Positions 1-53,173 of a DNA stretch of 53,173 nucleotides are shown in pieces. Position 1 is the first letter of the stretch. Each line of letters begins with the position of its first letter. A program made the position numbers and the translations under genes. Where the stretch lies: the IMG/VR virus record IMGVR_UViG_3300015024_000005, positions 1 through 53,173 of that record; one strand, 5' to 3'. Under the pieces are notes generated by a model. It was not told the DNA's origin. It searched no databases and worked only from the letters and a program-made list of their open reading frames with translations. The DNA is from a virus.

Positions 1-150
1 TATTTAATAGCTGAGTCTGAAGTCAAAGAGTTACGATTAAAACAAGTAGCATTAGAATATGAATTAAAAATCATTAAAGATAAGTATGATAAATTAAATG
101 ATATGTATCAAAAAAACAGTGGTTTATTGCCACTATCGAGGAGTTGGTAA
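1..150 (+). CDS. Partial coiled-coil protein (C-terminal end)
   Basis: The frame is open from the first base of the window to a TAA at 148-150, giving the last 49 residues of a protein whose start lies outside. The residues are mostly K, E, L and Q with heptad-like hydrophobic spacing, so a coiled coil is likely. Its stop overlaps the ATG of the next gene (TAATG), which implies translational coupling. A coiled-coil protein followed by a small lipoprotein is reminiscent of Rz/Rz1 spanin pairs, but no N-terminal membrane anchor can be seen here, so this is only a guess. Confidence 0.55.
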   Translation, partial: YLIAESEVKELRLKQVALEYELKIIKDKYDKLNDMYQKNSGLLPLSRSW

Positions 151-365
151 TGAAACGATTAATCTTATTATTGTTATTAGCTGGATGTTGCCATCAACCT
201 ACAGTTATCAACTACTTTAAGCTAGGTGATAAAGTCAAAGCACCTGTCGAAGGCATTGTGGTGGATGTTTTAGACGTAAAAAACGAGTGTTATCCGCAGC
301 TTACTTACATTGTTAGATTTAAAGCTACTGAATTTGTTGAATATTGCGGACAGGATTTAAAATGA
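150..365 (+). CDS. Small lipoprotein
   Basis: A protein of 71 residues starting at the ATG at 150, chosen because GAGGAG lies 6 bases upstream; an in-frame TTG at 144 is less likely. The N-terminus is a short lipoprotein signal: MKR, a run of leucines and the lipobox LLAGC, so Cys would be lipidated and the mature part exported. The rest (about 55 residues) has two further cysteines and no family I recognise. It could be the outer-membrane partner of a spanin pair, but it lacks the proline richness usual for Rz1. Confidence 0.6.
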   Translation: MKRLILLLLLAGCCHQPTVINYFKLGDKVKAPVEGIVVDVLDVKNECYPQLTYIVRFKATEFVEYCGQDLK

Positions 366-508
366 TGTTTATAGTAGTTTGTTTCAGCGGTAAGTTTAGG
401 CTTTGCATAATGGACGACGGCTTGTGGTGGTATCAAAGTTTAGGTTTTAACACTCACTACGAAGCCGTCGAGTCTAAGAGAGCCTGGGAAGAATTTATCA
501 AAGATTAA
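362..508 (+). CDS. Small hypothetical protein, 48 aa
   Basis: A short frame whose ATG overlaps the stop of the lipoprotein gene (ATGA), ending with TAA at 506-508. The protein begins MMFIVVCFSGKF and contains DDGLWWYQSLGFNTHYEAV, rich in aromatic residues. It is the last gene of this rightward unit and its 3' end overlaps by 11 bases an open leftward frame that continues the gene at 581-709. I do not recognise the family. The overlap arrangement is the main support. Confidence 0.45.
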   Translation: MMFIVVCFSGKFRLCIMDDGLWWYQSLGFNTHYEAVESKRAWEEFIKD

Positions 509-580
509 GTTTTTCTGCTACTGCTACGACTTCAAAGTAGCTAGTCTGGATCAGTTGATTATCTCGGATAAATTGGTCTC

Positions 581-709
581 CTAGTAAGTTACTTGCCTAC
601 GAGTACGCGCTCTCATTGCAAAGACGTAGCACATATCGCTAAAGGCTTTAGACTTTTGAGCGTGTTCTTTGATTGTTTCTGCTAAGCTAAACTTGTTTTC
701 TAATTGCAT
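581..709 (-). CDS. Small hypothetical protein, 42 aa, possibly frameshifted
   Basis: Starts at ATG 709-707 after AGGAAG at a good distance, and reads MQLENKFSLAETIKEHAQKS, then an alpha-helical stretch ending at a TAG (583-581). In the -1 frame an open stretch runs on from 596 to a TGA at 500-498 and encodes SNLLGDQFIRDNQL and EVVAVAEKLNL, which look like ordinary coding sequence. A missing G in the AGGCA region (about 590-595) would join the two halves into one protein of about 70 residues. It is either a frameshifted gene or an assembly error. Upstream at 745-770 is a short inverted repeat (ATTAGT, 6 bases, ACTAAT). Confidence 0.5.
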   Translation of the reverse strand: MQLENKFSLAETIKEHAQKSKAFSDMCYVFAMRARTRRQVTY

Positions 710-850
710 GGTATCTTCCTTTGTTATTTGCCTTAATTGGCTTGTTGATAATTAGTATTTCAACTAATATGCCATGTCTAAAGCTAATATATAAGGTATG
801 GTGCGTCTAGATACTATTCATGGAGCAAATATTGTAATTGAGGGTGTAAA

Positions 851-878
851 AATGAAAAAGGAGCTTGTTAAGCTCCTT
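851..878 (-). terminator. Rho-independent terminator after the MazG-like gene
   Basis: A perfect 9-bp stem (AAGGAGCTT and AAGCTCCTT, 858-866 and 870-878) with a 3-base loop is followed, read leftward, by TTTCATTTTT. The first arm overlaps the last codons and TAA of the MazG-like gene. It closes the cassette that starts at the promoter near 3550. Confidence 0.8.
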
Positions 879-1236
879 CATCTTCTCTTTTCAAGGCTTT
901 CTCTTCACTAAACGCGGATGGGAATCTTATGTTTAGCTTATCTATATTTAACAGCATAATTTCTTCAAAATCGCTATCTATAGTTTTTAGCATTAAAGCT
1001 ACATACCAGAGTAAGTCCCCCAGCTCTTCTTTAAGATGCGCCTTATCTAATTCTTTATTAAACTGAGTGTGCTTTTTGATTATATCTACAACTTCTCCGG
1101 CCTCTCCGCTGATGCCTAGCGCCGCATTTATCATTCTGTAACTGTTACCCGTAAAGTTTTTATTCCCATGCTCTAAATATCCTTGATCTGTACGATCCTT
1201 TGTCATTGCCCAGGCTAAATATTTATTGCTATCCAT
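868..1236 (-). CDS. MazG-like nucleotide pyrophosphohydrolase
   Basis: A protein of 122 residues with the MazG signature: EAGEVVDIIKKH near residues 46-57, EELGDLLWYVAL near 70-81, and the C-terminal NIDKLNIRFP. These acidic residues bind Mg in the all-alpha NTP pyrophosphatase fold, which hydrolyses (d)NTPs or related nucleotides to the monophosphate and pyrophosphate. The start is supported by GAGGA 5 bases before ATG. It overlaps the upstream PAPS-reductase-like gene by 8 bases and is the last gene of the cassette. Phage MazG proteins have been linked to nucleotide-pool or alarmone control; which substrate is used here cannot be read from the sequence. Confidence 0.88.
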   Translation of the reverse strand: MDSNKYLAWAMTKDRTDQGYLEHGNKNFTGNSYRMINAALGISGEAGEVVDIIKKHTQFNKELDKAHLKEELGDLLWYVALMLKTIDSDFEEIMLLNIDKLNIRFPSAFSEEKALKREDEGA

Positions 1237-2473
1237 CTAAATCCTCTTCAGTTTCAAATCTAGGTCTTTTTAACAGAGTTTTATTATCTCTCATTTGAAT
1301 GTATCGCCCATAAGCCTCGGATTTAGGCTGTGTAAACGCTAACCCTTTACACCAATAATCATTACGTAGTAATACTTTGCACAATCGTCTCCAAGAAGGA
1401 GCTATTCTTTTGGCCTCTAAAACAGAAGGAACCTCGTCTGGAATCCCATCCGCGTATCCTCTACATTTCCACCATTTAATAAAAACTTTAAATTTCTTTA
1501 TATAATGCTCTTGGGTTGATTTAGGTAAAGAACTGAGTAGTAAGTTACAAAAGGACTTCCATGTATGGTTAGGGGGTTTAGATATCTTAGAGTAACCAGT
1601 CATATTACCAGACTCTTGTATATATAAAGCTCCTGAATTTACTCCATTCACTCTATTTACTACCTTATACCACGTTGCTGGCTCTAAAATATGATATAAC
1701 CATAGTCCTCTACGTTGATCGTCTCCATAGGGTTGACATATCCTCATCTGGGCTGGAGAAAGTCCTGCTTTGTGCATCTGCTCATATATAATATTGTAAG
1801 GCAGTGTAGGATTAAGATAGTGATAGTGCCACAAATCAGCTACAGACCAATCGTAAATTGGATAGATATTATAAACATTTTCAGTAACTTTAGTAGTGTA
1901 ATTTCTATCTTTAAACTTAATTTTTGATTTTAAAGCTATAGTTCTAAAACGATTCAAACTTTCATCGGTTCTTATACCTACGAAACAAGCGCAAGTTTTT
2001 CCTTCTGCATACCATTCTCCAAACTCAGGTACAAATTCTTCAAATTCAAATCCTCTTTGGAAAAAGTTAAAATACTTCTCATCTGTAATTGCATACGCAG
2101 GGGGCTGTCTAACCCAAGAGTGTTTGGCATCAGGGTCCCAGGCTAACCATTTGGGTTGATAATTAGATACTGCGTTCCTTAATGCTAGCGGTAATGATAC
2201 CCAGAATAAATCAATGTTATCTTTATATAACTCAACGCATTTTTCTGCATGATCAATAGTGAGTTTATACTGAGCTTCTAAATCAACCAATAAAATCCCT
2301 ATCTTCCTATTTCTTTTTATTGCTTCTTTCATAACTAAATGCAACATCAAAGTGCTGTCTTTACCTGCGCTAAAGCTTAGGTATATCTTTTCAAAATTAT
2401 CGAATATAAACTCTATTCGTTGTTGACTAGCCTGCATTACATTTATCTCTTGATATTTTTTAAGTATTGACAT
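1229..2473 (-). CDS. PAPS-reductase-like protein (DUF3440, IbrA-like)
   Basis: A 414-residue protein of the adenine nucleotide alpha-hydrolase/PP-loop fold: YLSFSAGKDSTLMLHL at about 31-46 carries the SxGKDS ATP-pyrophosphate loop, followed by GILLVDLEAQY. Later motifs (GIRTDESLNRF, IYPIYDWSVADLWHY, RICQPYGDDQRRGLW) match the DUF3440 group that includes IbrA, a co-regulator of immunoglobulin-binding protein genes in E. coli. ParB-like IbrB is its usual partner and is encoded two genes upstream. DndC and PAPS reductases share the fold, so sulfur or adenylyl chemistry is possible but unproven. ATG 2473 is preceded by AAGGAG. The gene overlaps both neighbours. Confidence 0.85.
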   Translation of the reverse strand: MSILKKYQEINVMQASQQRIEFIFDNFEKIYLSFSAGKDSTLMLHLVMKEAIKRNRKIGILLVDLEAQYKLTIDHAEKCVELYKDNIDLFWVSLPLALRNAVSNYQPKWLAWDPDAKHSWVRQPPAYAITDEKYFNFFQRGFEFEEFVPEFGEWYAEGKTCACFVGIRTDESLNRFRTIALKSKIKFKDRNYTTKVTENVYNIYPIYDWSVADLWHYHYLNPTLPYNIIYEQMHKAGLSPAQMRICQPYGDDQRRGLWLYHILEPATWYKVVNRVNGVNSGALYIQESGNMTGYSKISKPPNHTWKSFCNLLLSSLPKSTQEHYIKKFKVFIKWWKCRGYADGIPDEVPSVLEAKRIAPSWRRLCKVLLRNDYWCKGLAFTQPKSEAYGRYIQMRDNKTLLKRPRFETEEDLDG

Positions 2474-2843
2474 TATTACTCCTTGTTCCTAACCATAAGT
2501 CTAAATAAGTTTGAGCCAACTTATTTGCTATAAGTTGTTCTTCTTGTGTCAAAGTGTTGTAAGCACCCATACTTACTGAAGCAGGTACCCCTAAAACTAA
2601 AGCACAAGCTGCTTGACCTAGATATGCAATTCTATTCATACCCACGTTAGTCAAATTATGTTCACAGGAATTAGGCCATTTAGTTATTATGTTATATAAA
2701 GCTGCCTCAAACTTATTACTATCCTTAAGTAAATCTGCACATAGTTGAACTGTATTTTGAGTTGGGTAACTTGACACCCCTCCATAAAAGTTATGTCTAT
2801 AATCTTCCCACTTATCAAAAGAATGGAATACTCTATTAATCAT
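2460..2843 (-). CDS. Hypothetical protein between IbrB-like and IbrA-like genes
   Basis: A 127-residue soluble protein, probably mostly helical, with NRIAYLGQAACALVLGVPAS in the middle (about 70-89), which resembles a small conserved protein I associate with other phage and plasmid IbrA/IbrB loci; I cannot verify that here. ATG is preceded by GAGGA at 6 bases. It overlaps the IbrB-like gene by 4 bases and the IbrA-like gene by 14 bases, so the three are probably made in fixed proportion and may form one complex. No catalytic motif is visible. Confidence 0.65.
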   Translation of the reverse strand: MINRVFHSFDKWEDYRHNFYGGVSSYPTQNTVQLCADLLKDSNKFEAALYNIITKWPNSCEHNLTNVGMNRIAYLGQAACALVLGVPASVSMGAYNTLTQEEQLIANKLAQTYLDLWLGTRSNNVNT

Positions 2844-3514
2844 ATAGAATCCTCATCTAATTCTACCGTGGTAGAATCATTATCATTATTTTCAATATCC
2901 CAAGCTTTACTAAAATCCGTCGTACTGAACATTTCTACTAACCCACTAACTTGACACAGTCGTAGGACCTCATCTGAATCCATTCCTAGATGTTTAGCAA
3001 TCCATTCTTCACTTCTATTTCTTTTCTTAAGGTCTACTACTATATCAGACATTGAGTCTACTCCATGCTTACCTCTTGCTCGATTATGTCTAATAGTCGA
3101 TGCCATGCGATCTGATAAATCTGATCTATCTCCGTTAATAACAACCAAAGGTAAATACCCTTTAATTCTTTTTTGTATCTCTTTTGATTCCTTACCTACT
3201 CGATGCCTATGAAAACCATCAATAACTTCATACTTACCTTCTCGTTCCCAAGATACGATAGGCTGTGTATACCCATCTGACTGAATAGAAAGTTCAAGAA
3301 GTTTCATTTCTGGAGGAGCTACCGTATTTGGATTGTAATCGTTAGCCAACACCTCTGTATTTAGTACCCATTGAACGCAGTCTACTGGCTCAGTATTGAA
3401 AGGCGAATACTTGGCTAATTCTAGGCGAATTTTATTAATTGTATCCACTTTTTGCTTTACAGGTAAATCCTCAATACCTCTAAATATCTCTGAACATTTT
3501 TCTATTATAGACAT
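2840..3514 (-). CDS. ParB-like nuclease-domain protein (IbrB-like)
   Basis: A 224-residue protein with a ParB/sulfiredoxin-like domain: NDYNPNTVAPPEMKLLELSI around 58-77, then YEVIDGFHRHRVGKES at 95-110, where GFHRHR is the ParB box. SDRMASTIRHNRARGKHGV follows, then a likely helix-turn-helix (EEWIAKHLGMDSDEVL) and an acidic tail. IbrB proteins pair with IbrA PAPS-reductase-like proteins, and the IbrA homologue is two genes downstream. It is first in the cassette, 24 bases after the putative -10 box, with AAAGG before ATG. ParB domains of this group may bind or hydrolyse nucleotides (CTP, ATP or DNA); the activity here is unknown. Confidence 0.85.
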   Translation of the reverse strand: MSIIEKCSEIFRGIEDLPVKQKVDTINKIRLELAKYSPFNTEPVDCVQWVLNTEVLANDYNPNTVAPPEMKLLELSIQSDGYTQPIVSWEREGKYEVIDGFHRHRVGKESKEIQKRIKGYLPLVVINGDRSDLSDRMASTIRHNRARGKHGVDSMSDIVVDLKKRNRSEEWIAKHLGMDSDEVLRLCQVSGLVEMFSTTDFSKAWDIENNDNDSTTVELDEDSI

Positions 3515-3530
3515 AAAACAACCTTTCTTT

Positions 3531-3546
3531 TTGTATAAGTATACAA
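3531..3546. promoter_or_regulatory. Palindromic operator candidate
   Basis: A perfect 16-base palindrome, TTGTATA AG TATACAA, overlaps the -10 box of the cassette promoter. Its position over the RNA polymerase contact site suggests binding by a dimeric repressor, possibly the HTH-bearing IbrB-like protein or a host or prophage repressor. Confidence 0.5.
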
Positions 3547-3566
3547 TACTTTTATAGAATAGGCAA
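3538..3566 (-). promoter_or_regulatory. Sigma70-like promoter of the ibrB-ibrA-mazG-like cassette
   Basis: Read leftward: -35 TTGCCT (3566-3561), a 17-base spacer, and -10 TATACT (3543-3538). Four and five of six bases match consensus. It lies between the terminator of the capsid unit and the IbrB-like gene, so the cassette can be expressed on its own. Confidence 0.65.
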
Positions 3567-3570
3567 TAAA

Positions 3571-3601
3571 TAATAAAAAACCCTCTTTTTTAAGGAGGGT
3601 T
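3571..3601 (-). terminator. Rho-independent terminator after the capsid gene
   Basis: Arms AACCCTC (3579-3585) and GAGGGTT (3595-3601) form a hairpin, extended by A-T and G-T pairs. Leftward it is followed by TTTTTTATTA. It separates the structural unit from the cassette promoter just beyond. Confidence 0.8.
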
Positions 3602-3642
3602 AAAATCTTACGATTTTTATAATAGTTAGTTATACTACACGA

Positions 3643-3906
3643 TTACGCGGATAACTGAACCACGCAATTCCAACCTGGTGCACTACAAATCAAGTTACCA
3701 TAGTAACCGATACGAATCTCTAAAGCATCCGCATTACCGACGCGAAGTCCTTCTAAACCTTCCATACCGTATGTAAGGATATGAGGTACTTTACCTAAAG
3801 AGCGTAGTTTAAACGTGCTCATAGTAAGTAAGTAAGCTGTTTGTGGAGGACATGAACGGTCAGCTAAGACAGTTACACGTCCATAAGCAGATTGAAATGT
3901 AATACA
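3643..3906 (-). pseudogene. C-terminal part of the major capsid protein, after an in-frame TAA
   Basis: Directly after the TAA at 3909-3907 the same frame stays open for 87 codons to TAA at 3645-3643. It reads as a normal capsid C-terminus: ITFQSAYGRVTVLADRSCPP, TYGMEGLEGLRVGNADALEI and IGYYGNLICSAPGWN. It has no start codon and no ribosome binding site of its own near its beginning. If GTATCTTTTTAATGTATT were GTATCTTTTAATGGTATT, the protein would read VSFNGITFQS without interruption, so an extra T in a T run and a missing G in a GG pair explain the stop. The whole product would be about 432 residues. Stop-codon readthrough is the alternative. Confidence 0.75.
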
Positions 3907-4941
3907 TTAAAAAGATACTTCAACTTCATCATGGTTAACTTGTACATATTGTACTTTAGCGCCTAAAGCATTTACTAAAGCAGCATACGATGCGAAGTCC
4001 ATAACGCAAAGATCTGGTTTTCCACCTTCACGATTTAAGAATGCTAATGCATTCGTAATACCTTCTTCGATAGTGAACGCTTGAGCGTTGTATCGTAGTC
4101 CAGCAAGACGTGTAGGGTCAGCAGAGCGGTTAACTCCCCAGAAGTTATCATTAGCAGCAGGTGTAGTTACTGGTAACCAAGCAGCTAAGCCTGATAATGC
4201 CAAGAAAGATCCTGTGTTAGTAGCTCCTGTTAAAGGGATATCACCTGATACTGATAAGTATGACAAACCTGTACCGATAGCCCAGTTAGCAGATAATGGA
4301 CCTGCTGAAGCTGTACCAGTGATGATACCGTTTGCGCGGTCAACACCTGTAACGATAATTGAATCTGAAGAAGGTGCTCCACCGTCTGTAGCAGAAGCTA
4401 CTAACAGTTGTCCAACTTCGATTGATACGATTTGTTGTGAATTTGTAATAGTGATTGATACTCCACCTGGAGCGGTACCTGATTGAGAAGATACTGCTGA
4501 TCCAATAGCACGAGTAGCTGTACCTGATCCAAACAATTCAAATGCGATATTGTTTGTTAAGTTACGGAAACCACCATCCATTTGTAATTTAGCTGCGTCT
4601 ACGAACGCACCAGCTGAAGTCTTAGTTTGTTCCATTAACAAATTAGTAATAGTTACTAATTGGTAATCTTGGATTACATAGACAAAGTAACTAACTAAAG
4701 CTACTGCTGTTTGTTGTTGTTGAGCATTTTGGAATGTATGTGAACGACCTTGTGGTGCTCCATATTCTAATGGTACTGGAATGTATTTTCCTGCGAAACC
4801 ATCTGGACTCTCGTCTTTAGGTACTAATGCCAAGAATGGATTTTCCTTGTAAACTAGATCCTTCATGTACTCTTTATCATCTTTGTATAGCTCTTTTAAT
4901 GAAGCTATCTGGTTCGAACTGTTAGCAAATTGTGCTGCCAT
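3907..4941 (-). CDS. Major capsid protein, N-terminal 344 residues
   Basis: Lies directly downstream of the scaffold and portal genes and begins MAAQFANSSNQIASLKELYK. Residues 24-60 (YMKDLVYKENPFLALVPK, then GFAGKYIPVPLEYG) are typical of the capsid N-arm of this podovirus-type family. NNIAFELFGSGTATRAIG and a beta-rich, Ala/Gly/Thr-rich insertion follow. AGGA lies 7 bases before ATG. The frame is stopped at 3909-3907 while clear capsid sequence continues in the same frame to 3643. The protein would assemble, with scaffold, into the icosahedral shell; a product cut at residue 344 would lack its last fifth and probably could not assemble. Confidence 0.88.
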   Translation of the reverse strand: MAAQFANSSNQIASLKELYKDDKEYMKDLVYKENPFLALVPKDESPDGFAGKYIPVPLEYGAPQGRSHTFQNAQQQQTAVALVSYFVYVIQDYQLVTITNLLMEQTKTSAGAFVDAAKLQMDGGFRNLTNNIAFELFGSGTATRAIGSAVSSQSGTAPGGVSITITNSQQIVSIEVGQLLVASATDGGAPSSDSIIVTGVDRANGIITGTASAGPLSANWAIGTGLSYLSVSGDIPLTGATNTGSFLALSGLAAWLPVTTPAANDNFWGVNRSADPTRLAGLRYNAQAFTIEEGITNALAFLNREGGKPDLCVMDFASYAALVNALGAKVQYVQVNHDEVEVSF

Positions 4942-5067
4942 GTTATATTCCTATGTTATTTTACATACTTAGCTAAATGTTACCCAATGTAATATCTATC
5001 TTTTTATGTATATCTAAGTGACCTGCTTACTGCGCTTTTACACGACTCACCGAGGTGTTAGATGTTA

Positions 5068-6093
5068 TTAGTACTTCTCACCTTTAAACGCTAATATAGC
5101 TCTTTCCTTAGCTGATAACTGTCTATTGGAAGATGCTGCATTCGTTAAAGTCTTCATTGTTTGTTGTGGCTGCTGTGTTTGAGTAGCTCCTGGTGTCTTC
5201 TGGGAGTTGGTTGCAGGTCGCGTTGCACTCGCTTGCTGTATCCGGTTCTTAATCTTATTGATGTTAGCTACCTTGGTATACTCATCTGCTAGGTAGTCTT
5301 CTACTTGTTGCGCTGCTTCTTCAACTGTTAATAGATATCCGTCTTTTTCGTATGTTTGAGTGATTAGCTCAACTACATCTCTAGTAGCTCGAGTAGCTTT
5401 AATAGTTTCAAAATTAGGGTCATTCTTTACTAGGGCTTTTACATCTAGTTCAATCTGTTTAACTGCTGCTTGATACTGAGCGGTTTGCTGCTCTTCATAG
5501 CTTTTTTGCGTTGTCTTATTAGATTCTTCTAATGCTGCAATCTTAGCTTCCAGCTTTTGAATGGTAGATTGTACTCGAGGGTCTGTAGGTTGTTGATTAA
5601 TGATTTGCTGAGTAAGCTCTTCATAACTAACACCTGCTTCTGCAAGGGCTGTTAAAGCGTCTTGTTTCAGCATATCTCTAGAAATATACTTAGACATATC
5701 TGTTTGAGGTGTCTGTAAACTAGCCTCTTTAGCTTTAAAAGCCTCTTCACGAGTCTTAAATTGCTGTTCTTGCTGCTGTGCTCGTGCTCTTAAAGCCTTT
5801 TCTTGTCTGGCTAACTGAGCAAATTGACGGCTTAACGCTGGGTCTTCAGCTTTTTCAGGTGGAGCTTCTTGTGTATCTACCTGATCTTGCTCGTCATTAG
5901 AGGCTATCTGTTCATTTCTAGCTCTAATCGCACCCATTTCTTCTGGCTGTACCTGGTTCTGGTTTTGTACTGGTGATTGCTCAGGGGTTTGTTGGCCACC
6001 CATAAACGCTTGTACTGCTCGAGCTTTGGCGTCTACTTGAGGTGCTACTGGTGTTGCTGGAGCTGTTGGCGCTCCCATTGGCTTGATATTCAT
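5068..6093 (-). CDS. Scaffolding protein
   Basis: A 341-residue hydrophilic protein, rich in Q, E, A and K, placed between portal and capsid genes as scaffolds usually are. A proline/glutamine-rich N-terminus is followed by a long predicted coiled coil (about 85-220, e.g. LARQEKALRARAQQQEQQF) and a basic C-terminal tail (RQLSAKERAILAFKGEKY), where scaffolds usually contact the coat. It would guide procapsid assembly and then leave. Conservation of sequence is low, so the call rests on position and composition. The 126 bases between it and the capsid gene hold no gene and no convincing promoter. Confidence 0.75.
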   Translation of the reverse strand: MNIKPMGAPTAPATPVAPQVDAKARAVQAFMGGQQTPEQSPVQNQNQVQPEEMGAIRARNEQIASNDEQDQVDTQEAPPEKAEDPALSRQFAQLARQEKALRARAQQQEQQFKTREEAFKAKEASLQTPQTDMSKYISRDMLKQDALTALAEAGVSYEELTQQIINQQPTDPRVQSTIQKLEAKIAALEESNKTTQKSYEEQQTAQYQAAVKQIELDVKALVKNDPNFETIKATRATRDVVELITQTYEKDGYLLTVEEAAQQVEDYLADEYTKVANINKIKNRIQQASATRPATNSQKTPGATQTQQPQQTMKTLTNAASSNRQLSAKERAILAFKGEKY

Positions 6094-6111
6094 GTTGTCT
6101 GTCCTTTGTTG

Positions 6112-8022
6112 TTATTGTTGTGGGTTACCGTTTGGAATTAAAGGTGATTGTTGTTGTGGTTGTGGTGCAGCTTGTGGTGTTGGAGAAGGACCGCCTTGTG
6201 GTGGGGTCATGCCTGGCTGTGGTGCCATAGCTGCTTGTTTTAAGGTTTGAATTTGATTAAAGAAATCTCTTAGTTGGGAAGCTTTTTCTTCTTCTAGTTT
6301 AGCTTGAGAGTATAGGTTAATATACTGCACCGTAAGCTTAGTAGCTAAGTCTAGATCCATGAATGGATCGGGAGGTGTATATTTACCATCGTCGATGATA
6401 TCGTCTAATAGCTGGAATATGCGCTCTTCACCTGCATTAGCTAGCTTTTCAACTTGATCTAAGTCAGGGTAATCTAATAGTCTACGGCCTTCTTGTAGTG
6501 TAATCATCCCTGACTGCACCATCTCTGTAATCTTAGATAGGCGTCCTGCTGGATCTTTAGGTAGTGATGATTGAGTAAAACATTGGATAACAAATGCATC
6601 GTTAACTAGGTCTGCTTTAGATAGATCTATTTCTTTAGTACCATTTTTGTTAGGAAATACGGTTGAGTATTTACCATCCCGATCGACGATGTCTTTGGCA
6701 AGACCAACAATTTGGTATGTAATGTCCACAAACATATTATCATAACGACGGCTAAGACTAGCAAAGCGGTCCGTACTGATGTCGTCATACGTCCTAATCG
6801 CTTCGCCCGAATCCAAGCCTTGTGGCTTCTGACTAGACGCTTGCAATGCAGACACACCACATTGTTGATATCCGTATTGGATAAGTTTATCTCGTTCTGC
6901 ATACAATTCAGGTGCGTTACATGGTGCGACTTCATAGATTGGCTTTATACCTCTGTATTTAACAATAACTCCAATGTCATTGTTATGATGAGCTGAAGTA
7001 ACTTTAGATCCTTCTTCTTGAAATACTCTAGGTACTCCAATTAGTTTAATAGCTTTAGAAATAGTAAATAGTATGCTGTTTAGTTCTATCTGGGTGCCCA
7101 TTAGTTGTTCAGCTAGTCCTTGTGACCAGAAACCTAATAGACGTGGTGAGTAATGTAGAAATGTAAATGGGAATCGGTCCTTAGTGTAATCTTCGTCTAA
7201 TAATGATCCAGCAGAGCAAACAATCATGTGACGACCGTCTTTAGCGTTCTTACCTGATCTTAAGTGCCAGCCTTCTACTACCATTACTAAGTCAGATACG
7301 GTCTTAGATGCATCTGCTGAGTTGTCTGGGTATGCTTTAGCTGCAGCTTCTAGCTTTTGTCTAAGCTTAGGAAAACTAGCTATTAATACATCTCTATCTA
7401 CAAGCTTCATACGGTATATCTGTCTAGGCTCTCCGTACATAGCTTCATTTGGATCTACTAATAGCTCTGTTAAAAGCACTCGCTCTAAGCCGACTCTGTT
7501 ATCAGGGGTCTCGTAGGTATGTAACACTCCTGTCCCTGTTACTAAAGAATCTCTTAGGCAAGTTTGAGCAAGATCATAGGTTTTGGTAGCATAGAACTCA
7601 CCTTGTACGAAGTTATTAAGCTTCTTAGCTAGGTTACGTTCTTTATAGTTACCCATCTCCGTTAAGAACACTGGTTGAGGTCTTGACTGAGATATTCTTG
7701 ACACTAGTGTATCTGTAGCAGATTGCACTAGGTTGAATGTAGGACGGTCTTGAGGTAGACCTGAAGTTTGATCAATCTTTGACATATTACTACCAGCAAA
7801 CGAGTATAGACTCTGATTGCCGTATAGTTTAGCGTAGATTGCTGTTTGTCTGTATCTGTAGGCTTGAGACTCTTTAAGGTAGGCAGCAGTTGATAACATC
7901 TGCATTGCAGCTTTATCGTCGTCCTTCTCAGGCCACCACTGCTGCAGAGTCATAGACTCATTAACAGCTTTAGTCTTCATTGTGATTTTAGACTTAGGTC
8001 CTTGTGATGCTGTGACTTTCAT
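6112..8022 (-). CDS. Portal protein
   Basis: A 636-residue protein upstream of scaffold and capsid, with the features of podovirus-type portals: RPTFNLVQSATDTLVSRISQ near 94-113, YLKESQAYRYRQTAIYAKLY in the N-terminal helix region, then PRLLGFWSQGLAEQLMGTQIELNS and GVSALQASSQKPQGLDSGEA. The last 45 residues are rich in P and Q (e.g. GMTPPQGGPSPTPQ). Twelve copies would form the ring through which DNA is pumped by the terminase and to which the tail adaptor binds. ATG is preceded by AAGG. It is spaced 18 bases from the scaffold gene. Confidence 0.88.
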   Translation of the reverse strand: MKVTASQGPKSKITMKTKAVNESMTLQQWWPEKDDDKAAMQMLSTAAYLKESQAYRYRQTAIYAKLYGNQSLYSFAGSNMSKIDQTSGLPQDRPTFNLVQSATDTLVSRISQSRPQPVFLTEMGNYKERNLAKKLNNFVQGEFYATKTYDLAQTCLRDSLVTGTGVLHTYETPDNRVGLERVLLTELLVDPNEAMYGEPRQIYRMKLVDRDVLIASFPKLRQKLEAAAKAYPDNSADASKTVSDLVMVVEGWHLRSGKNAKDGRHMIVCSAGSLLDEDYTKDRFPFTFLHYSPRLLGFWSQGLAEQLMGTQIELNSILFTISKAIKLIGVPRVFQEEGSKVTSAHHNNDIGVIVKYRGIKPIYEVAPCNAPELYAERDKLIQYGYQQCGVSALQASSQKPQGLDSGEAIRTYDDISTDRFASLSRRYDNMFVDITYQIVGLAKDIVDRDGKYSTVFPNKNGTKEIDLSKADLVNDAFVIQCFTQSSLPKDPAGRLSKITEMVQSGMITLQEGRRLLDYPDLDQVEKLANAGEERIFQLLDDIIDDGKYTPPDPFMDLDLATKLTVQYINLYSQAKLEEEKASQLRDFFNQIQTLKQAAMAPQPGMTPPQGGPSPTPQAAPQPQQQSPLIPNGNPQQ

Positions 8023-8031
8023 TTATATACC

Positions 8032-8286
8032 TTATTGTTGTTCTTGATTAGAGGCAGAATAGAATAGTAGTTCGTCTTCTGTAAGGGAATCTGTTTCTAT
8101 TTGTGTTTCTTCTGTTATGCCGCCTGGTGCGTACATAACCTTTTTGTTAGCCTTAGGTGCTTTAATCTCTTTACGAGGTTCTGCACCTAAATGTAGCTCT
8201 ACATTGTCTATTTTAATTGATTCGACACCTGTCTTACGACATAACTTGATGATTAGCTCTAGTTGCTTAATGTCTATAATAGTCAT
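8032..8286 (-). CDS. Hypothetical protein, 84 aa
   Basis: A small acidic protein beginning MTIIDIKQLELIIKLCRKTG, followed by a short beta-like segment (VESIKIDNVELHLG) and a disordered acidic C-terminus. AAAGG precedes ATG, and its start overlaps the stop of the upstream acidic protein. Genes at this place next to the portal are common in related phages, so a role in head morphogenesis is possible. I do not recognise the family. Confidence 0.6.
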   Translation of the reverse strand: MTIIDIKQLELIIKLCRKTGVESIKIDNVELHLGAEPRKEIKAPKANKKVMYAPGGITEETQIETDSLTEDELLFYSASNQEQQ

Positions 8287-9218
8287 TATTTACCTTTAAA
8301 TTGTCGTTTAACACTCATTTGTGAGCGGATCTTAGATACCATGTCGTGAGAGTCTTCGTCTTCAATGTCGTGTCCATGCTCATTAGAGTCCATTGGCTCA
8401 TCTAATTCTTCTGTGTAGTTTTCTTTTAAAGATGCTTTATTAGCTTTATAGTAAGCATTAGGCTGTTCTTTGTTGTTTGTAGATACTCCAGCCATTCCAC
8501 CATTAGCAAACATCTCTGCTTCGTCGTCGTCATGAGATCCAGATGCTTGTTTTAATGCTTTATGCATTTTAGCCATTACAGCAGCTACGATAGAATCGTG
8601 GTGGTCTTCCTGCTCTTCGTCTTCAGGCTGCTCCATGTCGTCTTCTACAGCTCCGCCTCGAGCAAAATGATCTTCCATAATCTCTTCTTCAGAGGGCTTC
8701 ATTTGATCGTCGTCTTGCTCTAAATGCTCTGGATGTACTTGCTCGTCTTGTTCTGCATCTTTCATAGATACGTCTTCGTTAATCATTCCACCTTTAGCGT
8801 AAGGTTTTCTGTGGTTATTATGTTCTTTAGACATATCTGGGTCACTACCCATTTTATGTGCTTCTAACTCACTGTCTTCTTTAATAGGAAGTTTTTTACC
8901 GTGTAGATCGCCTTCCTCAAGGATATGAGATCTTTCTCTTACTGAAAAAGAGTCACTTCCCATGATTTTAGGTCTAGAAAGAGGCGTTAAAGAAACTTTA
9001 CCGGCTTGTTTTACTGTCGGATTGTCGGTCCATTTATCTTGAGGTAGGGACTTTTTAGAGTCGTTTTCTTTGATGTCTTGTTTGTCCGCATCCATTTCTT
9101 CGGGCATAGGACGTTGTTTAGCTTTAGCGGAGTCATTGATCATCCCGCCTTTAGCCATCTTTTTCTTGTTACGGCTTTGCATATCGTAAGCTACCATCAT
9201 GTTCTTCATTGACTTCAT
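8286..9218 (-). CDS. Acidic low-complexity protein with repeated AxGGM motif
   Basis: A 310-residue, very hydrophilic protein rich in D, E, K, M and H, probably disordered. Four short repeats punctuate it: MAKGGMIND (about 21-29), YAKGGMINE (about 140-148), FARGGAVED and FANGGMAGV. The same FA(D/K)GGM motif is found in large internal virion proteins at 36941-43517, so this is probably a virion or assembly protein too. GGGGAAG precedes ATG. It lies between the small protein upstream of the portal and an 86-residue gene. No enzyme motif is visible. Confidence 0.6.
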   Translation of the reverse strand: MKSMKNMMVAYDMQSRNKKKMAKGGMINDSAKAKQRPMPEEMDADKQDIKENDSKKSLPQDKWTDNPTVKQAGKVSLTPLSRPKIMGSDSFSVRERSHILEEGDLHGKKLPIKEDSELEAHKMGSDPDMSKEHNNHRKPYAKGGMINEDVSMKDAEQDEQVHPEHLEQDDDQMKPSEEEIMEDHFARGGAVEDDMEQPEDEEQEDHHDSIVAAVMAKMHKALKQASGSHDDDEAEMFANGGMAGVSTNNKEQPNAYYKANKASLKENYTEELDEPMDSNEHGHDIEDEDSHDMVSKIRSQMSVKRQFKGK

Positions 9219-9221
9219 TGT

Positions 9222-9482
9222 TTATTCTTCCCCTGTTTTTTGTGAATCGTAAGAATGAGGCTCTGAAGCTTCATCGTCGTTATCTAATAGTTCAAATGCG
9301 TCTTTTAAAGCTTCTGCCACTCGTTTAGCGTCTTTAGCTTCTACTGCGTCTATAATTTCTTGAGCACAAGCTTCAATACCTGCTGAGCTATCATCTTGAT
9401 TTTGTTCAGCTTTTGGGTCTGGATGACGTTTTTGTGATAAAACTCCAGAAATTGATTGATCTTTTTTCGAAAAAGGTAACAA
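9222..9482 (-). CDS. Hypothetical protein, 86 aa
   Basis: Begins at TTG 9482, right after a strong GGAGG, and reads LLPFSKKDQSISGVLSQKRH at the start (initiator read as Met). The middle is helical (IEACAQEIIDAVEAKDAKRV), the end acidic. It is the first gene downstream of the promoter-like element at 9513-9534. The MLPFSKK and the helical segment seem conserved in phage genes placed near the portal, but no function is known to me. Use of TTG is inferred from the ribosome binding site. Confidence 0.6.
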   Translation of the reverse strand: MLPFSKKDQSISGVLSQKRHPDPKAEQNQDDSSAGIEACAQEIIDAVEAKDAKRVAEALKDAFELLDNDDEASEPHSYDSQKTGEE

Positions 9483-9512
9483 AAAGCCTCCAAAAATACC
9501 TAAATTGGTATC

Positions 9513-9534
9513 ATAGAAGGCTATTCGTTCATTA
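9513..9534 (-). promoter_or_regulatory. Promoter-like repeat, copy a
   Basis: Read leftward: AATGAACGAATAGCCTTC then TATGA, with a TAA stop of the terminase gene as its first bases. It is one of four near-identical elements (others at 36922, 43576 and 51930). A hairpin follows (ATACC, 6 bases, GGTAT; 9496-9511), then GGAGG and a start codon. It resembles a single-subunit phage RNA polymerase promoter. This copy differs at the last bases (TATGA instead of TATAG). Confidence 0.6.
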
Positions 9535-10959
9535 TTCTTCGCCTTTCATCCATTTATCGAACTCAGCTTCTTTGGTATACCCTTCTAATTCAGCTTCAAA
9601 CATGGTATCGTGCTGAGCGTCTGCCCATTCCTTAGTGCCCCACTTCGGTTTAGCTGCTTCTTCCTTGTGTGTATAGGCATAGGACTCTTTAAAGGCATAT
9701 AGGACAGCGTCAATGATGTCACTGTGTGGTTTCTTCTTAATCACTATCTTATTAGGGGTAGACTTATCCCAATCAATTTGGACGATATACGAGTCTTGAG
9801 CAAACCTTGAGTTTTCAAATGCTTTAAACTTACCTAACCGCATAGCATCATTAAGTAATTCAACATTTGTTTGTTTCTTAGCTTTATCTGCAGCTTCTAA
9901 TGGCACTCCAAACCGTTGTCTAAGGTCTTCAGCTACCTTCTTACCTAAAGCACCTTCGTCCATAATGATCTTATAGGCATTGTATTTCTTCTGCATTGTC
10001 TCAATCTGAGTGGTTAGTGCTGATATACCTTGCTTAGATTTAATGCTCTCTTCTACCAGGTACGTTGTAGGGCACGTTTCAGACCAAGCTAACACAGCAA
10101 TAGCATCTGCATCGTTAAATCCAATATCTACACCTAGTATGTAATTCCATTTATGATTTACTGGTAACTCATTGTAATCATTAGTATTTTTAGAATATCT
10201 GATCCATAATGATTGAGCATCTAATACCCACTTGTTACGATATTCTCGTAGTAATGTTGGGTTATCGTGCTGCCATTCTCTTTTTTTAATCAACTCAGCT
10301 ATAAACAGCTCTGGGTTTGGCATATATGGATTATCTAGTAAAGTCCATTCGTGATGAGAATACCCATATTTATGGTTATTTGTAACGTCAAAGAAATAAC
10401 CTTGTGGAACTGGCCCTGGAGTACCTGTTAAAGCAAGCCAGCCATCTGCATAGTCTGAGATAGAAGGTGTTAATACGTCGTCTACCAAGGATTGTAAATG
10501 CACTCCAAAATCTTGTGCTTCGTCAATCCCTACACCTGGGTACTTACGTCCTTTTAGACGTTTAATGAAGTTCTTCATATCTGCCCCAAATAGCTTAAGA
10601 TTAGAGCCGTTTGGATGTTTCATTGTTAATTTAGATTCTAGAAAAGTACAGCCTATTTTATACTTGTCGTTAATTTCTTGTAATACTGGCCAGAGGATCT
10701 CTCTAGCTGAGTCTAAGGTTAGTCCTAGGTATATACACTGGCTCTTTGGGTACTTCTCTAGTGTTCTAAAAAACCTTAATGCTAGCCCATTAGTCTTACC
10801 TGCCCGACGTGAGCACTGAGCATCTATGAATCTAGCCGTATCCTCTACAAAAGCGTTTTGCTGTGGAAAGTCACCACTTAGTTCAACTGAATTGGTAGGT
10901 GCTTGCGACTTCCTAGATAACGCTTCTACTAATAGGCCAGACTTACTTACTAAGCTCAT
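9532..10959 (-). CDS. terL: Terminase large subunit
   Basis: A 475-residue DNA-packaging motor with both domains visible. ATPase: Walker A CSRRAGKT near 49-56, Walker B VGIDEAQ near 143-149, coupling motif LTGTPGP near 177-183. Nuclease (RNase H fold): first Asp in ILGVDIGFNDADA near 274-286, then IIMDEGALGKKVAEDL, and the last acidic residue in HSDIIDAVLYAF. It would cut concatemeric DNA and pump it through the portal. It overlaps the 88-residue gene upstream by 17 bases. Its stop codon forms part of the promoter-like repeat. Confidence 0.93.
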   Translation of the reverse strand: MSLVSKSGLLVEALSRKSQAPTNSVELSGDFPQQNAFVEDTARFIDAQCSRRAGKTNGLALRFFRTLEKYPKSQCIYLGLTLDSAREILWPVLQEINDKYKIGCTFLESKLTMKHPNGSNLKLFGADMKNFIKRLKGRKYPGVGIDEAQDFGVHLQSLVDDVLTPSISDYADGWLALTGTPGPVPQGYFFDVTNNHKYGYSHHEWTLLDNPYMPNPELFIAELIKKREWQHDNPTLLREYRNKWVLDAQSLWIRYSKNTNDYNELPVNHKWNYILGVDIGFNDADAIAVLAWSETCPTTYLVEESIKSKQGISALTTQIETMQKKYNAYKIIMDEGALGKKVAEDLRQRFGVPLEAADKAKKQTNVELLNDAMRLGKFKAFENSRFAQDSYIVQIDWDKSTPNKIVIKKKPHSDIIDAVLYAFKESYAYTHKEEAAKPKWGTKEWADAQHDTMFEAELEGYTKEAEFDKWMKGEE

Positions 10960-11209
10960 TCTTAGCGCCTTCTGCTACCATTTTCTCCATTAGCTCTTTA
11001 GCATTCTTTTGAACTAATAACATATATTCTTTAACTTCTTCTACTGTTTGAAAATACTTATAACTAGATGATTCTGGGTTAGCCTCAACTTCACCTCTGG
11101 TCTTCTTAACGCCTTTTTGTACTAAATTCTTACGGTACCAATTAGTCTTACCAAAGATTGCTTTTGATAGTTCTTCTAGTTCTTTACGCTCTTCTCGATT
11201 AATATACAT
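10943..11209 (-). CDS. Hypothetical protein, 88 aa, beside terminase
   Basis: A basic helical protein: MYINREERKELEELSKAIFG at the N-terminus, KKTRGEVEANPESSSYKYF in the middle, and a helix with YMLLVQKNAKELMEKM at the end. It abuts the 104-residue gene upstream and overlaps terL by 17 bases. Its place suggests a packaging accessory role. I do not recognise a known domain. Confidence 0.6.
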   Translation of the reverse strand: MYINREERKELEELSKAIFGKTNWYRKNLVQKGVKKTRGEVEANPESSSYKYFQTVEEVKEYMLLVQKNAKELMEKMVAEGAKNELSK

Positions 11210-11523
11210 TATTCATCCTGGGTTAGTGTTTTACGAGCTTCTAGCATCTCATTGATCTGCTCGTCTGTAAGTCCTTTTAACGACTCACCTTCTCGGTCTT
11301 TTAACTCAAATAATAGCTTTAAATTGTCTCTTAAATCTCTAGCACTAGGGGCATCTAGCTTGCCTTTAGCTGATAGTATTAACAAGTTCTTAACTTCACG
11401 ATATAAGACTGATAAGCTATCGTCTATTAGTCTCTGTATTGATATCTCAGAAATTAAAGGAGCCTCAATTTGAGGCCCTTTTAAACTTGATAAGTCTGTA
11501 GTTAATTTACTATAGCGTTTCAT
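11209..11523 (-). CDS. Hypothetical protein, possible small terminase
   Basis: A 104-residue helical protein with SIQRLIDDSLSVLYREVKNL, followed by GKLDAPSARDLRDNLKLLFE and a C-terminal LTDEQINEMLEARK. A small, helical, DNA-binding-sized protein two genes upstream of terL could be the small terminase, but no helix-turn-helix is clear. It overlaps its neighbours by one base at each end. Treat the small-terminase idea as inference from position. Confidence 0.55.
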   Translation of the reverse strand: MKRYSKLTTDLSSLKGPQIEAPLISEISIQRLIDDSLSVLYREVKNLLILSAKGKLDAPSARDLRDNLKLLFELKDREGESLKGLTDEQINEMLEARKTLTQDE

Positions 11524-11774
11524 TACTTAGTCTTTAAAGTTACTTGTTCTACTGGCTTAGAAGCTGCCTTCATTACCTCAATGTTTGACGCTGGTGTAAT
11601 CACTTCCTCACCTTTTAGTGTAGTAATGAACAATAAGCCATCTTCTAATTGCATTGATTTAATCTTACTGCCTGGAGCGCCAATAGACAATGTTGGTCCA
11701 ATAGATCCGCCAAACTCACCTGCTACAAAGATAGGACCTGTTAGTTTTGCGTATGTAATAACACGATTAGACAC
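11523..11774 (-). CDS. Hypothetical protein, 83 aa
   Basis: A mostly beta protein: ITYAKLTGPIFVAGEFGGSI, then GAPGSKIKSMQLEDGLLFIT and LKGEEVITPASNIEV. The pattern fits a small barrel or SH3-like fold but I cannot assign it. It overlaps the upstream coiled-coil gene by 8 bases and the downstream gene by one base, so it belongs to the head operon. Confidence 0.55.
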   Translation of the reverse strand: MSNRVITYAKLTGPIFVAGEFGGSIGPTLSIGAPGSKIKSMQLEDGLLFITTLKGEEVITPASNIEVMKAASKPVEQVTLKTK

Positions 11775-12015
11775 TAGGGGCCGCCTGTTCTTCTTGCTTA
11801 GGTGTTTCTTTATCTAACTGGTTACGAGCTGCAGCTTCTTTATTAACGTCTTCTAGTAATTCATTTAAAGTTTCTAAATCTTTAGTTAATACATAGATTT
11901 GATACTGTACTTGACCTGCATTAAAAGCTTTTTCTTGATAGTCTTTTTGAATATCAATTAATTGCCTAGGTGTAACAGATTTAGGTTTTGCTGGGCGCGA
12001 TGACTTTGCTGACAT
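11767..12015 (-). CDS. Small coiled-coil protein, 82 aa
   Basis: A basic N-terminus (SAKSSRPAKPKSVTPRQLID) is followed by a coiled coil with QVQYQIYVLTKDLETLNELL and a charged tail. AAGGAGATAAAACA precedes ATG 12015. It is the first gene of the tightly packed block that leads to terminase. No family is recognised. Confidence 0.55.
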   Translation of the reverse strand: MSAKSSRPAKPKSVTPRQLIDIQKDYQEKAFNAGQVQYQIYVLTKDLETLNELLEDVNKEAAARNQLDKETPKQEEQAAPSV

Positions 12016-12030
12016 TGTTTTATCTCCTTG

Positions 12031-12381
12031 TTATAATTTGAACGGGTTAAATATACACCCATTAAATTTAGTTATTAATTTCTTACCTAATTCAGTTAAG
12101 TGGCTAACTGCGCTAGGGTATTGCGGTAATAGTGACCTTGCTATACCTTTTAGTCTCCAATTTGCTTTGACGTAAACAAAATGAATGGTCTGATAGTCGT
12201 TACTTAAAATGCTATATCCGATAATAACGTCTTCTTCGTCCTTTAAGCAAGCTACTTTTATGGTAGCTCGTGTCACTAATGCTTCAGCTACTAACTTATA
12301 ATTGTCCATAAAAATCTGTTTAGGTATTAAACTAAACCATGAATCACCATAGTATAGCCCTCTAAGAAAAGTAGCTAACAC
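12031..12381 (-). CDS. GNAT-like acetyltransferase, start uncertain
   Basis: The protein carries GNAT features: ATIKVACLKDEEDVIIGYSI, then IHFVYVKANWRLKGIARSLL, where RLKGIA is the acetyl-CoA pyrophosphate loop. The GTG at 12381 gives 116 residues but has no ribosome binding site and cuts off plausible N-terminal sequence: the same frame is open from about 12515 and reads LYTVRDFKVEDTNFVLATFL, typical of these enzymes. No ATG, GTG or TTG exists in that extension. A single missing C in the CCC near 12437-12439 would fuse it to the upstream HTH gene. Either the product is a fusion made by frameshifting, or one base is wrong. Confidence 0.6.
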   Translation of the reverse strand: MLATFLRGLYYGDSWFSLIPKQIFMDNYKLVAEALVTRATIKVACLKDEEDVIIGYSILSNDYQTIHFVYVKANWRLKGIARSLLPQYPSAVSHLTELGKKLITKFNGCIFNPFKL

Positions 12382-12434
12382 AAAATTAGTGTCCTCTACT
12401 TTGAAGTCTCTTACTGTATATAATCCTATAAACT

Positions 12435-12800
12435 TTACGGGCTTAAGTACTTCAACTTCATTATTACTATCAACTTGATTATAATTTTCGATACTGTCAC
12501 ATACTTTCTTTTTTTAATGCCACTTTTAATTAATACGTTTGAAATTTCTTTTAGTGATAAACCTTCTGCATGATATGCCCAAATTGTTTTATCTACTTCA
12601 TTGTCAAACTTATAATCATTTAGTAAAGCCATTGCCATCGAATAATAATGCTGTATAACTTCAATCTCAATCGGTTCTTTTTTGTTTTTAGTATAACTTC
12701 TGTCTAAAAGTCCAGACTCGTGCTCTATGTCTTTAAAACCATCATCTTTAAGCTTATCGTACCAATGCTTTTGTAATTTACTAAACTTGGATTGGTTCAT
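12435..12800 (-). CDS. HTH-domain protein
   Basis: A 121-residue protein. The N-terminal half (KLQKHWYDKLKDDGFKDIEH) resembles the phage family that starts with short helices. The C-terminal half is a helix-turn-helix: WAYHAEGLSLKEISNVLI, a basic turn (KSGIKKRKYVTVSKIIIKL), then the stop. It could bind DNA as a regulator or as a small terminase. It overlaps the gene upstream by 20 bases. Its stop TAA lies in the region where the GNAT frame is already open, which is why a fusion is suspected. Confidence 0.65.
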   Translation of the reverse strand: MNQSKFSKLQKHWYDKLKDDGFKDIEHESGLLDRSYTKNKKEPIEIEVIQHYYSMAMALLNDYKFDNEVDKTIWAYHAEGLSLKEISNVLIKSGIKKRKYVTVSKIIIKLIVIMKLKYLSP

Positions 12801-13146
12801 GGCTAGCTACTGCATCGGGTGACGTAGTAACTTCTACTGGTTTATTAGCTTCTTCAGCTTGCTTTTTAATAAGCTCTTCTTGACGTGCTTTACAATCTTG
12901 CATAATAGCTTGAGCAATCTGAGACGCTGCTCCTTTTAATAAGATATTACCGAAGTAAGCTTTAGGCTTAGAACCTTCATCTGACTTCAAATGTAATATA
13001 GCTACTGCAATGGCAAATTTAACGCTATCGTTATTGGGCATTTCATATGTGTCAATAATATCGTTAGCCCATGTCTCAAACTCAGTCATGCCTTGTGGAA
13101 GCTTAGTTGGTATATGGTTTAGTAAACGCTTAATAGCTCTATTCAT
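12781..13146 (-). CDS. Hypothetical protein, 121 aa
   Basis: A helical protein beginning MNRAIKRLLNHIPTKLPQGM. FETWANDIIDTYEMPNNDSV and KFAIAVAILHLKSDEG follow, then KPKAYFGNILLKGAASQIAQ and an acidic, disordered tail. AAGGAGATTACACC precedes ATG. Genes like this sit next to polymerase genes in several podoviruses. The function is unknown to me. Confidence 0.6.
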   Translation of the reverse strand: MNRAIKRLLNHIPTKLPQGMTEFETWANDIIDTYEMPNNDSVKFAIAVAILHLKSDEGSKPKAYFGNILLKGAASQIAQAIMQDCKARQEELIKKQAEEANKPVEVTTSPDAVASHEPIQV

Positions 13147-13204
13147 GGTGTAATCTCCTTATACACACTATGTCTTATTATAATGCACCTGTCAAGCTTT
13201 TTGT

Positions 13205-15268
13205 TTACACTTCTGCTAAATTCTTTCCTATCTTTGGTATAGCTTCCAATGGAACACCTGGTAGTATAGTTGTGTTTTCCATAGCATCTTGTAATAGCAG
13301 GCTAACTGTCTCTGCATCTGTCTCATTACACTCTACTATAAGGGAGTCGTGTACCTGGGCTACAAAGTTAGCTGAAATACCAGCTTGTTTTATGTGTTCA
13401 TTAAACCTAATAGCTGCTCTATTAACGATATTAGCCGCCGTTCCTTGAATCTTATGATTAACAGCTAAATTTAAAAACCCTCTGGCCTCGTAAGGAAGGT
13501 CTGCGTGAGCTTTTTTACCATAAATACGATCAATAGCTTTAGCCTCTGGTATTCGTCGAACGCGCCCATATAGACTAGTGACGTAGCCTTTAGATTTAGC
13601 CTCTGCGTGGCTGTCTAGCATCATTTGTGCTACTCCAGGAAAGGCGTGAAAATACGAGTCGATGTCTTCCTGAGTATCTTCCTTGCTCTTCTTAGTAGTC
13701 TTAGCCAGCTGACTAGCTGAGGCACCATACGTGCTAGCTAATGCTATTACTTTTGATAGATCCCTTAGATTAGGATACTTGACTCCAAAAGCTTCGGGAC
13801 TTCCTTCCTTCTTAGGGGTGCAGTCTGTTTTACCATAGACTCGCATCCCAATTACTGAGTAAAAGTCGTCCGTACCATTAAAAGCAGTCATTAAATTCTT
13901 ATCTTGACTCATGTAAGCAAATACTCTAGGCTCTAGCTGAGAATAATCCGCCCCTACAAACACTTTACCCGGTCTAGAAACAATACACTGTTTGACTCGC
14001 TTATCTTTACGAGGTAGATTTTGAAAATTAGGGTTAGAACTAGAGTACCTGCCTGAAGACGTGCCGATCTGCTTAAAACTGGGCTGTATAATGCCATATC
14101 TTAACTTTTCCTCAATTCCCTCTACATAAGTATTAAGGATTTTAATCTTTTGCTGGTATTCTAGCAGTTTGGCTATCCATTTGTACTTATGAGCTATCTT
14201 TCCGAGTGTCTCTTTGTCGCAAGCTAAATATCCCCATGGCTCTTTTATCTTCTTTTTCTCTGTATATAAAGTTCCTGCCTGGGCTATGCATTCTTTTATA
14301 AATTTATCTTTATCCGATACCTTATAGGGAAGTTTGCCTATAAGGTAATTACAGACTACCTTACCTTCCTTGGTAAGTGTCGAAAACTCTAAACCAAGCT
14401 CTCCAAATATAAGCCAAGATAGCTGACTAGAAGAGCCAATGTTAAATACGTTTTTTTTCTTGTCCCCAGGGTATTTTACTTTAATATAACTATCAATCTC
14501 ATGGTATATATATGCTTTGGCTTCTTCACACTCTGCTTGTAAAGTCTTTTTTAAAGAAGTTAAAGATTTAATATCTACTTTAAGACCTACTGTATTTAGC
14601 TGGTATGTTGGTCCTTTAAGAAGTGGCATAGATTCTTCCTCATAAAAGAATTTATCTAAACCTTGCTCATATAATTGAGGCACTAGCTCCATAAATAGCT
14701 TATATGTTAATAATGCGTCTTTAGCTCCATACTTGCCAAGTAGACTGCTGTCTGCTTTGTACATCTCATAAAGAGACTTGGTTAAAGATCCCTCATTGTC
14801 TGCTACGCTCTGTTTCATCTCAGACTGCTCTGCTGCTGAATCCTCGCCAAACATACTGACTGACAGATCTTTTAGACCAACTCGTCTATTCTCATCCAAT
14901 AGATGCGCTAAAACTACTGTGTCTGTATGGATAGACTCGATCAAACTTACTTTAAAATAAGCCTGTACCATCATACAATCATAGACAGCGTTGTGCATTA
15001 TAAGCTGCTTACCTTTTAAGCTTTTAATTAGATCTATTGATGGTTCTTTTGTGCCTGTGTAGTCAAGTTTTTTAGTCTCTTTGTTCCATTTAGATATAAC
15101 AACATAATAGGCTTTGTTTTCTTCTGCACATACCGAATATCCTACAATCTCGTCTGTGGAAGATAGTCCCGTAGTCTCTGTATCAAAGGCTATTAAATCT
15201 TTGTCTTTTAAATAGTGCTTTAAATCGCTAATGCTTTGCGGAGTGTCCAATACTATCAACTGTGTCAT
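13205..15268 (-). CDS. Family A DNA polymerase with 3'-5' exonuclease
   Basis: A 687-residue replicative polymerase. Exonuclease: IAFDTETTGLSS at 26-37 (D29, E31), IMHNAVYDCMM at 90-100, GAKDALLTYKLF at 181-192. Polymerase: IGTSSGRYSSSNPNFQNLPR at 401-420, motif A GADYSQLEPR at 439-448, motif B around LSKVIALASTYGASASQLAK (505-524), motif C AQVHDSLIVEC at 637-647. Motif C has HDS where most members have HDE. No uracil-glycosylase or other domain is fused. The gene overlaps the primase-helicase gene by 41 bases, and AAGGAG lies 9 bases before ATG. It copies phage DNA at the fork with the helicase and SSB encoded upstream. Confidence 0.94.
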   Translation of the reverse strand: MTQLIVLDTPQSISDLKHYLKDKDLIAFDTETTGLSSTDEIVGYSVCAEENKAYYVVISKWNKETKKLDYTGTKEPSIDLIKSLKGKQLIMHNAVYDCMMVQAYFKVSLIESIHTDTVVLAHLLDENRRVGLKDLSVSMFGEDSAAEQSEMKQSVADNEGSLTKSLYEMYKADSSLLGKYGAKDALLTYKLFMELVPQLYEQGLDKFFYEEESMPLLKGPTYQLNTVGLKVDIKSLTSLKKTLQAECEEAKAYIYHEIDSYIKVKYPGDKKKNVFNIGSSSQLSWLIFGELGLEFSTLTKEGKVVCNYLIGKLPYKVSDKDKFIKECIAQAGTLYTEKKKIKEPWGYLACDKETLGKIAHKYKWIAKLLEYQQKIKILNTYVEGIEEKLRYGIIQPSFKQIGTSSGRYSSSNPNFQNLPRKDKRVKQCIVSRPGKVFVGADYSQLEPRVFAYMSQDKNLMTAFNGTDDFYSVIGMRVYGKTDCTPKKEGSPEAFGVKYPNLRDLSKVIALASTYGASASQLAKTTKKSKEDTQEDIDSYFHAFPGVAQMMLDSHAEAKSKGYVTSLYGRVRRIPEAKAIDRIYGKKAHADLPYEARGFLNLAVNHKIQGTAANIVNRAAIRFNEHIKQAGISANFVAQVHDSLIVECNETDAETVSLLLQDAMENTTILPGVPLEAIPKIGKNLAEV

Positions 15269-17087
15269 TGGATTGTTCTCCTTCCAAAAAATATGCTGAT
15301 TTATATGGTATAATCTCAGTTTTTCTATCCGCGCTACGCTTTTTAATTGCTTGAGTTAAAAAATAATCAAAAGACTTTTTATTCTCTTCTGTCATCTGTT
15401 TGACTAATTCGGTTTCTGTGTCGAAAAATAAAGTATAGCACTCATCCTCTTTAATTGCATCTTTTAATTGATTTTTATGTCGTATTTTACAAAACTTATA
15501 AGCTATTACCGTAGGTGCCCCAGAAGAGTACATACGCTTTACTGGCTGCCACATAGTTACCAAGTAGTCTACGAAGTGCTCAAACGAGCTTGTATCAATA
15601 GCGGCGTCTTTGTTTAATTCTAAATCCCCTACGCCTGCTTTTTCTCTAGATGTTTGAGACTGCATAATAAGGAAAGTATTAGTTTTAACAGCAAAGGACT
15701 TCATAGCCTTAGAAATATGCTTTTTACCTTCGGCTATTCCTAACTTATTGTCGTTTTTTAATACTCCAATATGATCTATTACTACGCATCCGATCTTTTT
15801 TTCGGTTTTCTTCTGGAACCTTATAATATAGTCCTGAATTTCAGTTAAAGATAAATCCCTAAAATCACCATTCTTGTCATAGTTTGATATGATATGAACT
15901 TTGCTATATAAAGCCTTATTGTCTCCACACATTTTCTGCCATCTCATAGCTATTTCACGTCCAGGCTGCTCTAGGGGTACGAAGAAGTGATCATACCCTG
16001 GATTACTCGCTACAAAGCCTTTAAACATGTTTAATGCTAGTGCTGTTTTACCTACTCCAGATCCAGCTACAAGACCTAGCACCTGGCCTAAGCGAAAGCC
16101 TGCGTGAGTATTATCTATCCAAAGGTGACAAGGAAACCTCTCCCCTTCAATATTGTCTTCAGAATTAAGCATCTCTTCTACAGTAGAAGATAATAATAAT
16201 TCATCTAAACTTAGGTCAAACGTCCATATTTTATTAACAATGTTTTCTGCGTATCCTAATCTATGAACTGGAGAGCGTTGCGAAGCTTTAGCTGTGTTCA
16301 CTAACACGCTCATGGCTTCTTCTCTAGAAAAACCTTCTAATAGTAGTACATTAGCCAGTCTGTAATCTCCGCCCGATCTATCATCGGATTGGGCTGCGTA
16401 AAGACGCTTGACTTCAGGGTTAGATAGCAGTAGCTTGCCAAATTTGATAGGTAAGGCTTCGTCCAAAGCTATGGTATTTTGATTAAGACCGTGAGTTTTA
16501 TCATAATGCTGCTGGCAATAAGTTTCGTCTTCTGCTGTTATTGCAGGAAGTAGTTTATCCAGCTCTTCTGAAGTATATTCTATGTCTTGTTCTAGTAAAA
16601 GCTCACATTTGACGTGTTTATGCTCGTATTTTGTATTGATAGTTCCCGGAACCCTCATTAATTGGAATATTTGACCTACTGCCGGGTCTGTTTTAAATAG
16701 ACTCACAAGGCGTCTCTGGAACCTTAAATAGCTCATTGAGTCCAGGTCGGACACCTTCCAGTAGACATGAATGCCGTTGCCTGAATCTACTACCCTAGTT
16801 GGAGGTATGTCGGCTACAGCTACGGCCTCTAAAAAAGAGTCTTTATCTTTATATATCTGATCTTTAATGTCACAATCAACAAAAACGTAATTAAACTGAT
16901 CTATCATCGAACCATCAACAGGTGTCCCAGGGTGATATTCTTTAGGATGATTTGGAAGATAGTAAATATTGTATAGTTGTTTGTTATATTTCTTTATCTC
17001 TGCATCTGTAAATTGACCTTCTAAAACACGTTTCATAGAAGAATTTTTACCTAAAACGTATTGTGGAGCAATTAATCTATATATCAT
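15228..17087 (-). CDS. AEP primase-DnaB-like helicase fusion
   Basis: A 619-residue bifunctional replication protein. The N-terminal part is an archaeo-eukaryotic primase-like domain, not the TOPRIM type of T7 gp4: YVFVDCDIKD at 67-76 gives the metal-binding DxD, and DSGNGIHVYW at 101-110 the SxxGxHxYW motif, followed by RVPGTINTK. The C-terminal part is a RecA-like hexameric helicase: Walker A VAGSGVGKTALAL at 340-352 and Walker B CVVIDHIGVL near 434-443. It would prime and unwind DNA for the adjacent polymerase. GGGGATATAATAT precedes ATG. Confidence 0.88.
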   Translation of the reverse strand: MIYRLIAPQYVLGKNSSMKRVLEGQFTDAEIKKYNKQLYNIYYLPNHPKEYHPGTPVDGSMIDQFNYVFVDCDIKDQIYKDKDSFLEAVAVADIPPTRVVDSGNGIHVYWKVSDLDSMSYLRFQRRLVSLFKTDPAVGQIFQLMRVPGTINTKYEHKHVKCELLLEQDIEYTSEELDKLLPAITAEDETYCQQHYDKTHGLNQNTIALDEALPIKFGKLLLSNPEVKRLYAAQSDDRSGGDYRLANVLLLEGFSREEAMSVLVNTAKASQRSPVHRLGYAENIVNKIWTFDLSLDELLLSSTVEEMLNSEDNIEGERFPCHLWIDNTHAGFRLGQVLGLVAGSGVGKTALALNMFKGFVASNPGYDHFFVPLEQPGREIAMRWQKMCGDNKALYSKVHIISNYDKNGDFRDLSLTEIQDYIIRFQKKTEKKIGCVVIDHIGVLKNDNKLGIAEGKKHISKAMKSFAVKTNTFLIMQSQTSREKAGVGDLELNKDAAIDTSSFEHFVDYLVTMWQPVKRMYSSGAPTVIAYKFCKIRHKNQLKDAIKEDECYTLFFDTETELVKQMTEENKKSFDYFLTQAIKKRSADRKTEIIPYKSAYFLEGEQSNDTVDSIGHSAKH

Positions 17088-17133
17088 ATATTATATCCCC
17101 AAATTAAAAATAGACAGGCACTTATGGCTCGAA

Positions 17134-17184
17134 ATAGAATTTAGTGCGGTTTTGTCCTAGGTGGACACAGAGACACAATTCTAT
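17134..17184. repeat. Nested inverted repeats upstream of the primase-helicase gene
   Basis: Outer arms ATAGAATT (17134-17141) and AATTCTAT (17177-17184) enclose inner arms TGTCC (17153-17157) and GGACA (17163-17167), whose loop adds to a CCTAGG core. The region lies between the SSB terminator and the primase-helicase start. It could be an operator, a 5' leader structure or an origin element. Apart from a weak TTGACG near 17222-17227, nothing else was seen in 17088-17250. Confidence 0.4.
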
Positions 17185-17251
17185 CCCTCAGATCCTTACA
17201 ATCCTACATTAAGTCTTTAGCAATGCGTCAAAACTCCCTAAATGCCCATCT

Positions 17252-17304
17252 CAAAAATAAAAAAATAGCCGCCTAGCAACCACCACAGAAAACTAGACGG
17301 CCTA
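17252..17304 (-). terminator. Rho-independent terminator after the SSB gene
   Basis: Arms at 17293-17304 (TAGGCCGTCTAG read leftward) and 17266-17276 (CTAGGCGGCTA) pair with one bulge and one G-T pair. They are followed leftward by TTTTTTTATTTTT. It separates the SSB transcript from the primase-polymerase transcript. Confidence 0.8.
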
Positions 17305-17311
17305 CCTTTAA

Positions 17312-17857
17312 TTACTTGCGATTTGTAGAGCCTTTATTACTTTTAAGTAATGCATCTACCTTTGCTTTACGCTCTGCTGCTGCTAAAGCTGCTTGCTGCT
17401 CTGCTTCTTCTTCTTCATAGTTATTCTCGGGGATATCCTCGTTTGATTCATACTCATCGTTATTGCTGCTAGCCTCGGTTTTATAAGAATTAGTCTTTGG
17501 GGCTGCTGAAGAAACCTCAATGGTGTTGTCTGCATCAACCTCAACTTTAAACTTATACATCTCACCATTTGGTGTAGCTACCATTTTATCAAAAGAAGCT
17601 CGTACCATATGACCGGGCTGTACGGATTCCATTTTACGGTCTAGGTCTGTCTTACCCCAAACTCCAATATTACCCTTAGAGGTCTGTAGAGTGTAAATAA
17701 AAGCATATCCACTCTTAGCTTTCTTGCTCTCAACCTTTCTTGCTCCTAAAAAGTAGCCTTCGACGCTAGTAGGATTGTTCTTACCAGTCTTCTTGTTGAA
17801 GCCTCCTAGTGAAATTGTTGTGTCTGTGCTTAAATCGGTTACAGCTTTAAAAGCCAT
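17312..17857 (-). CDS. Single-stranded DNA-binding protein (OB fold)
   Basis: A 181-residue protein with a beta-rich OB-like core (VEGYFLGARKVESKKAKSGY, FIYTLQTSKGNIGVWGKTDL, GHMVRASFDKMVATPNGEMY) and a long acidic linker after residue 125 (ENNYEEEEAEQQA). Typical SSBs end in an acidic tip, but here the last 15 residues are basic (LLKSNKGSTNRK). It precedes the primase-helicase and polymerase genes and would coat single-stranded DNA. GAAGGAG precedes ATG. The assignment rests on fold-like pattern and position. Confidence 0.72.
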   Translation of the reverse strand: MAFKAVTDLSTDTTISLGGFNKKTGKNNPTSVEGYFLGARKVESKKAKSGYAFIYTLQTSKGNIGVWGKTDLDRKMESVQPGHMVRASFDKMVATPNGEMYKFKVEVDADNTIEVSSAAPKTNSYKTEASSNNDEYESNEDIPENNYEEEEAEQQAALAAAERKAKVDALLKSNKGSTNRK

Positions 17858-17872
17858 AGTGTTCTCCTTCGG

Positions 17873-18079
17873 TTAGTTTAACTTAGATCCGCGTGATTGC
17901 AGAGCAGTTATAAAATCTTTTAAATTCTCATTAGCTTCTGAAAACTTCAACAAAGAATTGATAGTCTCATCACTAATATACCTATCTTCTGACTTAATAT
18001 CAGTAACTAAATTCTCTACCAAATCAGCAATAGAATCCATGAATTTGTCTAAACTGTCAAGTCCTATTTGTTCGTTCAT
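17873..18079 (-). CDS. Hypothetical protein, 68 aa
   Basis: A small acidic helical protein (MNEQIGLDSLDKFMDSIADL, then NSLLKFSEANENLKDFITAL). It overlaps the upstream hydrolase gene by one base (TAATG) and lies 15 bases before the SSB gene, so it is in the same operon. No family is recognised. Confidence 0.55.
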   Translation of the reverse strand: MNEQIGLDSLDKFMDSIADLVENLVTDIKSEDRYISDETINSLLKFSEANENLKDFITALQSRGSKLN

Positions 18080-18405
18080 TATTTATTCCCTTCTCCGTTA
18101 TATCTATCATCTTTTAAAGTACCTAATTCTTTTTGTCTTAATATCATAGAAATACAAGCTTTTACAGCCCCTAAGTGATGTTGCCCGTCGATAAGGTCGT
18201 GTTCCTCACCTTGAAACCAAGCTAATAAATGTCTTTGTGCTGCTGCTACTAGCTGGCTAGCTTTATGCCCTTTACAATAATTGTATCTACCATATTTCTT
18301 CTCGCCTACCATAAATGCCCTAGCTTCTTCTAATTGAGCTATTAATGGTATTAACGATAAATCAGCTTTTTCTTGATCATTCTTAGATGCTTTACCATCT
18401 GACAT
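18079..18405 (-). CDS. DUF5664-like dATP/dGTP diphosphohydrolase family protein
   Basis: A 108-residue all-alpha protein with the pattern of the DUF5664/MazG-related family: KADLSLIPLIAQLEEARAFM, then GEKKYGRYNYCKGHKASQLV, RHLLAWFQGEEHDLIDGQHH and LGAVKACISMIL. The E-x-x-E-like and H-H residues match the metal-binding positions of that family, whose members hydrolyse purine deoxynucleoside triphosphates. It overlaps both neighbours by one base. It is the second nucleotide hydrolase of the window after the MazG-like protein, which points to control of the nucleotide pool. Confidence 0.72.
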   Translation of the reverse strand: MSDGKASKNDQEKADLSLIPLIAQLEEARAFMVGEKKYGRYNYCKGHKASQLVAAAQRHLLAWFQGEEHDLIDGQHHLGAVKACISMILRQKELGTLKDDRYNGEGNK

Positions 18406-18782
18406 TATTTATTATCTCCCCATTGTTTGTTAACTTTATCAGAATAAATAGAACGAGTCAACTTATTAGAGTTACCTCTGTTATAAGCTACAATACCCTT
18501 ATTTATATCATTATACCTTAAAATCTGCTTTTGTAAATACTTACCTGCATAATAAATATTTATTTTTGGATTCATTAATTGTTCTACCGTACCTTTAAAA
18601 CCTAAATATTTAGCTGTCTCTAGCTTAACCTGGCATACACCGTAAGAATGAGAACTGCCATCGTCTATATGCACTACAGAAGCTATATGTCTTGTTTCTA
18701 CAAAACATAGTGATGATAGTAATCCATTTGGTAAGTTAAATTGTATGCTAGTTGTTATAAATAAGGCAGCTAGTATTGTCAT
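18405..18782 (-). CDS. Lytic transglycosylase (SLT type) with signal peptide
   Basis: A 125-residue peptidoglycan hydrolase. Residues 1-12 are hydrophobic (MTILAALFITTS) and act as a signal or anchor. LCFVETRHIAS has the catalytic Glu (E29), HSYGVCQVKLETAKYLG replaces the GLMQ motif, and IVAYNRGNSNK matches the AYN-G motif. It cuts the glycan strand, in host entry or lysis. There is no ribosome binding site; a possible promoter lies just upstream, so the mRNA could be nearly leaderless. It overlaps the downstream gene by one base. Confidence 0.85.
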   Translation of the reverse strand: MTILAALFITTSIQFNLPNGLLSSLCFVETRHIASVVHIDDGSSHSYGVCQVKLETAKYLGFKGTVEQLMNPKINIYYAGKYLQKQILRYNDINKGIVAYNRGNSNKLTRSIYSDKVNKQWGDNK

Positions 18783-18790
18783 ATAACAAT

Positions 18791-18819
18791 ATACTAATTG
18801 CTATTACGCTAAAAGTCAA
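18791..18819 (-). promoter_or_regulatory. Possible sigma70-like promoter of the transglycosylase gene
   Basis: Read leftward: TTGACT (18819-18814), 17 bases, TAGTAT (18796-18791). It lies in the 47-base gap after the capsid-like ORF. Transcription would start only a few bases before the ATG at 18782. The -10 box is a weak match. Confidence 0.3.
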
Positions 18820-18829
18820 CGATTAAAGC

Positions 18830-19135
18830 TTATTTTAATGGTACTGGTAAATACGTTCCACAAAAACCGTTTCCTTTCAATACGCTTGCTAAAAAAGGAT
18901 TGGCTTGAAATACTAAATCTCTAAATAGCTCAAAACTATATAATGCTTTTAATAAAATATCTAATGGTATTGAACCCCAATGTCTAATTTTCTGCTCATA
19001 TTGAGACACCCATCTGTTTTTGTGTTTTATGTAAAAAGAAATAGGAGCCTTACTGCCGGATCTGCCAGATTTATATATTTCTACCCTATTCCCTACTCCT
19101 GCTTGATTTATTACACAACTACCTATTAAAATCAC
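18830..19135 (-). CDS. Unknown ORF ending in a capsid-N-terminus-like segment
   Basis: A 101-residue frame from GTG 19135, which overlaps the phosphoesterase stop (GTGA), to TAA at 18832-18830. Residues 1-60 are not recognised (GNRVEIYKSGRSGSKAPISF, KNRWVSQYEQKIRHWG). Residues 62-101 match the start of the major capsid protein of this window: DLVFQANPFLASVLK against DLVYKENPFLALVPK, then GFCGTYLPVPLK against GFAGKYIPVPLE. The segment stops just where the capsid continues. DNA similarity is visible but diverged (CCAGTACCATTA is identical). It may be a remnant of a second capsid gene after recombination, or a fused peptide with its own role. Whether it is translated is uncertain. Confidence 0.5.
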   Translation of the reverse strand: MILIGSCVINQAGVGNRVEIYKSGRSGSKAPISFYIKHKNRWVSQYEQKIRHWGSIPLDILLKALYSFELFRDLVFQANPFLASVLKGNGFCGTYLPVPLK

Positions 19136-19842
19136 AGCTTACCCGTCCATCGACCTTTTGAATTTAAAGTCATAGGTATTAAAACGGGTTTGGAGTCAAT
19201 TATAATAGATGTTCCAATAATAGGACGGTTCAAATTGAGCTTATCATAAGCAAATGCTAGTGATTTTCTATCTATTAGACATCCTGATTGTAAAGACCAT
19301 AGTAAAGCATTTGGGTTACCAATATAGTCAATTCTAAAATCGGTATGAAAGTGAAATTGTACTACATTAGTACCACGCTGCGCTGCTAGCTTAATGCCTT
19401 GCTTACTCATACCATGGCAAAAGTATACTGGCTGGCCATTAGGTAGTGTTAGCTGTAGATCGTTAACCCACTGCCATTTAGTAGATACACCGTAGATTTG
19501 ATGCTGAGTAGCTAGGTACTTCATAGGAATGCCATTATGCTTCATCTTGCGAAGGGCTAAACTACCATGATTTGAATCTAAGATAATCATATTAGGAAAC
19601 ATCTTTTCGAGACGTTTAAGCACTGTGGTAGCTTTTACTAGCTCGTCCCCTGCTGATGGTAAGTCACTGTCAGAGTCGTGAAAACTAAGGCAGTGCGCGT
19701 CAACCTCGTCGCCTCCATTAATGATTAAAGTTGGCTTATATTTCTTCTTAATAGCGGCTAAGAATTTAAACATATCTGGGTGTTGGTATGGAGCATGTTG
19801 GTCACTAATGCAAAGTATTCGTCTAGTATCTAATTTCTTCAT
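19132..19842 (-). CDS. Metallophosphoesterase
   Basis: A 236-residue calcineurin-like phosphoesterase: ILCISDQHAPYQH (metal-binding DxH) near 8-20, IINGGDEVDAHCL near 39-51, MIILDSNHGSLALRKM (NHG in place of GNHE) near 96-111, YFCHGMSKQG, and VVQFHFHTDF (HxH) near 170-180. It would hydrolyse phosphodiesters with two metal ions; phage versions are linked to DNA or nucleotide metabolism. It is in the same leftward unit as HNH, SbcC- and SbcD-like genes and precedes the capsid-like ORF by a GTGA overlap. Confidence 0.82.
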   Translation of the reverse strand: MKKLDTRRILCISDQHAPYQHPDMFKFLAAIKKKYKPTLIINGGDEVDAHCLSFHDSDSDLPSAGDELVKATTVLKRLEKMFPNMIILDSNHGSLALRKMKHNGIPMKYLATQHQIYGVSTKWQWVNDLQLTLPNGQPVYFCHGMSKQGIKLAAQRGTNVVQFHFHTDFRIDYIGNPNALLWSLQSGCLIDRKSLAFAYDKLNLNRPIIGTSIIIDSKPVLIPMTLNSKGRWTGKL

Positions 19843-19876
19843 TGTATCCCCTTGGTTACACTATAGGCAATTAGTA

Positions 19877-20272
19877 TTACTTTTTTGCCTTTTTAAGTCT
19901 ACGTCTCTCTTTATTTTCTTCCTTAGTTTTAGACTCATGGCAAGGCTTACACAAAGCCTCTAGGTTACGCTCGTCGCACCATATACCATCTATTACTTGA
20001 TCCCAGGACATCTCTTCTAAAGAGCTATTAACAGGTATTAAAGGCTCTTTGTGATCTATCTGTAATAAATATGCTGGCTCTAATTTTTGACAATTAGCGC
20101 ACTTACCCCATCTAGTAACGCGCTTTCTGCTAGGATCGCTATAGTCTTTAATTACAGCGGCGTCTAGTGCTTGCCTTCTTAGCTCAGACCTGGAAAATAC
20201 TCTTCTTAGAGCACCTTTTATTAAATTGCGTTCTTTTGGATTTTTAGGATTCTTCAATGGTAGATTCTCCAT
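19877..20272 (-). CDS. HNH endonuclease
   Basis: A 131-residue protein. The basic N-terminus (KNPKERNLIKGALRRVFSRS) is followed by an HNH fold: CANCQKLEPAY, LLQIDHKEPLIP (catalytic DH), RNLEALCKPCHESKTKEENK. Four cysteines (C-x2-C twice) bind zinc, the H of IDH and the N of RNLEALC fit the catalytic set. It overlaps the SbcC-like gene by 29 bases. It may be a nicking or packaging-associated HNH or a homing enzyme; no intron is seen nearby. Confidence 0.85.
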   Translation of the reverse strand: MENLPLKNPKNPKERNLIKGALRRVFSRSELRRQALDAAVIKDYSDPSRKRVTRWGKCANCQKLEPAYLLQIDHKEPLIPVNSSLEEMSWDQVIDGIWCDERNLEALCKPCHESKTKEENKERRRLKKAKK

Positions 20273-21920
20273 TAGTATTAGTTACTATAAAGCGTTTTGG
20301 AAACATAGCCTTAAGGCTCTCATTATGTTCGACTACAAATACGCTATCATACTCTAATGCTAATGTCTGTAATAATGTATAAGATTTAACTTTTAAATTA
20401 TCATCTAAACCGTCTAAGCTCTCATCTAGGAATATAGAATTGAATTTGACTGAGTTATTATTACTAACAGCCTTCATTATAGATAAACCAAAACATAGCT
20501 TTAATAGCTGTCTCTGGCCTTTACTAAGCTGAGTGTATACGCAAATGTTTGAGTCTTTATATATGGATACCTCAAGCTTATCCGCATCTACCACTTCAAA
20601 ATTAACAGTTAACTCAGCATCAAAGTGAGTAGATAACAGTTTATTAGTGTTATCTTGCACCTGGTTAATAGTGTTTATTATTGTTCTACTGCGTAAGGTG
20701 TCTGTCACTTCAGATAATAGCTCTAAGTCTGCTAGTACTTGCTTAGCGATTAATAGCCTATCAGAGCGTAAAGTCTCTTCTGCTATCACCTTAGCTAAAC
20801 CTGTCGTATTATTTTCAATCTGCTCTTCATAGGGATTTTTCTCTGTTTTAAGCTCTGTAAGCAAACCATGATAAGTATTTTTTCTAGCAGCTTCAGTAAG
20901 GCTAGCCTGTTCTAAGGATTTAATCTTAAGACTTAACTGGCTACCCTGCCATAATGTATGCTCAACTGCTAGTTTTTGTAAATTATAGCTAAAAATAATG
21001 TTCTGAAGCTCTTTATTCTTAGTATGATCCTTAGGGCCTCCGCATTCTCCACAAATACCTTCTGCTGCTTGCGCAGAACTTAGAGTATTAATAGTACCCC
21101 GTAGACTTTTTATTCTATCTACGTCCGCTCTAAGATTGCCTAAATTTGCTATCTCTGCGCGTACTCGATCTTTTTGAGCAGATAAGTCTATTAGTGTCTT
21201 ACTTTGTGTTTCTTCAAAATTATCTCTTAATTTCTTATAATTCTTAATCTTTTGACTGAGTTCATTAAGGTACTCGCTCTCCTGATTTGATAGCCCTTCT
21301 AAATTATCAGTAAGATGCCCTATTCTATCTTGAGCCTTTGTAAGCTGAGCTAGTTCTATATCTACTACCTTTTTAGCGTCTTTCTTCTTAATAACTAATT
21401 CTGCCTGTATTTTCTTAGGAAGTGTTAAATCTACTATCTGCTCACATATGGCCCTACGCTCTTTAGCTGAGCTTATGAAAAAAGAAGCTGTAGCAGAAAA
21501 CTCATGGAAGTAGGCACCTGAGAGGTATGTCTCATAATTGAGACCTAGTAGATTGTTGATCATTTTCTGAGTATCTGCTAAGTCTTTACCTCTTACAGGG
21601 CTTTGATTTATAAAAGCATCTGTAAAATATAAATCATTACTCTTATTCCCTCTAATTCTAGTAATATCGTAAATAACTCCTGGTTTAGTCTCTATAGTAA
21701 TAAGGCTTTTAGTTATGCCCTTATTATTCCAAGATATAACCTCATCTGCTGCTCCACCTTTAGCTGTCTTACCAAACAGTACCCAGGGTACTAGATCACA
21801 TAGAGTAGATTTACCTGATCCAGTGGCTCCTTGTATTAAGGCTAAACCTTCAGAGTCAAAACTAAACTCAAGTTTTTTATAACTAGCAAAGTTTTCAGCA
21901 GTACATGAGATTATGCGCAT
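20244..21920 (-). CDS. SbcC/Rad50-like recombination ATPase
   Basis: A 558-residue SMC-type ATPase. Walker A is QGATGSGKSTLCDLV near the N-terminus. Two coiled coils flank a zinc-hook candidate with CGECGGPKD in the middle. The C-terminal half has the ABC signature LSKGQRQLLKLCFG, then Walker B NSIFLDESLDGLDD and the His switch VFVVEHNESLK. I chose the ATG at 21920, preceded by GGAAGG; one at 21932 has no such site. It overlaps the SbcD-like gene, and the pair would process DNA ends for recombination, as T4 gp46/gp47 do. It is shorter than bacterial SbcC because the coils are short. Confidence 0.87.
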   Translation of the reverse strand: MRIISCTAENFASYKKLEFSFDSEGLALIQGATGSGKSTLCDLVPWVLFGKTAKGGAADEVISWNNKGITKSLITIETKPGVIYDITRIRGNKSNDLYFTDAFINQSPVRGKDLADTQKMINNLLGLNYETYLSGAYFHEFSATASFFISSAKERRAICEQIVDLTLPKKIQAELVIKKKDAKKVVDIELAQLTKAQDRIGHLTDNLEGLSNQESEYLNELSQKIKNYKKLRDNFEETQSKTLIDLSAQKDRVRAEIANLGNLRADVDRIKSLRGTINTLSSAQAAEGICGECGGPKDHTKNKELQNIIFSYNLQKLAVEHTLWQGSQLSLKIKSLEQASLTEAARKNTYHGLLTELKTEKNPYEEQIENNTTGLAKVIAEETLRSDRLLIAKQVLADLELLSEVTDTLRSRTIINTINQVQDNTNKLLSTHFDAELTVNFEVVDADKLEVSIYKDSNICVYTQLSKGQRQLLKLCFGLSIMKAVSNNNSVKFNSIFLDESLDGLDDNLKVKSYTLLQTLALEYDSVFVVEHNESLKAMFPKRFIVTNTNGESTIEES

Positions 21921-22924
21921 AGTGCCTTCCATAATGTCTTAAGTCGTTCTTTTTGTTCAATAGACGTATTCTGTAAATTGTCTATTAAACCGTCTAATGT
22001 ATGCTCAGAGGATACAATAGTATGCTCAGGTAATACAGAAGTACTTTGTAATGGTATCAATTCGAGACGAAAGTCATGTATGCCTAGGGCATTGCCAATA
22101 AAATCTTTGCTAATCTTAGATAGCTCCTCTTTGATGCCAGTGGCTTTAACTTTAACTAAGTCTCCAGGGTTAACTCCTTCAAAATGAGTTATTCCTAAAT
22201 GCCCTGCTACAGTAATATTAATTACTACGTGCTTCCTAAGATTAGTAGGTACAAAATCTAACGTACCATCTTCATTTAATATCCTAAAGCCCTTCTGGGG
22301 ATCATTGGCTTCTCCAAAATTCAAGGTATATGGATTTCCTATGAAAGACATAAGCCCTGCAGCACCTTTACGAGGTCTACCGCATTTGATGTCTTGTCTA
22401 GTATGGTAATGGCCTGAGATAACTCTGTAGTCAGCTAATAGGTCTTTATCAATAGCTGTAGGATCTTGCATATAATCACCTGCATTAGAGCCTTTAACTC
22501 CTTGATGCATAATGATTGTAGAGCCTTTATCTATTTGATCTAAATAGAATTTAAACATCTCTAGGTCATGCTGGTAGGGTATAAAGCTTAAGCCAATATG
22601 CTGAGTAAAATGATCTATTACTGTAACATTTTCTATTAAATCTAAAAAGTTTAATGAATGTTTATTGCTTTTTTCGTTAATTTGATCGTGATTTCCTCTA
22701 AGTATAAAACAAGATACTTTTAATATACAAAATGTATTAATCATAGCCTCAATACACTCGCCTCTCATATTAGCTTTAGTGTCGTGTAAGTCTCCAGCTA
22801 CTATTAATGGTACCTGTAACTGATTGGCCTTCGCTATAGCTAGACGCATTGCTGCGTCTGCTAATTCTAAAGTTTGTAAGTTATAATGTACATCACTAAT
22901 AATAACCGCTATTGGTTTACTCAT
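21911..22924 (-). CDS. SbcD/Mre11-like nuclease
   Basis: A 337-residue phosphoesterase nuclease: AVIISDVHYNLQT (DxH) at the N-terminus, LIVAGDLHDTKANMRG (GDxxD-like), CFILRGNHDQINEKSN (GNHD), IIMHQGVKGSNAGD, YRVISGHYHTRQDIKC (GHxH). The C-terminal part is the capping domain. Partner of the SbcC-like ATPase encoded next, with overlapping genes, it would give end resection and hairpin cleavage. It overlaps the RecA-like gene by 8 bases. Confidence 0.88.
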   Translation of the reverse strand: MSKPIAVIISDVHYNLQTLELADAAMRLAIAKANQLQVPLIVAGDLHDTKANMRGECIEAMINTFCILKVSCFILRGNHDQINEKSNKHSLNFLDLIENVTVIDHFTQHIGLSFIPYQHDLEMFKFYLDQIDKGSTIIMHQGVKGSNAGDYMQDPTAIDKDLLADYRVISGHYHTRQDIKCGRPRKGAAGLMSFIGNPYTLNFGEANDPQKGFRILNEDGTLDFVPTNLRKHVVINITVAGHLGITHFEGVNPGDLVKVKATGIKEELSKISKDFIGNALGIHDFRLELIPLQSTSVLPEHTIVSSEHTLDGLIDNLQNTSIEQKERLKTLWKALCA

Positions 22925-23792
22925 CTAAAGCCTCCGAAGCTCCTACTAGTTCAATACCTTTAGCTGTAATGTCTAACTCAAACGACTTAGGCCCTGGATT
23001 GCTCTTATCTAAATGATTCTTAAATAGTTTCCAAGTTACCTTAGCACCTATGCGTTGTTTTTCGCCTTTAACCGTGCGCTCAAGCCATTGTTTTCGACTA
23101 GTCTGATAAGTTAAACAACTAAAGAAATTAACTGCCTTACCTCCAGCATTAGTCTTACCTGGGCTACCGATATTGTCGTATGTGTAATTTATCATTAACA
23201 CAGCTACGTCGTGTTCATCACGTTTAGAAATAAGTTTATTAAGCCCTAAGCGATTAATCTGACCCTTACCACCTGGCTTTTGATTTTCAGATGTTAAATC
23301 AATCTGAGCGTCACGTTTAGACACTACATTACCTAATGAGTCAAAAACCACTAGTAGTTTACCTTCTGGAGCTACTGCAAAGAAACCATCCCATAGTTTA
23401 AATAACAACTCAAAAGCCTCTTCTGCTACGGACGATTGAACAAGCATGATTTGAGAAGCGTCTACACCCCAGGCTGTAAGATCTTGAGTAGTAGTCTTGC
23501 CTTCTGTTTCAACGTAAATTACATTAACGTCTTGAGACTGAGCTGCTTTCATAGCTGCTACTGCACACGATGTCTTACCTGAGTCTGAGTCTCCAGCTAC
23601 CATTACTAGCTTACCAAATGGTATTCCCTTGGTATTAGTGCCTTGTTGCCACCACTCAGGCATAATAATAAAGTCTTTATCTTCTAAACCGCGTAGATTA
23701 TTACCTACTCCAATTTTATCAGCTTTTTTTGAATCCTTAGCGTAAAGTTTTTGTACGTTTGCTACTACCTTTGATATATCTACTTTAGACAT
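22917..23792 (-). CDS. RecA/UvsX-like recombinase
   Basis: A 291-residue RecA-fold ATPase: Walker A MVAGDSDSGKTSCAVAAM at 64-81, VIYVETEGKTTTQDL with the catalytic Glu, Walker B KLLVVFDSLGNVVS near 145-158, and LMINYTYDNIGSPGKTNAGG, the L2-like region. It would form the strand-exchange filament with the SbcCD-like and SF2 helicase proteins. Shorter than bacterial RecA, as usual for phages. It overlaps the SbcD-like gene and a 66-residue gene. Confidence 0.85.
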   Translation of the reverse strand: MSKVDISKVVANVQKLYAKDSKKADKIGVGNNLRGLEDKDFIIMPEWWQQGTNTKGIPFGKLVMVAGDSDSGKTSCAVAAMKAAQSQDVNVIYVETEGKTTTQDLTAWGVDASQIMLVQSSVAEEAFELLFKLWDGFFAVAPEGKLLVVFDSLGNVVSKRDAQIDLTSENQKPGGKGQINRLGLNKLISKRDEHDVAVLMINYTYDNIGSPGKTNAGGKAVNFFSCLTYQTSRKQWLERTVKGEKQRIGAKVTWKLFKNHLDKSNPGPKSFELDITAKGIELVGASEALDE

Positions 23793-23985
23793 CTTGCATC
23801 CTCACTAGCGTTTGTTTAACTTGATTTAATAACTCCAGATACAAAGTAAAATCTCCTGCCTGAAACCACTCTAGGTCCAAATCAATATCTTTATGCAGAT
23901 TATTTAGTTTCACAGTTACTACAAAATAATCAGAACTTTTATCGTATCTCATAGAAATTGTAAATTTATGATTAACCTCTGACAT
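23785..23985 (-). CDS. Hypothetical protein, 66 aa
   Basis: A small protein, beta-rich at first (NHKFTISMRYDKSSDYFVVT) then helical (LYLELLNQVKQTLVRM). It overlaps the RecA-like gene by 8 bases and abuts the upstream membrane-protein gene, so it is part of the recombination operon. No family is recognised. Confidence 0.55.
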   Translation of the reverse strand: MSEVNHKFTISMRYDKSSDYFVVTVKLNNLHKDIDLDLEWFQAGDFTLYLELLNQVKQTLVRMQDV

Positions 23986-24311
23986 TATAATTCTCCAATG
24001 TAATGATAATTACTGTTATTTGTAGTCAATGATTCCCAATGATAACAAAATATTTCTAGTTCATCCGCTACAGTATTATAATAAACATATTTTTTATCTC
24101 CTGAATATATAAAACTTGTAGAAATAATTCCTGGTAGTGAAGGTTTAATCTCTGCAGGTAAACTAACTTCTAAATATTTTTCTTTATTTTCTTGTTCTTT
24201 TAATTTTTTAAATATTTTTCTAGTTAATATAAACCCATAAATCAAATAGCAAAAAACAGCTGCCATTAAAAATACTACAAATATTCCCATTGCTAATTGT
24301 ATACTCATCAC
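23985..24311 (-). CDS. Membrane protein, 108 aa, one N-terminal helix
   Basis: Residues 5-28 (LAMGIFVVFLMAAVFCYLIY) are a single membrane helix, followed by a basic segment (KKLKEQENKEKYLE) and a soluble C-terminal domain of about 60 residues. It abuts the downstream gene by one base and overlaps the upstream one by four. No known family is recognised; the stop-transfer pattern suggests a cytoplasmic domain. Confidence 0.55.
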   Translation of the reverse strand: MMSIQLAMGIFVVFLMAAVFCYLIYGFILTRKIFKKLKEQENKEKYLEVSLPAEIKPSLPGIISTSFIYSGDKKYVYYNTVADELEIFCYHWESLTTNNSNYHYIGEL

Positions 24312-24703
24312 TGCCCCTTGCTTACTTGTCTATAATAAACGTGTGCATTAGTAAAAATGTCCATATAACGCTCTAAATTTGCCTTTTTAGACTCTGCCTC
24401 ATCAAATGCCTGCTGTTCGCTAATAACGATTGCATCTACGTCTACCATAGCTTGTAATAATACGTCTGAAGGCTTCTTGTCACCTTTAGTAGCGCCATCT
24501 AGATAAACGGCTGCTCTAATAGCTTTAACTCCAGACTTACGCATACGACTATCTAAATCAACTTGATACAGCTCTTTAGATACTCGCATCTGAGCGTGTA
24601 AAAACTTAGCAGATAACTTCTCAGCGTCTGCTAATGTAATTCCTTCATCGTAAGACGCTATAATTTCAGATTCAAGACTCTCACAAAGCTGTAAAAAGTC
24701 CAT
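24308..24703 (-). CDS. Helical hypothetical protein, 131 aa
   Basis: An all-helical protein: MDFLQLCESLESEIIASYDE, then LADAEKLSAKFLHAQMRVSK, SRMRKSGVKAIRAAVYLDGA, GDKKPSDVLLQAMVDVDAIV and a long final helix. This is a recurring phage protein type that stands near recombination genes, and it may be an accessory factor of the RecA/SbcCD set, but I do not know a function. It overlaps its neighbour by four bases. Confidence 0.6.
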   Translation of the reverse strand: MDFLQLCESLESEIIASYDEGITLADAEKLSAKFLHAQMRVSKELYQVDLDSRMRKSGVKAIRAAVYLDGATKGDKKPSDVLLQAMVDVDAIVISEQQAFDEAESKKANLERYMDIFTNAHVYYRQVSKGQ

Positions 24704-24990
24704 TATTTACCCTTAAAAAAGTTAAGTATTTTAGCCATAGCTCCAGGAGTAGTATCTACAGGAGTCTCAACAACAGGTGTTTCTACGACATTCTTCACTA
24801 CTTGTAAAGGTACCGGAGTTGCATTTTGATATGCTTCTTCAAAATCACCTTCTTGTACATTAATGCGACCATCAATACCTTGAAATGTAATCCCACCGTT
24901 AACGTCTACTACGTTATAAATACCACCTTGTACAATGCCTGGTAAACTATTTGTCAATGCTCTTACTATCATCCCACGCTCTAATTTCAT
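24703..24990 (-). CDS. Hypothetical protein, 95 aa, SH3-like start
   Basis: Residues 1-53 (MKLERGMIVRALTNSLPGIV, then GGIYNVVDVNGGITFQGIDG) have the strand pattern of a small SH3-like barrel. A proline- and valine-rich linker with a repeat (VETPVVETPVD) follows, then a basic-hydrophobic tail (AMAKILNFFKGK) that might touch a membrane. It overlaps the downstream gene by one base. Confidence 0.5.
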   Translation of the reverse strand: MKLERGMIVRALTNSLPGIVQGGIYNVVDVNGGITFQGIDGRINVQEGDFEEAYQNATPVPLQVVKNVVETPVVETPVDTTPGAMAKILNFFKGK

Positions 24991-25410
24991 CTAAAACTCC
25001 ATTCCCAGGCTTACGCCAAATGTTTTGTTTGTTAATCCAAATGCACCTACGTTAATAGGTCCTATAAACTTCTTTGAAACCATAATACCATACGTCGCTT
25101 TATCTTGATGAAAATCATAACCTAATAATGCGTTAACATGAACTTTAGATAATGCTGTCGTACTTTCAACTGTTTTTACTATTTTAGTCTCTTCAGATCT
25201 TAACACACTATCTTTAATAGTAACAGTTCTAATATTACCTCTTACATCTTTAGTCGTTACAGTCTCTACATGAGTATCTACTTCTTTATCTTTAACATCG
25301 TTTGATACTACCGTAGTTTGCGTGTTAGTTTTAGGTTTACCTTCATAAAAACCAAACGCATAGGCACTAATCACTAGTAATGCTCCTAATAAATATTTTA
25401 GTTTATCCAT
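24991..25410 (-). CDS. Membrane-anchored or exported protein, 139 aa
   Basis: An N-terminal hydrophobic helix (KYLLGALLVISAYAFGFYEG) anchors or exports the protein. A charged, beta-like region rich in T, V and K comes next (VETVTTKDVRGNIRTVTIKD). The C-terminal 50 residues (VHVNALLGYDFHQDKATYGI, GPINVGAFGLTNKTFGVSLG) have alternating hydrophobic residues and end in F, like an outer-membrane or beta-hairpin protein. No family is assigned. Confidence 0.5.
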   Translation of the reverse strand: MDKLKYLLGALLVISAYAFGFYEGKPKTNTQTTVVSNDVKDKEVDTHVETVTTKDVRGNIRTVTIKDSVLRSEETKIVKTVESTTALSKVHVNALLGYDFHQDKATYGIMVSKKFIGPINVGAFGLTNKTFGVSLGMEF

Positions 25411-25772
25411 TATTTACCGTACATCTTTCTAATTCTAGTCTTTTCAACTTCAGATATCACTGGGCACACAACATGATCTTTAACCTTAATGGAACTTACT
25501 TTTCCTTGAGCTAGCTTAGGAATCTCGTCTTCAATACCTTCGTCCCATCCAAACAATCCATAATTACCGTTATTACGACCGTATTCTTGACCTGGACGTA
25601 AATCTTCGGTAACACTTGTAACTTTAAAATACTCAGCTTTAGTGATGCCACAACCAACATTAGCGCAACACTCATAAGGCTCACCTCTAAATGGTGTATA
25701 CATAACCCATTTATGACTACAAGGCTTATTTCCGCCATCACTGGACATGGCGGTTATATACATATCAAGCAT
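25410..25772 (-). CDS. Cysteine-rich hypothetical protein, 120 aa
   Basis: The ATG at 25772 is used because AAGGAG stands 6 bases upstream; a TTG five codons before it is less likely. Four to five cysteines and a histidine (CSHKW, then ECCANVGCG) near residues 18-43 could bind zinc. EEYGRNNG-like segments and a basic end (RIRKMYGK) follow. It overlaps the small membrane-protein gene upstream. Function unknown. Confidence 0.55.
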   Translation of the reverse strand: MLDMYITAMSSDGGNKPCSHKWVMYTPFRGEPYECCANVGCGITKAEYFKVTSVTEDLRPGQEYGRNNGNYGLFGWDEGIEDEIPKLAQGKVSSIKVKDHVVCPVISEVEKTRIRKMYGK

Positions 25773-25899
25773 ATTTGTCTCCTTCAAAATAAATAGCTGC
25801 CCCTAATAAAATAATAGCTATTACATTAAATGTTGAAAATACGCTTAATGGTAAAAACGCCAATATTGCAAGATTCATCAAAAATAAAAATAGTTTCAT
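25765..25899 (-). CDS. Small membrane protein, 44 aa
   Basis: Starts at ATG 25899 after GGGGG, reads MKLFLFLMNLAILAFLPLSV and has two hydrophobic helices with a short turn, ending EGDKYA. Its last codons contain the SD and ATG of the cysteine-rich gene. It overlaps the upstream 48-residue frame (ATGA). Small membrane proteins of this kind can act on the host envelope; nothing more can be said. Confidence 0.55.
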   Translation of the reverse strand: MKLFLFLMNLAILAFLPLSVFSTFNVIAIILLGAAIYFEGDKYA

Positions 25900-26042
25900 A
25901 ATACCCCCAAAAATTGTAGTTTAAATGTTCTTACTAATATATTAAACATTGATTTACTAATCCCTGCATTTAATTTTAAATTAACTAAAATATTATTTTT
26001 TACATCGTAAATAATTATTTCATTTGCCGTGAGCAATACCAT
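25896..26042 (-). CDS. Small hypothetical protein, 48 aa
   Basis: Starts at ATG 26042, just after the Clp-like gene's stop, and ends in TGA overlapping the ATG of the small membrane protein. The sequence MVLLTANEIIIYDVKNNILV is followed by basic and hydrophobic residues. No good ribosome binding site stands close to the ATG, so translation may depend on coupling to the gene upstream. It fills an otherwise empty 150-base gap. Confidence 0.4.
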   Translation of the reverse strand: MVLLTANEIIIYDVKNNILVNLKLNAGISKSMFNILVRTFKLQFLGVL

Positions 26043-26049
26043 ATCTGAA

Positions 26050-26529
26050 TCATATAATCCTATCTATTAGCCCTAAAGCTAAACATTGTTCTGCGTTTAA
26101 ATACGTTGTTTCTTTATGCATCGCTGTCCAAATACTAGCTTTTGTACCAGTTAATTCTTCTAATATGTTTGCCCATTGTACTTCTAAACGTCGTAATTGT
26201 CCAGCTTCTCTTTCTAATTCTAACACATTGCCTTCTAACGTACCGCTGTTTTCGTGTACCATCACCCAGGCCTCTTTACTCATAAACCTAGTATTACCGC
26301 TGGCAAGCACTAATACGGCTGCTGATGCTACTAGCCCATAAGCTTGAATACAAACATCGAGATGCATTTCTCTAATTAAAGACGCATACGCTAACGCTGC
26401 ATAACTATCTCCACCTGGGCTACTAAGCTCTATGGTAATGCTATCTACTTTTTCATGTCTATTAGCAATCTTCTTACTAAACTTTTTAAAACTCTCCATA
26501 CTTAAGTCACTACTAATCCGGATAACCAC
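26050..26529 (-). CDS. Clp-like serine protease
   Basis: A 159-residue ClpP/crotonase-fold protease: IELSSPGGDSYAALAYAS near 33-50, catalytic Ser in GLVASAAVLVLASG (S69), catalytic His in WVMVHENSGTLEG (H92), and LNAEQCLALGLIDRII at the end. In ClpP the third residue is an Asp before the (F/Y)(L/M)(S/T)A segment; here the matching place is Thr141 next to Glu140, so the triad may be altered. Phage members usually act as head maturation proteases or membrane-linked proteases; here no head gene is close. It lies next to a lipoprotein metallopeptidase. Confidence 0.8.
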   Translation of the reverse strand: MVIRISSDLSMESFKKFSKKIANRHEKVDSITIELSSPGGDSYAALAYASLIREMHLDVCIQAYGLVASAAVLVLASGNTRFMSKEAWVMVHENSGTLEGNVLELEREAGQLRRLEVQWANILEELTGTKASIWTAMHKETTYLNAEQCLALGLIDRII

Positions 26530-26966
26530 TAAATACCCCCATTTAACATCTGATTTATCAATTTCAATCTATTCTCTAATACACTGAAATCTAAACCAAT
26601 ATTGTTGTTACCATTCATTATGCCAGGTCCAGCGATATGATTCAAGTTATAAGAACAATGCCCCAACTCGTGTATCACAATGAAATATGTCCTATAGTCA
26701 AACACCGTTACATCGTCTGTAACGACACTAACTTTATACCCGTCTGCACCTTTGCTACAAATACCATCGTACATATGATCAATAGACTCCGAAGCTTTAT
26801 AAAAAGTAATATAACTTAAATCAACATTACGATAGCCGTCCATAGCCAACTCACTGTTAAACTTATTAATATAAATACTAAAATCAGCTTTAACACCATA
26901 AGATTTAGCGTTTGGATACACTATAGGTTTACACCCAACTAATACCAACAATAATAACCATTTCAA
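26529..26966 (-). CDS. Lipoprotein zinc metallopeptidase
   Basis: A 145-residue protein with a lipoprotein signal (MKWLLLLVLVGC, lipid on C12) and a metzincin-like active site: YFIVIHELGHCSYNLNHIAG at 94-113. His99, Glu100, His103 and His110 form HExxH plus a third His, followed by IMNG, a likely Met-turn. The third His is one residue further away than in classic HExxHxxGxxH. It would be lipid-anchored in the envelope, exposed to the periplasm or surface. It overlaps the Clp-like gene by one base and the gene upstream by four bases. Confidence 0.72.
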   Translation of the reverse strand: MKWLLLLVLVGCKPIVYPNAKSYGVKADFSIYINKFNSELAMDGYRNVDLSYITFYKASESIDHMYDGICSKGADGYKVSVVTDDVTVFDYRTYFIVIHELGHCSYNLNHIAGPGIMNGNNNIGLDFSVLENRLKLINQMLNGGI

Positions 26967-27145
26967 AATACACCTCTGACAACTAAAGCTATTTCTATAA
27001 TATACATCAAAACCTTAGTAAAACCAATGTATAAATAACTATCTAATATAGAATATATGTGCATAGCCTTAATAGGTGATATAATAGCTAATATAAAATA
27101 TATAATTAAAAATAATGTGATAAGTCTTAATAAACGCATAAACAT
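26963..27145 (-). CDS. Small membrane protein, 60 aa
   Basis: Two hydrophobic helices (LITLFLIIYFILAIISPIKA and GFTKVLMYIIEIALVVRG) with a basic N-terminus. It is the first gene of the long leftward unit, preceded by AAAGG and a strong hairpin in the leader. A holin-like or envelope role is possible but not shown. Confidence 0.55.
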   Translation of the reverse strand: MFMRLLRLITLFLIIYFILAIISPIKAMHIYSILDSYLYIGFTKVLMYIIEIALVVRGVF

Positions 27146-27160
27146 CCTTTAACTAAAGAT

Positions 27161-27210
27161 AAGCTGTTAGTAGTATATGATCGGAGGGGAGGTCCTACTA
27201 CTAACAGCTT
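27161..27210. ncRNA. 15-bp perfect hairpin in the leader of the leftward unit
   Basis: Arms AAGCTGTTAGTAGTA (27161-27175) and TACTACTAACAGCTT (27196-27210) are perfectly complementary around a 20-base loop. No T-run follows in either direction, so it is not a simple terminator. Read leftward, it starts about 25 bases after the predicted transcription start, and the loop contains CCTCCCCTCC, an anti-Shine-Dalgarno-like string. On the other strand the loop is GGAGGGGAGG. It could stabilise the mRNA or control translation. Confidence 0.6.
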
Positions 27211-27241
27211 GGATGGGCTATCATGATGTTTGTCTAGTATT

Positions 27242-27270
27242 AGAATATAATAAAATTTATTAAAAGTCAA
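27242..27270 (-). promoter_or_regulatory. Sigma70-like promoter of the long leftward unit
   Basis: Read leftward: TTGACT (27270-27265), 17 bases, TATTCT (27247-27242), five and four matches to consensus. The predicted start near 27235 gives a leader with the 15-bp hairpin before the gene at 27145. Confidence 0.5.
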
Positions 27271-27509
27271 GTGATATTTATCATTATATAGTAGTATTTT
27301 TAACTAATATGGTATAAGCTAATAACTATCACATCACATATTAAGCACATAGAGTAGGTATAAATGTTGCACATGAAAACAAAAACAGTAAAAAAGAATA
27401 TAAAGATATTATAACTATTAGCTATAAGGGTGTCTAGTCATTAATATTTATACTAATCATAAGAATAACTAATGATACAAAAGCTTAGTAGGTATGTTAA
27501 GATAAGAAC
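27271..27509. other. Divergent intergenic region, no gene seen
   Basis: About 240 AT-rich bases between the two divergent units. I see no gene, only a 16-codon frame at 27364 without a ribosome binding site, and several TA-rich stretches that could be -10 boxes, such as TATACT at 27449-27454. No matching -35 box is clear. A divergent regulatory or replication-start role is possible. Confidence 0.4.
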
Positions 27510-28817
27510 ATGATAACACTGAACATACACAACAGCTATAGCCAGGTAACAGGATTAGACGCTAAGAGCCTATCAGCACTCAGAAAGCTACTAAGCTATG
27601 AGATTGACTCCAGCGCTAAGTACTTTTCTAACAACAACTTTAACACGACTAAGTACCTTATTGACAACAAAGGTAACTTCCCTAGTGGACTATTAACCGA
27701 CGTAGCAGGGTTTTTACTAGACCATAACATTAAACATATTATTGTAGATAGCAGAAAATGTCCTAATAGCCCCGAGGTTGAGAATAAAGAATTACCCATT
27801 AAACCGTACAGTTCTCAAGTGTTTGCTTGCCTTAGAGCCATTAAAGCTCAGCGCGGCACCATATCAATGCCTACAGGATCTGGCAAGTCCCTAGTAATAG
27901 CTTTAATAGCAAATAGACTAAGCTTATCCACTTTAATCATTGTACCTAACCTTGAGATTAAGAAACAGCTAGTAGATAGTCTTAAGCATTTAATACCTAA
28001 TGCAGATGTTACGGTAGAGAACATAGATTCAAGCTACCTGCAAACTACTAAGAAGAAATTTGATGTGTTAATAATTGACGAAGCGCATCATGCTGCAGCC
28101 AAAACTTATCAAAAACTAAACAAAACTCAGTGGACTGATATTTACTATAGGTTTTTCTTAACTGCCACTCCTTTTCGTAATAATACCGAAGAAGAGCTAT
28201 TATTTAAAGCCATTGCAGGTGATGTTGTATATCGATTAACGTATAAAGAATCTGTAGAAGCCGGGTATATTGTACCTATAGAAGCTTATTACATTGAAAT
28301 GCCTAAGGTTAAGACAGACGCTTATACTTGGCAGCAGGTATACTCAGAGTTGATAGTTAACAATCAAGCTCGTAATGAAGCTATTGCGCTGTTAGCCCTA
28401 CGATTAAACAGTCAGGGTAAGTCAACTTTAATACTAGTTAAGCAAATAGAACATGGCGCAATTCTTGCGCAACTAACAGGAATACCATTTGCTAATGGCC
28501 AGGATGAAGATACCAGAGTTGAAATCAATAACTTTAATAAAGGTAAGATTAAGTGTTTAATAGGAACTACTGGTATTATTGGGGAAGGTGTAGATACCAA
28601 ACCATGTGAATATGTTATTATTGCAGGACTAGGTAAAGCTAAGTCAGCGTTTATGCAACAATGTGGCAGGTCCGTTAGAACATATCCTGGTAAAGAGTCT
28701 GCTAAGGTTATACTCATTAAAGACAATAGCCATAAGTTTACTACTAGGCATTTTAACGAACAGAAAAAGATCTTAAAAGAAGAATATAATGTCATTCCAC
28801 AAAAGATTGAATTATAA
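27510..28817 (+). CDS. SF2 DEAD/DEAH-box helicase (UvsW-like)
   Basis: A 435-residue helicase with all core motifs: ISMPTGSGKSLVIALIANRL (Walker A) at 118-137, VLIIDEAHHAA (DEAH) near 187-197, FLTATPFRN (SAT-like) near 215-223, and in the second RecA domain LILVKQIEHGAI, GTTGIIGEGVDTK and FMQQCGRSVRTYPGKE (motif VI). The N-terminal 90 residues may be a DNA-binding extension. It fits T4 UvsW, which unwinds recombination intermediates, and would serve the RecA/SbcCD set on the other strand. It opens the rightward unit. Its ribosome binding site (AAGATAAGAAC) is weak. Confidence 0.85.
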   Translation: MITLNIHNSYSQVTGLDAKSLSALRKLLSYEIDSSAKYFSNNNFNTTKYLIDNKGNFPSGLLTDVAGFLLDHNIKHIIVDSRKCPNSPEVENKELPIKPYSSQVFACLRAIKAQRGTISMPTGSGKSLVIALIANRLSLSTLIIVPNLEIKKQLVDSLKHLIPNADVTVENIDSSYLQTTKKKFDVLIIDEAHHAAAKTYQKLNKTQWTDIYYRFFLTATPFRNNTEEELLFKAIAGDVVYRLTYKESVEAGYIVPIEAYYIEMPKVKTDAYTWQQVYSELIVNNQARNEAIALLALRLNSQGKSTLILVKQIEHGAILAQLTGIPFANGQDEDTRVEINNFNKGKIKCLIGTTGIIGEGVDTKPCEYVIIAGLGKAKSAFMQQCGRSVRTYPGKESAKVILIKDNSHKFTTRHFNEQKKILKEEYNVIPQKIEL

Positions 28818-28820
28818 CAC

Positions 28821-28849
28821 TTGACAATTAATATTTTTTATTATAGCCT
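28821..28849 (+). promoter_or_regulatory. Possible promoter upstream of the membrane Clp-like gene
   Basis: A perfect -35 TTGACA (28821-28826) is followed after 17 bases by a poor -10 TAGCCT (28844-28849). It lies in the 66-base gap between the helicase stop and the Clp-like start, so the last three genes of the unit may also be expressed separately. Confidence 0.4.
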
Positions 28850-28883
28850 AAAATAGATTATTAACCCACATAAAGGATGTCAA

Positions 28884-29837
28884 ATGCTAAAGGTTTTGTC
28901 TCACCGAGGTCTTGTAACATTAATCGTAAGCTTTATTTTACTTGTTATTTTAAGTTGTTCACTTACTAAATTAAGTAACGCTAGTGAATATGTTACTAGT
29001 CCTAAGATACCTATTACAGGTTCTGCTGTACTTCCCACAGCAGAAGTTGAAACACCTGATGTAGAAATTACTCAAATTATTGAGCTAACAGATACAAACT
29101 CAGTGGTTATGGATCAAGTATATTCTAACGACTCAGTAGCTTTAGTTATGTTAGAACTTGCCAGAGTATCCGCGTTAACACCTAGAAACAAGCCTATTTA
29201 TTTAGTGCTTAATACTCCAGGCGGTAGCGTAGACGCTGGGTTAAGTTTAATTAGTTTTGCTAAAGCTTTACCTCAAGAAATTAAGACTTTAAGCATTTTC
29301 TCAGCCTCCATGGGATTTCAGACAGCTCAAAACCTAGGCGAGCGTTTAGTATTACCTAGTTCTACGGTTATGTCTCACCGAGCTACTTTTGGACTTAAAG
29401 GCGAAGCTCACGGTGAGTTATTTCAACAATTAGCGTACACCATGCAGATCTTAGACGGTCTTGATAACACAGCGGCTTTTAGAATGGGCATTACTTATAA
29501 GCAATATCAAACATTAATTGCCGATCAGTATTGGGCTAACGGACCTCACGCAGTAGAAGATAAGTCAGCAGACAGACTTGTATTAGCTAAATGCTCTAAA
29601 GATCTTTTAAATGGTACTAAAACTATCAATGTTGAGACTATGTTTGGAGCTTTTGGAGTAGTAGTTAGCAAATGTCCTTTAATCACTGGTATTTTAAAAG
29701 TAACTGCACCAGCTAAAGAATTAACAAACGAAGATTTAGCAACTGCTAATCAATACGTTCATACAATGTTTGTTGACAAAAAAGCTTTTGTGCATGACTA
29801 TATATTAACAAATAAGTTTAACAACTTTAACAAATAA
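28884..29837 (+). CDS. Membrane-anchored Clp/SppA-like protease
   Basis: A 317-residue protein. The N-terminus is a signal-like helix with VTLIVSFILLVILSCSLTKL at 11-30, and the C at 25 (ILSC) could also act as a lipidation site. The protease core follows: YLVLNTPGGSVDAGLSLISF, catalytic Ser in FSASMGFQTAQN (S142), His in TVMSHRATFGLKG (H165), and an acidic part near ADQYWANG. The C-terminal 100 residues are an extra helical domain. It probably sits in the envelope and cleaves proteins there. AAAGGATG precedes ATG. A second Clp-like enzyme lies at 26050. Confidence 0.78.
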   Translation: MLKVLSHRGLVTLIVSFILLVILSCSLTKLSNASEYVTSPKIPITGSAVLPTAEVETPDVEITQIIELTDTNSVVMDQVYSNDSVALVMLELARVSALTPRNKPIYLVLNTPGGSVDAGLSLISFAKALPQEIKTLSIFSASMGFQTAQNLGERLVLPSSTVMSHRATFGLKGEAHGELFQQLAYTMQILDGLDNTAAFRMGITYKQYQTLIADQYWANGPHAVEDKSADRLVLAKCSKDLLNGTKTINVETMFGAFGVVVSKCPLITGILKVTAPAKELTNEDLATANQYVHTMFVDKKAFVHDYILTNKFNNFNK

Positions 29838-29845
29838 GGGGATTT

Positions 29846-30088
29846 ATGGTAAAATTATTAGTAGTAGCGATGTTGGCTTTATCAGGATGCGGTATTCAAG
29901 GGCAACTTAATAACTTAAAGCATGATAGAGAAGTTCAGGCAGGACTTAACGCAGCAGAGCAAGCTCAAGTTAATACTTTAGCTAACGCAAATGCTACTCT
30001 AGGAGCTACTATTACTATTTTGTTAGCTCAGCAAACTATCATGCAGCAGCAAATTGCTCGTCTAATAGCTATTAATAGGAATTATTAA
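29846..30088 (+). CDS. Small lipoprotein, 80 aa
   Basis: The lipobox ALSGC follows a hydrophobic start (VKLLVVAMLALSGC), so Cys15 is likely lipidated. The mature part is a helical coil (NNLKHDREVQAGLNAAEQAQ, then LANANATLGATITILLAQQT) rich in A and Q. Located between the membrane protease and the M15 peptidase, it fits an outer-membrane spanin-like or envelope role. AAGGGG precedes ATG, and its stop overlaps the start of the M15 gene. Confidence 0.6.
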   Translation: MVKLLVVAMLALSGCGIQGQLNNLKHDREVQAGLNAAEQAQVNTLANANATLGATITILLAQQTIMQQQIARLIAINRNY

Positions 30089-30450
30089 TGATAACTTACT
30101 TAGAGTTATTACATGGCCATAACGTAGATGATTTAACAGTACCTCAGCAGCATAATTTAGAGGATCTGCTTAAAGCTATCAACGTAATTAGAGATGCCTG
30201 GGGCAAACCGATGACGGTTACTTCAGGTTTTAGGTCTGTACAAGATCAAGCTCGTATTAACCCTAAAGTTACTAACTCGGCACACATGGTAGGAATGGCT
30301 GTAGATATTGCAGATGATGGTAGTCTCTATAAGTGGTGTGAGGCTAACGTACCATTACTAGAGAAGACAGGACTTTGGATTGAAGCAGGAACTCAAGGAT
30401 GGGTACATTTTCAGATTAGACCTGCACATAACAGGTTTTTTATACCCTAA
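30088..30450 (+). CDS. Peptidase M15-like endolysin
   Basis: A 120-residue single-domain peptidase: AWGKPMTVTSGFRSVQDQAR at 37-56, then NSAHMVGMAVDIADDGSLYK with zinc ligands H66 and D73, and the third ligand in GWVHFQIRP (H107). This family cleaves D-Ala/L-Ala peptide links of peptidoglycan. No signal peptide is present, so export would need a holin; two small membrane proteins are encoded just beyond. It overlaps the convergent 80-residue gene by 11 bases. Confidence 0.85.
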   Translation: MITYLELLHGHNVDDLTVPQQHNLEDLLKAINVIRDAWGKPMTVTSGFRSVQDQARINPKVTNSAHMVGMAVDIADDGSLYKWCEANVPLLEKTGLWIEAGTQGWVHFQIRPAHNRFFIP

Positions 30451-30682
30451 TAAACAAGCTAATAATTTTGAATAGTAAGCTACTTGACCTTAAAGTAGCT
30501 ATTTCTTTTTGTATTATAGTTATTTTACCATCAATTCTATCTTTTAATCCATTACGAGCTGCAGCTTCGGCTGCTTGAGGACTTCTAGCTATTAATTCTT
30601 GAATGTGCATAGCTTGATATTTTAAAACTTGTATTTGAGTATTTAATTCTTTTAATTCTTTAATTTTACTTGATAGCTGCAT
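30440..30682 (-). CDS. Small coiled-coil protein, 80 aa
   Basis: A helical protein with an N-terminal coiled coil (SSKIKELKELNTQIQVLKYQ), a short linker with SPQAAEAAARNGLKDRIDG, a second coil and a hydrophobic C-terminus (LLFKIISLFIRV) that may touch the membrane. It overlaps the upstream membrane gene by 17 bases. It is the last gene of the leftward late unit. Confidence 0.5.
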   Translation of the reverse strand: MQLSSKIKELKELNTQIQVLKYQAMHIQELIARSPQAAEAAARNGLKDRIDGKITIIQKEIATLRSSSLLFKIISLFIRV

Positions 30683-30911
30683 ATACCACCGCTACAAATC
30701 CAATAACTCCACCTAGGGACATTATTACTGTAATTAAGTTTTTTACAAATACAACGTGTTCTTTAACGAGTCTGACTTTTTCTTCTAATAAATCAGTTCT
30801 TTTAATATGATATTCTATATCTTTAGCTTGTTTAGCTAATGTAATATCTACATTATTTATTTTGTTATCTATTTTTTCTAGTATTTCAATTATAGATTTT
30901 ATTTCATACAT
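30666..30911 (-). CDS. Coiled-coil membrane protein, XhlA/holin-accessory-like
   Basis: The ATG at 30911 is preferred since AGGGA lies 6 bases upstream; an earlier ATG at 30944 has no such site. About 81 residues: a coiled coil (EIKSIIEILEKIDNKINNVD), then RTDLLEEKVRLVKEHVVFVK and a C-terminal membrane helix (VIMSLGGVIGFVAVVYAAIK). This layout fits XhlA-like lysis accessory proteins. Its start follows the holin-like gene's stop by one base. Confidence 0.6.
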   Translation of the reverse strand: MYEIKSIIEILEKIDNKINNVDITLAKQAKDIEYHIKRTDLLEEKVRLVKEHVVFVKNLITVIMSLGGVIGFVAVVYAAIK

Positions 30912-30912
30912 A

Positions 30913-31128
30913 TCAAGTCCCTGATTCCATGTTCTTTTGAACAACTTTAGCGCCTAAACCAAAACCCAAAAACGTACTACAAATGCCGACTACGCTGTTT
31001 AAATCGACACTTTTAATCATAGCCACAATAGCTATAGCACATGACATTAAAACGCAAAGAGCTGACAATAGTCTTGTCATGCTTACTGCCCCTGCTTCAC
31101 TAAGTAAAGAACCTATCCATTGTTTCAT
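30913..31128 (-). CDS. Holin-like membrane protein, 71 aa
   Basis: Two hydrophobic segments (LLSALCVLMSCAIAIVAMIK and VVGICSTFLGFGLGAKVVQK) are linked by a short loop (SVDLNS), with a soluble N-terminal part and a basic C-terminal end. This size and shape, next to a coiled-coil membrane protein and a peptidoglycan peptidase, fits a holin that lets the endolysin reach the wall. It overlaps the upstream gene by four bases. Confidence 0.65.
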   Translation of the reverse strand: MKQWIGSLLSEAGAVSMTRLLSALCVLMSCAIAIVAMIKSVDLNSVVGICSTFLGFGLGAKVVQKNMESGT

Positions 31129-31619
31129 ATAGTTGATACCCCTGCATCTTGTAATATTTTATCTAAATCTGAAGGTTCTACATAGTCTAATTCTACAGGT
31201 ACCTTAATGTTAACAAAAGAACATATTCTAGCTGCAAATTCAGAACAGATATAAGAATCTCCTCTATTATAGTATTTAATTTCAAAATGTAAAATCTTTT
31301 TAATACCAATAAGAATTAATTGAAGTCTAGAGTATGGTTTACCTAAGTTATTATCAATAAACGTAAGGATATCAAGATGTTGTGCGTCTGTACAAGGTAT
31401 AGAATATTCTTTAATAATAATATTTTCTTCTGTAAATATATCTTTATTAACTAAATTTACAAACCCATGAGATGCTTGAGCTATTAATTCTACTTGAGTA
31501 ATTTTATTAGTATGTCTTATGTAACAATGACTATATTCTCGACAGTCAGTTTTTTGAATAACTGTACTGCCTATTTTAAAGATGCTTTTGGCTTTAGAAA
31601 ATCCTACAATGATTTCCAC
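31125..31619 (-). CDS. Permuted papain-like (YiiX-type) hydrolase
   Basis: A 164-residue protein with the order His before Cys typical of permuted NlpC/P60 or YiiX-like enzymes: EYSHCYIRHTNKITQVELIA with H31, then DSYICSEFAARICSFVNIKV with C125 and the following SE. The region between contains the beta-strands of the papain-like core. Such enzymes cleave amide or ester bonds in peptidoglycan or lipids; phages carry them in tails or as lysis proteins. It overlaps the holin-like gene by four bases. Confidence 0.65.
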   Translation of the reverse strand: MEIIVGFSKAKSIFKIGSTVIQKTDCREYSHCYIRHTNKITQVELIAQASHGFVNLVNKDIFTEENIIIKEYSIPCTDAQHLDILTFIDNNLGKPYSRLQLILIGIKKILHFEIKYYNRGDSYICSEFAARICSFVNIKVPVELDYVEPSDLDKILQDAGVSTI

Positions 31620-32041
31620 TAGACTAAAACTTTATGTAAGTTATAGTTTACAGCTAACGAATTAGCCGAAGATCCAACTGAAGTATATATAACTCTAATT
31701 GCAAGTCCAGCATATACCTTAGCTGGGTAAGGTACGGATATAGGTACAATAGAAGGTCCAGTTTGAATATACCAGCCTAAAACAAATTTATTTAAGATAA
31801 AATTAGCTCCATAACCCAGTGTATTATTAACGTCTACTATTTGTAGATCTATTTTATCTCCAAAAGTACCATTACTAACAAGAATTGTACCTCCAGTAAT
31901 TAAACAATCGTCAACTAATAGATAATCTATAGTAGTTACTCCATTTGACGTACAGCTTGCTGTAACTCCAACGCCTAAAAAATTTAATTTTGAAGCTTCA
32001 AAGTCTGATACTTTTAATGGTTTATACGTTGATCCTATCAT
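31619..32041 (-). CDS. Virion-associated hypothetical protein, 140 aa
   Basis: The ATG at 32041 is used because GAGGAG lies just upstream; an earlier ATG at 32101 overlaps the next gene by about 60 bases and has no such site. The protein is beta-rich (IGSTYKPLKVSDFEASKLNF, TTIDYLLVDDCLITGGTILV) with hydrophobic strands up to AIRVIYTSVGSSANSLAVNY. It follows tail-fibre-like genes and is probably a virion or baseplate-type part. No known fold is certain. Confidence 0.5.
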   Translation of the reverse strand: MIGSTYKPLKVSDFEASKLNFLGVGVTASCTSNGVTTIDYLLVDDCLITGGTILVSNGTFGDKIDLQIVDVNNTLGYGANFILNKFVLGWYIQTGPSIVPISVPYPAKVYAGLAIRVIYTSVGSSANSLAVNYNLHKVLV

Positions 32042-32042
32042 A

Positions 32043-33263
32043 TTACTCCTCTGTCCATTCAATAAAAATACTATATGATCCGCCGGAAACTGTGGCCGCA
32101 TTTAAGTTTACCGATAAACATTGAGCAACACCTCTGAGTGTAACAGGCGCATCAACGTAATCAAGAATAAATTGATACGGATTTACCCCTTTGTCGGTCG
32201 TTGGTATAAACATTTTAAATGAGTTTATAGCACCGACTGGTGTGCCTACGGTAACAGAACCAGTGTTTGAAATCACTGTCGCTGTAGGTACTGGATAATT
32301 AGAATCATAAGGTACATTAATCGCCGTAGTTGGAACTCCACCGCTATTTGCAGTGCTTCGCTTAATAATAAAAGTGGAAACTGTCCCTGCTGTTGTTTGT
32401 GTTGCAGTGATACCTATTCGCAAAACTCGAATTGTTTTTGTAGCAGAACCTGTAATCCAGAAAATGTCTTGTGCAGCAGTTACTGGTATAATTGCAGGCG
32501 ATTGTGCTGAGTAGGTGTTAATAGTATTCGACTTTATAAAGGGTATTGAACCATTTTGTAATTGTGGCATTTTTGTATCTATAGAAGCTAGGGATGTATT
32601 ACCTGTAGTCTGTAGAGTAGCCGTAGATGCGCCTGTTGGTAATGAAGATGAAGAACCTAGCTGGGATATGATCCGCACAGCAACAGCTGGCTGACCAGTA
32701 TCAGTCCCCGGCGCTGCCGACAGCACCGAGGCGATATTTGTACCATCGGTTACTTTTACTGATCCTATTGTATTGATTCCAGTAGCTAATTTTACAATTT
32801 TACTAGCGTTAACTGCATTGCTACTTCTACCATTAATAGTTATTGAGGTGCCCGAAGTCCACGTTACTCTAGCCCTAATTAAATCTATAGCAGTTACAGT
32901 CAAGCGATACAATCCAGGTATTGTAGCTACATTTAAAATATCACCTTGTCCAATTTGAGTAGCTGAAATTGCCACCCAAGTAGCTCCAGCGTCTACAGAG
33001 GCCTCAAAAGCAATACTAGCGACAAAAGTGCCTGTAATTTGAATAATTGATGTCCCATAACCAGTTGTGGGTAAACTTGTTCCATTACCAGTAACAGCCA
33101 CCGCGTTCTGCATGACGATTACAGCGGATGCATTAGCTACATTGACATTGGATGTTACGTTTCCACTAACATCAACACCTAAATAATTTGTTTCATTTCC
33201 AACACTATCGCTGCCAGTAATTTTTGTGTTACCAGCAGCTTGTAATTCTGATAAATCAGCCAT
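32043..33263 (-). CDS. Tail-fibre or decoration-like structural protein, 406 aa
   Basis: A beta-rich protein with low charge: NETNYLGVDVSGNVTSNVNV at the start, then NGTSLPTTGYGTSIIQITGT and ITVTAIDLIRARVTWTSGTS-like strands, which resemble a small beta-sandwich seen in many phage structural proteins. The C-terminal half has more beta (SPAIIPVTAAQDIFWITGSA). It is followed by a shorter gene of similar composition, and preceded by a repeat-rich relative. A receptor or baseplate role is inferred. Confidence 0.6.
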   Translation of the reverse strand: MADLSELQAAGNTKITGSDSVGNETNYLGVDVSGNVTSNVNVANASAVIVMQNAVAVTGNGTSLPTTGYGTSIIQITGTFVASIAFEASVDAGATWVAISATQIGQGDILNVATIPGLYRLTVTAIDLIRARVTWTSGTSITINGRSSNAVNASKIVKLATGINTIGSVKVTDGTNIASVLSAAPGTDTGQPAVAVRIISQLGSSSSLPTGASTATLQTTGNTSLASIDTKMPQLQNGSIPFIKSNTINTYSAQSPAIIPVTAAQDIFWITGSATKTIRVLRIGITATQTTAGTVSTFIIKRSTANSGGVPTTAINVPYDSNYPVPTATVISNTGSVTVGTPVGAINSFKMFIPTTDKGVNPYQFILDYVDAPVTLRGVAQCLSVNLNAATVSGGSYSIFIEWTEE

Positions 33264-33281
33264 AACGTCCTTAATTAACTA

Positions 33282-34166
33282 TTAAACTTCTTGTCCCATA
33301 ATTGTCGAATACAAATCTTGGGGTGCTTTATCTAAATTAGTTCTAATGATTTGAACGCGTACTCCAGCAGCTACTTGTTTTGGATCATCAAAGTGCATAC
33401 TTAAATTAGTCACTGATGTCGAGTTAAATTGAACTGTTATTGTTGTATAGACACCAGTAGCTACTCCTGTTTCAATTTGAATTTCACTCTTCATTTTACC
33501 AGACGCTGACGCTTCAATTTGTTTTAAAATTAAAGTTTTACCAGCGGACACAGTATAACTATGAATGCTAGTAGCGGACGCTGCAACCGAAGCTACTGTA
33601 TTGTAGTTATCAACCGCAATACCAGCGGACGCTGCACTAACTGCCACGTTAAATGGATTTGTTGCTGAACCATATAGATTACCCGCACTGTCGCGTAAAG
33701 CCATGTCTAGTGGTCTAGTAGCTCCTGCTACAGATGAAGTAATAGCATTACCTAGTCCATCTTTTAGATTAGCACTTACAACATCTGCTGATGTTAAAGC
33801 TCTAATAGATCTAGGGTCAATCTGAACCCCGGCAACATCAATACCCACGTCAAGGGCACGTTGGGCACCGTTGACTTGAGAGGTGATGTTATTACCTGCT
33901 CCATCTTGTAATTTAGATACAACTGTACCTGCTATTGTTTGCGTTCCTGATGGTATATTGCGAACAATTAATGCTTGTTCTGTACCTGCAGGAGTTGTAA
34001 TAGATGATGCTAGGCTATTACCTGCTCCGTCATTGATTTTCGTGGTAACTCGACCACTTGAATCAATAGCTAATTGTTGGGAGGTAATTGTTGCGTCAAC
34101 TACCTTTACTTGTACGTCTCCAGCGGATTCTGTTCTCACTGGTAATGACGAATTATAGTCACTCAT
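33282..34166 (-). CDS. Repeat-containing tail-fibre-like protein, 294 aa
   Basis: The N-terminal 150 residues are built from about four repeats with the core DG-GN (KINDGAGNSLASS, KLQDGAGNNITSQV, NLKDGLGNAITSSV, LRDSAGNLYGSAT), like fibre-shaft modules. The C-terminal domain (KTLILKQIEASASGKMKSEI, then TVQFNSTSVTNLSMHFDDPK) is a beta-sandwich. It lies in a string of structural genes and probably forms part of the tail or a fibre. ATG is preceded by AGGAA. Confidence 0.65.
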   Translation of the reverse strand: MSDYNSSLPVRTESAGDVQVKVVDATITSQQLAIDSSGRVTTKINDGAGNSLASSITTPAGTEQALIVRNIPSGTQTIAGTVVSKLQDGAGNNITSQVNGAQRALDVGIDVAGVQIDPRSIRALTSADVVSANLKDGLGNAITSSVAGATRPLDMALRDSAGNLYGSATNPFNVAVSAASAGIAVDNYNTVASVAASATSIHSYTVSAGKTLILKQIEASASGKMKSEIQIETGVATGVYTTITVQFNSTSVTNLSMHFDDPKQVAAGVRVQIIRTNLDKAPQDLYSTIMGQEV

Positions 34167-34185
34167 TGTTTATTCCTATCTGTTA

Positions 34186-34359
34186 TTAGTTAAGTATTTT
34201 AAGTTCTTCTTTTATTTTAATTTCAGTTTGTTCTTGAATAACTATTGCAGCTTTTAATCTCTCAATATCTTTATTCATCTCTTCTATCTTTAATTCTAAT
34301 TCAAACTTTGCAGTTTGAACTCGCATTAATTCTAATTCTTTTCGTTTTCTTTCTATCAT
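34186..34359 (-). CDS. Coiled-coil protein, 57 aa
   Basis: The ATG at 34359, after GGGGG and overlapping the previous stop (TAGTATG), gives 57 residues that form a continuous coiled coil: IERKRKELELMRVQTAKFEL and EEMNKDIERLKAAIVIQEQT. A longer reading from 34404 overlaps the upstream gene and is less likely. A small chaperone or trimerising role beside fibre genes is possible. Confidence 0.5.
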   Translation of the reverse strand: MIERKRKELELMRVQTAKFELELKIEEMNKDIERLKAAIVIQEQTEIKIKEELKILN

Positions 34360-34360
34360 A

Positions 34361-34867
34361 CTATGCCCCCAGTATCTGTATTTTAGCGTTATAGTCCGAA
34401 ACACTCGGCCTGTTATGTATTACTTTTACTTGCACTATGTCACCTATGGCTAATACCCGGCCAAGGTTGCTAGATCCCTCGTAATCAAAGTTAGTGTTTA
34501 ACTCTGCTCCAAAATATGTTCTGTTTATATCTATAATAGTACCGTTAATATAAACATAGTATTTTGAAATATTATCACCAGAACAACTGATTTTTTGCAG
34601 TCTTTTGGTAGCTGTAGTAGCTGTGTAGCTAATAATGGTAGTTAAAGTACCTGCCCCTACAGCATTTATTTGATTAAATAGGTATAAATTAGGGTATATA
34701 CCGGGTAACTTACTATCAATACTAGCTAAACTAATATTTGTAGCTGCACCTTCATTATCAATATTTGTTAGTTTTTGAATTTCAAGAACTTGATTTCCAG
34801 AAGTAGCATTACCTGCTGCACCTGAAGTTACTGTGTTACTTGAAAGTCTTACATAATTACTAGACAT
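34361..34867 (-). CDS. Virion structural protein, 168 aa
   Basis: The N-terminus (NYVRLSSNTVTSGAAGNATS) and LASIDSKLPG are like the trimeric ends of other proteins of this cluster. The rest is a beta-sandwich (ISYTATTATKRLQKISCSGD, YYVYINGTIIDINRTYFGAE). ATG overlaps the upstream stop. The position in a fibre gene block suggests a tail or baseplate role. Confidence 0.55.
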   Translation of the reverse strand: MSSNYVRLSSNTVTSGAAGNATSGNQVLEIQKLTNIDNEGAATNISLASIDSKLPGIYPNLYLFNQINAVGAGTLTTIISYTATTATKRLQKISCSGDNISKYYVYINGTIIDINRTYFGAELNTNFDYEGSSNLGRVLAIGDIVQVKVIHNRPSVSDYNAKIQILGA

Positions 34868-35223
34868 TAGGTACCACTTCTTAAGTTAATTCTAGCAGAA
34901 GTTATAGTGCCAGAACCTATTACTACTATACGAACCCACCTATAGGTGCATTCCGCTACGTCATACATAATAGTGCCGTTTGAGCTATCTACTACAGCAC
35001 TTCCAGTTAAATCTGTCCAATTAACCACGCCTTCGTCTGTAAAAGACTGACCTAAAGGCTTACCCATATCATTTGACACCTGTAATTTACAAGTTAAATT
35101 AGTTGTAATGTATGCCAAATGTACAGAATAATCAGATACAGTGCTAACATAAAAAGACACCGACGTATATGGTATTACCGTCGATGTAGCTGGACTTAGA
35201 ATATTAAAATTAGCAATCTTCAT
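34867..35223 (-). CDS. Virion protein of a beta-sandwich family, 118 aa
   Basis: A discoidin-like strand pattern: SVSFYVSTVSDYSVHLAYIT, then CKLQVSNDMGKPLGQSF, NWTDLTGSAVV and YRWVRIVVIGSGTITSARIN. A second protein of the same type lies at 36503-36880 (IDVQVSNSFSPNV, AIRIVYTPTSGTGRMTAIV). They look like small virion parts made by duplication. Both lie in the fibre gene block. Confidence 0.6.
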   Translation of the reverse strand: MKIANFNILSPATSTVIPYTSVSFYVSTVSDYSVHLAYITTNLTCKLQVSNDMGKPLGQSFTDEGVVNWTDLTGSAVVDSSNGTIMYDVAECTYRWVRIVVIGSGTITSARINLRSGT

Positions 35224-35232
35224 AAGTCCTTA

Positions 35233-36501
35233 TTATATCATGGTAATTGTTTTAGTAACGCCGCCAACTACAAACTTTAAATTTGTACCGTCAAACCATA
35301 AATCACCGTTAACAGGTGTTGTTGGAGCTGTTTGAACCGTTAAATTTAAAACTGTATTTAAATTAATTTTTCTAGAATTTACATCGACAGAAGATCCACT
35401 TAGAATAATTTTACCGCGAGCACCCCCAATAGAAGTGCCAGTATATAATTTTATATTACCAGAATTTCCAGTCCCGCCTTGTTTGTCTCCAGTGAATATA
35501 ATTGCGCTACCCGTTGGTATTGCATCCGTTCCACCATCTGGATTAGTAGATAAAGCAACGTCCACATAAGTAGATCCGCCAGCAGTAATTTCCGGTCCAG
35601 TATATGAAATCCCATCGACAATTTTTGATCTTGCTAAAAAACTACCTTTAGGAGCATTAGATGCGTCAATTAAAGTAACTTTTCCAAGATAGGCAATTCC
35701 TAGCCCGTAAATATTTCCCCATCTATTAGAAAAAGAACCTAGGTTTTGATTTACGTCGAAGTCAGGAAGCAAGGCTTGATTAATCGCAGTAGGAGCTAAT
35801 AAGTTACTTAGCGTTCTATTTGCTCCGACAGGTGGGATTGAGGCATCTACATAGGCCTTAGTTGCTGCGTCTTTAGGATTAACTGGATTAGCTAAATTAA
35901 TTATTGTATTGTTATTTAAATTCAAAGTTAAAGCGTCTATTAATATAGTAGACGTTGGACCTGCAGAAATAATATGTACATAAAGCGATCCCCAGAAAAC
36001 AGAAGGAGAGCCTAAATTGTAAGCGCCATCTACGGCTGCTGTTAAATCTACATTAATAGCTGTCGGAGATGCTAAATTACTTAAAGTTAAATTTGCTTTA
36101 TTTTGATCTGCAGGTATTGACCTCCATAAAACATTAGTTCCATCGGTACTTAAAAATTTATTAAGATTTGTAGTTTGATCCGGCAATAAGTTTTTTGTTG
36201 CAGAAATAGCATTGTTTGCCCCAGTACCACCTAGCCCGACAGACAATACGCCAGTTACACCGGTACTTAAAGAAACATTTGTAATTGTATTATCTAAACC
36301 AGATATACTTTTATTAAGAAAAACACCTGCGCCATCTAATGTAGCTAAAGTTCCAGATATGGTAGGTAAAGCTATAGCGGCCGATCCATTAATAAAATAA
36401 GTAGCTGTGTTTCCAGATAAAGTCTTGTTGGTTAATGTCTGAGCACCATTAAGGGTGACATCACCACCACCAGCTGCAGGGTATTTTACATAAAAACTCA
36501 T
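35233..36501 (-). CDS. Tail fibre protein, 422 aa
   Basis: A fibre with internal repeats: LTLSNLASPTAINVDL with YNLGSPSVFWGSLYVH near 137-180, and RTLSNLLAPTAINQAL with QNLGSFSNRWGNIYGL near 223-260. Repeats of LG-xxx-W-x-x-(I/L)Y are typical of phage side fibres. AATKAYVDASIP precedes the second repeat. The C-terminal segment DLWFDGTNLKFVVGGVTKTI is a known fibre-tip ending type. It would bind the host receptor. Confidence 0.75.
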   Translation of the reverse strand: MSFYVKYPAAGGGDVTLNGAQTLTNKTLSGNTATYFINGSAAIALPTISGTLATLDGAGVFLNKSISGLDNTITNVSLSTGVTGVLSVGLGGTGANNAISATKNLLPDQTTNLNKFLSTDGTNVLWRSIPADQNKANLTLSNLASPTAINVDLTAAVDGAYNLGSPSVFWGSLYVHIISAGPTSTILIDALTLNLNNNTIINLANPVNPKDAATKAYVDASIPPVGANRTLSNLLAPTAINQALLPDFDVNQNLGSFSNRWGNIYGLGIAYLGKVTLIDASNAPKGSFLARSKIVDGISYTGPEITAGGSTYVDVALSTNPDGGTDAIPTGSAIIFTGDKQGGTGNSGNIKLYTGTSIGGARGKIILSGSSVDVNSRKINLNTVLNLTVQTAPTTPVNGDLWFDGTNLKFVVGGVTKTITMI

Positions 36502-36502
36502 A

Positions 36503-36880
36503 TTAAGCTACCTTGCCTGCAACAATAGCAGTCATACGTCCTGTACCCGAAGTAGGGGTATAAACAATTCTAATAGCATGAGCTGGTAAATCAGCTAATT
36601 GAATAAAGCCATTTCCAGAGTCACCAGATATTAAAGGCACTGCGCTTAAAATCACGCTAGTCCATACTACAGGGCTACCTTGAGGACCGCCTTGTACGTT
36701 AGGGCTAAAGCTATTAGACACCTGTACGTCTATAGAGCCTGCTGGAGCATTTCCAGACCAAGAAATCTCATAAGAAATCATAGATACATTAGTTATTACG
36801 GTAGGGGGGGAAGTGATACTTACTGACATATCACCATTAGTTATTACTTTATGCGCGGTTATTATAGGTCTTGAAGACAT
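36503..36880 (-). CDS. Virion protein, paralogue of the gene at 34867, 125 aa
   Basis: The sequence VSMISYEISWSGNAPAGSID, then VQVSNSFSPNVQGGPQGSPV, and HAIRIVYTPTSGTGRMTAIV repeats the beta-sandwich pattern of the 118-residue protein. It is the first gene after promoter-like copy b and precedes the fibre gene. It probably decorates the tail or baseplate. Confidence 0.6.
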   Translation of the reverse strand: MSSRPIITAHKVITNGDMSVSITSPPTVITNVSMISYEISWSGNAPAGSIDVQVSNSFSPNVQGGPQGSPVVWTSVILSAVPLISGDSGNGFIQLADLPAHAIRIVYTPTSGTGRMTAIVAGKVA

Positions 36881-36921
36881 TTTTCGTCCTTTGTCTAGGT
36901 TAGGTGCGTGATTACACCACT

Positions 36922-36943
36922 ATAGAAGGCTATTCGTTCATTA
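36922..36943 (-). promoter_or_regulatory. Promoter-like repeat, copy b
   Basis: Read leftward: TAATGAACGAATAGCC then TTCTATAG, the TAA being the stop of the 1061-residue gene. A hairpin follows in the presumed leader (GGTG, 8 bases, CACC), then AAAGGACG and the ATG of the gene at 36880. Confidence 0.65.
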
Positions 36944-39900
36944 CTTACGATTTGAACGGTCAGACTCAGCAGATTGATTAGGAGTCTGGAATTGCTTCTC
37001 AGCTTTACCCACTTTAGATGGGCTACCCTTAGACTTACCTTGAGGCTGCTGTCCGTCTGTTTGTCCACCTTGAGGTTGATGGCTCATTTGAGCTGCCACT
37101 ATGCTCTGGGGGCTCATAGTGCTATCCATAGGCTGACCTAGAAACAAACTAATGCTCATGCGAGTCTTATAAGGTATTGTAACGCCTTTTTGATGCGCTT
37201 TTATCAATTCTTGTGACATTTGAGTCTGCATTTGTTGATAAACAGCCGGATATAAGTGATGTAAGTCTTGTATATCACTAGCTTGCAATGTACCATCTTT
37301 AACGTGCTGCATTACAATAGACGGCTGCTGAGCTATGTTCGAAGCTCTTTCATACCTTTGAAGCTCTGCCTTAGTTGGCTGCACTTCTTTATCTAATGGA
37401 CCAGATCTGTACGGATGGGGCTTTAACTGCCCAAGGTATGCAGCAGCTTGCGTCGTAGCTTGAGACATAGACGTTTGATGACTGCCTAAATAATGGCCTA
37501 AATCACCATTATCAATTTGTTGCAATTTGTTGGGTGTTTTTTGCATTTCACTAATAACCTTATCCAGCTTAGCTCTATCTGCTTTGTCTGGTATTAAATG
37601 GCTAGCTAACACCTGAGCTTCGGGTTTAAATACAGCTTTAACTGCATCTTGCACACGATTAGCGCCTGTATAAGTGTTATGTAAGTAATCTACCATTGAT
37701 TTAAAACCTGAAGCTTTCACTTCAGCGTTGCTACCCATGAACTTTAAGTACGCAAGTCTGATAGCGTCTGGAGCTTGTCTGCCAAGTCTCTGAGCCATCT
37801 CTCCGCCTAAATAACCAGAGATAGGATTATGCCCTGTCATAATAGCTACACCTGCTAAAGCACTAGCTGGCATTTGTTGAGTGATCTTAGATATCCACCC
37901 GGCTGTATTCGAAGACTTAGGGCCTGGAATAGCTCCTGCTACCGTTTGAGCTGCCGTGATCTTTTGTAATGCCTCTGGAGACAATAATGATTCCACGTAC
38001 TCTTTTTTACCTGCCATTGCTTTATCAACAATCTTAGATAACTTATCAATATCTATAGGGTTTTCGCCTTTAGCGGATAATATAGAAGGTTTAATTAATT
38101 GACGTAATTCACTCTGCTTAACGGCATTTAAAGTATCCGGGAAGTTTTTCTGTAGAAATGGTATAAAATCAGCATTATCTCTAATTGAGAACTTTTTTAA
38201 TACGTCTTCAGCAGACACTCTATCAGTCAATTTGTTACTAACTCCTTTAGCGCCTCTAAACTCACCCACACCTAAATGCGTAGTCAGCTCATCACTCATC
38301 TTAGAAAAGTTAGCGTATTCTTTGTTTAGTTGAGCGCGTTCTTCAATTGTTTGTAAACCAAGGTCTTTAGCTCCAGTAACTCCAGCCTTTTCTAATGTAG
38401 ATGCTTGCTTAGTAATCTCTGATTCTTGGAAGTCTTTAATCATAGATTTAATATCACTTAAAGCATTAACAGTGTTCTGATCTCCACCGATCTTTAACCC
38501 TTTGATTCTATTGTTAATTTCAGTATTTAATTTATCCATACCGCCAATAGTATCTTTAGCTAAAAGTCTATTACCATACTCTTCATATAGCTTGTAGTAA
38601 GGACTATCTGTACCTAGCTCATTCATTCCACGCTCAACAATTTGACCATATTTTGCTAGTCGAGCTTCATCTGGTACGCTAATAGTAGACGATAACTCTC
38701 TTTGGGCGGCGTATTTAGCATCAAACGGCTCGTATTTAGTTTTATACTCATTCTTAAAAGCGTCTAATACAGCATGTCCTTCTTCATTATTAGAAGAGAC
38801 TAACACGTCTTCAGGTGTTATACCCAGGGACTTCATAACAGAATTACTTGAATCTGTTTTAAGTTTCTCGATACCTGCTAATATCTCCGGGTGTTGAGTT
38901 TCTTTTAAAACATTAAATGAATTAACCAGCTTAGGGTCTCCCGACAAACCTGCTCTAATAGCTGGAGGTACGTCAATACCTAGCGTAGTAACCGCTCCAT
39001 TCACAGCTTCAGGTAGTATTTCTTTAGCTCCACCATTTAAGTGATTTTTTAAACCAGTGAGTAGTTGTTCTACTTTAGGTCCAGCCGTAGCCTTCCATAA
39101 AGGACTAACTGCACCTATGCCAGCTCCCATAACTCCGCCTAGAGCAGTCGATAGACCTACGTTAGCTATAGCATGCTGAGCACTACTATCTGGATCTTTA
39201 ATGATAGCTTTAGATGCCTCATCACTACCTTGTAGGAATGCCATTTCAGCAGCACTACTAACCGCAGCAGATCCTATTTTAAATCCTAATGATGTACCTT
39301 CAGCAAGTCCAGCAGCTTTAGCAGCTCCTTGACCTACTTTAGCCATTATAGCGCCTTCTCCGACGCCCGTAAACATACTAGCGCCTAAGCCAACTGCTTG
39401 ACCTACACCTTGAGTAATAGGGTTTTCTCTCTTACGTCCTAAGATATCTTCAGGCTTAACGCCTAAAAATCTCTCAGCAGCAGGAGCTAATGGGCCTGCT
39501 ATACCTTCAGCAGCGCCTTCTAGACCTGCTTTAGCTTGTTGACCTAAACTACCATATTTTTCTGATTCTAATTCAAAGCCAGGGGGTATTGGAGGCACTT
39601 CTCCAGACACACCACTGGCTTGTTGACCTTCTAATTGAAAACCTTCAGGAATAGGAGGCATACCAGCCATTCCACCGTCTGCAAAACTCATAACTTTTTT
39701 GTCTTGAGATTTCTTGTTTTCTATCTTTTTCATTACATAGCCAGATTTAGTCTTACTTACTGCTTCTGGATGTTTCTTTTTGAGCTTTTCCCACATTCCA
39801 GTAGCTCCAGGCTCCATAGCGTCTAAATCATCTGATTTTACAAAGCCTGTAGTCTTTGCAACGTGCTTATATAGACCTTCAGATACACCTTGTCTTCTAT

Positions 39901-40126
39901 GCTCAGGATCTACATAAGAAGCTTTAACGCTTCCTTCATCATCTCGACCCAAATGTCCAATAACCTTTTTATTTTTTACTGCGTAGTGGATATCGTCCAC
40001 TGTATTTAATCTGTGATTTTCTCCAACCTCATTATCAATATCTGCTGCTGCTAAATGCTGATCAGGTATTTGTACGCCTTCAGGTAATTCAGATCTATCA
40101 TGGTAAGTAACCTTACTATCAGCCAT
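36941..40126 (-). CDS. Large internal virion protein with N-terminal GNAT domain
   Basis: A 1061-residue protein. Residues about 40-130 match a GNAT acetyltransferase: VIGHLGRDDEGSVKASYVDP, then EHRRQGVSEGLYKHVAKTTG with the RRQG acetyl-CoA loop. VMSFADGGMAGMPPIPEGFQ follows (AxGGM motif), then Gly/Ala-rich stretches (GAIMAKVGQGAAKAAGLAEG) that could enter membranes, and a long helical part. The C-terminus is low complexity (PQGGQTDGQQPQGKSKGSPS). Size and layout fit an ejection protein released into the host with DNA. It abuts the 692-residue gene by one base. Confidence 0.72.
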   Translation of the reverse strand: MADSKVTYHDRSELPEGVQIPDQHLAAADIDNEVGENHRLNTVDDIHYAVKNKKVIGHLGRDDEGSVKASYVDPEHRRQGVSEGLYKHVAKTTGFVKSDDLDAMEPGATGMWEKLKKKHPEAVSKTKSGYVMKKIENKKSQDKKVMSFADGGMAGMPPIPEGFQLEGQQASGVSGEVPPIPPGFELESEKYGSLGQQAKAGLEGAAEGIAGPLAPAAERFLGVKPEDILGRKRENPITQGVGQAVGLGASMFTGVGEGAIMAKVGQGAAKAAGLAEGTSLGFKIGSAAVSSAAEMAFLQGSDEASKAIIKDPDSSAQHAIANVGLSTALGGVMGAGIGAVSPLWKATAGPKVEQLLTGLKNHLNGGAKEILPEAVNGAVTTLGIDVPPAIRAGLSGDPKLVNSFNVLKETQHPEILAGIEKLKTDSSNSVMKSLGITPEDVLVSSNNEEGHAVLDAFKNEYKTKYEPFDAKYAAQRELSSTISVPDEARLAKYGQIVERGMNELGTDSPYYKLYEEYGNRLLAKDTIGGMDKLNTEINNRIKGLKIGGDQNTVNALSDIKSMIKDFQESEITKQASTLEKAGVTGAKDLGLQTIEERAQLNKEYANFSKMSDELTTHLGVGEFRGAKGVSNKLTDRVSAEDVLKKFSIRDNADFIPFLQKNFPDTLNAVKQSELRQLIKPSILSAKGENPIDIDKLSKIVDKAMAGKKEYVESLLSPEALQKITAAQTVAGAIPGPKSSNTAGWISKITQQMPASALAGVAIMTGHNPISGYLGGEMAQRLGRQAPDAIRLAYLKFMGSNAEVKASGFKSMVDYLHNTYTGANRVQDAVKAVFKPEAQVLASHLIPDKADRAKLDKVISEMQKTPNKLQQIDNGDLGHYLGSHQTSMSQATTQAAAYLGQLKPHPYRSGPLDKEVQPTKAELQRYERASNIAQQPSIVMQHVKDGTLQASDIQDLHHLYPAVYQQMQTQMSQELIKAHQKGVTIPYKTRMSISLFLGQPMDSTMSPQSIVAAQMSHQPQGGQTDGQQPQGKSKGSPSKVGKAEKQFQTPNQSAESDRSNRK

Positions 40127-42204
40127 TAGATATCAGTCCATTTGCGATTAATTAATTGCTGTCGCTTGCCTGTAACGGAGTTGACGATGATAGGGCCTGG
40201 GCCTGAGTCTTGTTGCTGTGTCTGAGGAGCTTGTTTGATTGGTAAACCTTTTTCAGACTTAAGAGTATTTAAACTCATTTGATTGGATTGCATAATAGCT
40301 TTTAGTTGAGGCTGAGTAGTAAATGCTTTAAATGCACCTGCTGGATTCTCTTTAACAAACTTCTCCAATAGAGGTTTTTCAGATTCTCTAAACACAGTTC
40401 CTAATAATCCTTCTCGTACCATTTGTTGAAATGCCATAGCTTTAGTTACTCCAAAGGTATATTCAGGAGTGCCTGGGATTATGTTACTATGAGTTTTAGA
40501 ATATTGCAATAGATCATCTCCAGCATTTTGTAACTTTTGATGACTTAGTATTTGTTCTCTATCTTGACCTGTTAAAGGTACTTTAGCCAAACCTACACCT
40601 GGTATTAAACGACTTTCCATTTCTTTAGCCATTTCAGGGTTAACTAATCGGCTATATCCTATTAAATGCTCAATTTTAGAGGTATCTGAAGGGTCTTCAT
40701 TAGGATCGTTAGCAGCACTAATCATAGCGCGTCTTAAAGCAAACGTCTGTAATTGAGGCGCTACAGACATCATTAACTGACCTTTAGCTTGTTGCGCTAA
40801 CGCTTGAGCCATAGGGCCTTTGTTTTTAGCAGCGGCGGCGTCCAATTGAGTCGCTAAAGCATCTGTCATCATTACTTTAGTCATAGCTGTAGCATCTTTT
40901 AAATTACCAAATTGTCTTAAGTTTTCAGCTAATAGATTATTCTTTTGATTCAAATTGGTTTTTTGAGCATCTAGATTCATATCCATTTGTTTTTGTAAAA
41001 ACTGAACAGCTTGGTTCTGGCCTCCAGCAGGATTAAAACCAGCTAGTATCATACCAATACCAGCGGCTATCTTACTGTGACTGCCGTTACCTTTGCTGTC
41101 GCCTTTCCAGTATTGCTCTGGATCAATATAACCATCTTTAATATCTTGTATGTGATTTTGACGCTCAGTCTCTAATGTATCATAGTGATTTTTAAACTCT
41201 AACATAGCATCTTGCTGAGCTTTAGCCTGTTTATCTAATATACCTTGTTGCGCTTGTCCCAAAATACCAGACTGTTTAGCTACGCCTTTAATACCTTGTA
41301 ATTGACTATTAAGACCCTGAGATACCATGTTCTCAGTAGCGTCTAGTCCTGGCATTCCACTTGTATCTGGAGCTGCTTGTTTTGGAGCTTGCTGCGCGTC
41401 TGGATTAAATATACCTGGGTTAGCTACTGGGGCCGCTGAAGCTACTTGCCCGGGCATTTTAACGCCTAGGCTAGCCGCATCTCTACCGCGCTGTTCACGC
41501 TCAGCCATGTTCTTAGAAACGTCTTCTTGCGTCTGTTTAGTGTCACGTTGTCTGTCTGCTAGTTTATTGATCGCAGCCGCTTCGACTTCGTCTTGAGTTG
41601 GCTGATATACGCCGCTGCCTGTAGGGTCTTCAGACAAAGACTTTAAGTACTCTTTATTTTGATTAAATTCATTTGTCGTATCTTGCTCAGGCATTTTAAC
41701 GTGAGCTGGATCTAAATCTATTGTAGATGCTTCTGTAACTGGGTCTGTTGGGGTTAAAGAATCTGGTATAATGTTTTTTCCAGTCACTCCGCCTTCAGCG
41801 TCTTGCTCAATACCATATTTTTTAACTTTATTTGGATCTACAGTAGGAGTTGGAATAGTAGACTTAGTGTCGCCTTCCATTGCATCGTATCTCTTCTTAG
41901 CAAAATTATCGAGGTAGTCCATAACATCACCACCAAGGCTAAAAGCTTGAGGCGCTTGCATTTGACGGCTAGGTACGCTATTAGGGTCACGAGCTTGCTG
42001 CTCTTGAGCTGCTTGAGATTTATCTTGAGGCTTTTGACTATCTTTTGACATCTGAGCTAAAGCCATTAACTGCTTTTGGCTAGGCTCAGATAACGCTTTA
42101 TGTGCTAAAGTAATAGTATGCCCGTCTTTATGCTGTAAAGTCGTAGACTTATCATCACTTCCGACGTGCTTAAAATGTTTTAAATCAAGCTTAATATTGC
42201 TCAT
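40126..42204 (-). CDS. Internal virion protein, 692 aa
   Basis: A helical, Q-, A- and K-rich protein with long disordered regions (KDSQKPQDKSQAAQEQQARD) and a GG motif (AFSLGGDVMDYLDNF near 86-100). A helical core (EFNQNKEYLKSLSEDPTGSG) and GGQNQAVQFLQKQMDMNLDA follow. It abuts the 1061-residue gene on one side and the 434-residue gene on the other, and I infer it to be an ejection or internal head protein. No enzyme motif is visible. Confidence 0.65.
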   Translation of the reverse strand: MSNIKLDLKHFKHVGSDDKSTTLQHKDGHTITLAHKALSEPSQKQLMALAQMSKDSQKPQDKSQAAQEQQARDPNSVPSRQMQAPQAFSLGGDVMDYLDNFAKKRYDAMEGDTKSTIPTPTVDPNKVKKYGIEQDAEGGVTGKNIIPDSLTPTDPVTEASTIDLDPAHVKMPEQDTTNEFNQNKEYLKSLSEDPTGSGVYQPTQDEVEAAAINKLADRQRDTKQTQEDVSKNMAEREQRGRDAASLGVKMPGQVASAAPVANPGIFNPDAQQAPKQAAPDTSGMPGLDATENMVSQGLNSQLQGIKGVAKQSGILGQAQQGILDKQAKAQQDAMLEFKNHYDTLETERQNHIQDIKDGYIDPEQYWKGDSKGNGSHSKIAAGIGMILAGFNPAGGQNQAVQFLQKQMDMNLDAQKTNLNQKNNLLAENLRQFGNLKDATAMTKVMMTDALATQLDAAAAKNKGPMAQALAQQAKGQLMMSVAPQLQTFALRRAMISAANDPNEDPSDTSKIEHLIGYSRLVNPEMAKEMESRLIPGVGLAKVPLTGQDREQILSHQKLQNAGDDLLQYSKTHSNIIPGTPEYTFGVTKAMAFQQMVREGLLGTVFRESEKPLLEKFVKENPAGAFKAFTTQPQLKAIMQSNQMSLNTLKSEKGLPIKQAPQTQQQDSGPGPIIVNSVTGKRQQLINRKWTDI

Positions 42205-42212
42205 TTATCACC

Positions 42213-43517
42213 TTATTTAGATTGTTTACGAAGTACAGCAGCAACAAACTCTGCTGCTTTTTTTGGAGCGTTCTTACCTTGAGTAATTGATCTAGGGATA
42301 ACAATACCGCCTGCATCTAAAGTCTTTGGTACGGTATCATTTGCATAACTGTTCTTAGCTCCGCCTACAGCAGGCTTACCTGGGATTTTTTCTCCTACTT
42401 TAATAGGATTAGCCCCCTGTTTAACCGCCTCTACCTTATCTGGAGACAGGTAACGCTCTCCTGGAGATACCATAGCTGGTACTTTACCGCCGTGAGCAGC
42501 AAACATCATAGCCATTTGAGCTAGCTGCATAGGGTTTGGTCCTGAAGATCCTTGAGATTGAGGTGCCGCTTCTGCTTCTTCTGGAGCTTGTTGAACTGGA
42601 GCTAATACTTGAGAATTAGAAGGATTATAGAATGCTTTACCGATGTTAGATCTAGGGCCTGATTGTTGATCTACTTCTCCGCCGTCTGCGTACTTCTTAG
42701 GTACCATACCGCCTTTAGCAAATGGATTAGCCATAGGTACTTGACCTGGACCTGAAGTACCGCCGCCGTTACCGCTAGCGTTGTCTCCAGAGCTTAAGCC
42801 TCCGCCGTCACCGCTTCCACCCATCATACCTGGTATCATTTGAGCGGCAGATCCTAGCCCACCCAATACTCCGCCAAGGATATTACCTTGTTGAGTAGAA
42901 ACACCATGGGCAATATGAGCATTAGCACTATTAGCTTGTTGGGAATTAGATACTCGAGCATTGTTGTTACTACCGATAGCGCCTAAGACGTTTTGTTGAG
43001 CGCCTAAAGCATTATTTGTAAATTGATTAGCTGCTCCGATTTGATTAGAAGCTTGTTGTCCAGCTATGCCGCCCATTTGATTTAGAGCGTTTAAAGACTG
43101 ATTGGCTTGCATTGCTGCGCCTTGCCCGGCAGCTTGTTGTTGGATATTAGCGCCTTGCATCCCTGCTTGCCGGGCCATTAATCCAGCATTTTGTCCTGAT
43201 CCGCGCTGTCCAGCCATCAATGCTGCTTGGTTAGCTACGTTCTGACCTGTACTATTAGCTAGCATAGCTTGAGCAGGGTTTGGGCCCGTTCCGTTAGCTA
43301 TACCTTGTTGTTGATTAAATACGCTAGATTGATTCTGAAGACCTTGTTGCGCTTGTAATGCCCCTAATAGGTTTTGTTGGCCTAAAAGACCTTGATTGAC
43401 ATTACCATATTGAGCGTTAGCTTGATCTGTGGTAGCTGGAGTTTGAAGATCAGCTTGATTGGCTGTGAAGCTAGAACCTCTGTTACTACCTGTTAATGCG
43501 GATACAATAGAACTCAC
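42213..43517 (-). CDS. Internal virion protein, 434 aa, Q/N/G-rich
   Basis: A low-complexity protein: NVNQGLLGQQNLLGALQAQQ, then GLMARQAGMQGANIQQQAAG. The Gly-rich middle (GLGSAAQMIPGMMGGSGDGG) could enter membranes. The C-terminal half has GG motifs: NPFAKGGMVPKKYADGGEVD, FAAHGGKVPAM, and LDAGGIVIPRSI. TTATAGGAGAATTAAGTGAG (SD) precedes the start near 43517, so it is a gene after promoter-like copy c. It probably is an ejection or adhesion-associated internal protein. Confidence 0.65.
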   Translation of the reverse strand: MSSIVSALTGSNRGSSFTANQADLQTPATTDQANAQYGNVNQGLLGQQNLLGALQAQQGLQNQSSVFNQQQGIANGTGPNPAQAMLANSTGQNVANQAALMAGQRGSGQNAGLMARQAGMQGANIQQQAAGQGAAMQANQSLNALNQMGGIAGQQASNQIGAANQFTNNALGAQQNVLGAIGSNNNARVSNSQQANSANAHIAHGVSTQQGNILGGVLGGLGSAAQMIPGMMGGSGDGGGLSSGDNASGNGGGTSGPGQVPMANPFAKGGMVPKKYADGGEVDQQSGPRSNIGKAFYNPSNSQVLAPVQQAPEEAEAAPQSQGSSGPNPMQLAQMAMMFAAHGGKVPAMVSPGERYLSPDKVEAVKQGANPIKVGEKIPGKPAVGGAKNSYANDTVPKTLDAGGIVIPRSITQGKNAPKKAAEFVAAVLRKQSK

Positions 43518-43575
43518 TTAATTCTCCTATAAATGGAAGGATCACCTAATAGCAATCCTAAACGACTATGCGTCT

Positions 43576-43597
43576 ATAGAAGGCTATTCGTTCATTA
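43576..43597 (-). promoter_or_regulatory. Promoter-like repeat, copy c
   Basis: Read leftward: TAATGAACGAATAGCC then TTCTATAG. Its first bases are the stop codon of the GNAT gene at 43595. A short hairpin (GAC, 5 bases, GTC) follows at once, then a second (AGGAT, 12 bases, ATCCT) before the Shine-Dalgarno site of the gene at 43517. Confidence 0.65.
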
Positions 43598-43993
43598 TAG
43601 GATTAAACCAATGATTTTCTCTTTAATTTCATGGAAACCGAGGGTTTGAGCTCGTTTTAATACATCTGGGCTAGAGGTGTGAGCTATGATACCCTTAAGA
43701 TTTAAAGCTTTGGCATGGGCTATAAGCTCATCTACTACCATCGTAATACCCTGATGTCTAACAATGCTACCTAAATACTTGTTTGATGTTAAGGTATCAA
43801 TTTGTGCAAAACAAGGTTCTAGTCTCCGTAAGAACCCCACTGCTATTGGTACTTTCCCTAACAATACAATATACCCTATCTTAGGTAGTGTCTTCATATC
43901 TATATGGCATATACCTTCATATAGATTTGAAGCTAATAGTTCATGTAATAATGGTAAGTGCTTGAATTTAAACGGATAAATCGTAGTGTTCAA
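43595..43993 (-). CDS. GNAT-family acetyltransferase, 132 aa
   Basis: A small acetyltransferase: KIGYIVLLGKVPIAVGFLRR, CFAQIDTLTSNKYLGSIVRH (core strands), then QGITMVVDELIAHAKALNLK with QGI in place of the acetyl-CoA loop RxxGI/A, and AHTSSPDVLKRAQTLGFHEI at the end. Phage GNAT proteins of this place may modify host or virion proteins. It overlaps nothing, with two bases to the next gene, and its stop is part of promoter-like copy c. Confidence 0.7.
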   Translation of the reverse strand: MNTTIYPFKFKHLPLLHELLASNLYEGICHIDMKTLPKIGYIVLLGKVPIAVGFLRRLEPCFAQIDTLTSNKYLGSIVRHQGITMVVDELIAHAKALNLKGIIAHTSSPDVLKRAQTLGFHEIKEKIIGLIL

Positions 43994-43995
43994 AC

Positions 43996-44232
43996 CTATT
44001 TACTCCTGTTACGTTTAGTATTTGGTAAATCAAACTTATAGTCGCATATATTCCAAGAATTAGAAACCTTCTTGTAACTACCACCGTTTGATAAATCAGT
44101 ATCAAGCCTAACAGCTCTATTTGCAAGCTGTTTTGCTTTAGATTTCCATTTAGATTTATAACCATCTACTGCAATAGGTTTACGATAAGATCTAGCCAAA
44201 CGATTGATTCGCTTTTTGCGCTCTGTAACCAC
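43996..44232 (-). CDS. Basic hypothetical protein, 78 aa
   Basis: From GTG 44232, overlapping the nozzle gene by 41 bases. The sequence is highly basic (VTERKKRINRLARSYRKPIA at the start, KSKWKSKAKQLANRAVRLDT) and ends NTKRNRSK, so it may bind nucleic acid or acidic partners. A TTG twelve codons later would avoid the overlap but has no ribosome binding site. The gene fills the space between the nozzle and GNAT genes. Confidence 0.5.
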   Translation of the reverse strand: MVTERKKRINRLARSYRKPIAVDGYKSKWKSKAKQLANRAVRLDTDLSNGGSYKKVSNSWNICDYKFDLPNTKRNRSK

Positions 44233-47206
44233 GTTTTGTACCTACGATAACATTAATTCCGCTAAGAGTTAAACCTTCTCCAGCTGGAATATTAAAGCTA
44301 TTGTCGTAGATTTCATTTACAACTAATTGAAATGTCTCACATTTTTGAACTTGTGGAAATAGTCTCATCTCTAATATGTTAGTTACTTTAATGTTAGAGC
44401 CCCCATAAGAGCCCCCGCTACCCCATAACGCTTCGCCACCATAGCTAGGTACATAGTTGTCAGGTATCATAATATTACTTTGTTGTGGTCCTGGATTGTA
44501 ATCATAAGCTATTTGTACTTGTAACTTAAACGGCGTTATATAAGTACCTTCTAAATACAAGAAATAGAAACGCTCAAGACCTTGAATACCTGCTAATGAT
44601 ATCCATCCAGTAGTAAACGACAACAACACTGGTGTACTACCGTCTAAATAAACACCTGGTGTTTCTTGATATACAAACCCTAAATTGTTTAAGTAAGTAT
44701 CTTTACCATTAAATAGTACAGATGAAATACTTCCAACATTGCTAAATGTACCCCATTGCTGGTAAAAGTAGTCAAAAACTAATGTAATAGAGTTATCTAA
44801 TGCAAACCTAACCTGATTAGTACCCGGTATTGACAAAGCACTAGTAACTGTACGCTTGTTATATTTATCTACAGGCGCTCCAATATAAGTCGTTTGTAAA
44901 TCTCTACCCAATAGCCAGATACCTTTATCAGACTGAAACATAATGCCATTAGGCATTAGAACAACTGAGTTAGGATTAGCCGAGCCAACACTAGAAGTAA
45001 TAAATATAGGATCACTGAAGTCACTGTTAGCTCCTGTGTTATCTGGACCAGTACCTGTAATGTAATATATAGCATCTTTTTTAAAGATAATAAGTTTATC
45101 GTCCATTGCAGATAAAGCCTTCATTGGACCTGTAGAGCCTTGAGCACCTGATGTAGGTGCAACATAGATAGTCAATAGATCCGACATCTCAACTGGTACA
45201 GCTTGTATCACTTGTTTACTAAACCATAATAAGTTTTGATCTTCTGCATCAATTAGAAACAATCTGTTCTTAAACAATGTACTAGAAGTAGACGCTGGAG
45301 CTGCAATGTCTTCTAACACTCCACCAGTGGTATATAATAATGTCTGACCTAAGATAGCACTATCAGCTAAAGTGTCTGTAATAGTTACGCTATCAATCGT
45401 AGGGTCATTGATAATAGGACTAGTTAATGGTGTAAACTGATAGTATGTTTGTTGAGCTACAGACCATCTATACCCTACAATGCGAACTCCTGTCTTATAA
45501 GTAAGACGTAGTGTTGGCACGTTTATTGTGATTGAGCTTGTAGCTCCTGTAGTTACAATAGAGCTAGGGATTGAAGGTGCTGAACGATGTAAGTTACCTT
45601 GATTGTCTGTCCACTCATAAGTAAATGCATAGTAATAAGTACCTGCTGTTATATTCCCACCCGTAGCAGATGTTGCTAATGCTACGTTCTCAGGCCATAC
45701 ATGAAATCCATGTTCTACTGGCTTATTACCGTCGTACTGCCATAGCTGACCACCTGTTAAGTGTAGTGTTGCAGCTATCTCACTAGATCGTTGTGTATTA
45801 GAATTAATTTGAAACTTAACTAAATTAATACCTGTTTGAGTATATATGCCATTGACAGGTGTACCATTAGGTAAGTTTGTTAACTTATTAACAGAAGCTA
45901 AGAAGTCTTTAATTAGATATGGAGTGTAAAAGCTACCGTTTAAACTAGTTACGTTAGCTAGCACTTGAGTTGTGTTATATCCACCACCGTTAGCATAAGC
46001 AAGTCTAGCAAATATATTACCATTAGAATCAATTAAGAAGTATGTTGGCTCGTTAGGTCCTCCATAAGTTACTATCATGTAGATTAAACCACTCTTATCT
46101 ATAAACGCTTTAGAGAACAGTCCTACAGACCTTAATATGACTACAGTTGGAGTAATTACACCTGTCTGAGTGATTGTGAGGCTAGATATAAAGTCTGACT
46201 TAGCGTTAGGTGCATAACTATAAGTGTTAACAGTCTCATACATAATGGTTACAAGTCCTGCACTAGCTACTGAAGTAATCTGGGCTAGCGTTGAGCCTGA
46301 TATAATAATTGTTGCTGGAAGTATAGTGGTATTTAACAATAGGTTATACCCTACAATACCCCCTATTTTGGACACACTGTCGTAGTAAGTTGTATATATT
46401 ACGTTATTAATGCTATCTGATGACATTGATATTAAGGTTGCTGTAGCTCCTGCTAATGGGAATGAAGCTTGTAGCACTAAAGAAGGTGTTATATAAGTAG
46501 TAAAGATTTGATTGCTTACAGTAGCATAACTAATGTATAAATTACCGTTAAACCCTAGTACAGCGTCATATCCAGCACTAGCGGGTACTTGAACACTAAA
46601 ATCTTGTGTAATTAAAGGTGCCGTAGGTAATGTAATAGGGATTGGAATGTATTGAAGATGCAATACTCCACCTATATTTGATATAAATGTAACCATAAAA
46701 TAGTTACCTAGTATAAATACTTTAGCCGACGCTGCTGGAAAAGTAGATGCTAATGCCCTACCAACAACTGTTTGCCCTGTAGCACTATCTGATATCTGGT
46801 AGTAAACAAATCCATTATCTAGATAAACAGTGCAAGCTAGTCCATTGAAAGCTACCTGCATATCTGGAGCTGATTGACTAGTACTATTTCTAACTAAAGC
46901 TTGTGTAGATATCTTAACAGGTTGTACAAGCCCCTGGTTTAACCATTGATTTGTATCCGCACTAAACGCATAAAGGTTTGATCCTGTAGCTATTAAGTTA
47001 TTGTTTAAAGTTGTTAAGTTTGTTTGTTGAGTGTTTGGTAGCTTTGTAATGATAGGAAAGCCATTACGCTTAGTTAATGCCCCTTGTTTATCAAAGACAG
47101 AGTTTTGTAGTTCTAAGAATTTACCTACCTGGACTTGTTTAGAGTCTGATTTAGTATCTAAACCTTGAGCAAAGTTAATGTTAATAGGTTGTTTAGTTAA
47201 TGGCAT
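44192..47206 (-). CDS. Tail nozzle / tubular protein, 1004 aa
   Basis: A large beta-rich protein of the type seen as the tail tubular B/nozzle of podoviruses: ININFAQGLDTKSDSKQVQV near 7-26, a beta-propeller-like middle (YQISDSATGQTVVGRALAST), WQYDGNKPVEHGFHVWPENV, FVYQETPGVYLDGSTPVLLS, and FYFLYLEGTYITPFKLQVQI. It lies downstream of the adaptor gene (in transcription order: surface proteins, adaptor, nozzle). It would form the distal tail tube and anchor the needle or fibre tips. Confidence 0.8.
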   Translation of the reverse strand: MPLTKQPININFAQGLDTKSDSKQVQVGKFLELQNSVFDKQGALTKRNGFPIITKLPNTQQTNLTTLNNNLIATGSNLYAFSADTNQWLNQGLVQPVKISTQALVRNSTSQSAPDMQVAFNGLACTVYLDNGFVYYQISDSATGQTVVGRALASTFPAASAKVFILGNYFMVTFISNIGGVLHLQYIPIPITLPTAPLITQDFSVQVPASAGYDAVLGFNGNLYISYATVSNQIFTTYITPSLVLQASFPLAGATATLISMSSDSINNVIYTTYYDSVSKIGGIVGYNLLLNTTILPATIIISGSTLAQITSVASAGLVTIMYETVNTYSYAPNAKSDFISSLTITQTGVITPTVVILRSVGLFSKAFIDKSGLIYMIVTYGGPNEPTYFLIDSNGNIFARLAYANGGGYNTTQVLANVTSLNGSFYTPYLIKDFLASVNKLTNLPNGTPVNGIYTQTGINLVKFQINSNTQRSSEIAATLHLTGGQLWQYDGNKPVEHGFHVWPENVALATSATGGNITAGTYYYAFTYEWTDNQGNLHRSAPSIPSSIVTTGATSSITINVPTLRLTYKTGVRIVGYRWSVAQQTYYQFTPLTSPIINDPTIDSVTITDTLADSAILGQTLLYTTGGVLEDIAAPASTSSTLFKNRLFLIDAEDQNLLWFSKQVIQAVPVEMSDLLTIYVAPTSGAQGSTGPMKALSAMDDKLIIFKKDAIYYITGTGPDNTGANSDFSDPIFITSSVGSANPNSVVLMPNGIMFQSDKGIWLLGRDLQTTYIGAPVDKYNKRTVTSALSIPGTNQVRFALDNSITLVFDYFYQQWGTFSNVGSISSVLFNGKDTYLNNLGFVYQETPGVYLDGSTPVLLSFTTGWISLAGIQGLERFYFLYLEGTYITPFKLQVQIAYDYNPGPQQSNIMIPDNYVPSYGGEALWGSGGSYGGSNIKVTNILEMRLFPQVQKCETFQLVVNEIYDNSFNIPAGEGLTLSGINVIVGTKRGYRAQKANQSFG

Positions 47207-48462
47207 TAAGCTATCCAGGTGATAGTAAGTATACCTGATCCACCAGCTCCGCCGACAAAGGCCCCGCCAATACCTCCGCCGCCTCCGCCGCTGCCAGATC
47301 CGCCGTTACCCCCTGCAGATCCTGTATATGCTCCACCAATGCTATACGCAGAGCTAGTACCATCATTTGAAGTACTAAAAACATTACTACCAAAGAAAGT
47401 ACAAGAACTAAACTGAGTAGTCCCTCCAGTATTGCCTCCGCCGCTGCCAGATCCGCCCGCGCCACCACCACCTATGGTAGCCGTTATGACTTGACCAGGA
47501 GTTACTGCTAAAGAGTAGTACCCAGGCATTGCATTAGCTCCACCCAGCCCGGGTGTTAGGCCATCACTAGAGCTTGAAGCTCCTCCATGCCCTCCACCAC
47601 AGCCATTAACTGTTAGAAGGGTTACTCCTGCTGGAACTGTAAAAGTACTAGTAAAGGTAAAGGTTTGAGATTGTAAAGATTTATTAATACCGCTCGCTAG
47701 CTTAGCTGCTGTTACGGAGCCATCGGCTATCTTAGCTGTGGTAACACTTTGGTCAGCCAATTTAGCTGTGGTTACGTTTAAATCTGTTATCTTAGACGTT
47801 ATAATAGCATTTGGGGCTATATTAACTGTATTGATACCAGCTTGAATAGGGATTGTATTAGTAATAATACCTGCATTGTCTATTTGTAAGAAGCTAGGTA
47901 CTGCTGGTACTACAGGTAAAGTAATAGCCGTATTAGAAGACATTCCTGGAGGTGGTTGTAAAGTTAAACTAAATGTGCTATTAGGTAGTAAGTTTCTAAG
48001 TATAGCACTACCAAAGTCCATATTAGCAGCCCGATTAATGTTAGACTGCCACACAAACACACTAGATCCAGCAACGTAAGACGCTGAAGCTGGTGCTACT
48101 AAGTTAGCTATAGATCCTGGAGTACCTGCTACTGAACCAAAAGTAGTTAATCTAATGTTGTTACCAATGCCGTCTACAAAATATAAATCACTGCCTGATT
48201 GATATAAAGTATTTACGGGAGGTACTATAGTTTGAGCTGTAAACTGTAAACCTTTTAAGCTTAAAGCATTGTTATTATTAAAACTTAAGTCTGTATTAAT
48301 ATTAATACTAGCAGCTGTAATCGGAGCACCTTTACCAGGTGTATGATCATGCGCATCTATTAGTGTTAACGAAGCGTTAATGTCTAAAGCGTACGCAGGT
48401 CCGGCTTCAGTACCAACTCCGGGTATTTGAAGACTCATATTAGGTGATAATAGTATTGCCAT
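47206..48462 (-). CDS. Fibre-like structural protein with Gly-rich C-terminus, 418 aa
   Basis: The middle contains 10-residue repeats (TAKLADQSVTTAKIADGSVT, then AAKLASGINKSLQSQTFTFT), a common linker of phage fibres. The C-terminal 130 residues are a Gly/Ser-rich domain (VNGCGGGHGGASSSSDGLTP, ATIGGGGAGGSGSGGGNTGG) that ends ILTITWIA, a known Gly-rich receptor-binding tip type. It overlaps the nozzle gene by one base. It should form part of the tail tip. Confidence 0.7.
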   Translation of the reverse strand: MAILLSPNMSLQIPGVGTEAGPAYALDINASLTLIDAHDHTPGKGAPITAASININTDLSFNNNNALSLKGLQFTAQTIVPPVNTLYQSGSDLYFVDGIGNNIRLTTFGSVAGTPGSIANLVAPASASYVAGSSVFVWQSNINRAANMDFGSAILRNLLPNSTFSLTLQPPPGMSSNTAITLPVVPAVPSFLQIDNAGIITNTIPIQAGINTVNIAPNAIITSKITDLNVTTAKLADQSVTTAKIADGSVTAAKLASGINKSLQSQTFTFTSTFTVPAGVTLLTVNGCGGGHGGASSSSDGLTPGLGGANAMPGYYSLAVTPGQVITATIGGGGAGGSGSGGGNTGGTTQFSSCTFFGSNVFSTSNDGTSSAYSIGGAYTGSAGGNGGSGSGGGGGGIGGAFVGGAGGSGILTITWIA

Positions 48463-48747
48463 TTAGAACATCCAAACACTAATGACACAAGGAGCATTAG
48501 AAGTTAAAGTTAAAATCTTATCATTAAACGGCTGTGATCTATAGATAACTGCCGCCGCATTGATATCAGTAATGAAAAATCCTGTTTGTTTCTTACTTAA
48601 TAAATGATTTATGTTATTCACTCCATTAATTAATGTTATATTAGATATTAGCTTACCTTGGGTTAATACATTCTTAATCAATGGATCTAAAGATGTAGCC
48701 CAAACAGTTTGAGCCATGTCCCATGTTAATTGCTTAGGTAGACTCAT
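48463..48747 (-). CDS. Virion-associated hypothetical protein, 94 aa
   Basis: A small, mixed protein: SLPKQLTWDMAQTVWATSLD, then TLINGVNNINHLLSKKQTGF, and a beta tail (ILTLTSNAPCVISVWMF). This resembles a small protein encoded next to adaptor and nozzle genes in other phages. It abuts the fibre gene by no gap and overlaps the adaptor by one base. Function unknown; likely a tail part. Confidence 0.6.
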   Translation of the reverse strand: MSLPKQLTWDMAQTVWATSLDPLIKNVLTQGKLISNITLINGVNNINHLLSKKQTGFFITDINAAAVIYRSQPFNDKILTLTSNAPCVISVWMF

Positions 48748-49799
48748 TAAAAGCCTCCCATTGATCCGTTAGTACCAAACCCAAAGCCATTGCCGCCTGA
48801 GTTACGAACGTCACTAATAGTATCTGGCATTCCAGCGTCACGATTAGCTGCTGATTCTTCAATACGTTGTTTAAGGAATAATATCTCTTCTTTAAGGTTA
48901 TTAGTGTCTGATTCTTCTTTATCTAAAGCAAACTTAGCTGCTCTAACGATAACATATTCGATCCAGCCTGATATACCTATGTCTGTAGTGTCTGTTTCTT
49001 GTAATAACTCTATAAGTCTAGGAATGTACCATAAGCGGTACACTTGTCCTGATGCTGGTAAAGGTATAAACTCAATATTCTTACCTAGTAAACGATATTC
49101 TGTGTTAACTGCACCGTATGCTGTAGGTAAGGTGTTATATGGGTTACGCTTGTTACGTTCAGCGAAGTTAAACTTTCTTAACGTATAATAAGCATTTGGA
49201 GATGAATTAATAGCCAAATCTACACCTAATAGCTTATAGAATGGTCTAGCTACTACTGGTTGATTTGTTATAGCATTGTTAAAAGTTATAGAACCGTCTG
49301 GTAGTGGGTATAGAATAGTAGACCCATTAGCTCTAAATGATACTGGAGTAGCTATAAAGTAATCTTCGTATACTGTAACTAATAAATCATACAATTCAAA
49401 CATAGCTTGGTTTATGTAACTATTCCATTCAGGTAAGGTTACAAAGTTAGAGTTAACCCTATCTGCACGTTGCTGTGCTCTTAAACGTATTTGAGACAGC
49501 GTCATCTCACCTGTAGGCGTTGGTGTCACTGATTGCGATATGGTATTAGAGCTAGTACCTGAGATATTAGACGCTGCTACCATATAATAATAAGTTGTAC
49601 CTAACACAACCGCTGTATCTAAAAAACTAGTTGCTAATGGTGTACCAGTTAATGTAGCTACGATTGTATAGGTAATATCATCTAAAGAACGACTAACAAT
49701 GTAGCTAGTCGAACCTGTAGATAAAGACCAACTAACCAAGTTTTGTTGGTTAGCAGTCTGAACATTAAATTGTTGAGGTGTCCCAGGTATTCCAGACAC
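48747..49799 (-). CDS. Head-tail adaptor with N-terminal FN3 domain
   Basis: A 350-residue protein. Residues about 3-95 are a fibronectin type III domain: GTPQQFNVQTANQQNLVSWS, YIVSRSLDDITYTIVATLTG, and LGTTYYYMVAASNISGTSSN. Residues from 99 on are a podovirus adaptor (tail tubular A-like): MTLSQIRLRAQQRADRVNSN, EWNSYINQAMFELYDLLVTV, and RLWYIPRLIELLQETDTTDI. The adaptor would sit on the portal ring, and the FN3 domain would be on its outer face. AGGGAGAATAAAATC precedes the GTG/ATG region at 49799. A Gly-rich end (GGNGFGFGTNGSMGGF) closes the protein. Confidence 0.8.
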   Translation of the reverse strand: MSGIPGTPQQFNVQTANQQNLVSWSLSTGSTSYIVSRSLDDITYTIVATLTGTPLATSFLDTAVVLGTTYYYMVAASNISGTSSNTISQSVTPTPTGEMTLSQIRLRAQQRADRVNSNFVTLPEWNSYINQAMFELYDLLVTVYEDYFIATPVSFRANGSTILYPLPDGSITFNNAITNQPVVARPFYKLLGVDLAINSSPNAYYTLRKFNFAERNKRNPYNTLPTAYGAVNTEYRLLGKNIEFIPLPASGQVYRLWYIPRLIELLQETDTTDIGISGWIEYVIVRAAKFALDKEESDTNNLKEEILFLKQRIEESAANRDAGMPDTISDVRNSGGNGFGFGTNGSMGGF

Positions 49800-49803
49800 G
49801 ATT

Positions 49804-51132
49804 TTATTCTCCCTGTACTATGATACTTGAATTACTTAATAAGAAGGCTAAGCTAATTACAGTGCCGTCTACTGGTGCTGCTAAAGCCCCTGAGTAACCG
49901 CGACATTGTAGGATGAATTGAGCGCCAAAGCCTTGATTAGCTGAAGCTAATGGATTGCTAGATAAAGTAGGGTCACCTAATACTTCTATAGTAACTATAC
50001 CTGATCCGGTAGCTTGAGCAGTTACAACTTTAGATATTAAGATGTTACCAGCTCCACCCGTAGACGATGCGATAAAGCTAACGCCAACTGCTGGTTTTAC
50101 TCCAATAGGTACACCGATAGCATACCATTTAGAAGCAGGTGCATTACCTAACACAGAAATTACATACGCTGTACCAATAACTAATACTGAATTATCAATG
50201 CTAGTATTAGTAGGTGCTAATCCTGTGATAACATTAGAGAATCCGCTTAATGATCTATTGTATCCATCTACTAATTTAACTACAATAGTACCTGCCAAAG
50301 GTCCTGTAGTAGTTGACGATGACGATGAAACATTAGTAATGATTGAAGCAGCACTGATAGTGATAGCTCCTGTTAAAGCTACTAGATTGCCATCTACAGT
50401 ACCGCCACCGATAGTGACGCTTACTTGAGCAATTAAATGTCCTTTAAACGCTGAAGCTCCAGTTACGTTAATAGTAGCTGATGAACCGATTGCCCAGTAT
50501 ACGTTTGAAGCTAGTGCCCCACCTGTAAATACCATGGTAGCGGCTCCGCCTGCTCCTGTGGTTAACGTAGATGCAGTTTTTATGATAAAAATATCTGTAG
50601 CTGATCCGCTAAATGTTAATACCCCTGGCGCTGAAGTAGCTAATGTAGCAGCTCCTGAAGCAAAACTATATACACCTGCTGTAAGCACTTGAGCATCTAA
50701 AGCAGAAGGTATTACAGTTGAAGCTAATGCCTGTAATGCAGTATAAGCTGCAGTGGCGTCAATTTGACCTTGATTAGCTACTGAGTCTGTAATATGTTGT
50801 ACACCTATTACTGTACCTGGTGGGAATCCTGTGACAGATGTACCAGCATATAGACCTAAGTCTCCTGTAATTACTGAAGATCCTGTATTAGTTATAGTAG
50901 AAGCTGCTAATATTGCAAAGTTCTTAGATGTACCTAATACTGGAGAACCTGCAGGAGGGTTAGATAAAACTACTCCAGGTCCTCGCATAGTAACGCTCTT
51001 AATAGTAGGGCCTTTTAAAGCTCTAATACCCGATGCTTGAGTTGAATCTACGATAAAATTACAATCTAATAGTACGGGGCTCGTATGCATTGCATAGATT
51101 TTACCCCCGCTTGAAAAATTTCTATTAGCCAT
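49804..51132 (-). CDS. Virion protein with inserted DUF3494 (ice-binding-like) domain
   Basis: A 442-residue protein. Residues 1-63 (MANRNFSSGGKIYAMHTSPV) and 279-442 (TIVVKLVDGYNRSL, GDPTLSSNPLASANQGFGAQ, FLLSNSSIIVQGE) match the shorter gene just upstream. Between them, residues about 71-267 have the DUF3494 signature: FAILAASTITNTGSSVITGD, LGLYAGTSVTGFPPGTVIG, LTAGVYSFASGAA, NVYWAIGSSATINVTGASAF. DUF3494 domains are beta-solenoids known from ice-binding and some adhesion proteins. Here the domain is probably displayed on the capsid or tail. Start has GGGAG 8 bases before ATG. Confidence 0.82.
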   Translation of the reverse strand: MANRNFSSGGKIYAMHTSPVLLDCNFIVDSTQASGIRALKGPTIKSVTMRGPGVVLSNPPAGSPVLGTSKNFAILAASTITNTGSSVITGDLGLYAGTSVTGFPPGTVIGVQHITDSVANQGQIDATAAYTALQALASTVIPSALDAQVLTAGVYSFASGAATLATSAPGVLTFSGSATDIFIIKTASTLTTGAGGAATMVFTGGALASNVYWAIGSSATINVTGASAFKGHLIAQVSVTIGGGTVDGNLVALTGAITISAASIITNVSSSSSTTTGPLAGTIVVKLVDGYNRSLSGFSNVITGLAPTNTSIDNSVLVIGTAYVISVLGNAPASKWYAIGVPIGVKPAVGVSFIASSTGGAGNILISKVVTAQATGSGIVTIEVLGDPTLSSNPLASANQGFGAQFILQCRGYSGALAAPVDGTVISLAFLLSNSSIIVQGE

Positions 51133-51136
51133 GGTC

Positions 51137-51817
51137 TTATTCTCCCTGTACTTTAATTGAAGAATTTGATAACAAGAAAGATAAGCTAATACGACTACCT
51201 GGTGTAGGAGCTACTAAAGCTCCAGTAAAATCACGACATTGAAGAATGAATTGAGAGCCGAATCCTTGGCTAGCTCCTGGGTTTGGAGCTATTGATAAGC
51301 TAGGGTCACCTAGAATTTCAATAGTAGCAATAGATGATCCTGTAGAAGCTGCTACTTGAACTGCCCCTGAACCCGAACCTATTCCTGTTAGAGCTGCTAC
51401 GAAAGATACTCCGATAGCTGGAGTAACACCCGCTGGTACCCCTAATTTCTGCCAACTAGCTATAGTTGTAGATCCTAGAAAGGTAATTACATAAGCTGCC
51501 CCTACTGTTAAAGCTGATCCTGAAGCTATTACTAGAATAGGAGTACCACTTAACGCTGGGCTAACTATGTTAAAACCTGTTAAATATTGACTATAATTGT
51601 CTGCCAACTGCACTACAATCGTTCCGATAGCTGGATTTGGGTTACCTGGAGCTGGAGTAGCTGAAGTGTGCATAAATACGTTTGAAATTGCAGGTCCTTT
51701 TAGACTAGTGATGCCTGCTGCACTTGCTGGTGCTACTACAAAATTACAGTCTAATAAGACTGGCATTGTATGCATACTGTAGATTTTACCGCCATTAGAC
51801 CAATTACGATTTGCCAT
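51137..51817 (-). CDS. Virion protein, paralogue without DUF3494, 226 aa
   Basis: Begins MANRNWSNGGKIYSMHTMPV and shares with the next gene its N-terminal 60 residues and the beta-rich C-terminal part, ending FLLSNSSIKVQGE. It is the ancestral-looking form lacking the DUF3494 insertion. AGAGGATATTC precedes ATG. Related proteins of about 180-230 residues are found in many podovirus genomes as virion decoration or head proteins, but I am not certain of their place in the particle. Confidence 0.72.
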   Translation of the reverse strand: MANRNWSNGGKIYSMHTMPVLLDCNFVVAPASAAGITSLKGPAISNVFMHTSATPAPGNPNPAIGTIVVQLADNYSQYLTGFNIVSPALSGTPILVIASGSALTVGAAYVITFLGSTTIASWQKLGVPAGVTPAIGVSFVAALTGIGSGSGAVQVAASTGSSIATIEILGDPSLSIAPNPGASQGFGSQFILQCRDFTGALVAPTPGSRISLSFLLSNSSIKVQGE

Positions 51818-51929
51818 TGAATATCCTCTTTTATATCCGCTTATGACCGTAGAACATTGTTTTGCGCGGTCTCACCATTTTAGCGCGGATACGGCTTCAT
51901 GGGAAGGTTTGAGGATATCTCAAGGTCCT

Positions 51930-51950
51930 ATAGAAGGCTATTCGTTCATT
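51930..51950 (-). promoter_or_regulatory. Promoter-like repeat, copy d
   Basis: Read leftward: AATGAACGAATAGCCTTC then TATAG, immediately after the TAA of the gene at 51951. A hairpin (TTGAG, 5 bases, CTCAA) follows in the presumed leader. The leader to 51818 holds about 110 bases with no gene. It is upstream of the virion-protein pair and leads into the tail genes. Confidence 0.65.
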
Positions 51951-52160
51951 TTAACCGTATTTATCAATAATTTTGTTTAAATGCATTAGATTCTCGTGGC
52001 TGGACTGTAACATATACTTCATAATAGCCGTGTGTAGCTCTTTAATGCCTTTAAACTCTTCTAATGGTGCATCTGAATTACTTAAGCTGTTTTTAATCAT
52101 TAACGCTTGTTTATAGGCTTCTAGCTCGTATGGCAACTCATACACTAATGTTACCCTCAT
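51951..52160 (-). CDS. Hypothetical protein, 69 aa
   Basis: A helical protein beginning MRVTLVYELPYELEAYKQAL, with IMKYMLQSSHENLMHLNKII. This resembles a small phage protein that lies next to Ea22-like genes, but I cannot assign a role. ATG overlaps the stop of the upstream gene by four bases. Confidence 0.6.
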   Translation of the reverse strand: MRVTLVYELPYELEAYKQALMIKNSLSNSDAPLEEFKGIKELHTAIMKYMLQSSHENLMHLNKIIDKYG

Positions 52161-52894
52161 CCTTCACCCCGAACTTTATCTGCTGCGGTTAGTGCTTCGT
52201 TAGCAACGCTAGGACAACCCGCAAAACCTATTGGACTAGTCATTATTTTAATAACTGCCAACCCTTCGCGGAGTATGGCGTTTTCAGCGCGTAGTTTATC
52301 AATTTCAATAGCTTGCTGGTCCACGGCGGCGTTTAACTGATCAACAGTGCGGGCAAACGCATCCTTTGCTTCGTCCATTTGTTTCCAATCGTTGCCTGAC
52401 TTACCCTTCATAGCCGATAGAGCTGCGCGGTTTTGTGAATGCTGCCATCGAGCACCTTCTACAAATGAAGGCACGTCAAGATTGTCCAAAACCTCAATCA
52501 ATTGCTCAGCGATATTCTTAGTCTTGCGACTATTGTAATCATCGTGACACTCGTCAATTTTTGCTGCGGTTGCAATAGTGTTAGACATTGCAGCAACACC
52601 GCAAGCAGCAAGTCGCATTCTTTCTCGTTCTAACTCTGCACGAAGCTTTTCAATTTCATCGAAGGGACCTTCAAACTTGCGATTAAAAAGATTTTCATAT
52701 TCTCTTTTCCATTTTTCAATCTCGGCAAGTGCTGGTTCGGCTTCGATTACGTGTGCTGACAATTGCTTTTCGCGACTGTCTTCCATTGTCGGTCTCAAAA
52801 CATCAATAGTGCCGTAGCCATCATTATTTAGTCCTGCATCACAATAAATCCACCACTCGCGCCACTTTGGTTTCTGGTCTGCATCGTTACTCAT
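52157..52894 (-). CDS. Ea22-like coiled-coil protein, 245 aa
   Basis: A soluble protein with a Trp-rich N-terminus (KPKWREWWIYCDAGLNNDGY), a long coiled coil (EKLRAELERERMRLAACGVA) and another (QAIEIDKLRAENAILREGLA). This layout recalls phage Ea22/Ead-type accessory proteins, whose function is unclear. Its base composition looks more GC-rich than the structural genes around it, which suggests recent acquisition. Its start overlaps the stop of the pentapeptide-repeat gene (ATGA). Confidence 0.65.
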   Translation of the reverse strand: MSNDADQKPKWREWWIYCDAGLNNDGYGTIDVLRPTMEDSREKQLSAHVIEAEPALAEIEKWKREYENLFNRKFEGPFDEIEKLRAELERERMRLAACGVAAMSNTIATAAKIDECHDDYNSRKTKNIAEQLIEVLDNLDVPSFVEGARWQHSQNRAALSAMKGKSGNDWKQMDEAKDAFARTVDQLNAAVDQQAIEIDKLRAENAILREGLAVIKIMTSPIGFAGCPSVANEALTAADKVRGEG

Positions 52895-53173
52895 TTCGAC
52901 TCCTTACGATAATATCTAATCATTTCTGTAATTATTTTTTTATTTAGCTTAAACTCGTTTGGTTCCCATTCTGACGTGCAGTCTTTCAATTCAAAACTGC
53001 GTAGCTCATCAAAAGTCATTTTTTTACATCCCCAAATCACATGGTCATCAAATACAGTCACAAAAAATTTAGTGTTAACAATTTGTAGTGGGTTGAATTT
53101 AAAACCTATGGTATAGCGAAGGTCGGCATAGCTAAGGTTGGCATTGCTAAGGTTGGTATTGCTAAGGTCGGCA
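52891..53173 (-). CDS. Pentapeptide-repeat protein (C-terminal part, partial)
   Basis: The leftward frame is open from the window edge to TGA at 52893-52891. It starts with pentapeptide repeats ADLSN TNLSN ANLSY ADLRY, built at DNA level from 15-base repeats with GCTAAGGTTGGC-like cores (53125-53173). Then come 74 residues without repeats: FVTVFDDHVIWGCKKMTFDE, then EWEPNEFKLNKKIITEMIRY and a basic end. Pentapeptide repeats form right-handed quadrilateral beta-helices. The upstream part lies beyond the window. The stop overlaps the next start. Confidence 0.75.
   Translation of the reverse strand, partial: ADLSNTNLSNANLSYADLRYTIGFKFNPLQIVNTKFFVTVFDDHVIWGCKKMTFDELRSFELKDCTSEWEPNEFKLNKKIITEMIRYYRKESK

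Follow-up and report, generated by a model that had tools for sequence, protein, structure and literature searches.

The known type 1 ice-binding proteins (IBPs), among them EfcIBP (6eio), AnpIBP (7bwx) and SfIBP (6bg8), are either secreted or found at the cell surface. For AnpIBP, the ice-binding site has been published residue by residue, and the substitutions S153Y and T156Y lower the activity of the protein to 17% (PMC7277481). Among phages, Ig-like domains such as those of T4 Hoc are optional display domains that are shuffled between head and tail proteins of unrelated phages (PMC10385173). Ig-like domains are also known to be shuffled more widely among phages. Plain and extended forms of one virion protein are familiar from gp10A and gp10B of T7 and from other long and short pairs of capsid or tail proteins. 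Finally, genes matching PF11999 have been reported in Arctic vOTUs, where they were annotated as host cryoprotection genes; fusion to virion proteins is not discussed in the relevant sections of that study (PMC11515562).

We analyzed a 53,173-base record (the window) of a tailed phage known only from metagenomes; it carries genes for a terminase, a P22/SU10-like portal, a major head protein, a DNA polymerase and helicases, and that both starts and ends inside the structural gene block. One of its genes encodes P442, a protein with a DUF3494 domain in a loop of a smaller scaffold, and the adjacent gene encodes P226, its paralogue without the insert (Table 1). P442 shares with the type 1 IBPs a whole-domain profile match, a predicted beta-solenoid with a long helix, Ser/Thr ranks on the B-face, and the key Ser and Thr of AnpIBP. 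What sets it apart from the known IBPs is that its DUF3494 domain lies within a structural-type phage protein, as an internal insert, and falls in a separate clade of phage domains. Like the Ig-like domains, phage DUF3494 is optional and shuffled, and unrelated phages have it in head as well as tail proteins, although its fold is different and carries a flat surface-binding face. P226 and P442 resemble the T7 pair in being a plain and an extended form of what would be one virion protein, but they come from two neighbouring genes, each with a ribosome-binding site, require no frameshift, and differ by an internal insert. With the Arctic genes, this locus has in common the presence of DUF3494 in a viral contig. 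The known kind to which it belongs is likely that of shuffled phage display domains, and what appears to be new, as far as the literature searched allows, is DUF3494 as such a domain. The original prediction, made from sequence alone, described this display role as rarely reported. In the open-access papers that we searched, which are only part of the literature, we found none on DUF3494 in phages and none joining ice binding, phages, structural proteins and tail sheaths.

Table 1. Features of the window, with coordinates on the full 53,173-base stretch.
Feature	Position	Strand	Remarks
P442, 442-aa protein	49804-51132	-	P226-family scaffold with DUF3494 domain in loop
P226, 226-aa paralogue without insert	51137-51817	-	mostly-beta model, pLDDT 88.9
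DUF3494 / PF11999 Ice_binding module of P442	50332-50955	-	about residues 60-267, Pfam match 74-264
P350, conserved neighbour with N-terminal Fn3-like domain	48747-49799	-	head-tail connector or other structural role, inferred from position
P94, small conserved neighbour, function not identified	48463-48747	-	synteny
P418, tail-fibre-like	47206-48462	-	phrog_28766 tail fiber, E=5e-12
P1004, large conserved virion-type protein	44192-47206	-	weak tail appendage/internal virion protein matches
Major head protein gene	3907-4941	-	in-frame TAA at codon 345, homology to about 3646
Scaffolding-type protein, between portal and capsid genes	5068-6093	-	synteny, role inferred
Portal protein, P22/SU10-like	6112-8022	-	PF16510, E=4.7e-5
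Terminase large subunit	9532-10959	-	phrog_979, E=8e-11; PF17289

The PF11999 (Ice_binding) profile matched P442 residues 74-264 with E=1.3e-32, covering profile positions 1-207 of 208 and scoring 113.6 bits against a curated cut-off of 28.7. Against PDB sequences, P442 gave 17 matches, all of them ice-binding, antifreeze or DUF3494 entries, and the best was 6eio (E=9.8e-36, residues 64-264). An AlphaFold2 model built on an alignment of relatives predicts the domain with a pLDDT of about 93, flanked by poorly ordered or disordered links at residues 53-58 and 271-276. In this model a helix at residues 117-135 lies among short strands, as for a discontinuous beta-solenoid with an alpha helix on one face. 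Foldseek matched the domain to 31 PDB chains at E<=0.001, and the confident matches were DUF3494 structures only (6eio, E=3.5e-14; 7bwy, TM 0.89 by target length, rmsd 1.8). An origin of the match in chance or composition was rejected, given the full-length curated profile and fold matches. We conclude that the insert is a complete DUF3494 domain by profile, sequence and predicted fold. The original prediction had named the insert as DUF3494, and this held on all three counts: the profile search, in which a lack of any match would have refuted it, found PF11999, and structure prediction gave a beta-solenoid matching 6eio and 7bwy.

P442 and P226 are 65% identical over P442 residues 1-51 and 55% identical over residues 275-442, and these values mark them as paralogues rather than copies. 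Between the two matching parts lie about 208 extra residues of P442; we set the module ends (residues ~60-267) by comparison with relatives. The two ORFs are 4 bases apart on the same strand. Because a Shine-Dalgarno-like sequence precedes each of the two genes (AGGGAGA for P442), we regard P226 and P442 as separate proteins, and in the scaffold tree they are sisters with support of 89. By eye, the P442 N-terminus (MANRNFSSGG...) has no hydrophobic signal-type start, whereas many cellular DUF3494 homologues have one. A near-identical contig, L001, encodes the same P442 at 100%. An assembly chimera was rejected on the basis of this second copy and the repetition of the architecture in other contigs. 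The description of P442 as P226 plus some 200 inserted residues therefore held, with ORFs as originally described, an insert of ~208 residues and a paralogous pair. The module limits first proposed (residues 71-267, positions 50332-50922) held only in part, as the module is slightly longer (~60-267, 50332-50955).

The insertion point falls in a coil between strands 44-49 and 66-71 of the P226 model. Neither Foldseek with this model (at E<=0.001) nor a sequence profile search with P226 found any match in the PDB, and P442 and L089 matched no PHROG family. By VIA structure comparison, the best match of P226 was the C-terminal part of a tailspike (5jsd, Z 6.0), which is too weak to assign. The cement proteins 7dou, 8h89_J and 7eel_H scored Z 3.2-3.6, below the trust level, and stand among many jelly-roll-type folds.

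More can be said from the gene neighbourhood. The order portal - scaffold - major head protein - P226 - P350 - P94 - P418 - P1004 is kept across loci, and 71 of 84 IMG/VR loci have a P350 homologue together with P226. In many loci the P226 gene directly follows the capsid gene. In the window, other genes lie between the capsid gene and the P226/P442 pair, and the genes after the capsid gene include ParB-like and PAPS-reductase-like ones, by sequence reading. The capsid family is supported by matches to the major head protein family phrog_9953 in half of its members (9/18, best E=6e-14); the PF16510 match of the portal, at 22.5 bits, is just under the cut-off of 26.1. Because the structural gene order is conserved and sister DUF3494 domains occur in tail sheath and baseplate J proteins, the P226/P442 scaffold is very probably a particle protein, although its presence in virions is inferred. 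The same two lines of inference now support the label "virion protein", which was an assumption in the original prediction. It is likely, though not shown, that the P226 family are cement-like head decoration proteins, an inference resting on gene position and on fold matches too weak to trust.

Several other features of the structural genes were observed. The in-frame TAA of the window's major head protein gene (3907-3909, minus strand) could be a nonsense change, a sequencing error or unusual decoding, which we could not distinguish; no in-frame stop was seen in the major head protein genes of other loci. Some of these genes are split by inserts of ~750-950 bases (L121:2707-3452, L081:937-1709 and L080:2594-3519), at which Rfam identified no intron family. 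Elsewhere in the window, a 43-residue piece in another gene region (18836-18952, minus strand) is similar to the major head protein's N-terminal part (E=8e-5), and the N-terminus of a 1061-aa virion-region protein (36941-40126, minus strand) weakly matches GNAT acetyltransferases.

A family search of IMG/VR with P226 returned 91 relatives, of which 80 were kept, and 84 loci were read. No family member was found in INPHARED and none was confirmed in GTDB genomes. Looking for the insertion in related genomes, as originally proposed, we found DUF3494 at one shared loop in nine distinct family members (window/L001, L002, L015, L066, L099, L116, L117, L119 and L121). Only four of the nine (window, L002, L015 and L099) were seen to have a plain copy in tandem, so a mixture of plain and extended subunits is not general. 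Other relatives carry different inserts: ~60 residues at the DUF3494 loop in L070, L078 and L081, and ~120 residues at a second site near residue 120 in L079 and L083-L086. Neither kind matched a Pfam family at useful E-values. The P226-family scaffold thus has at least two insert-tolerant loops. Separately, the P350 homologues of L052 (5743-6984) and L054 (5748-6992) contain an insert matching P226 family profile positions 93-161, so P226 too seems to have had parts shuffled.

The domain is not confined to this family. A scan with seven phage DUF3494 sequences identified 71 viral loci. Internal DUF3494 domains occur in tail sheath proteins (phrog_279; L138, E=5.7e-26, and L132, 2e-22; L155 has weak sheath matches) and in a Baseplate_J protein (L105, E=3.8e-18). 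The remaining carriers include long tail proteins, besides proteins of other kinds. Once the domain was masked, carrier proteins sorted into four groups (35, 16, 11 and 4 members) and nine singletons. This count of groups is a minimum, because some of the links within the largest, in which baseplate proteins stand together with long tail proteins, rest on shared repeats. We conclude that DUF3494 occurs inside structurally unrelated virion-type proteins, namely tail sheath, Baseplate_J and P226-family proteins. Beyond what was originally predicted, then, this is not a single case of display: it recurs, through a DUF3494 clade specific to phages that has moved among unrelated virion proteins. 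At the sensitivity used, tblastn of P226, the window DUF3494 and two other viral DUF3494 domains against 50,697 named-phage records gave no match. Cellular loci with DUF3494 include Legionella and heated-soil genomes. Among the carriers, single phage proteins with two DUF3494 domains were observed (among L112, L115, L128, L131, L111 and L108), and in some contigs two or three different genes encode DUF3494.

We examined the history of the module in a tree of 86 phage and cellular DUF3494 domains. Fifty phage copies grouped at 99/99, apart from the cellular copies, while a few viral copies fell outside this group, some among cellular ones. The window domain is nearest to copies in 1400-aa tail proteins (68% identity), in an eight-row group at 100/95, and is closer to these than to the copies of its own P226 family. 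Placing the nine family copies in one clade was rejected (p-AU 3.6e-5), as was joining the window domain with L099/L119 (p-AU 0.005) or L118/L126 (0.001); the latter two values are indicative only, the groups having been chosen after the tree was seen. On the scaffold tree, the DUF3494 state requires six changes and a single clade was again rejected (p-AU 2.8e-7). A single ancestral insertion followed by plain descent is therefore rejected on both trees. Since a single clade is excluded and the window domain is nearer to tail-protein copies, we conclude that the scaffold family acquired DUF3494 several times, or acquired and lost it several times, and that the module passed between unrelated phages. 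A recent transfer into the window phage was not seen: the best cross-family DNA identity of its domain is only 65-68%, so the exchange that reached this phage was not recent.

Consistent with a surface-binding role, P442 retains the residues of the putative ice-binding face. S217 and T220 align with AnpIBP S153 and T156, and the mapped B-face rows read TSVT (loop), STITNT, GAITIS, VSVTIG, SSATIN and STLTTG. Thr occupies rank 4 in all mapped rows, and rank 2 reads T, A, S, S, T. Rank 2 of EfcIBP, a weaker binder, resembles this pattern, whereas in SfIBP it is all alanine (PMC12337378). Within the phage clade, outward B-face positions are modestly more conserved than the rest of the domain (p=0.04, or p=0.009 with G/P/W columns left out); the test excludes rows within search patterns (two of five), which shrank the signal to p=0.04. 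Because the same B-face pattern is common in cellular DUF3494, it cannot separate ice from another ligand. We regard surface binding by the P442 domain as likely, on inference and without binding data. Ice is a plausible ligand that has not been shown, and polymers or minerals fit as well; the data leave open the range first suggested, which covered ice, host polymers and other particles.

Taken together, these results suggest an explanation that we favor by a modest margin. P226 and P442 would have arisen by tandem duplication of a small virion protein, mostly beta in structure and most likely a cement-like head decoration protein, whose gene lies near that of the major capsid protein. One copy would have stayed plain while the other took a DUF3494 beta-solenoid into an inter-strand loop, on flexible linkers, and the particle would probably mix plain subunits with subunits projecting the ice-binding-type domain. 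The module would come from the phage-specific DUF3494 clade, shuffled between unrelated virion proteins much as Ig-like domains are. Its most likely role would be that of a multivalent adhesin, whose flat, Thr/Ser-ranked B-face attaches to some ordered surface, be it ice or, near hosts, a repetitive polymer or mineral, and may hold particles there. Computation establishes the domain identity, predicted fold, insertion site, recurrence, phage clade, repeated acquisition and retained B-face residues. Virion presence and place, mixed stoichiometry, binding and ligand are all inferred from sequence alone, with no proteomics. Display of DUF3494 on the virion is very likely on genomic grounds, with the loop position known from a monomer model only.

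Two branches of this explanation differ in the ligand. In the first, DUF3494 is a general flat-surface binder that adheres to the host surface, environmental polymers or minerals and raises the encounter rate, as Ig-like domains do; we see it as no more probable than improbable. In its favor, unrelated phages carry the domain in their tail sheath, baseplate or long tail proteins, sister phages have other inserts at the DUF3494 loop, and one phage-contig protein (L149:4449-6017) carries DUF3494 together with a C-terminal CHB_HEX_C_1 domain. Against it, none of the solved DUF3494 relatives that we found is named as a polysaccharide binder. The second branch, true ice-binding display that keeps virions at ice or guards them through freeze-thaw, we judge less probable than its absence. 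All 17 PDB relatives, with 6eio the nearest, support it, as do both retained AnpIBP key residues, the complete Thr ranks and the EfcIBP-like rank 2. However, DUF3494 has also been described for substrate-binding proteins and temperate organisms (PMC12337378), its cellular carriers include the Legionella and heated-soil genomes, and for the phage copies no sample temperatures are available, a search of papers for the IMG sample identifiers having revealed no environment.

A third possibility, less likely than not, is that the scaffold is a neck, spike or minor tail protein, which would place the display at the tail. The genes downstream are fibre- and tail-type and the top VIA match is the tailspike part, but the gene directly follows the capsid gene in many loci and, by inference, tandem duplication suits a decoration protein. 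A bolder reading is also possible, though less likely than not, in which uncultivated phages have turned DUF3494 into a general virion surface module, recombined among head, sheath and baseplate proteins, and the particles bind ice. By contrast, a host-directed cryoprotection (auxiliary metabolic) gene, the reading given to three Arctic vOTU genes annotated as ice-binding-like (PMC11515562), is very unlikely here: the domain is fused inside a conserved structural-type scaffold rather than encoded as a stand-alone secreted protein, P442 lacks a signal-type start, nor can the sheath and baseplate fusions be taken for secreted proteins of the host.

The fusions in the window's clade thus argue against a host-cryoprotection reading for that clade. 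At least there, ice-binding-type domains in viral contigs are parts of structural proteins rather than host antifreeze genes, and the annotation of PF11999-type viral matches would change. The DUF3494-bearing protein also offers a natural scaffold for display, with the loop for insertion already defined. The finding further suggests, in a directly testable form, how phages may endure or wait on surfaces in habitats that freeze or dry out. If the domain does bind ice, viruses with ice-adhesive coats would be new to cryosphere ecology.
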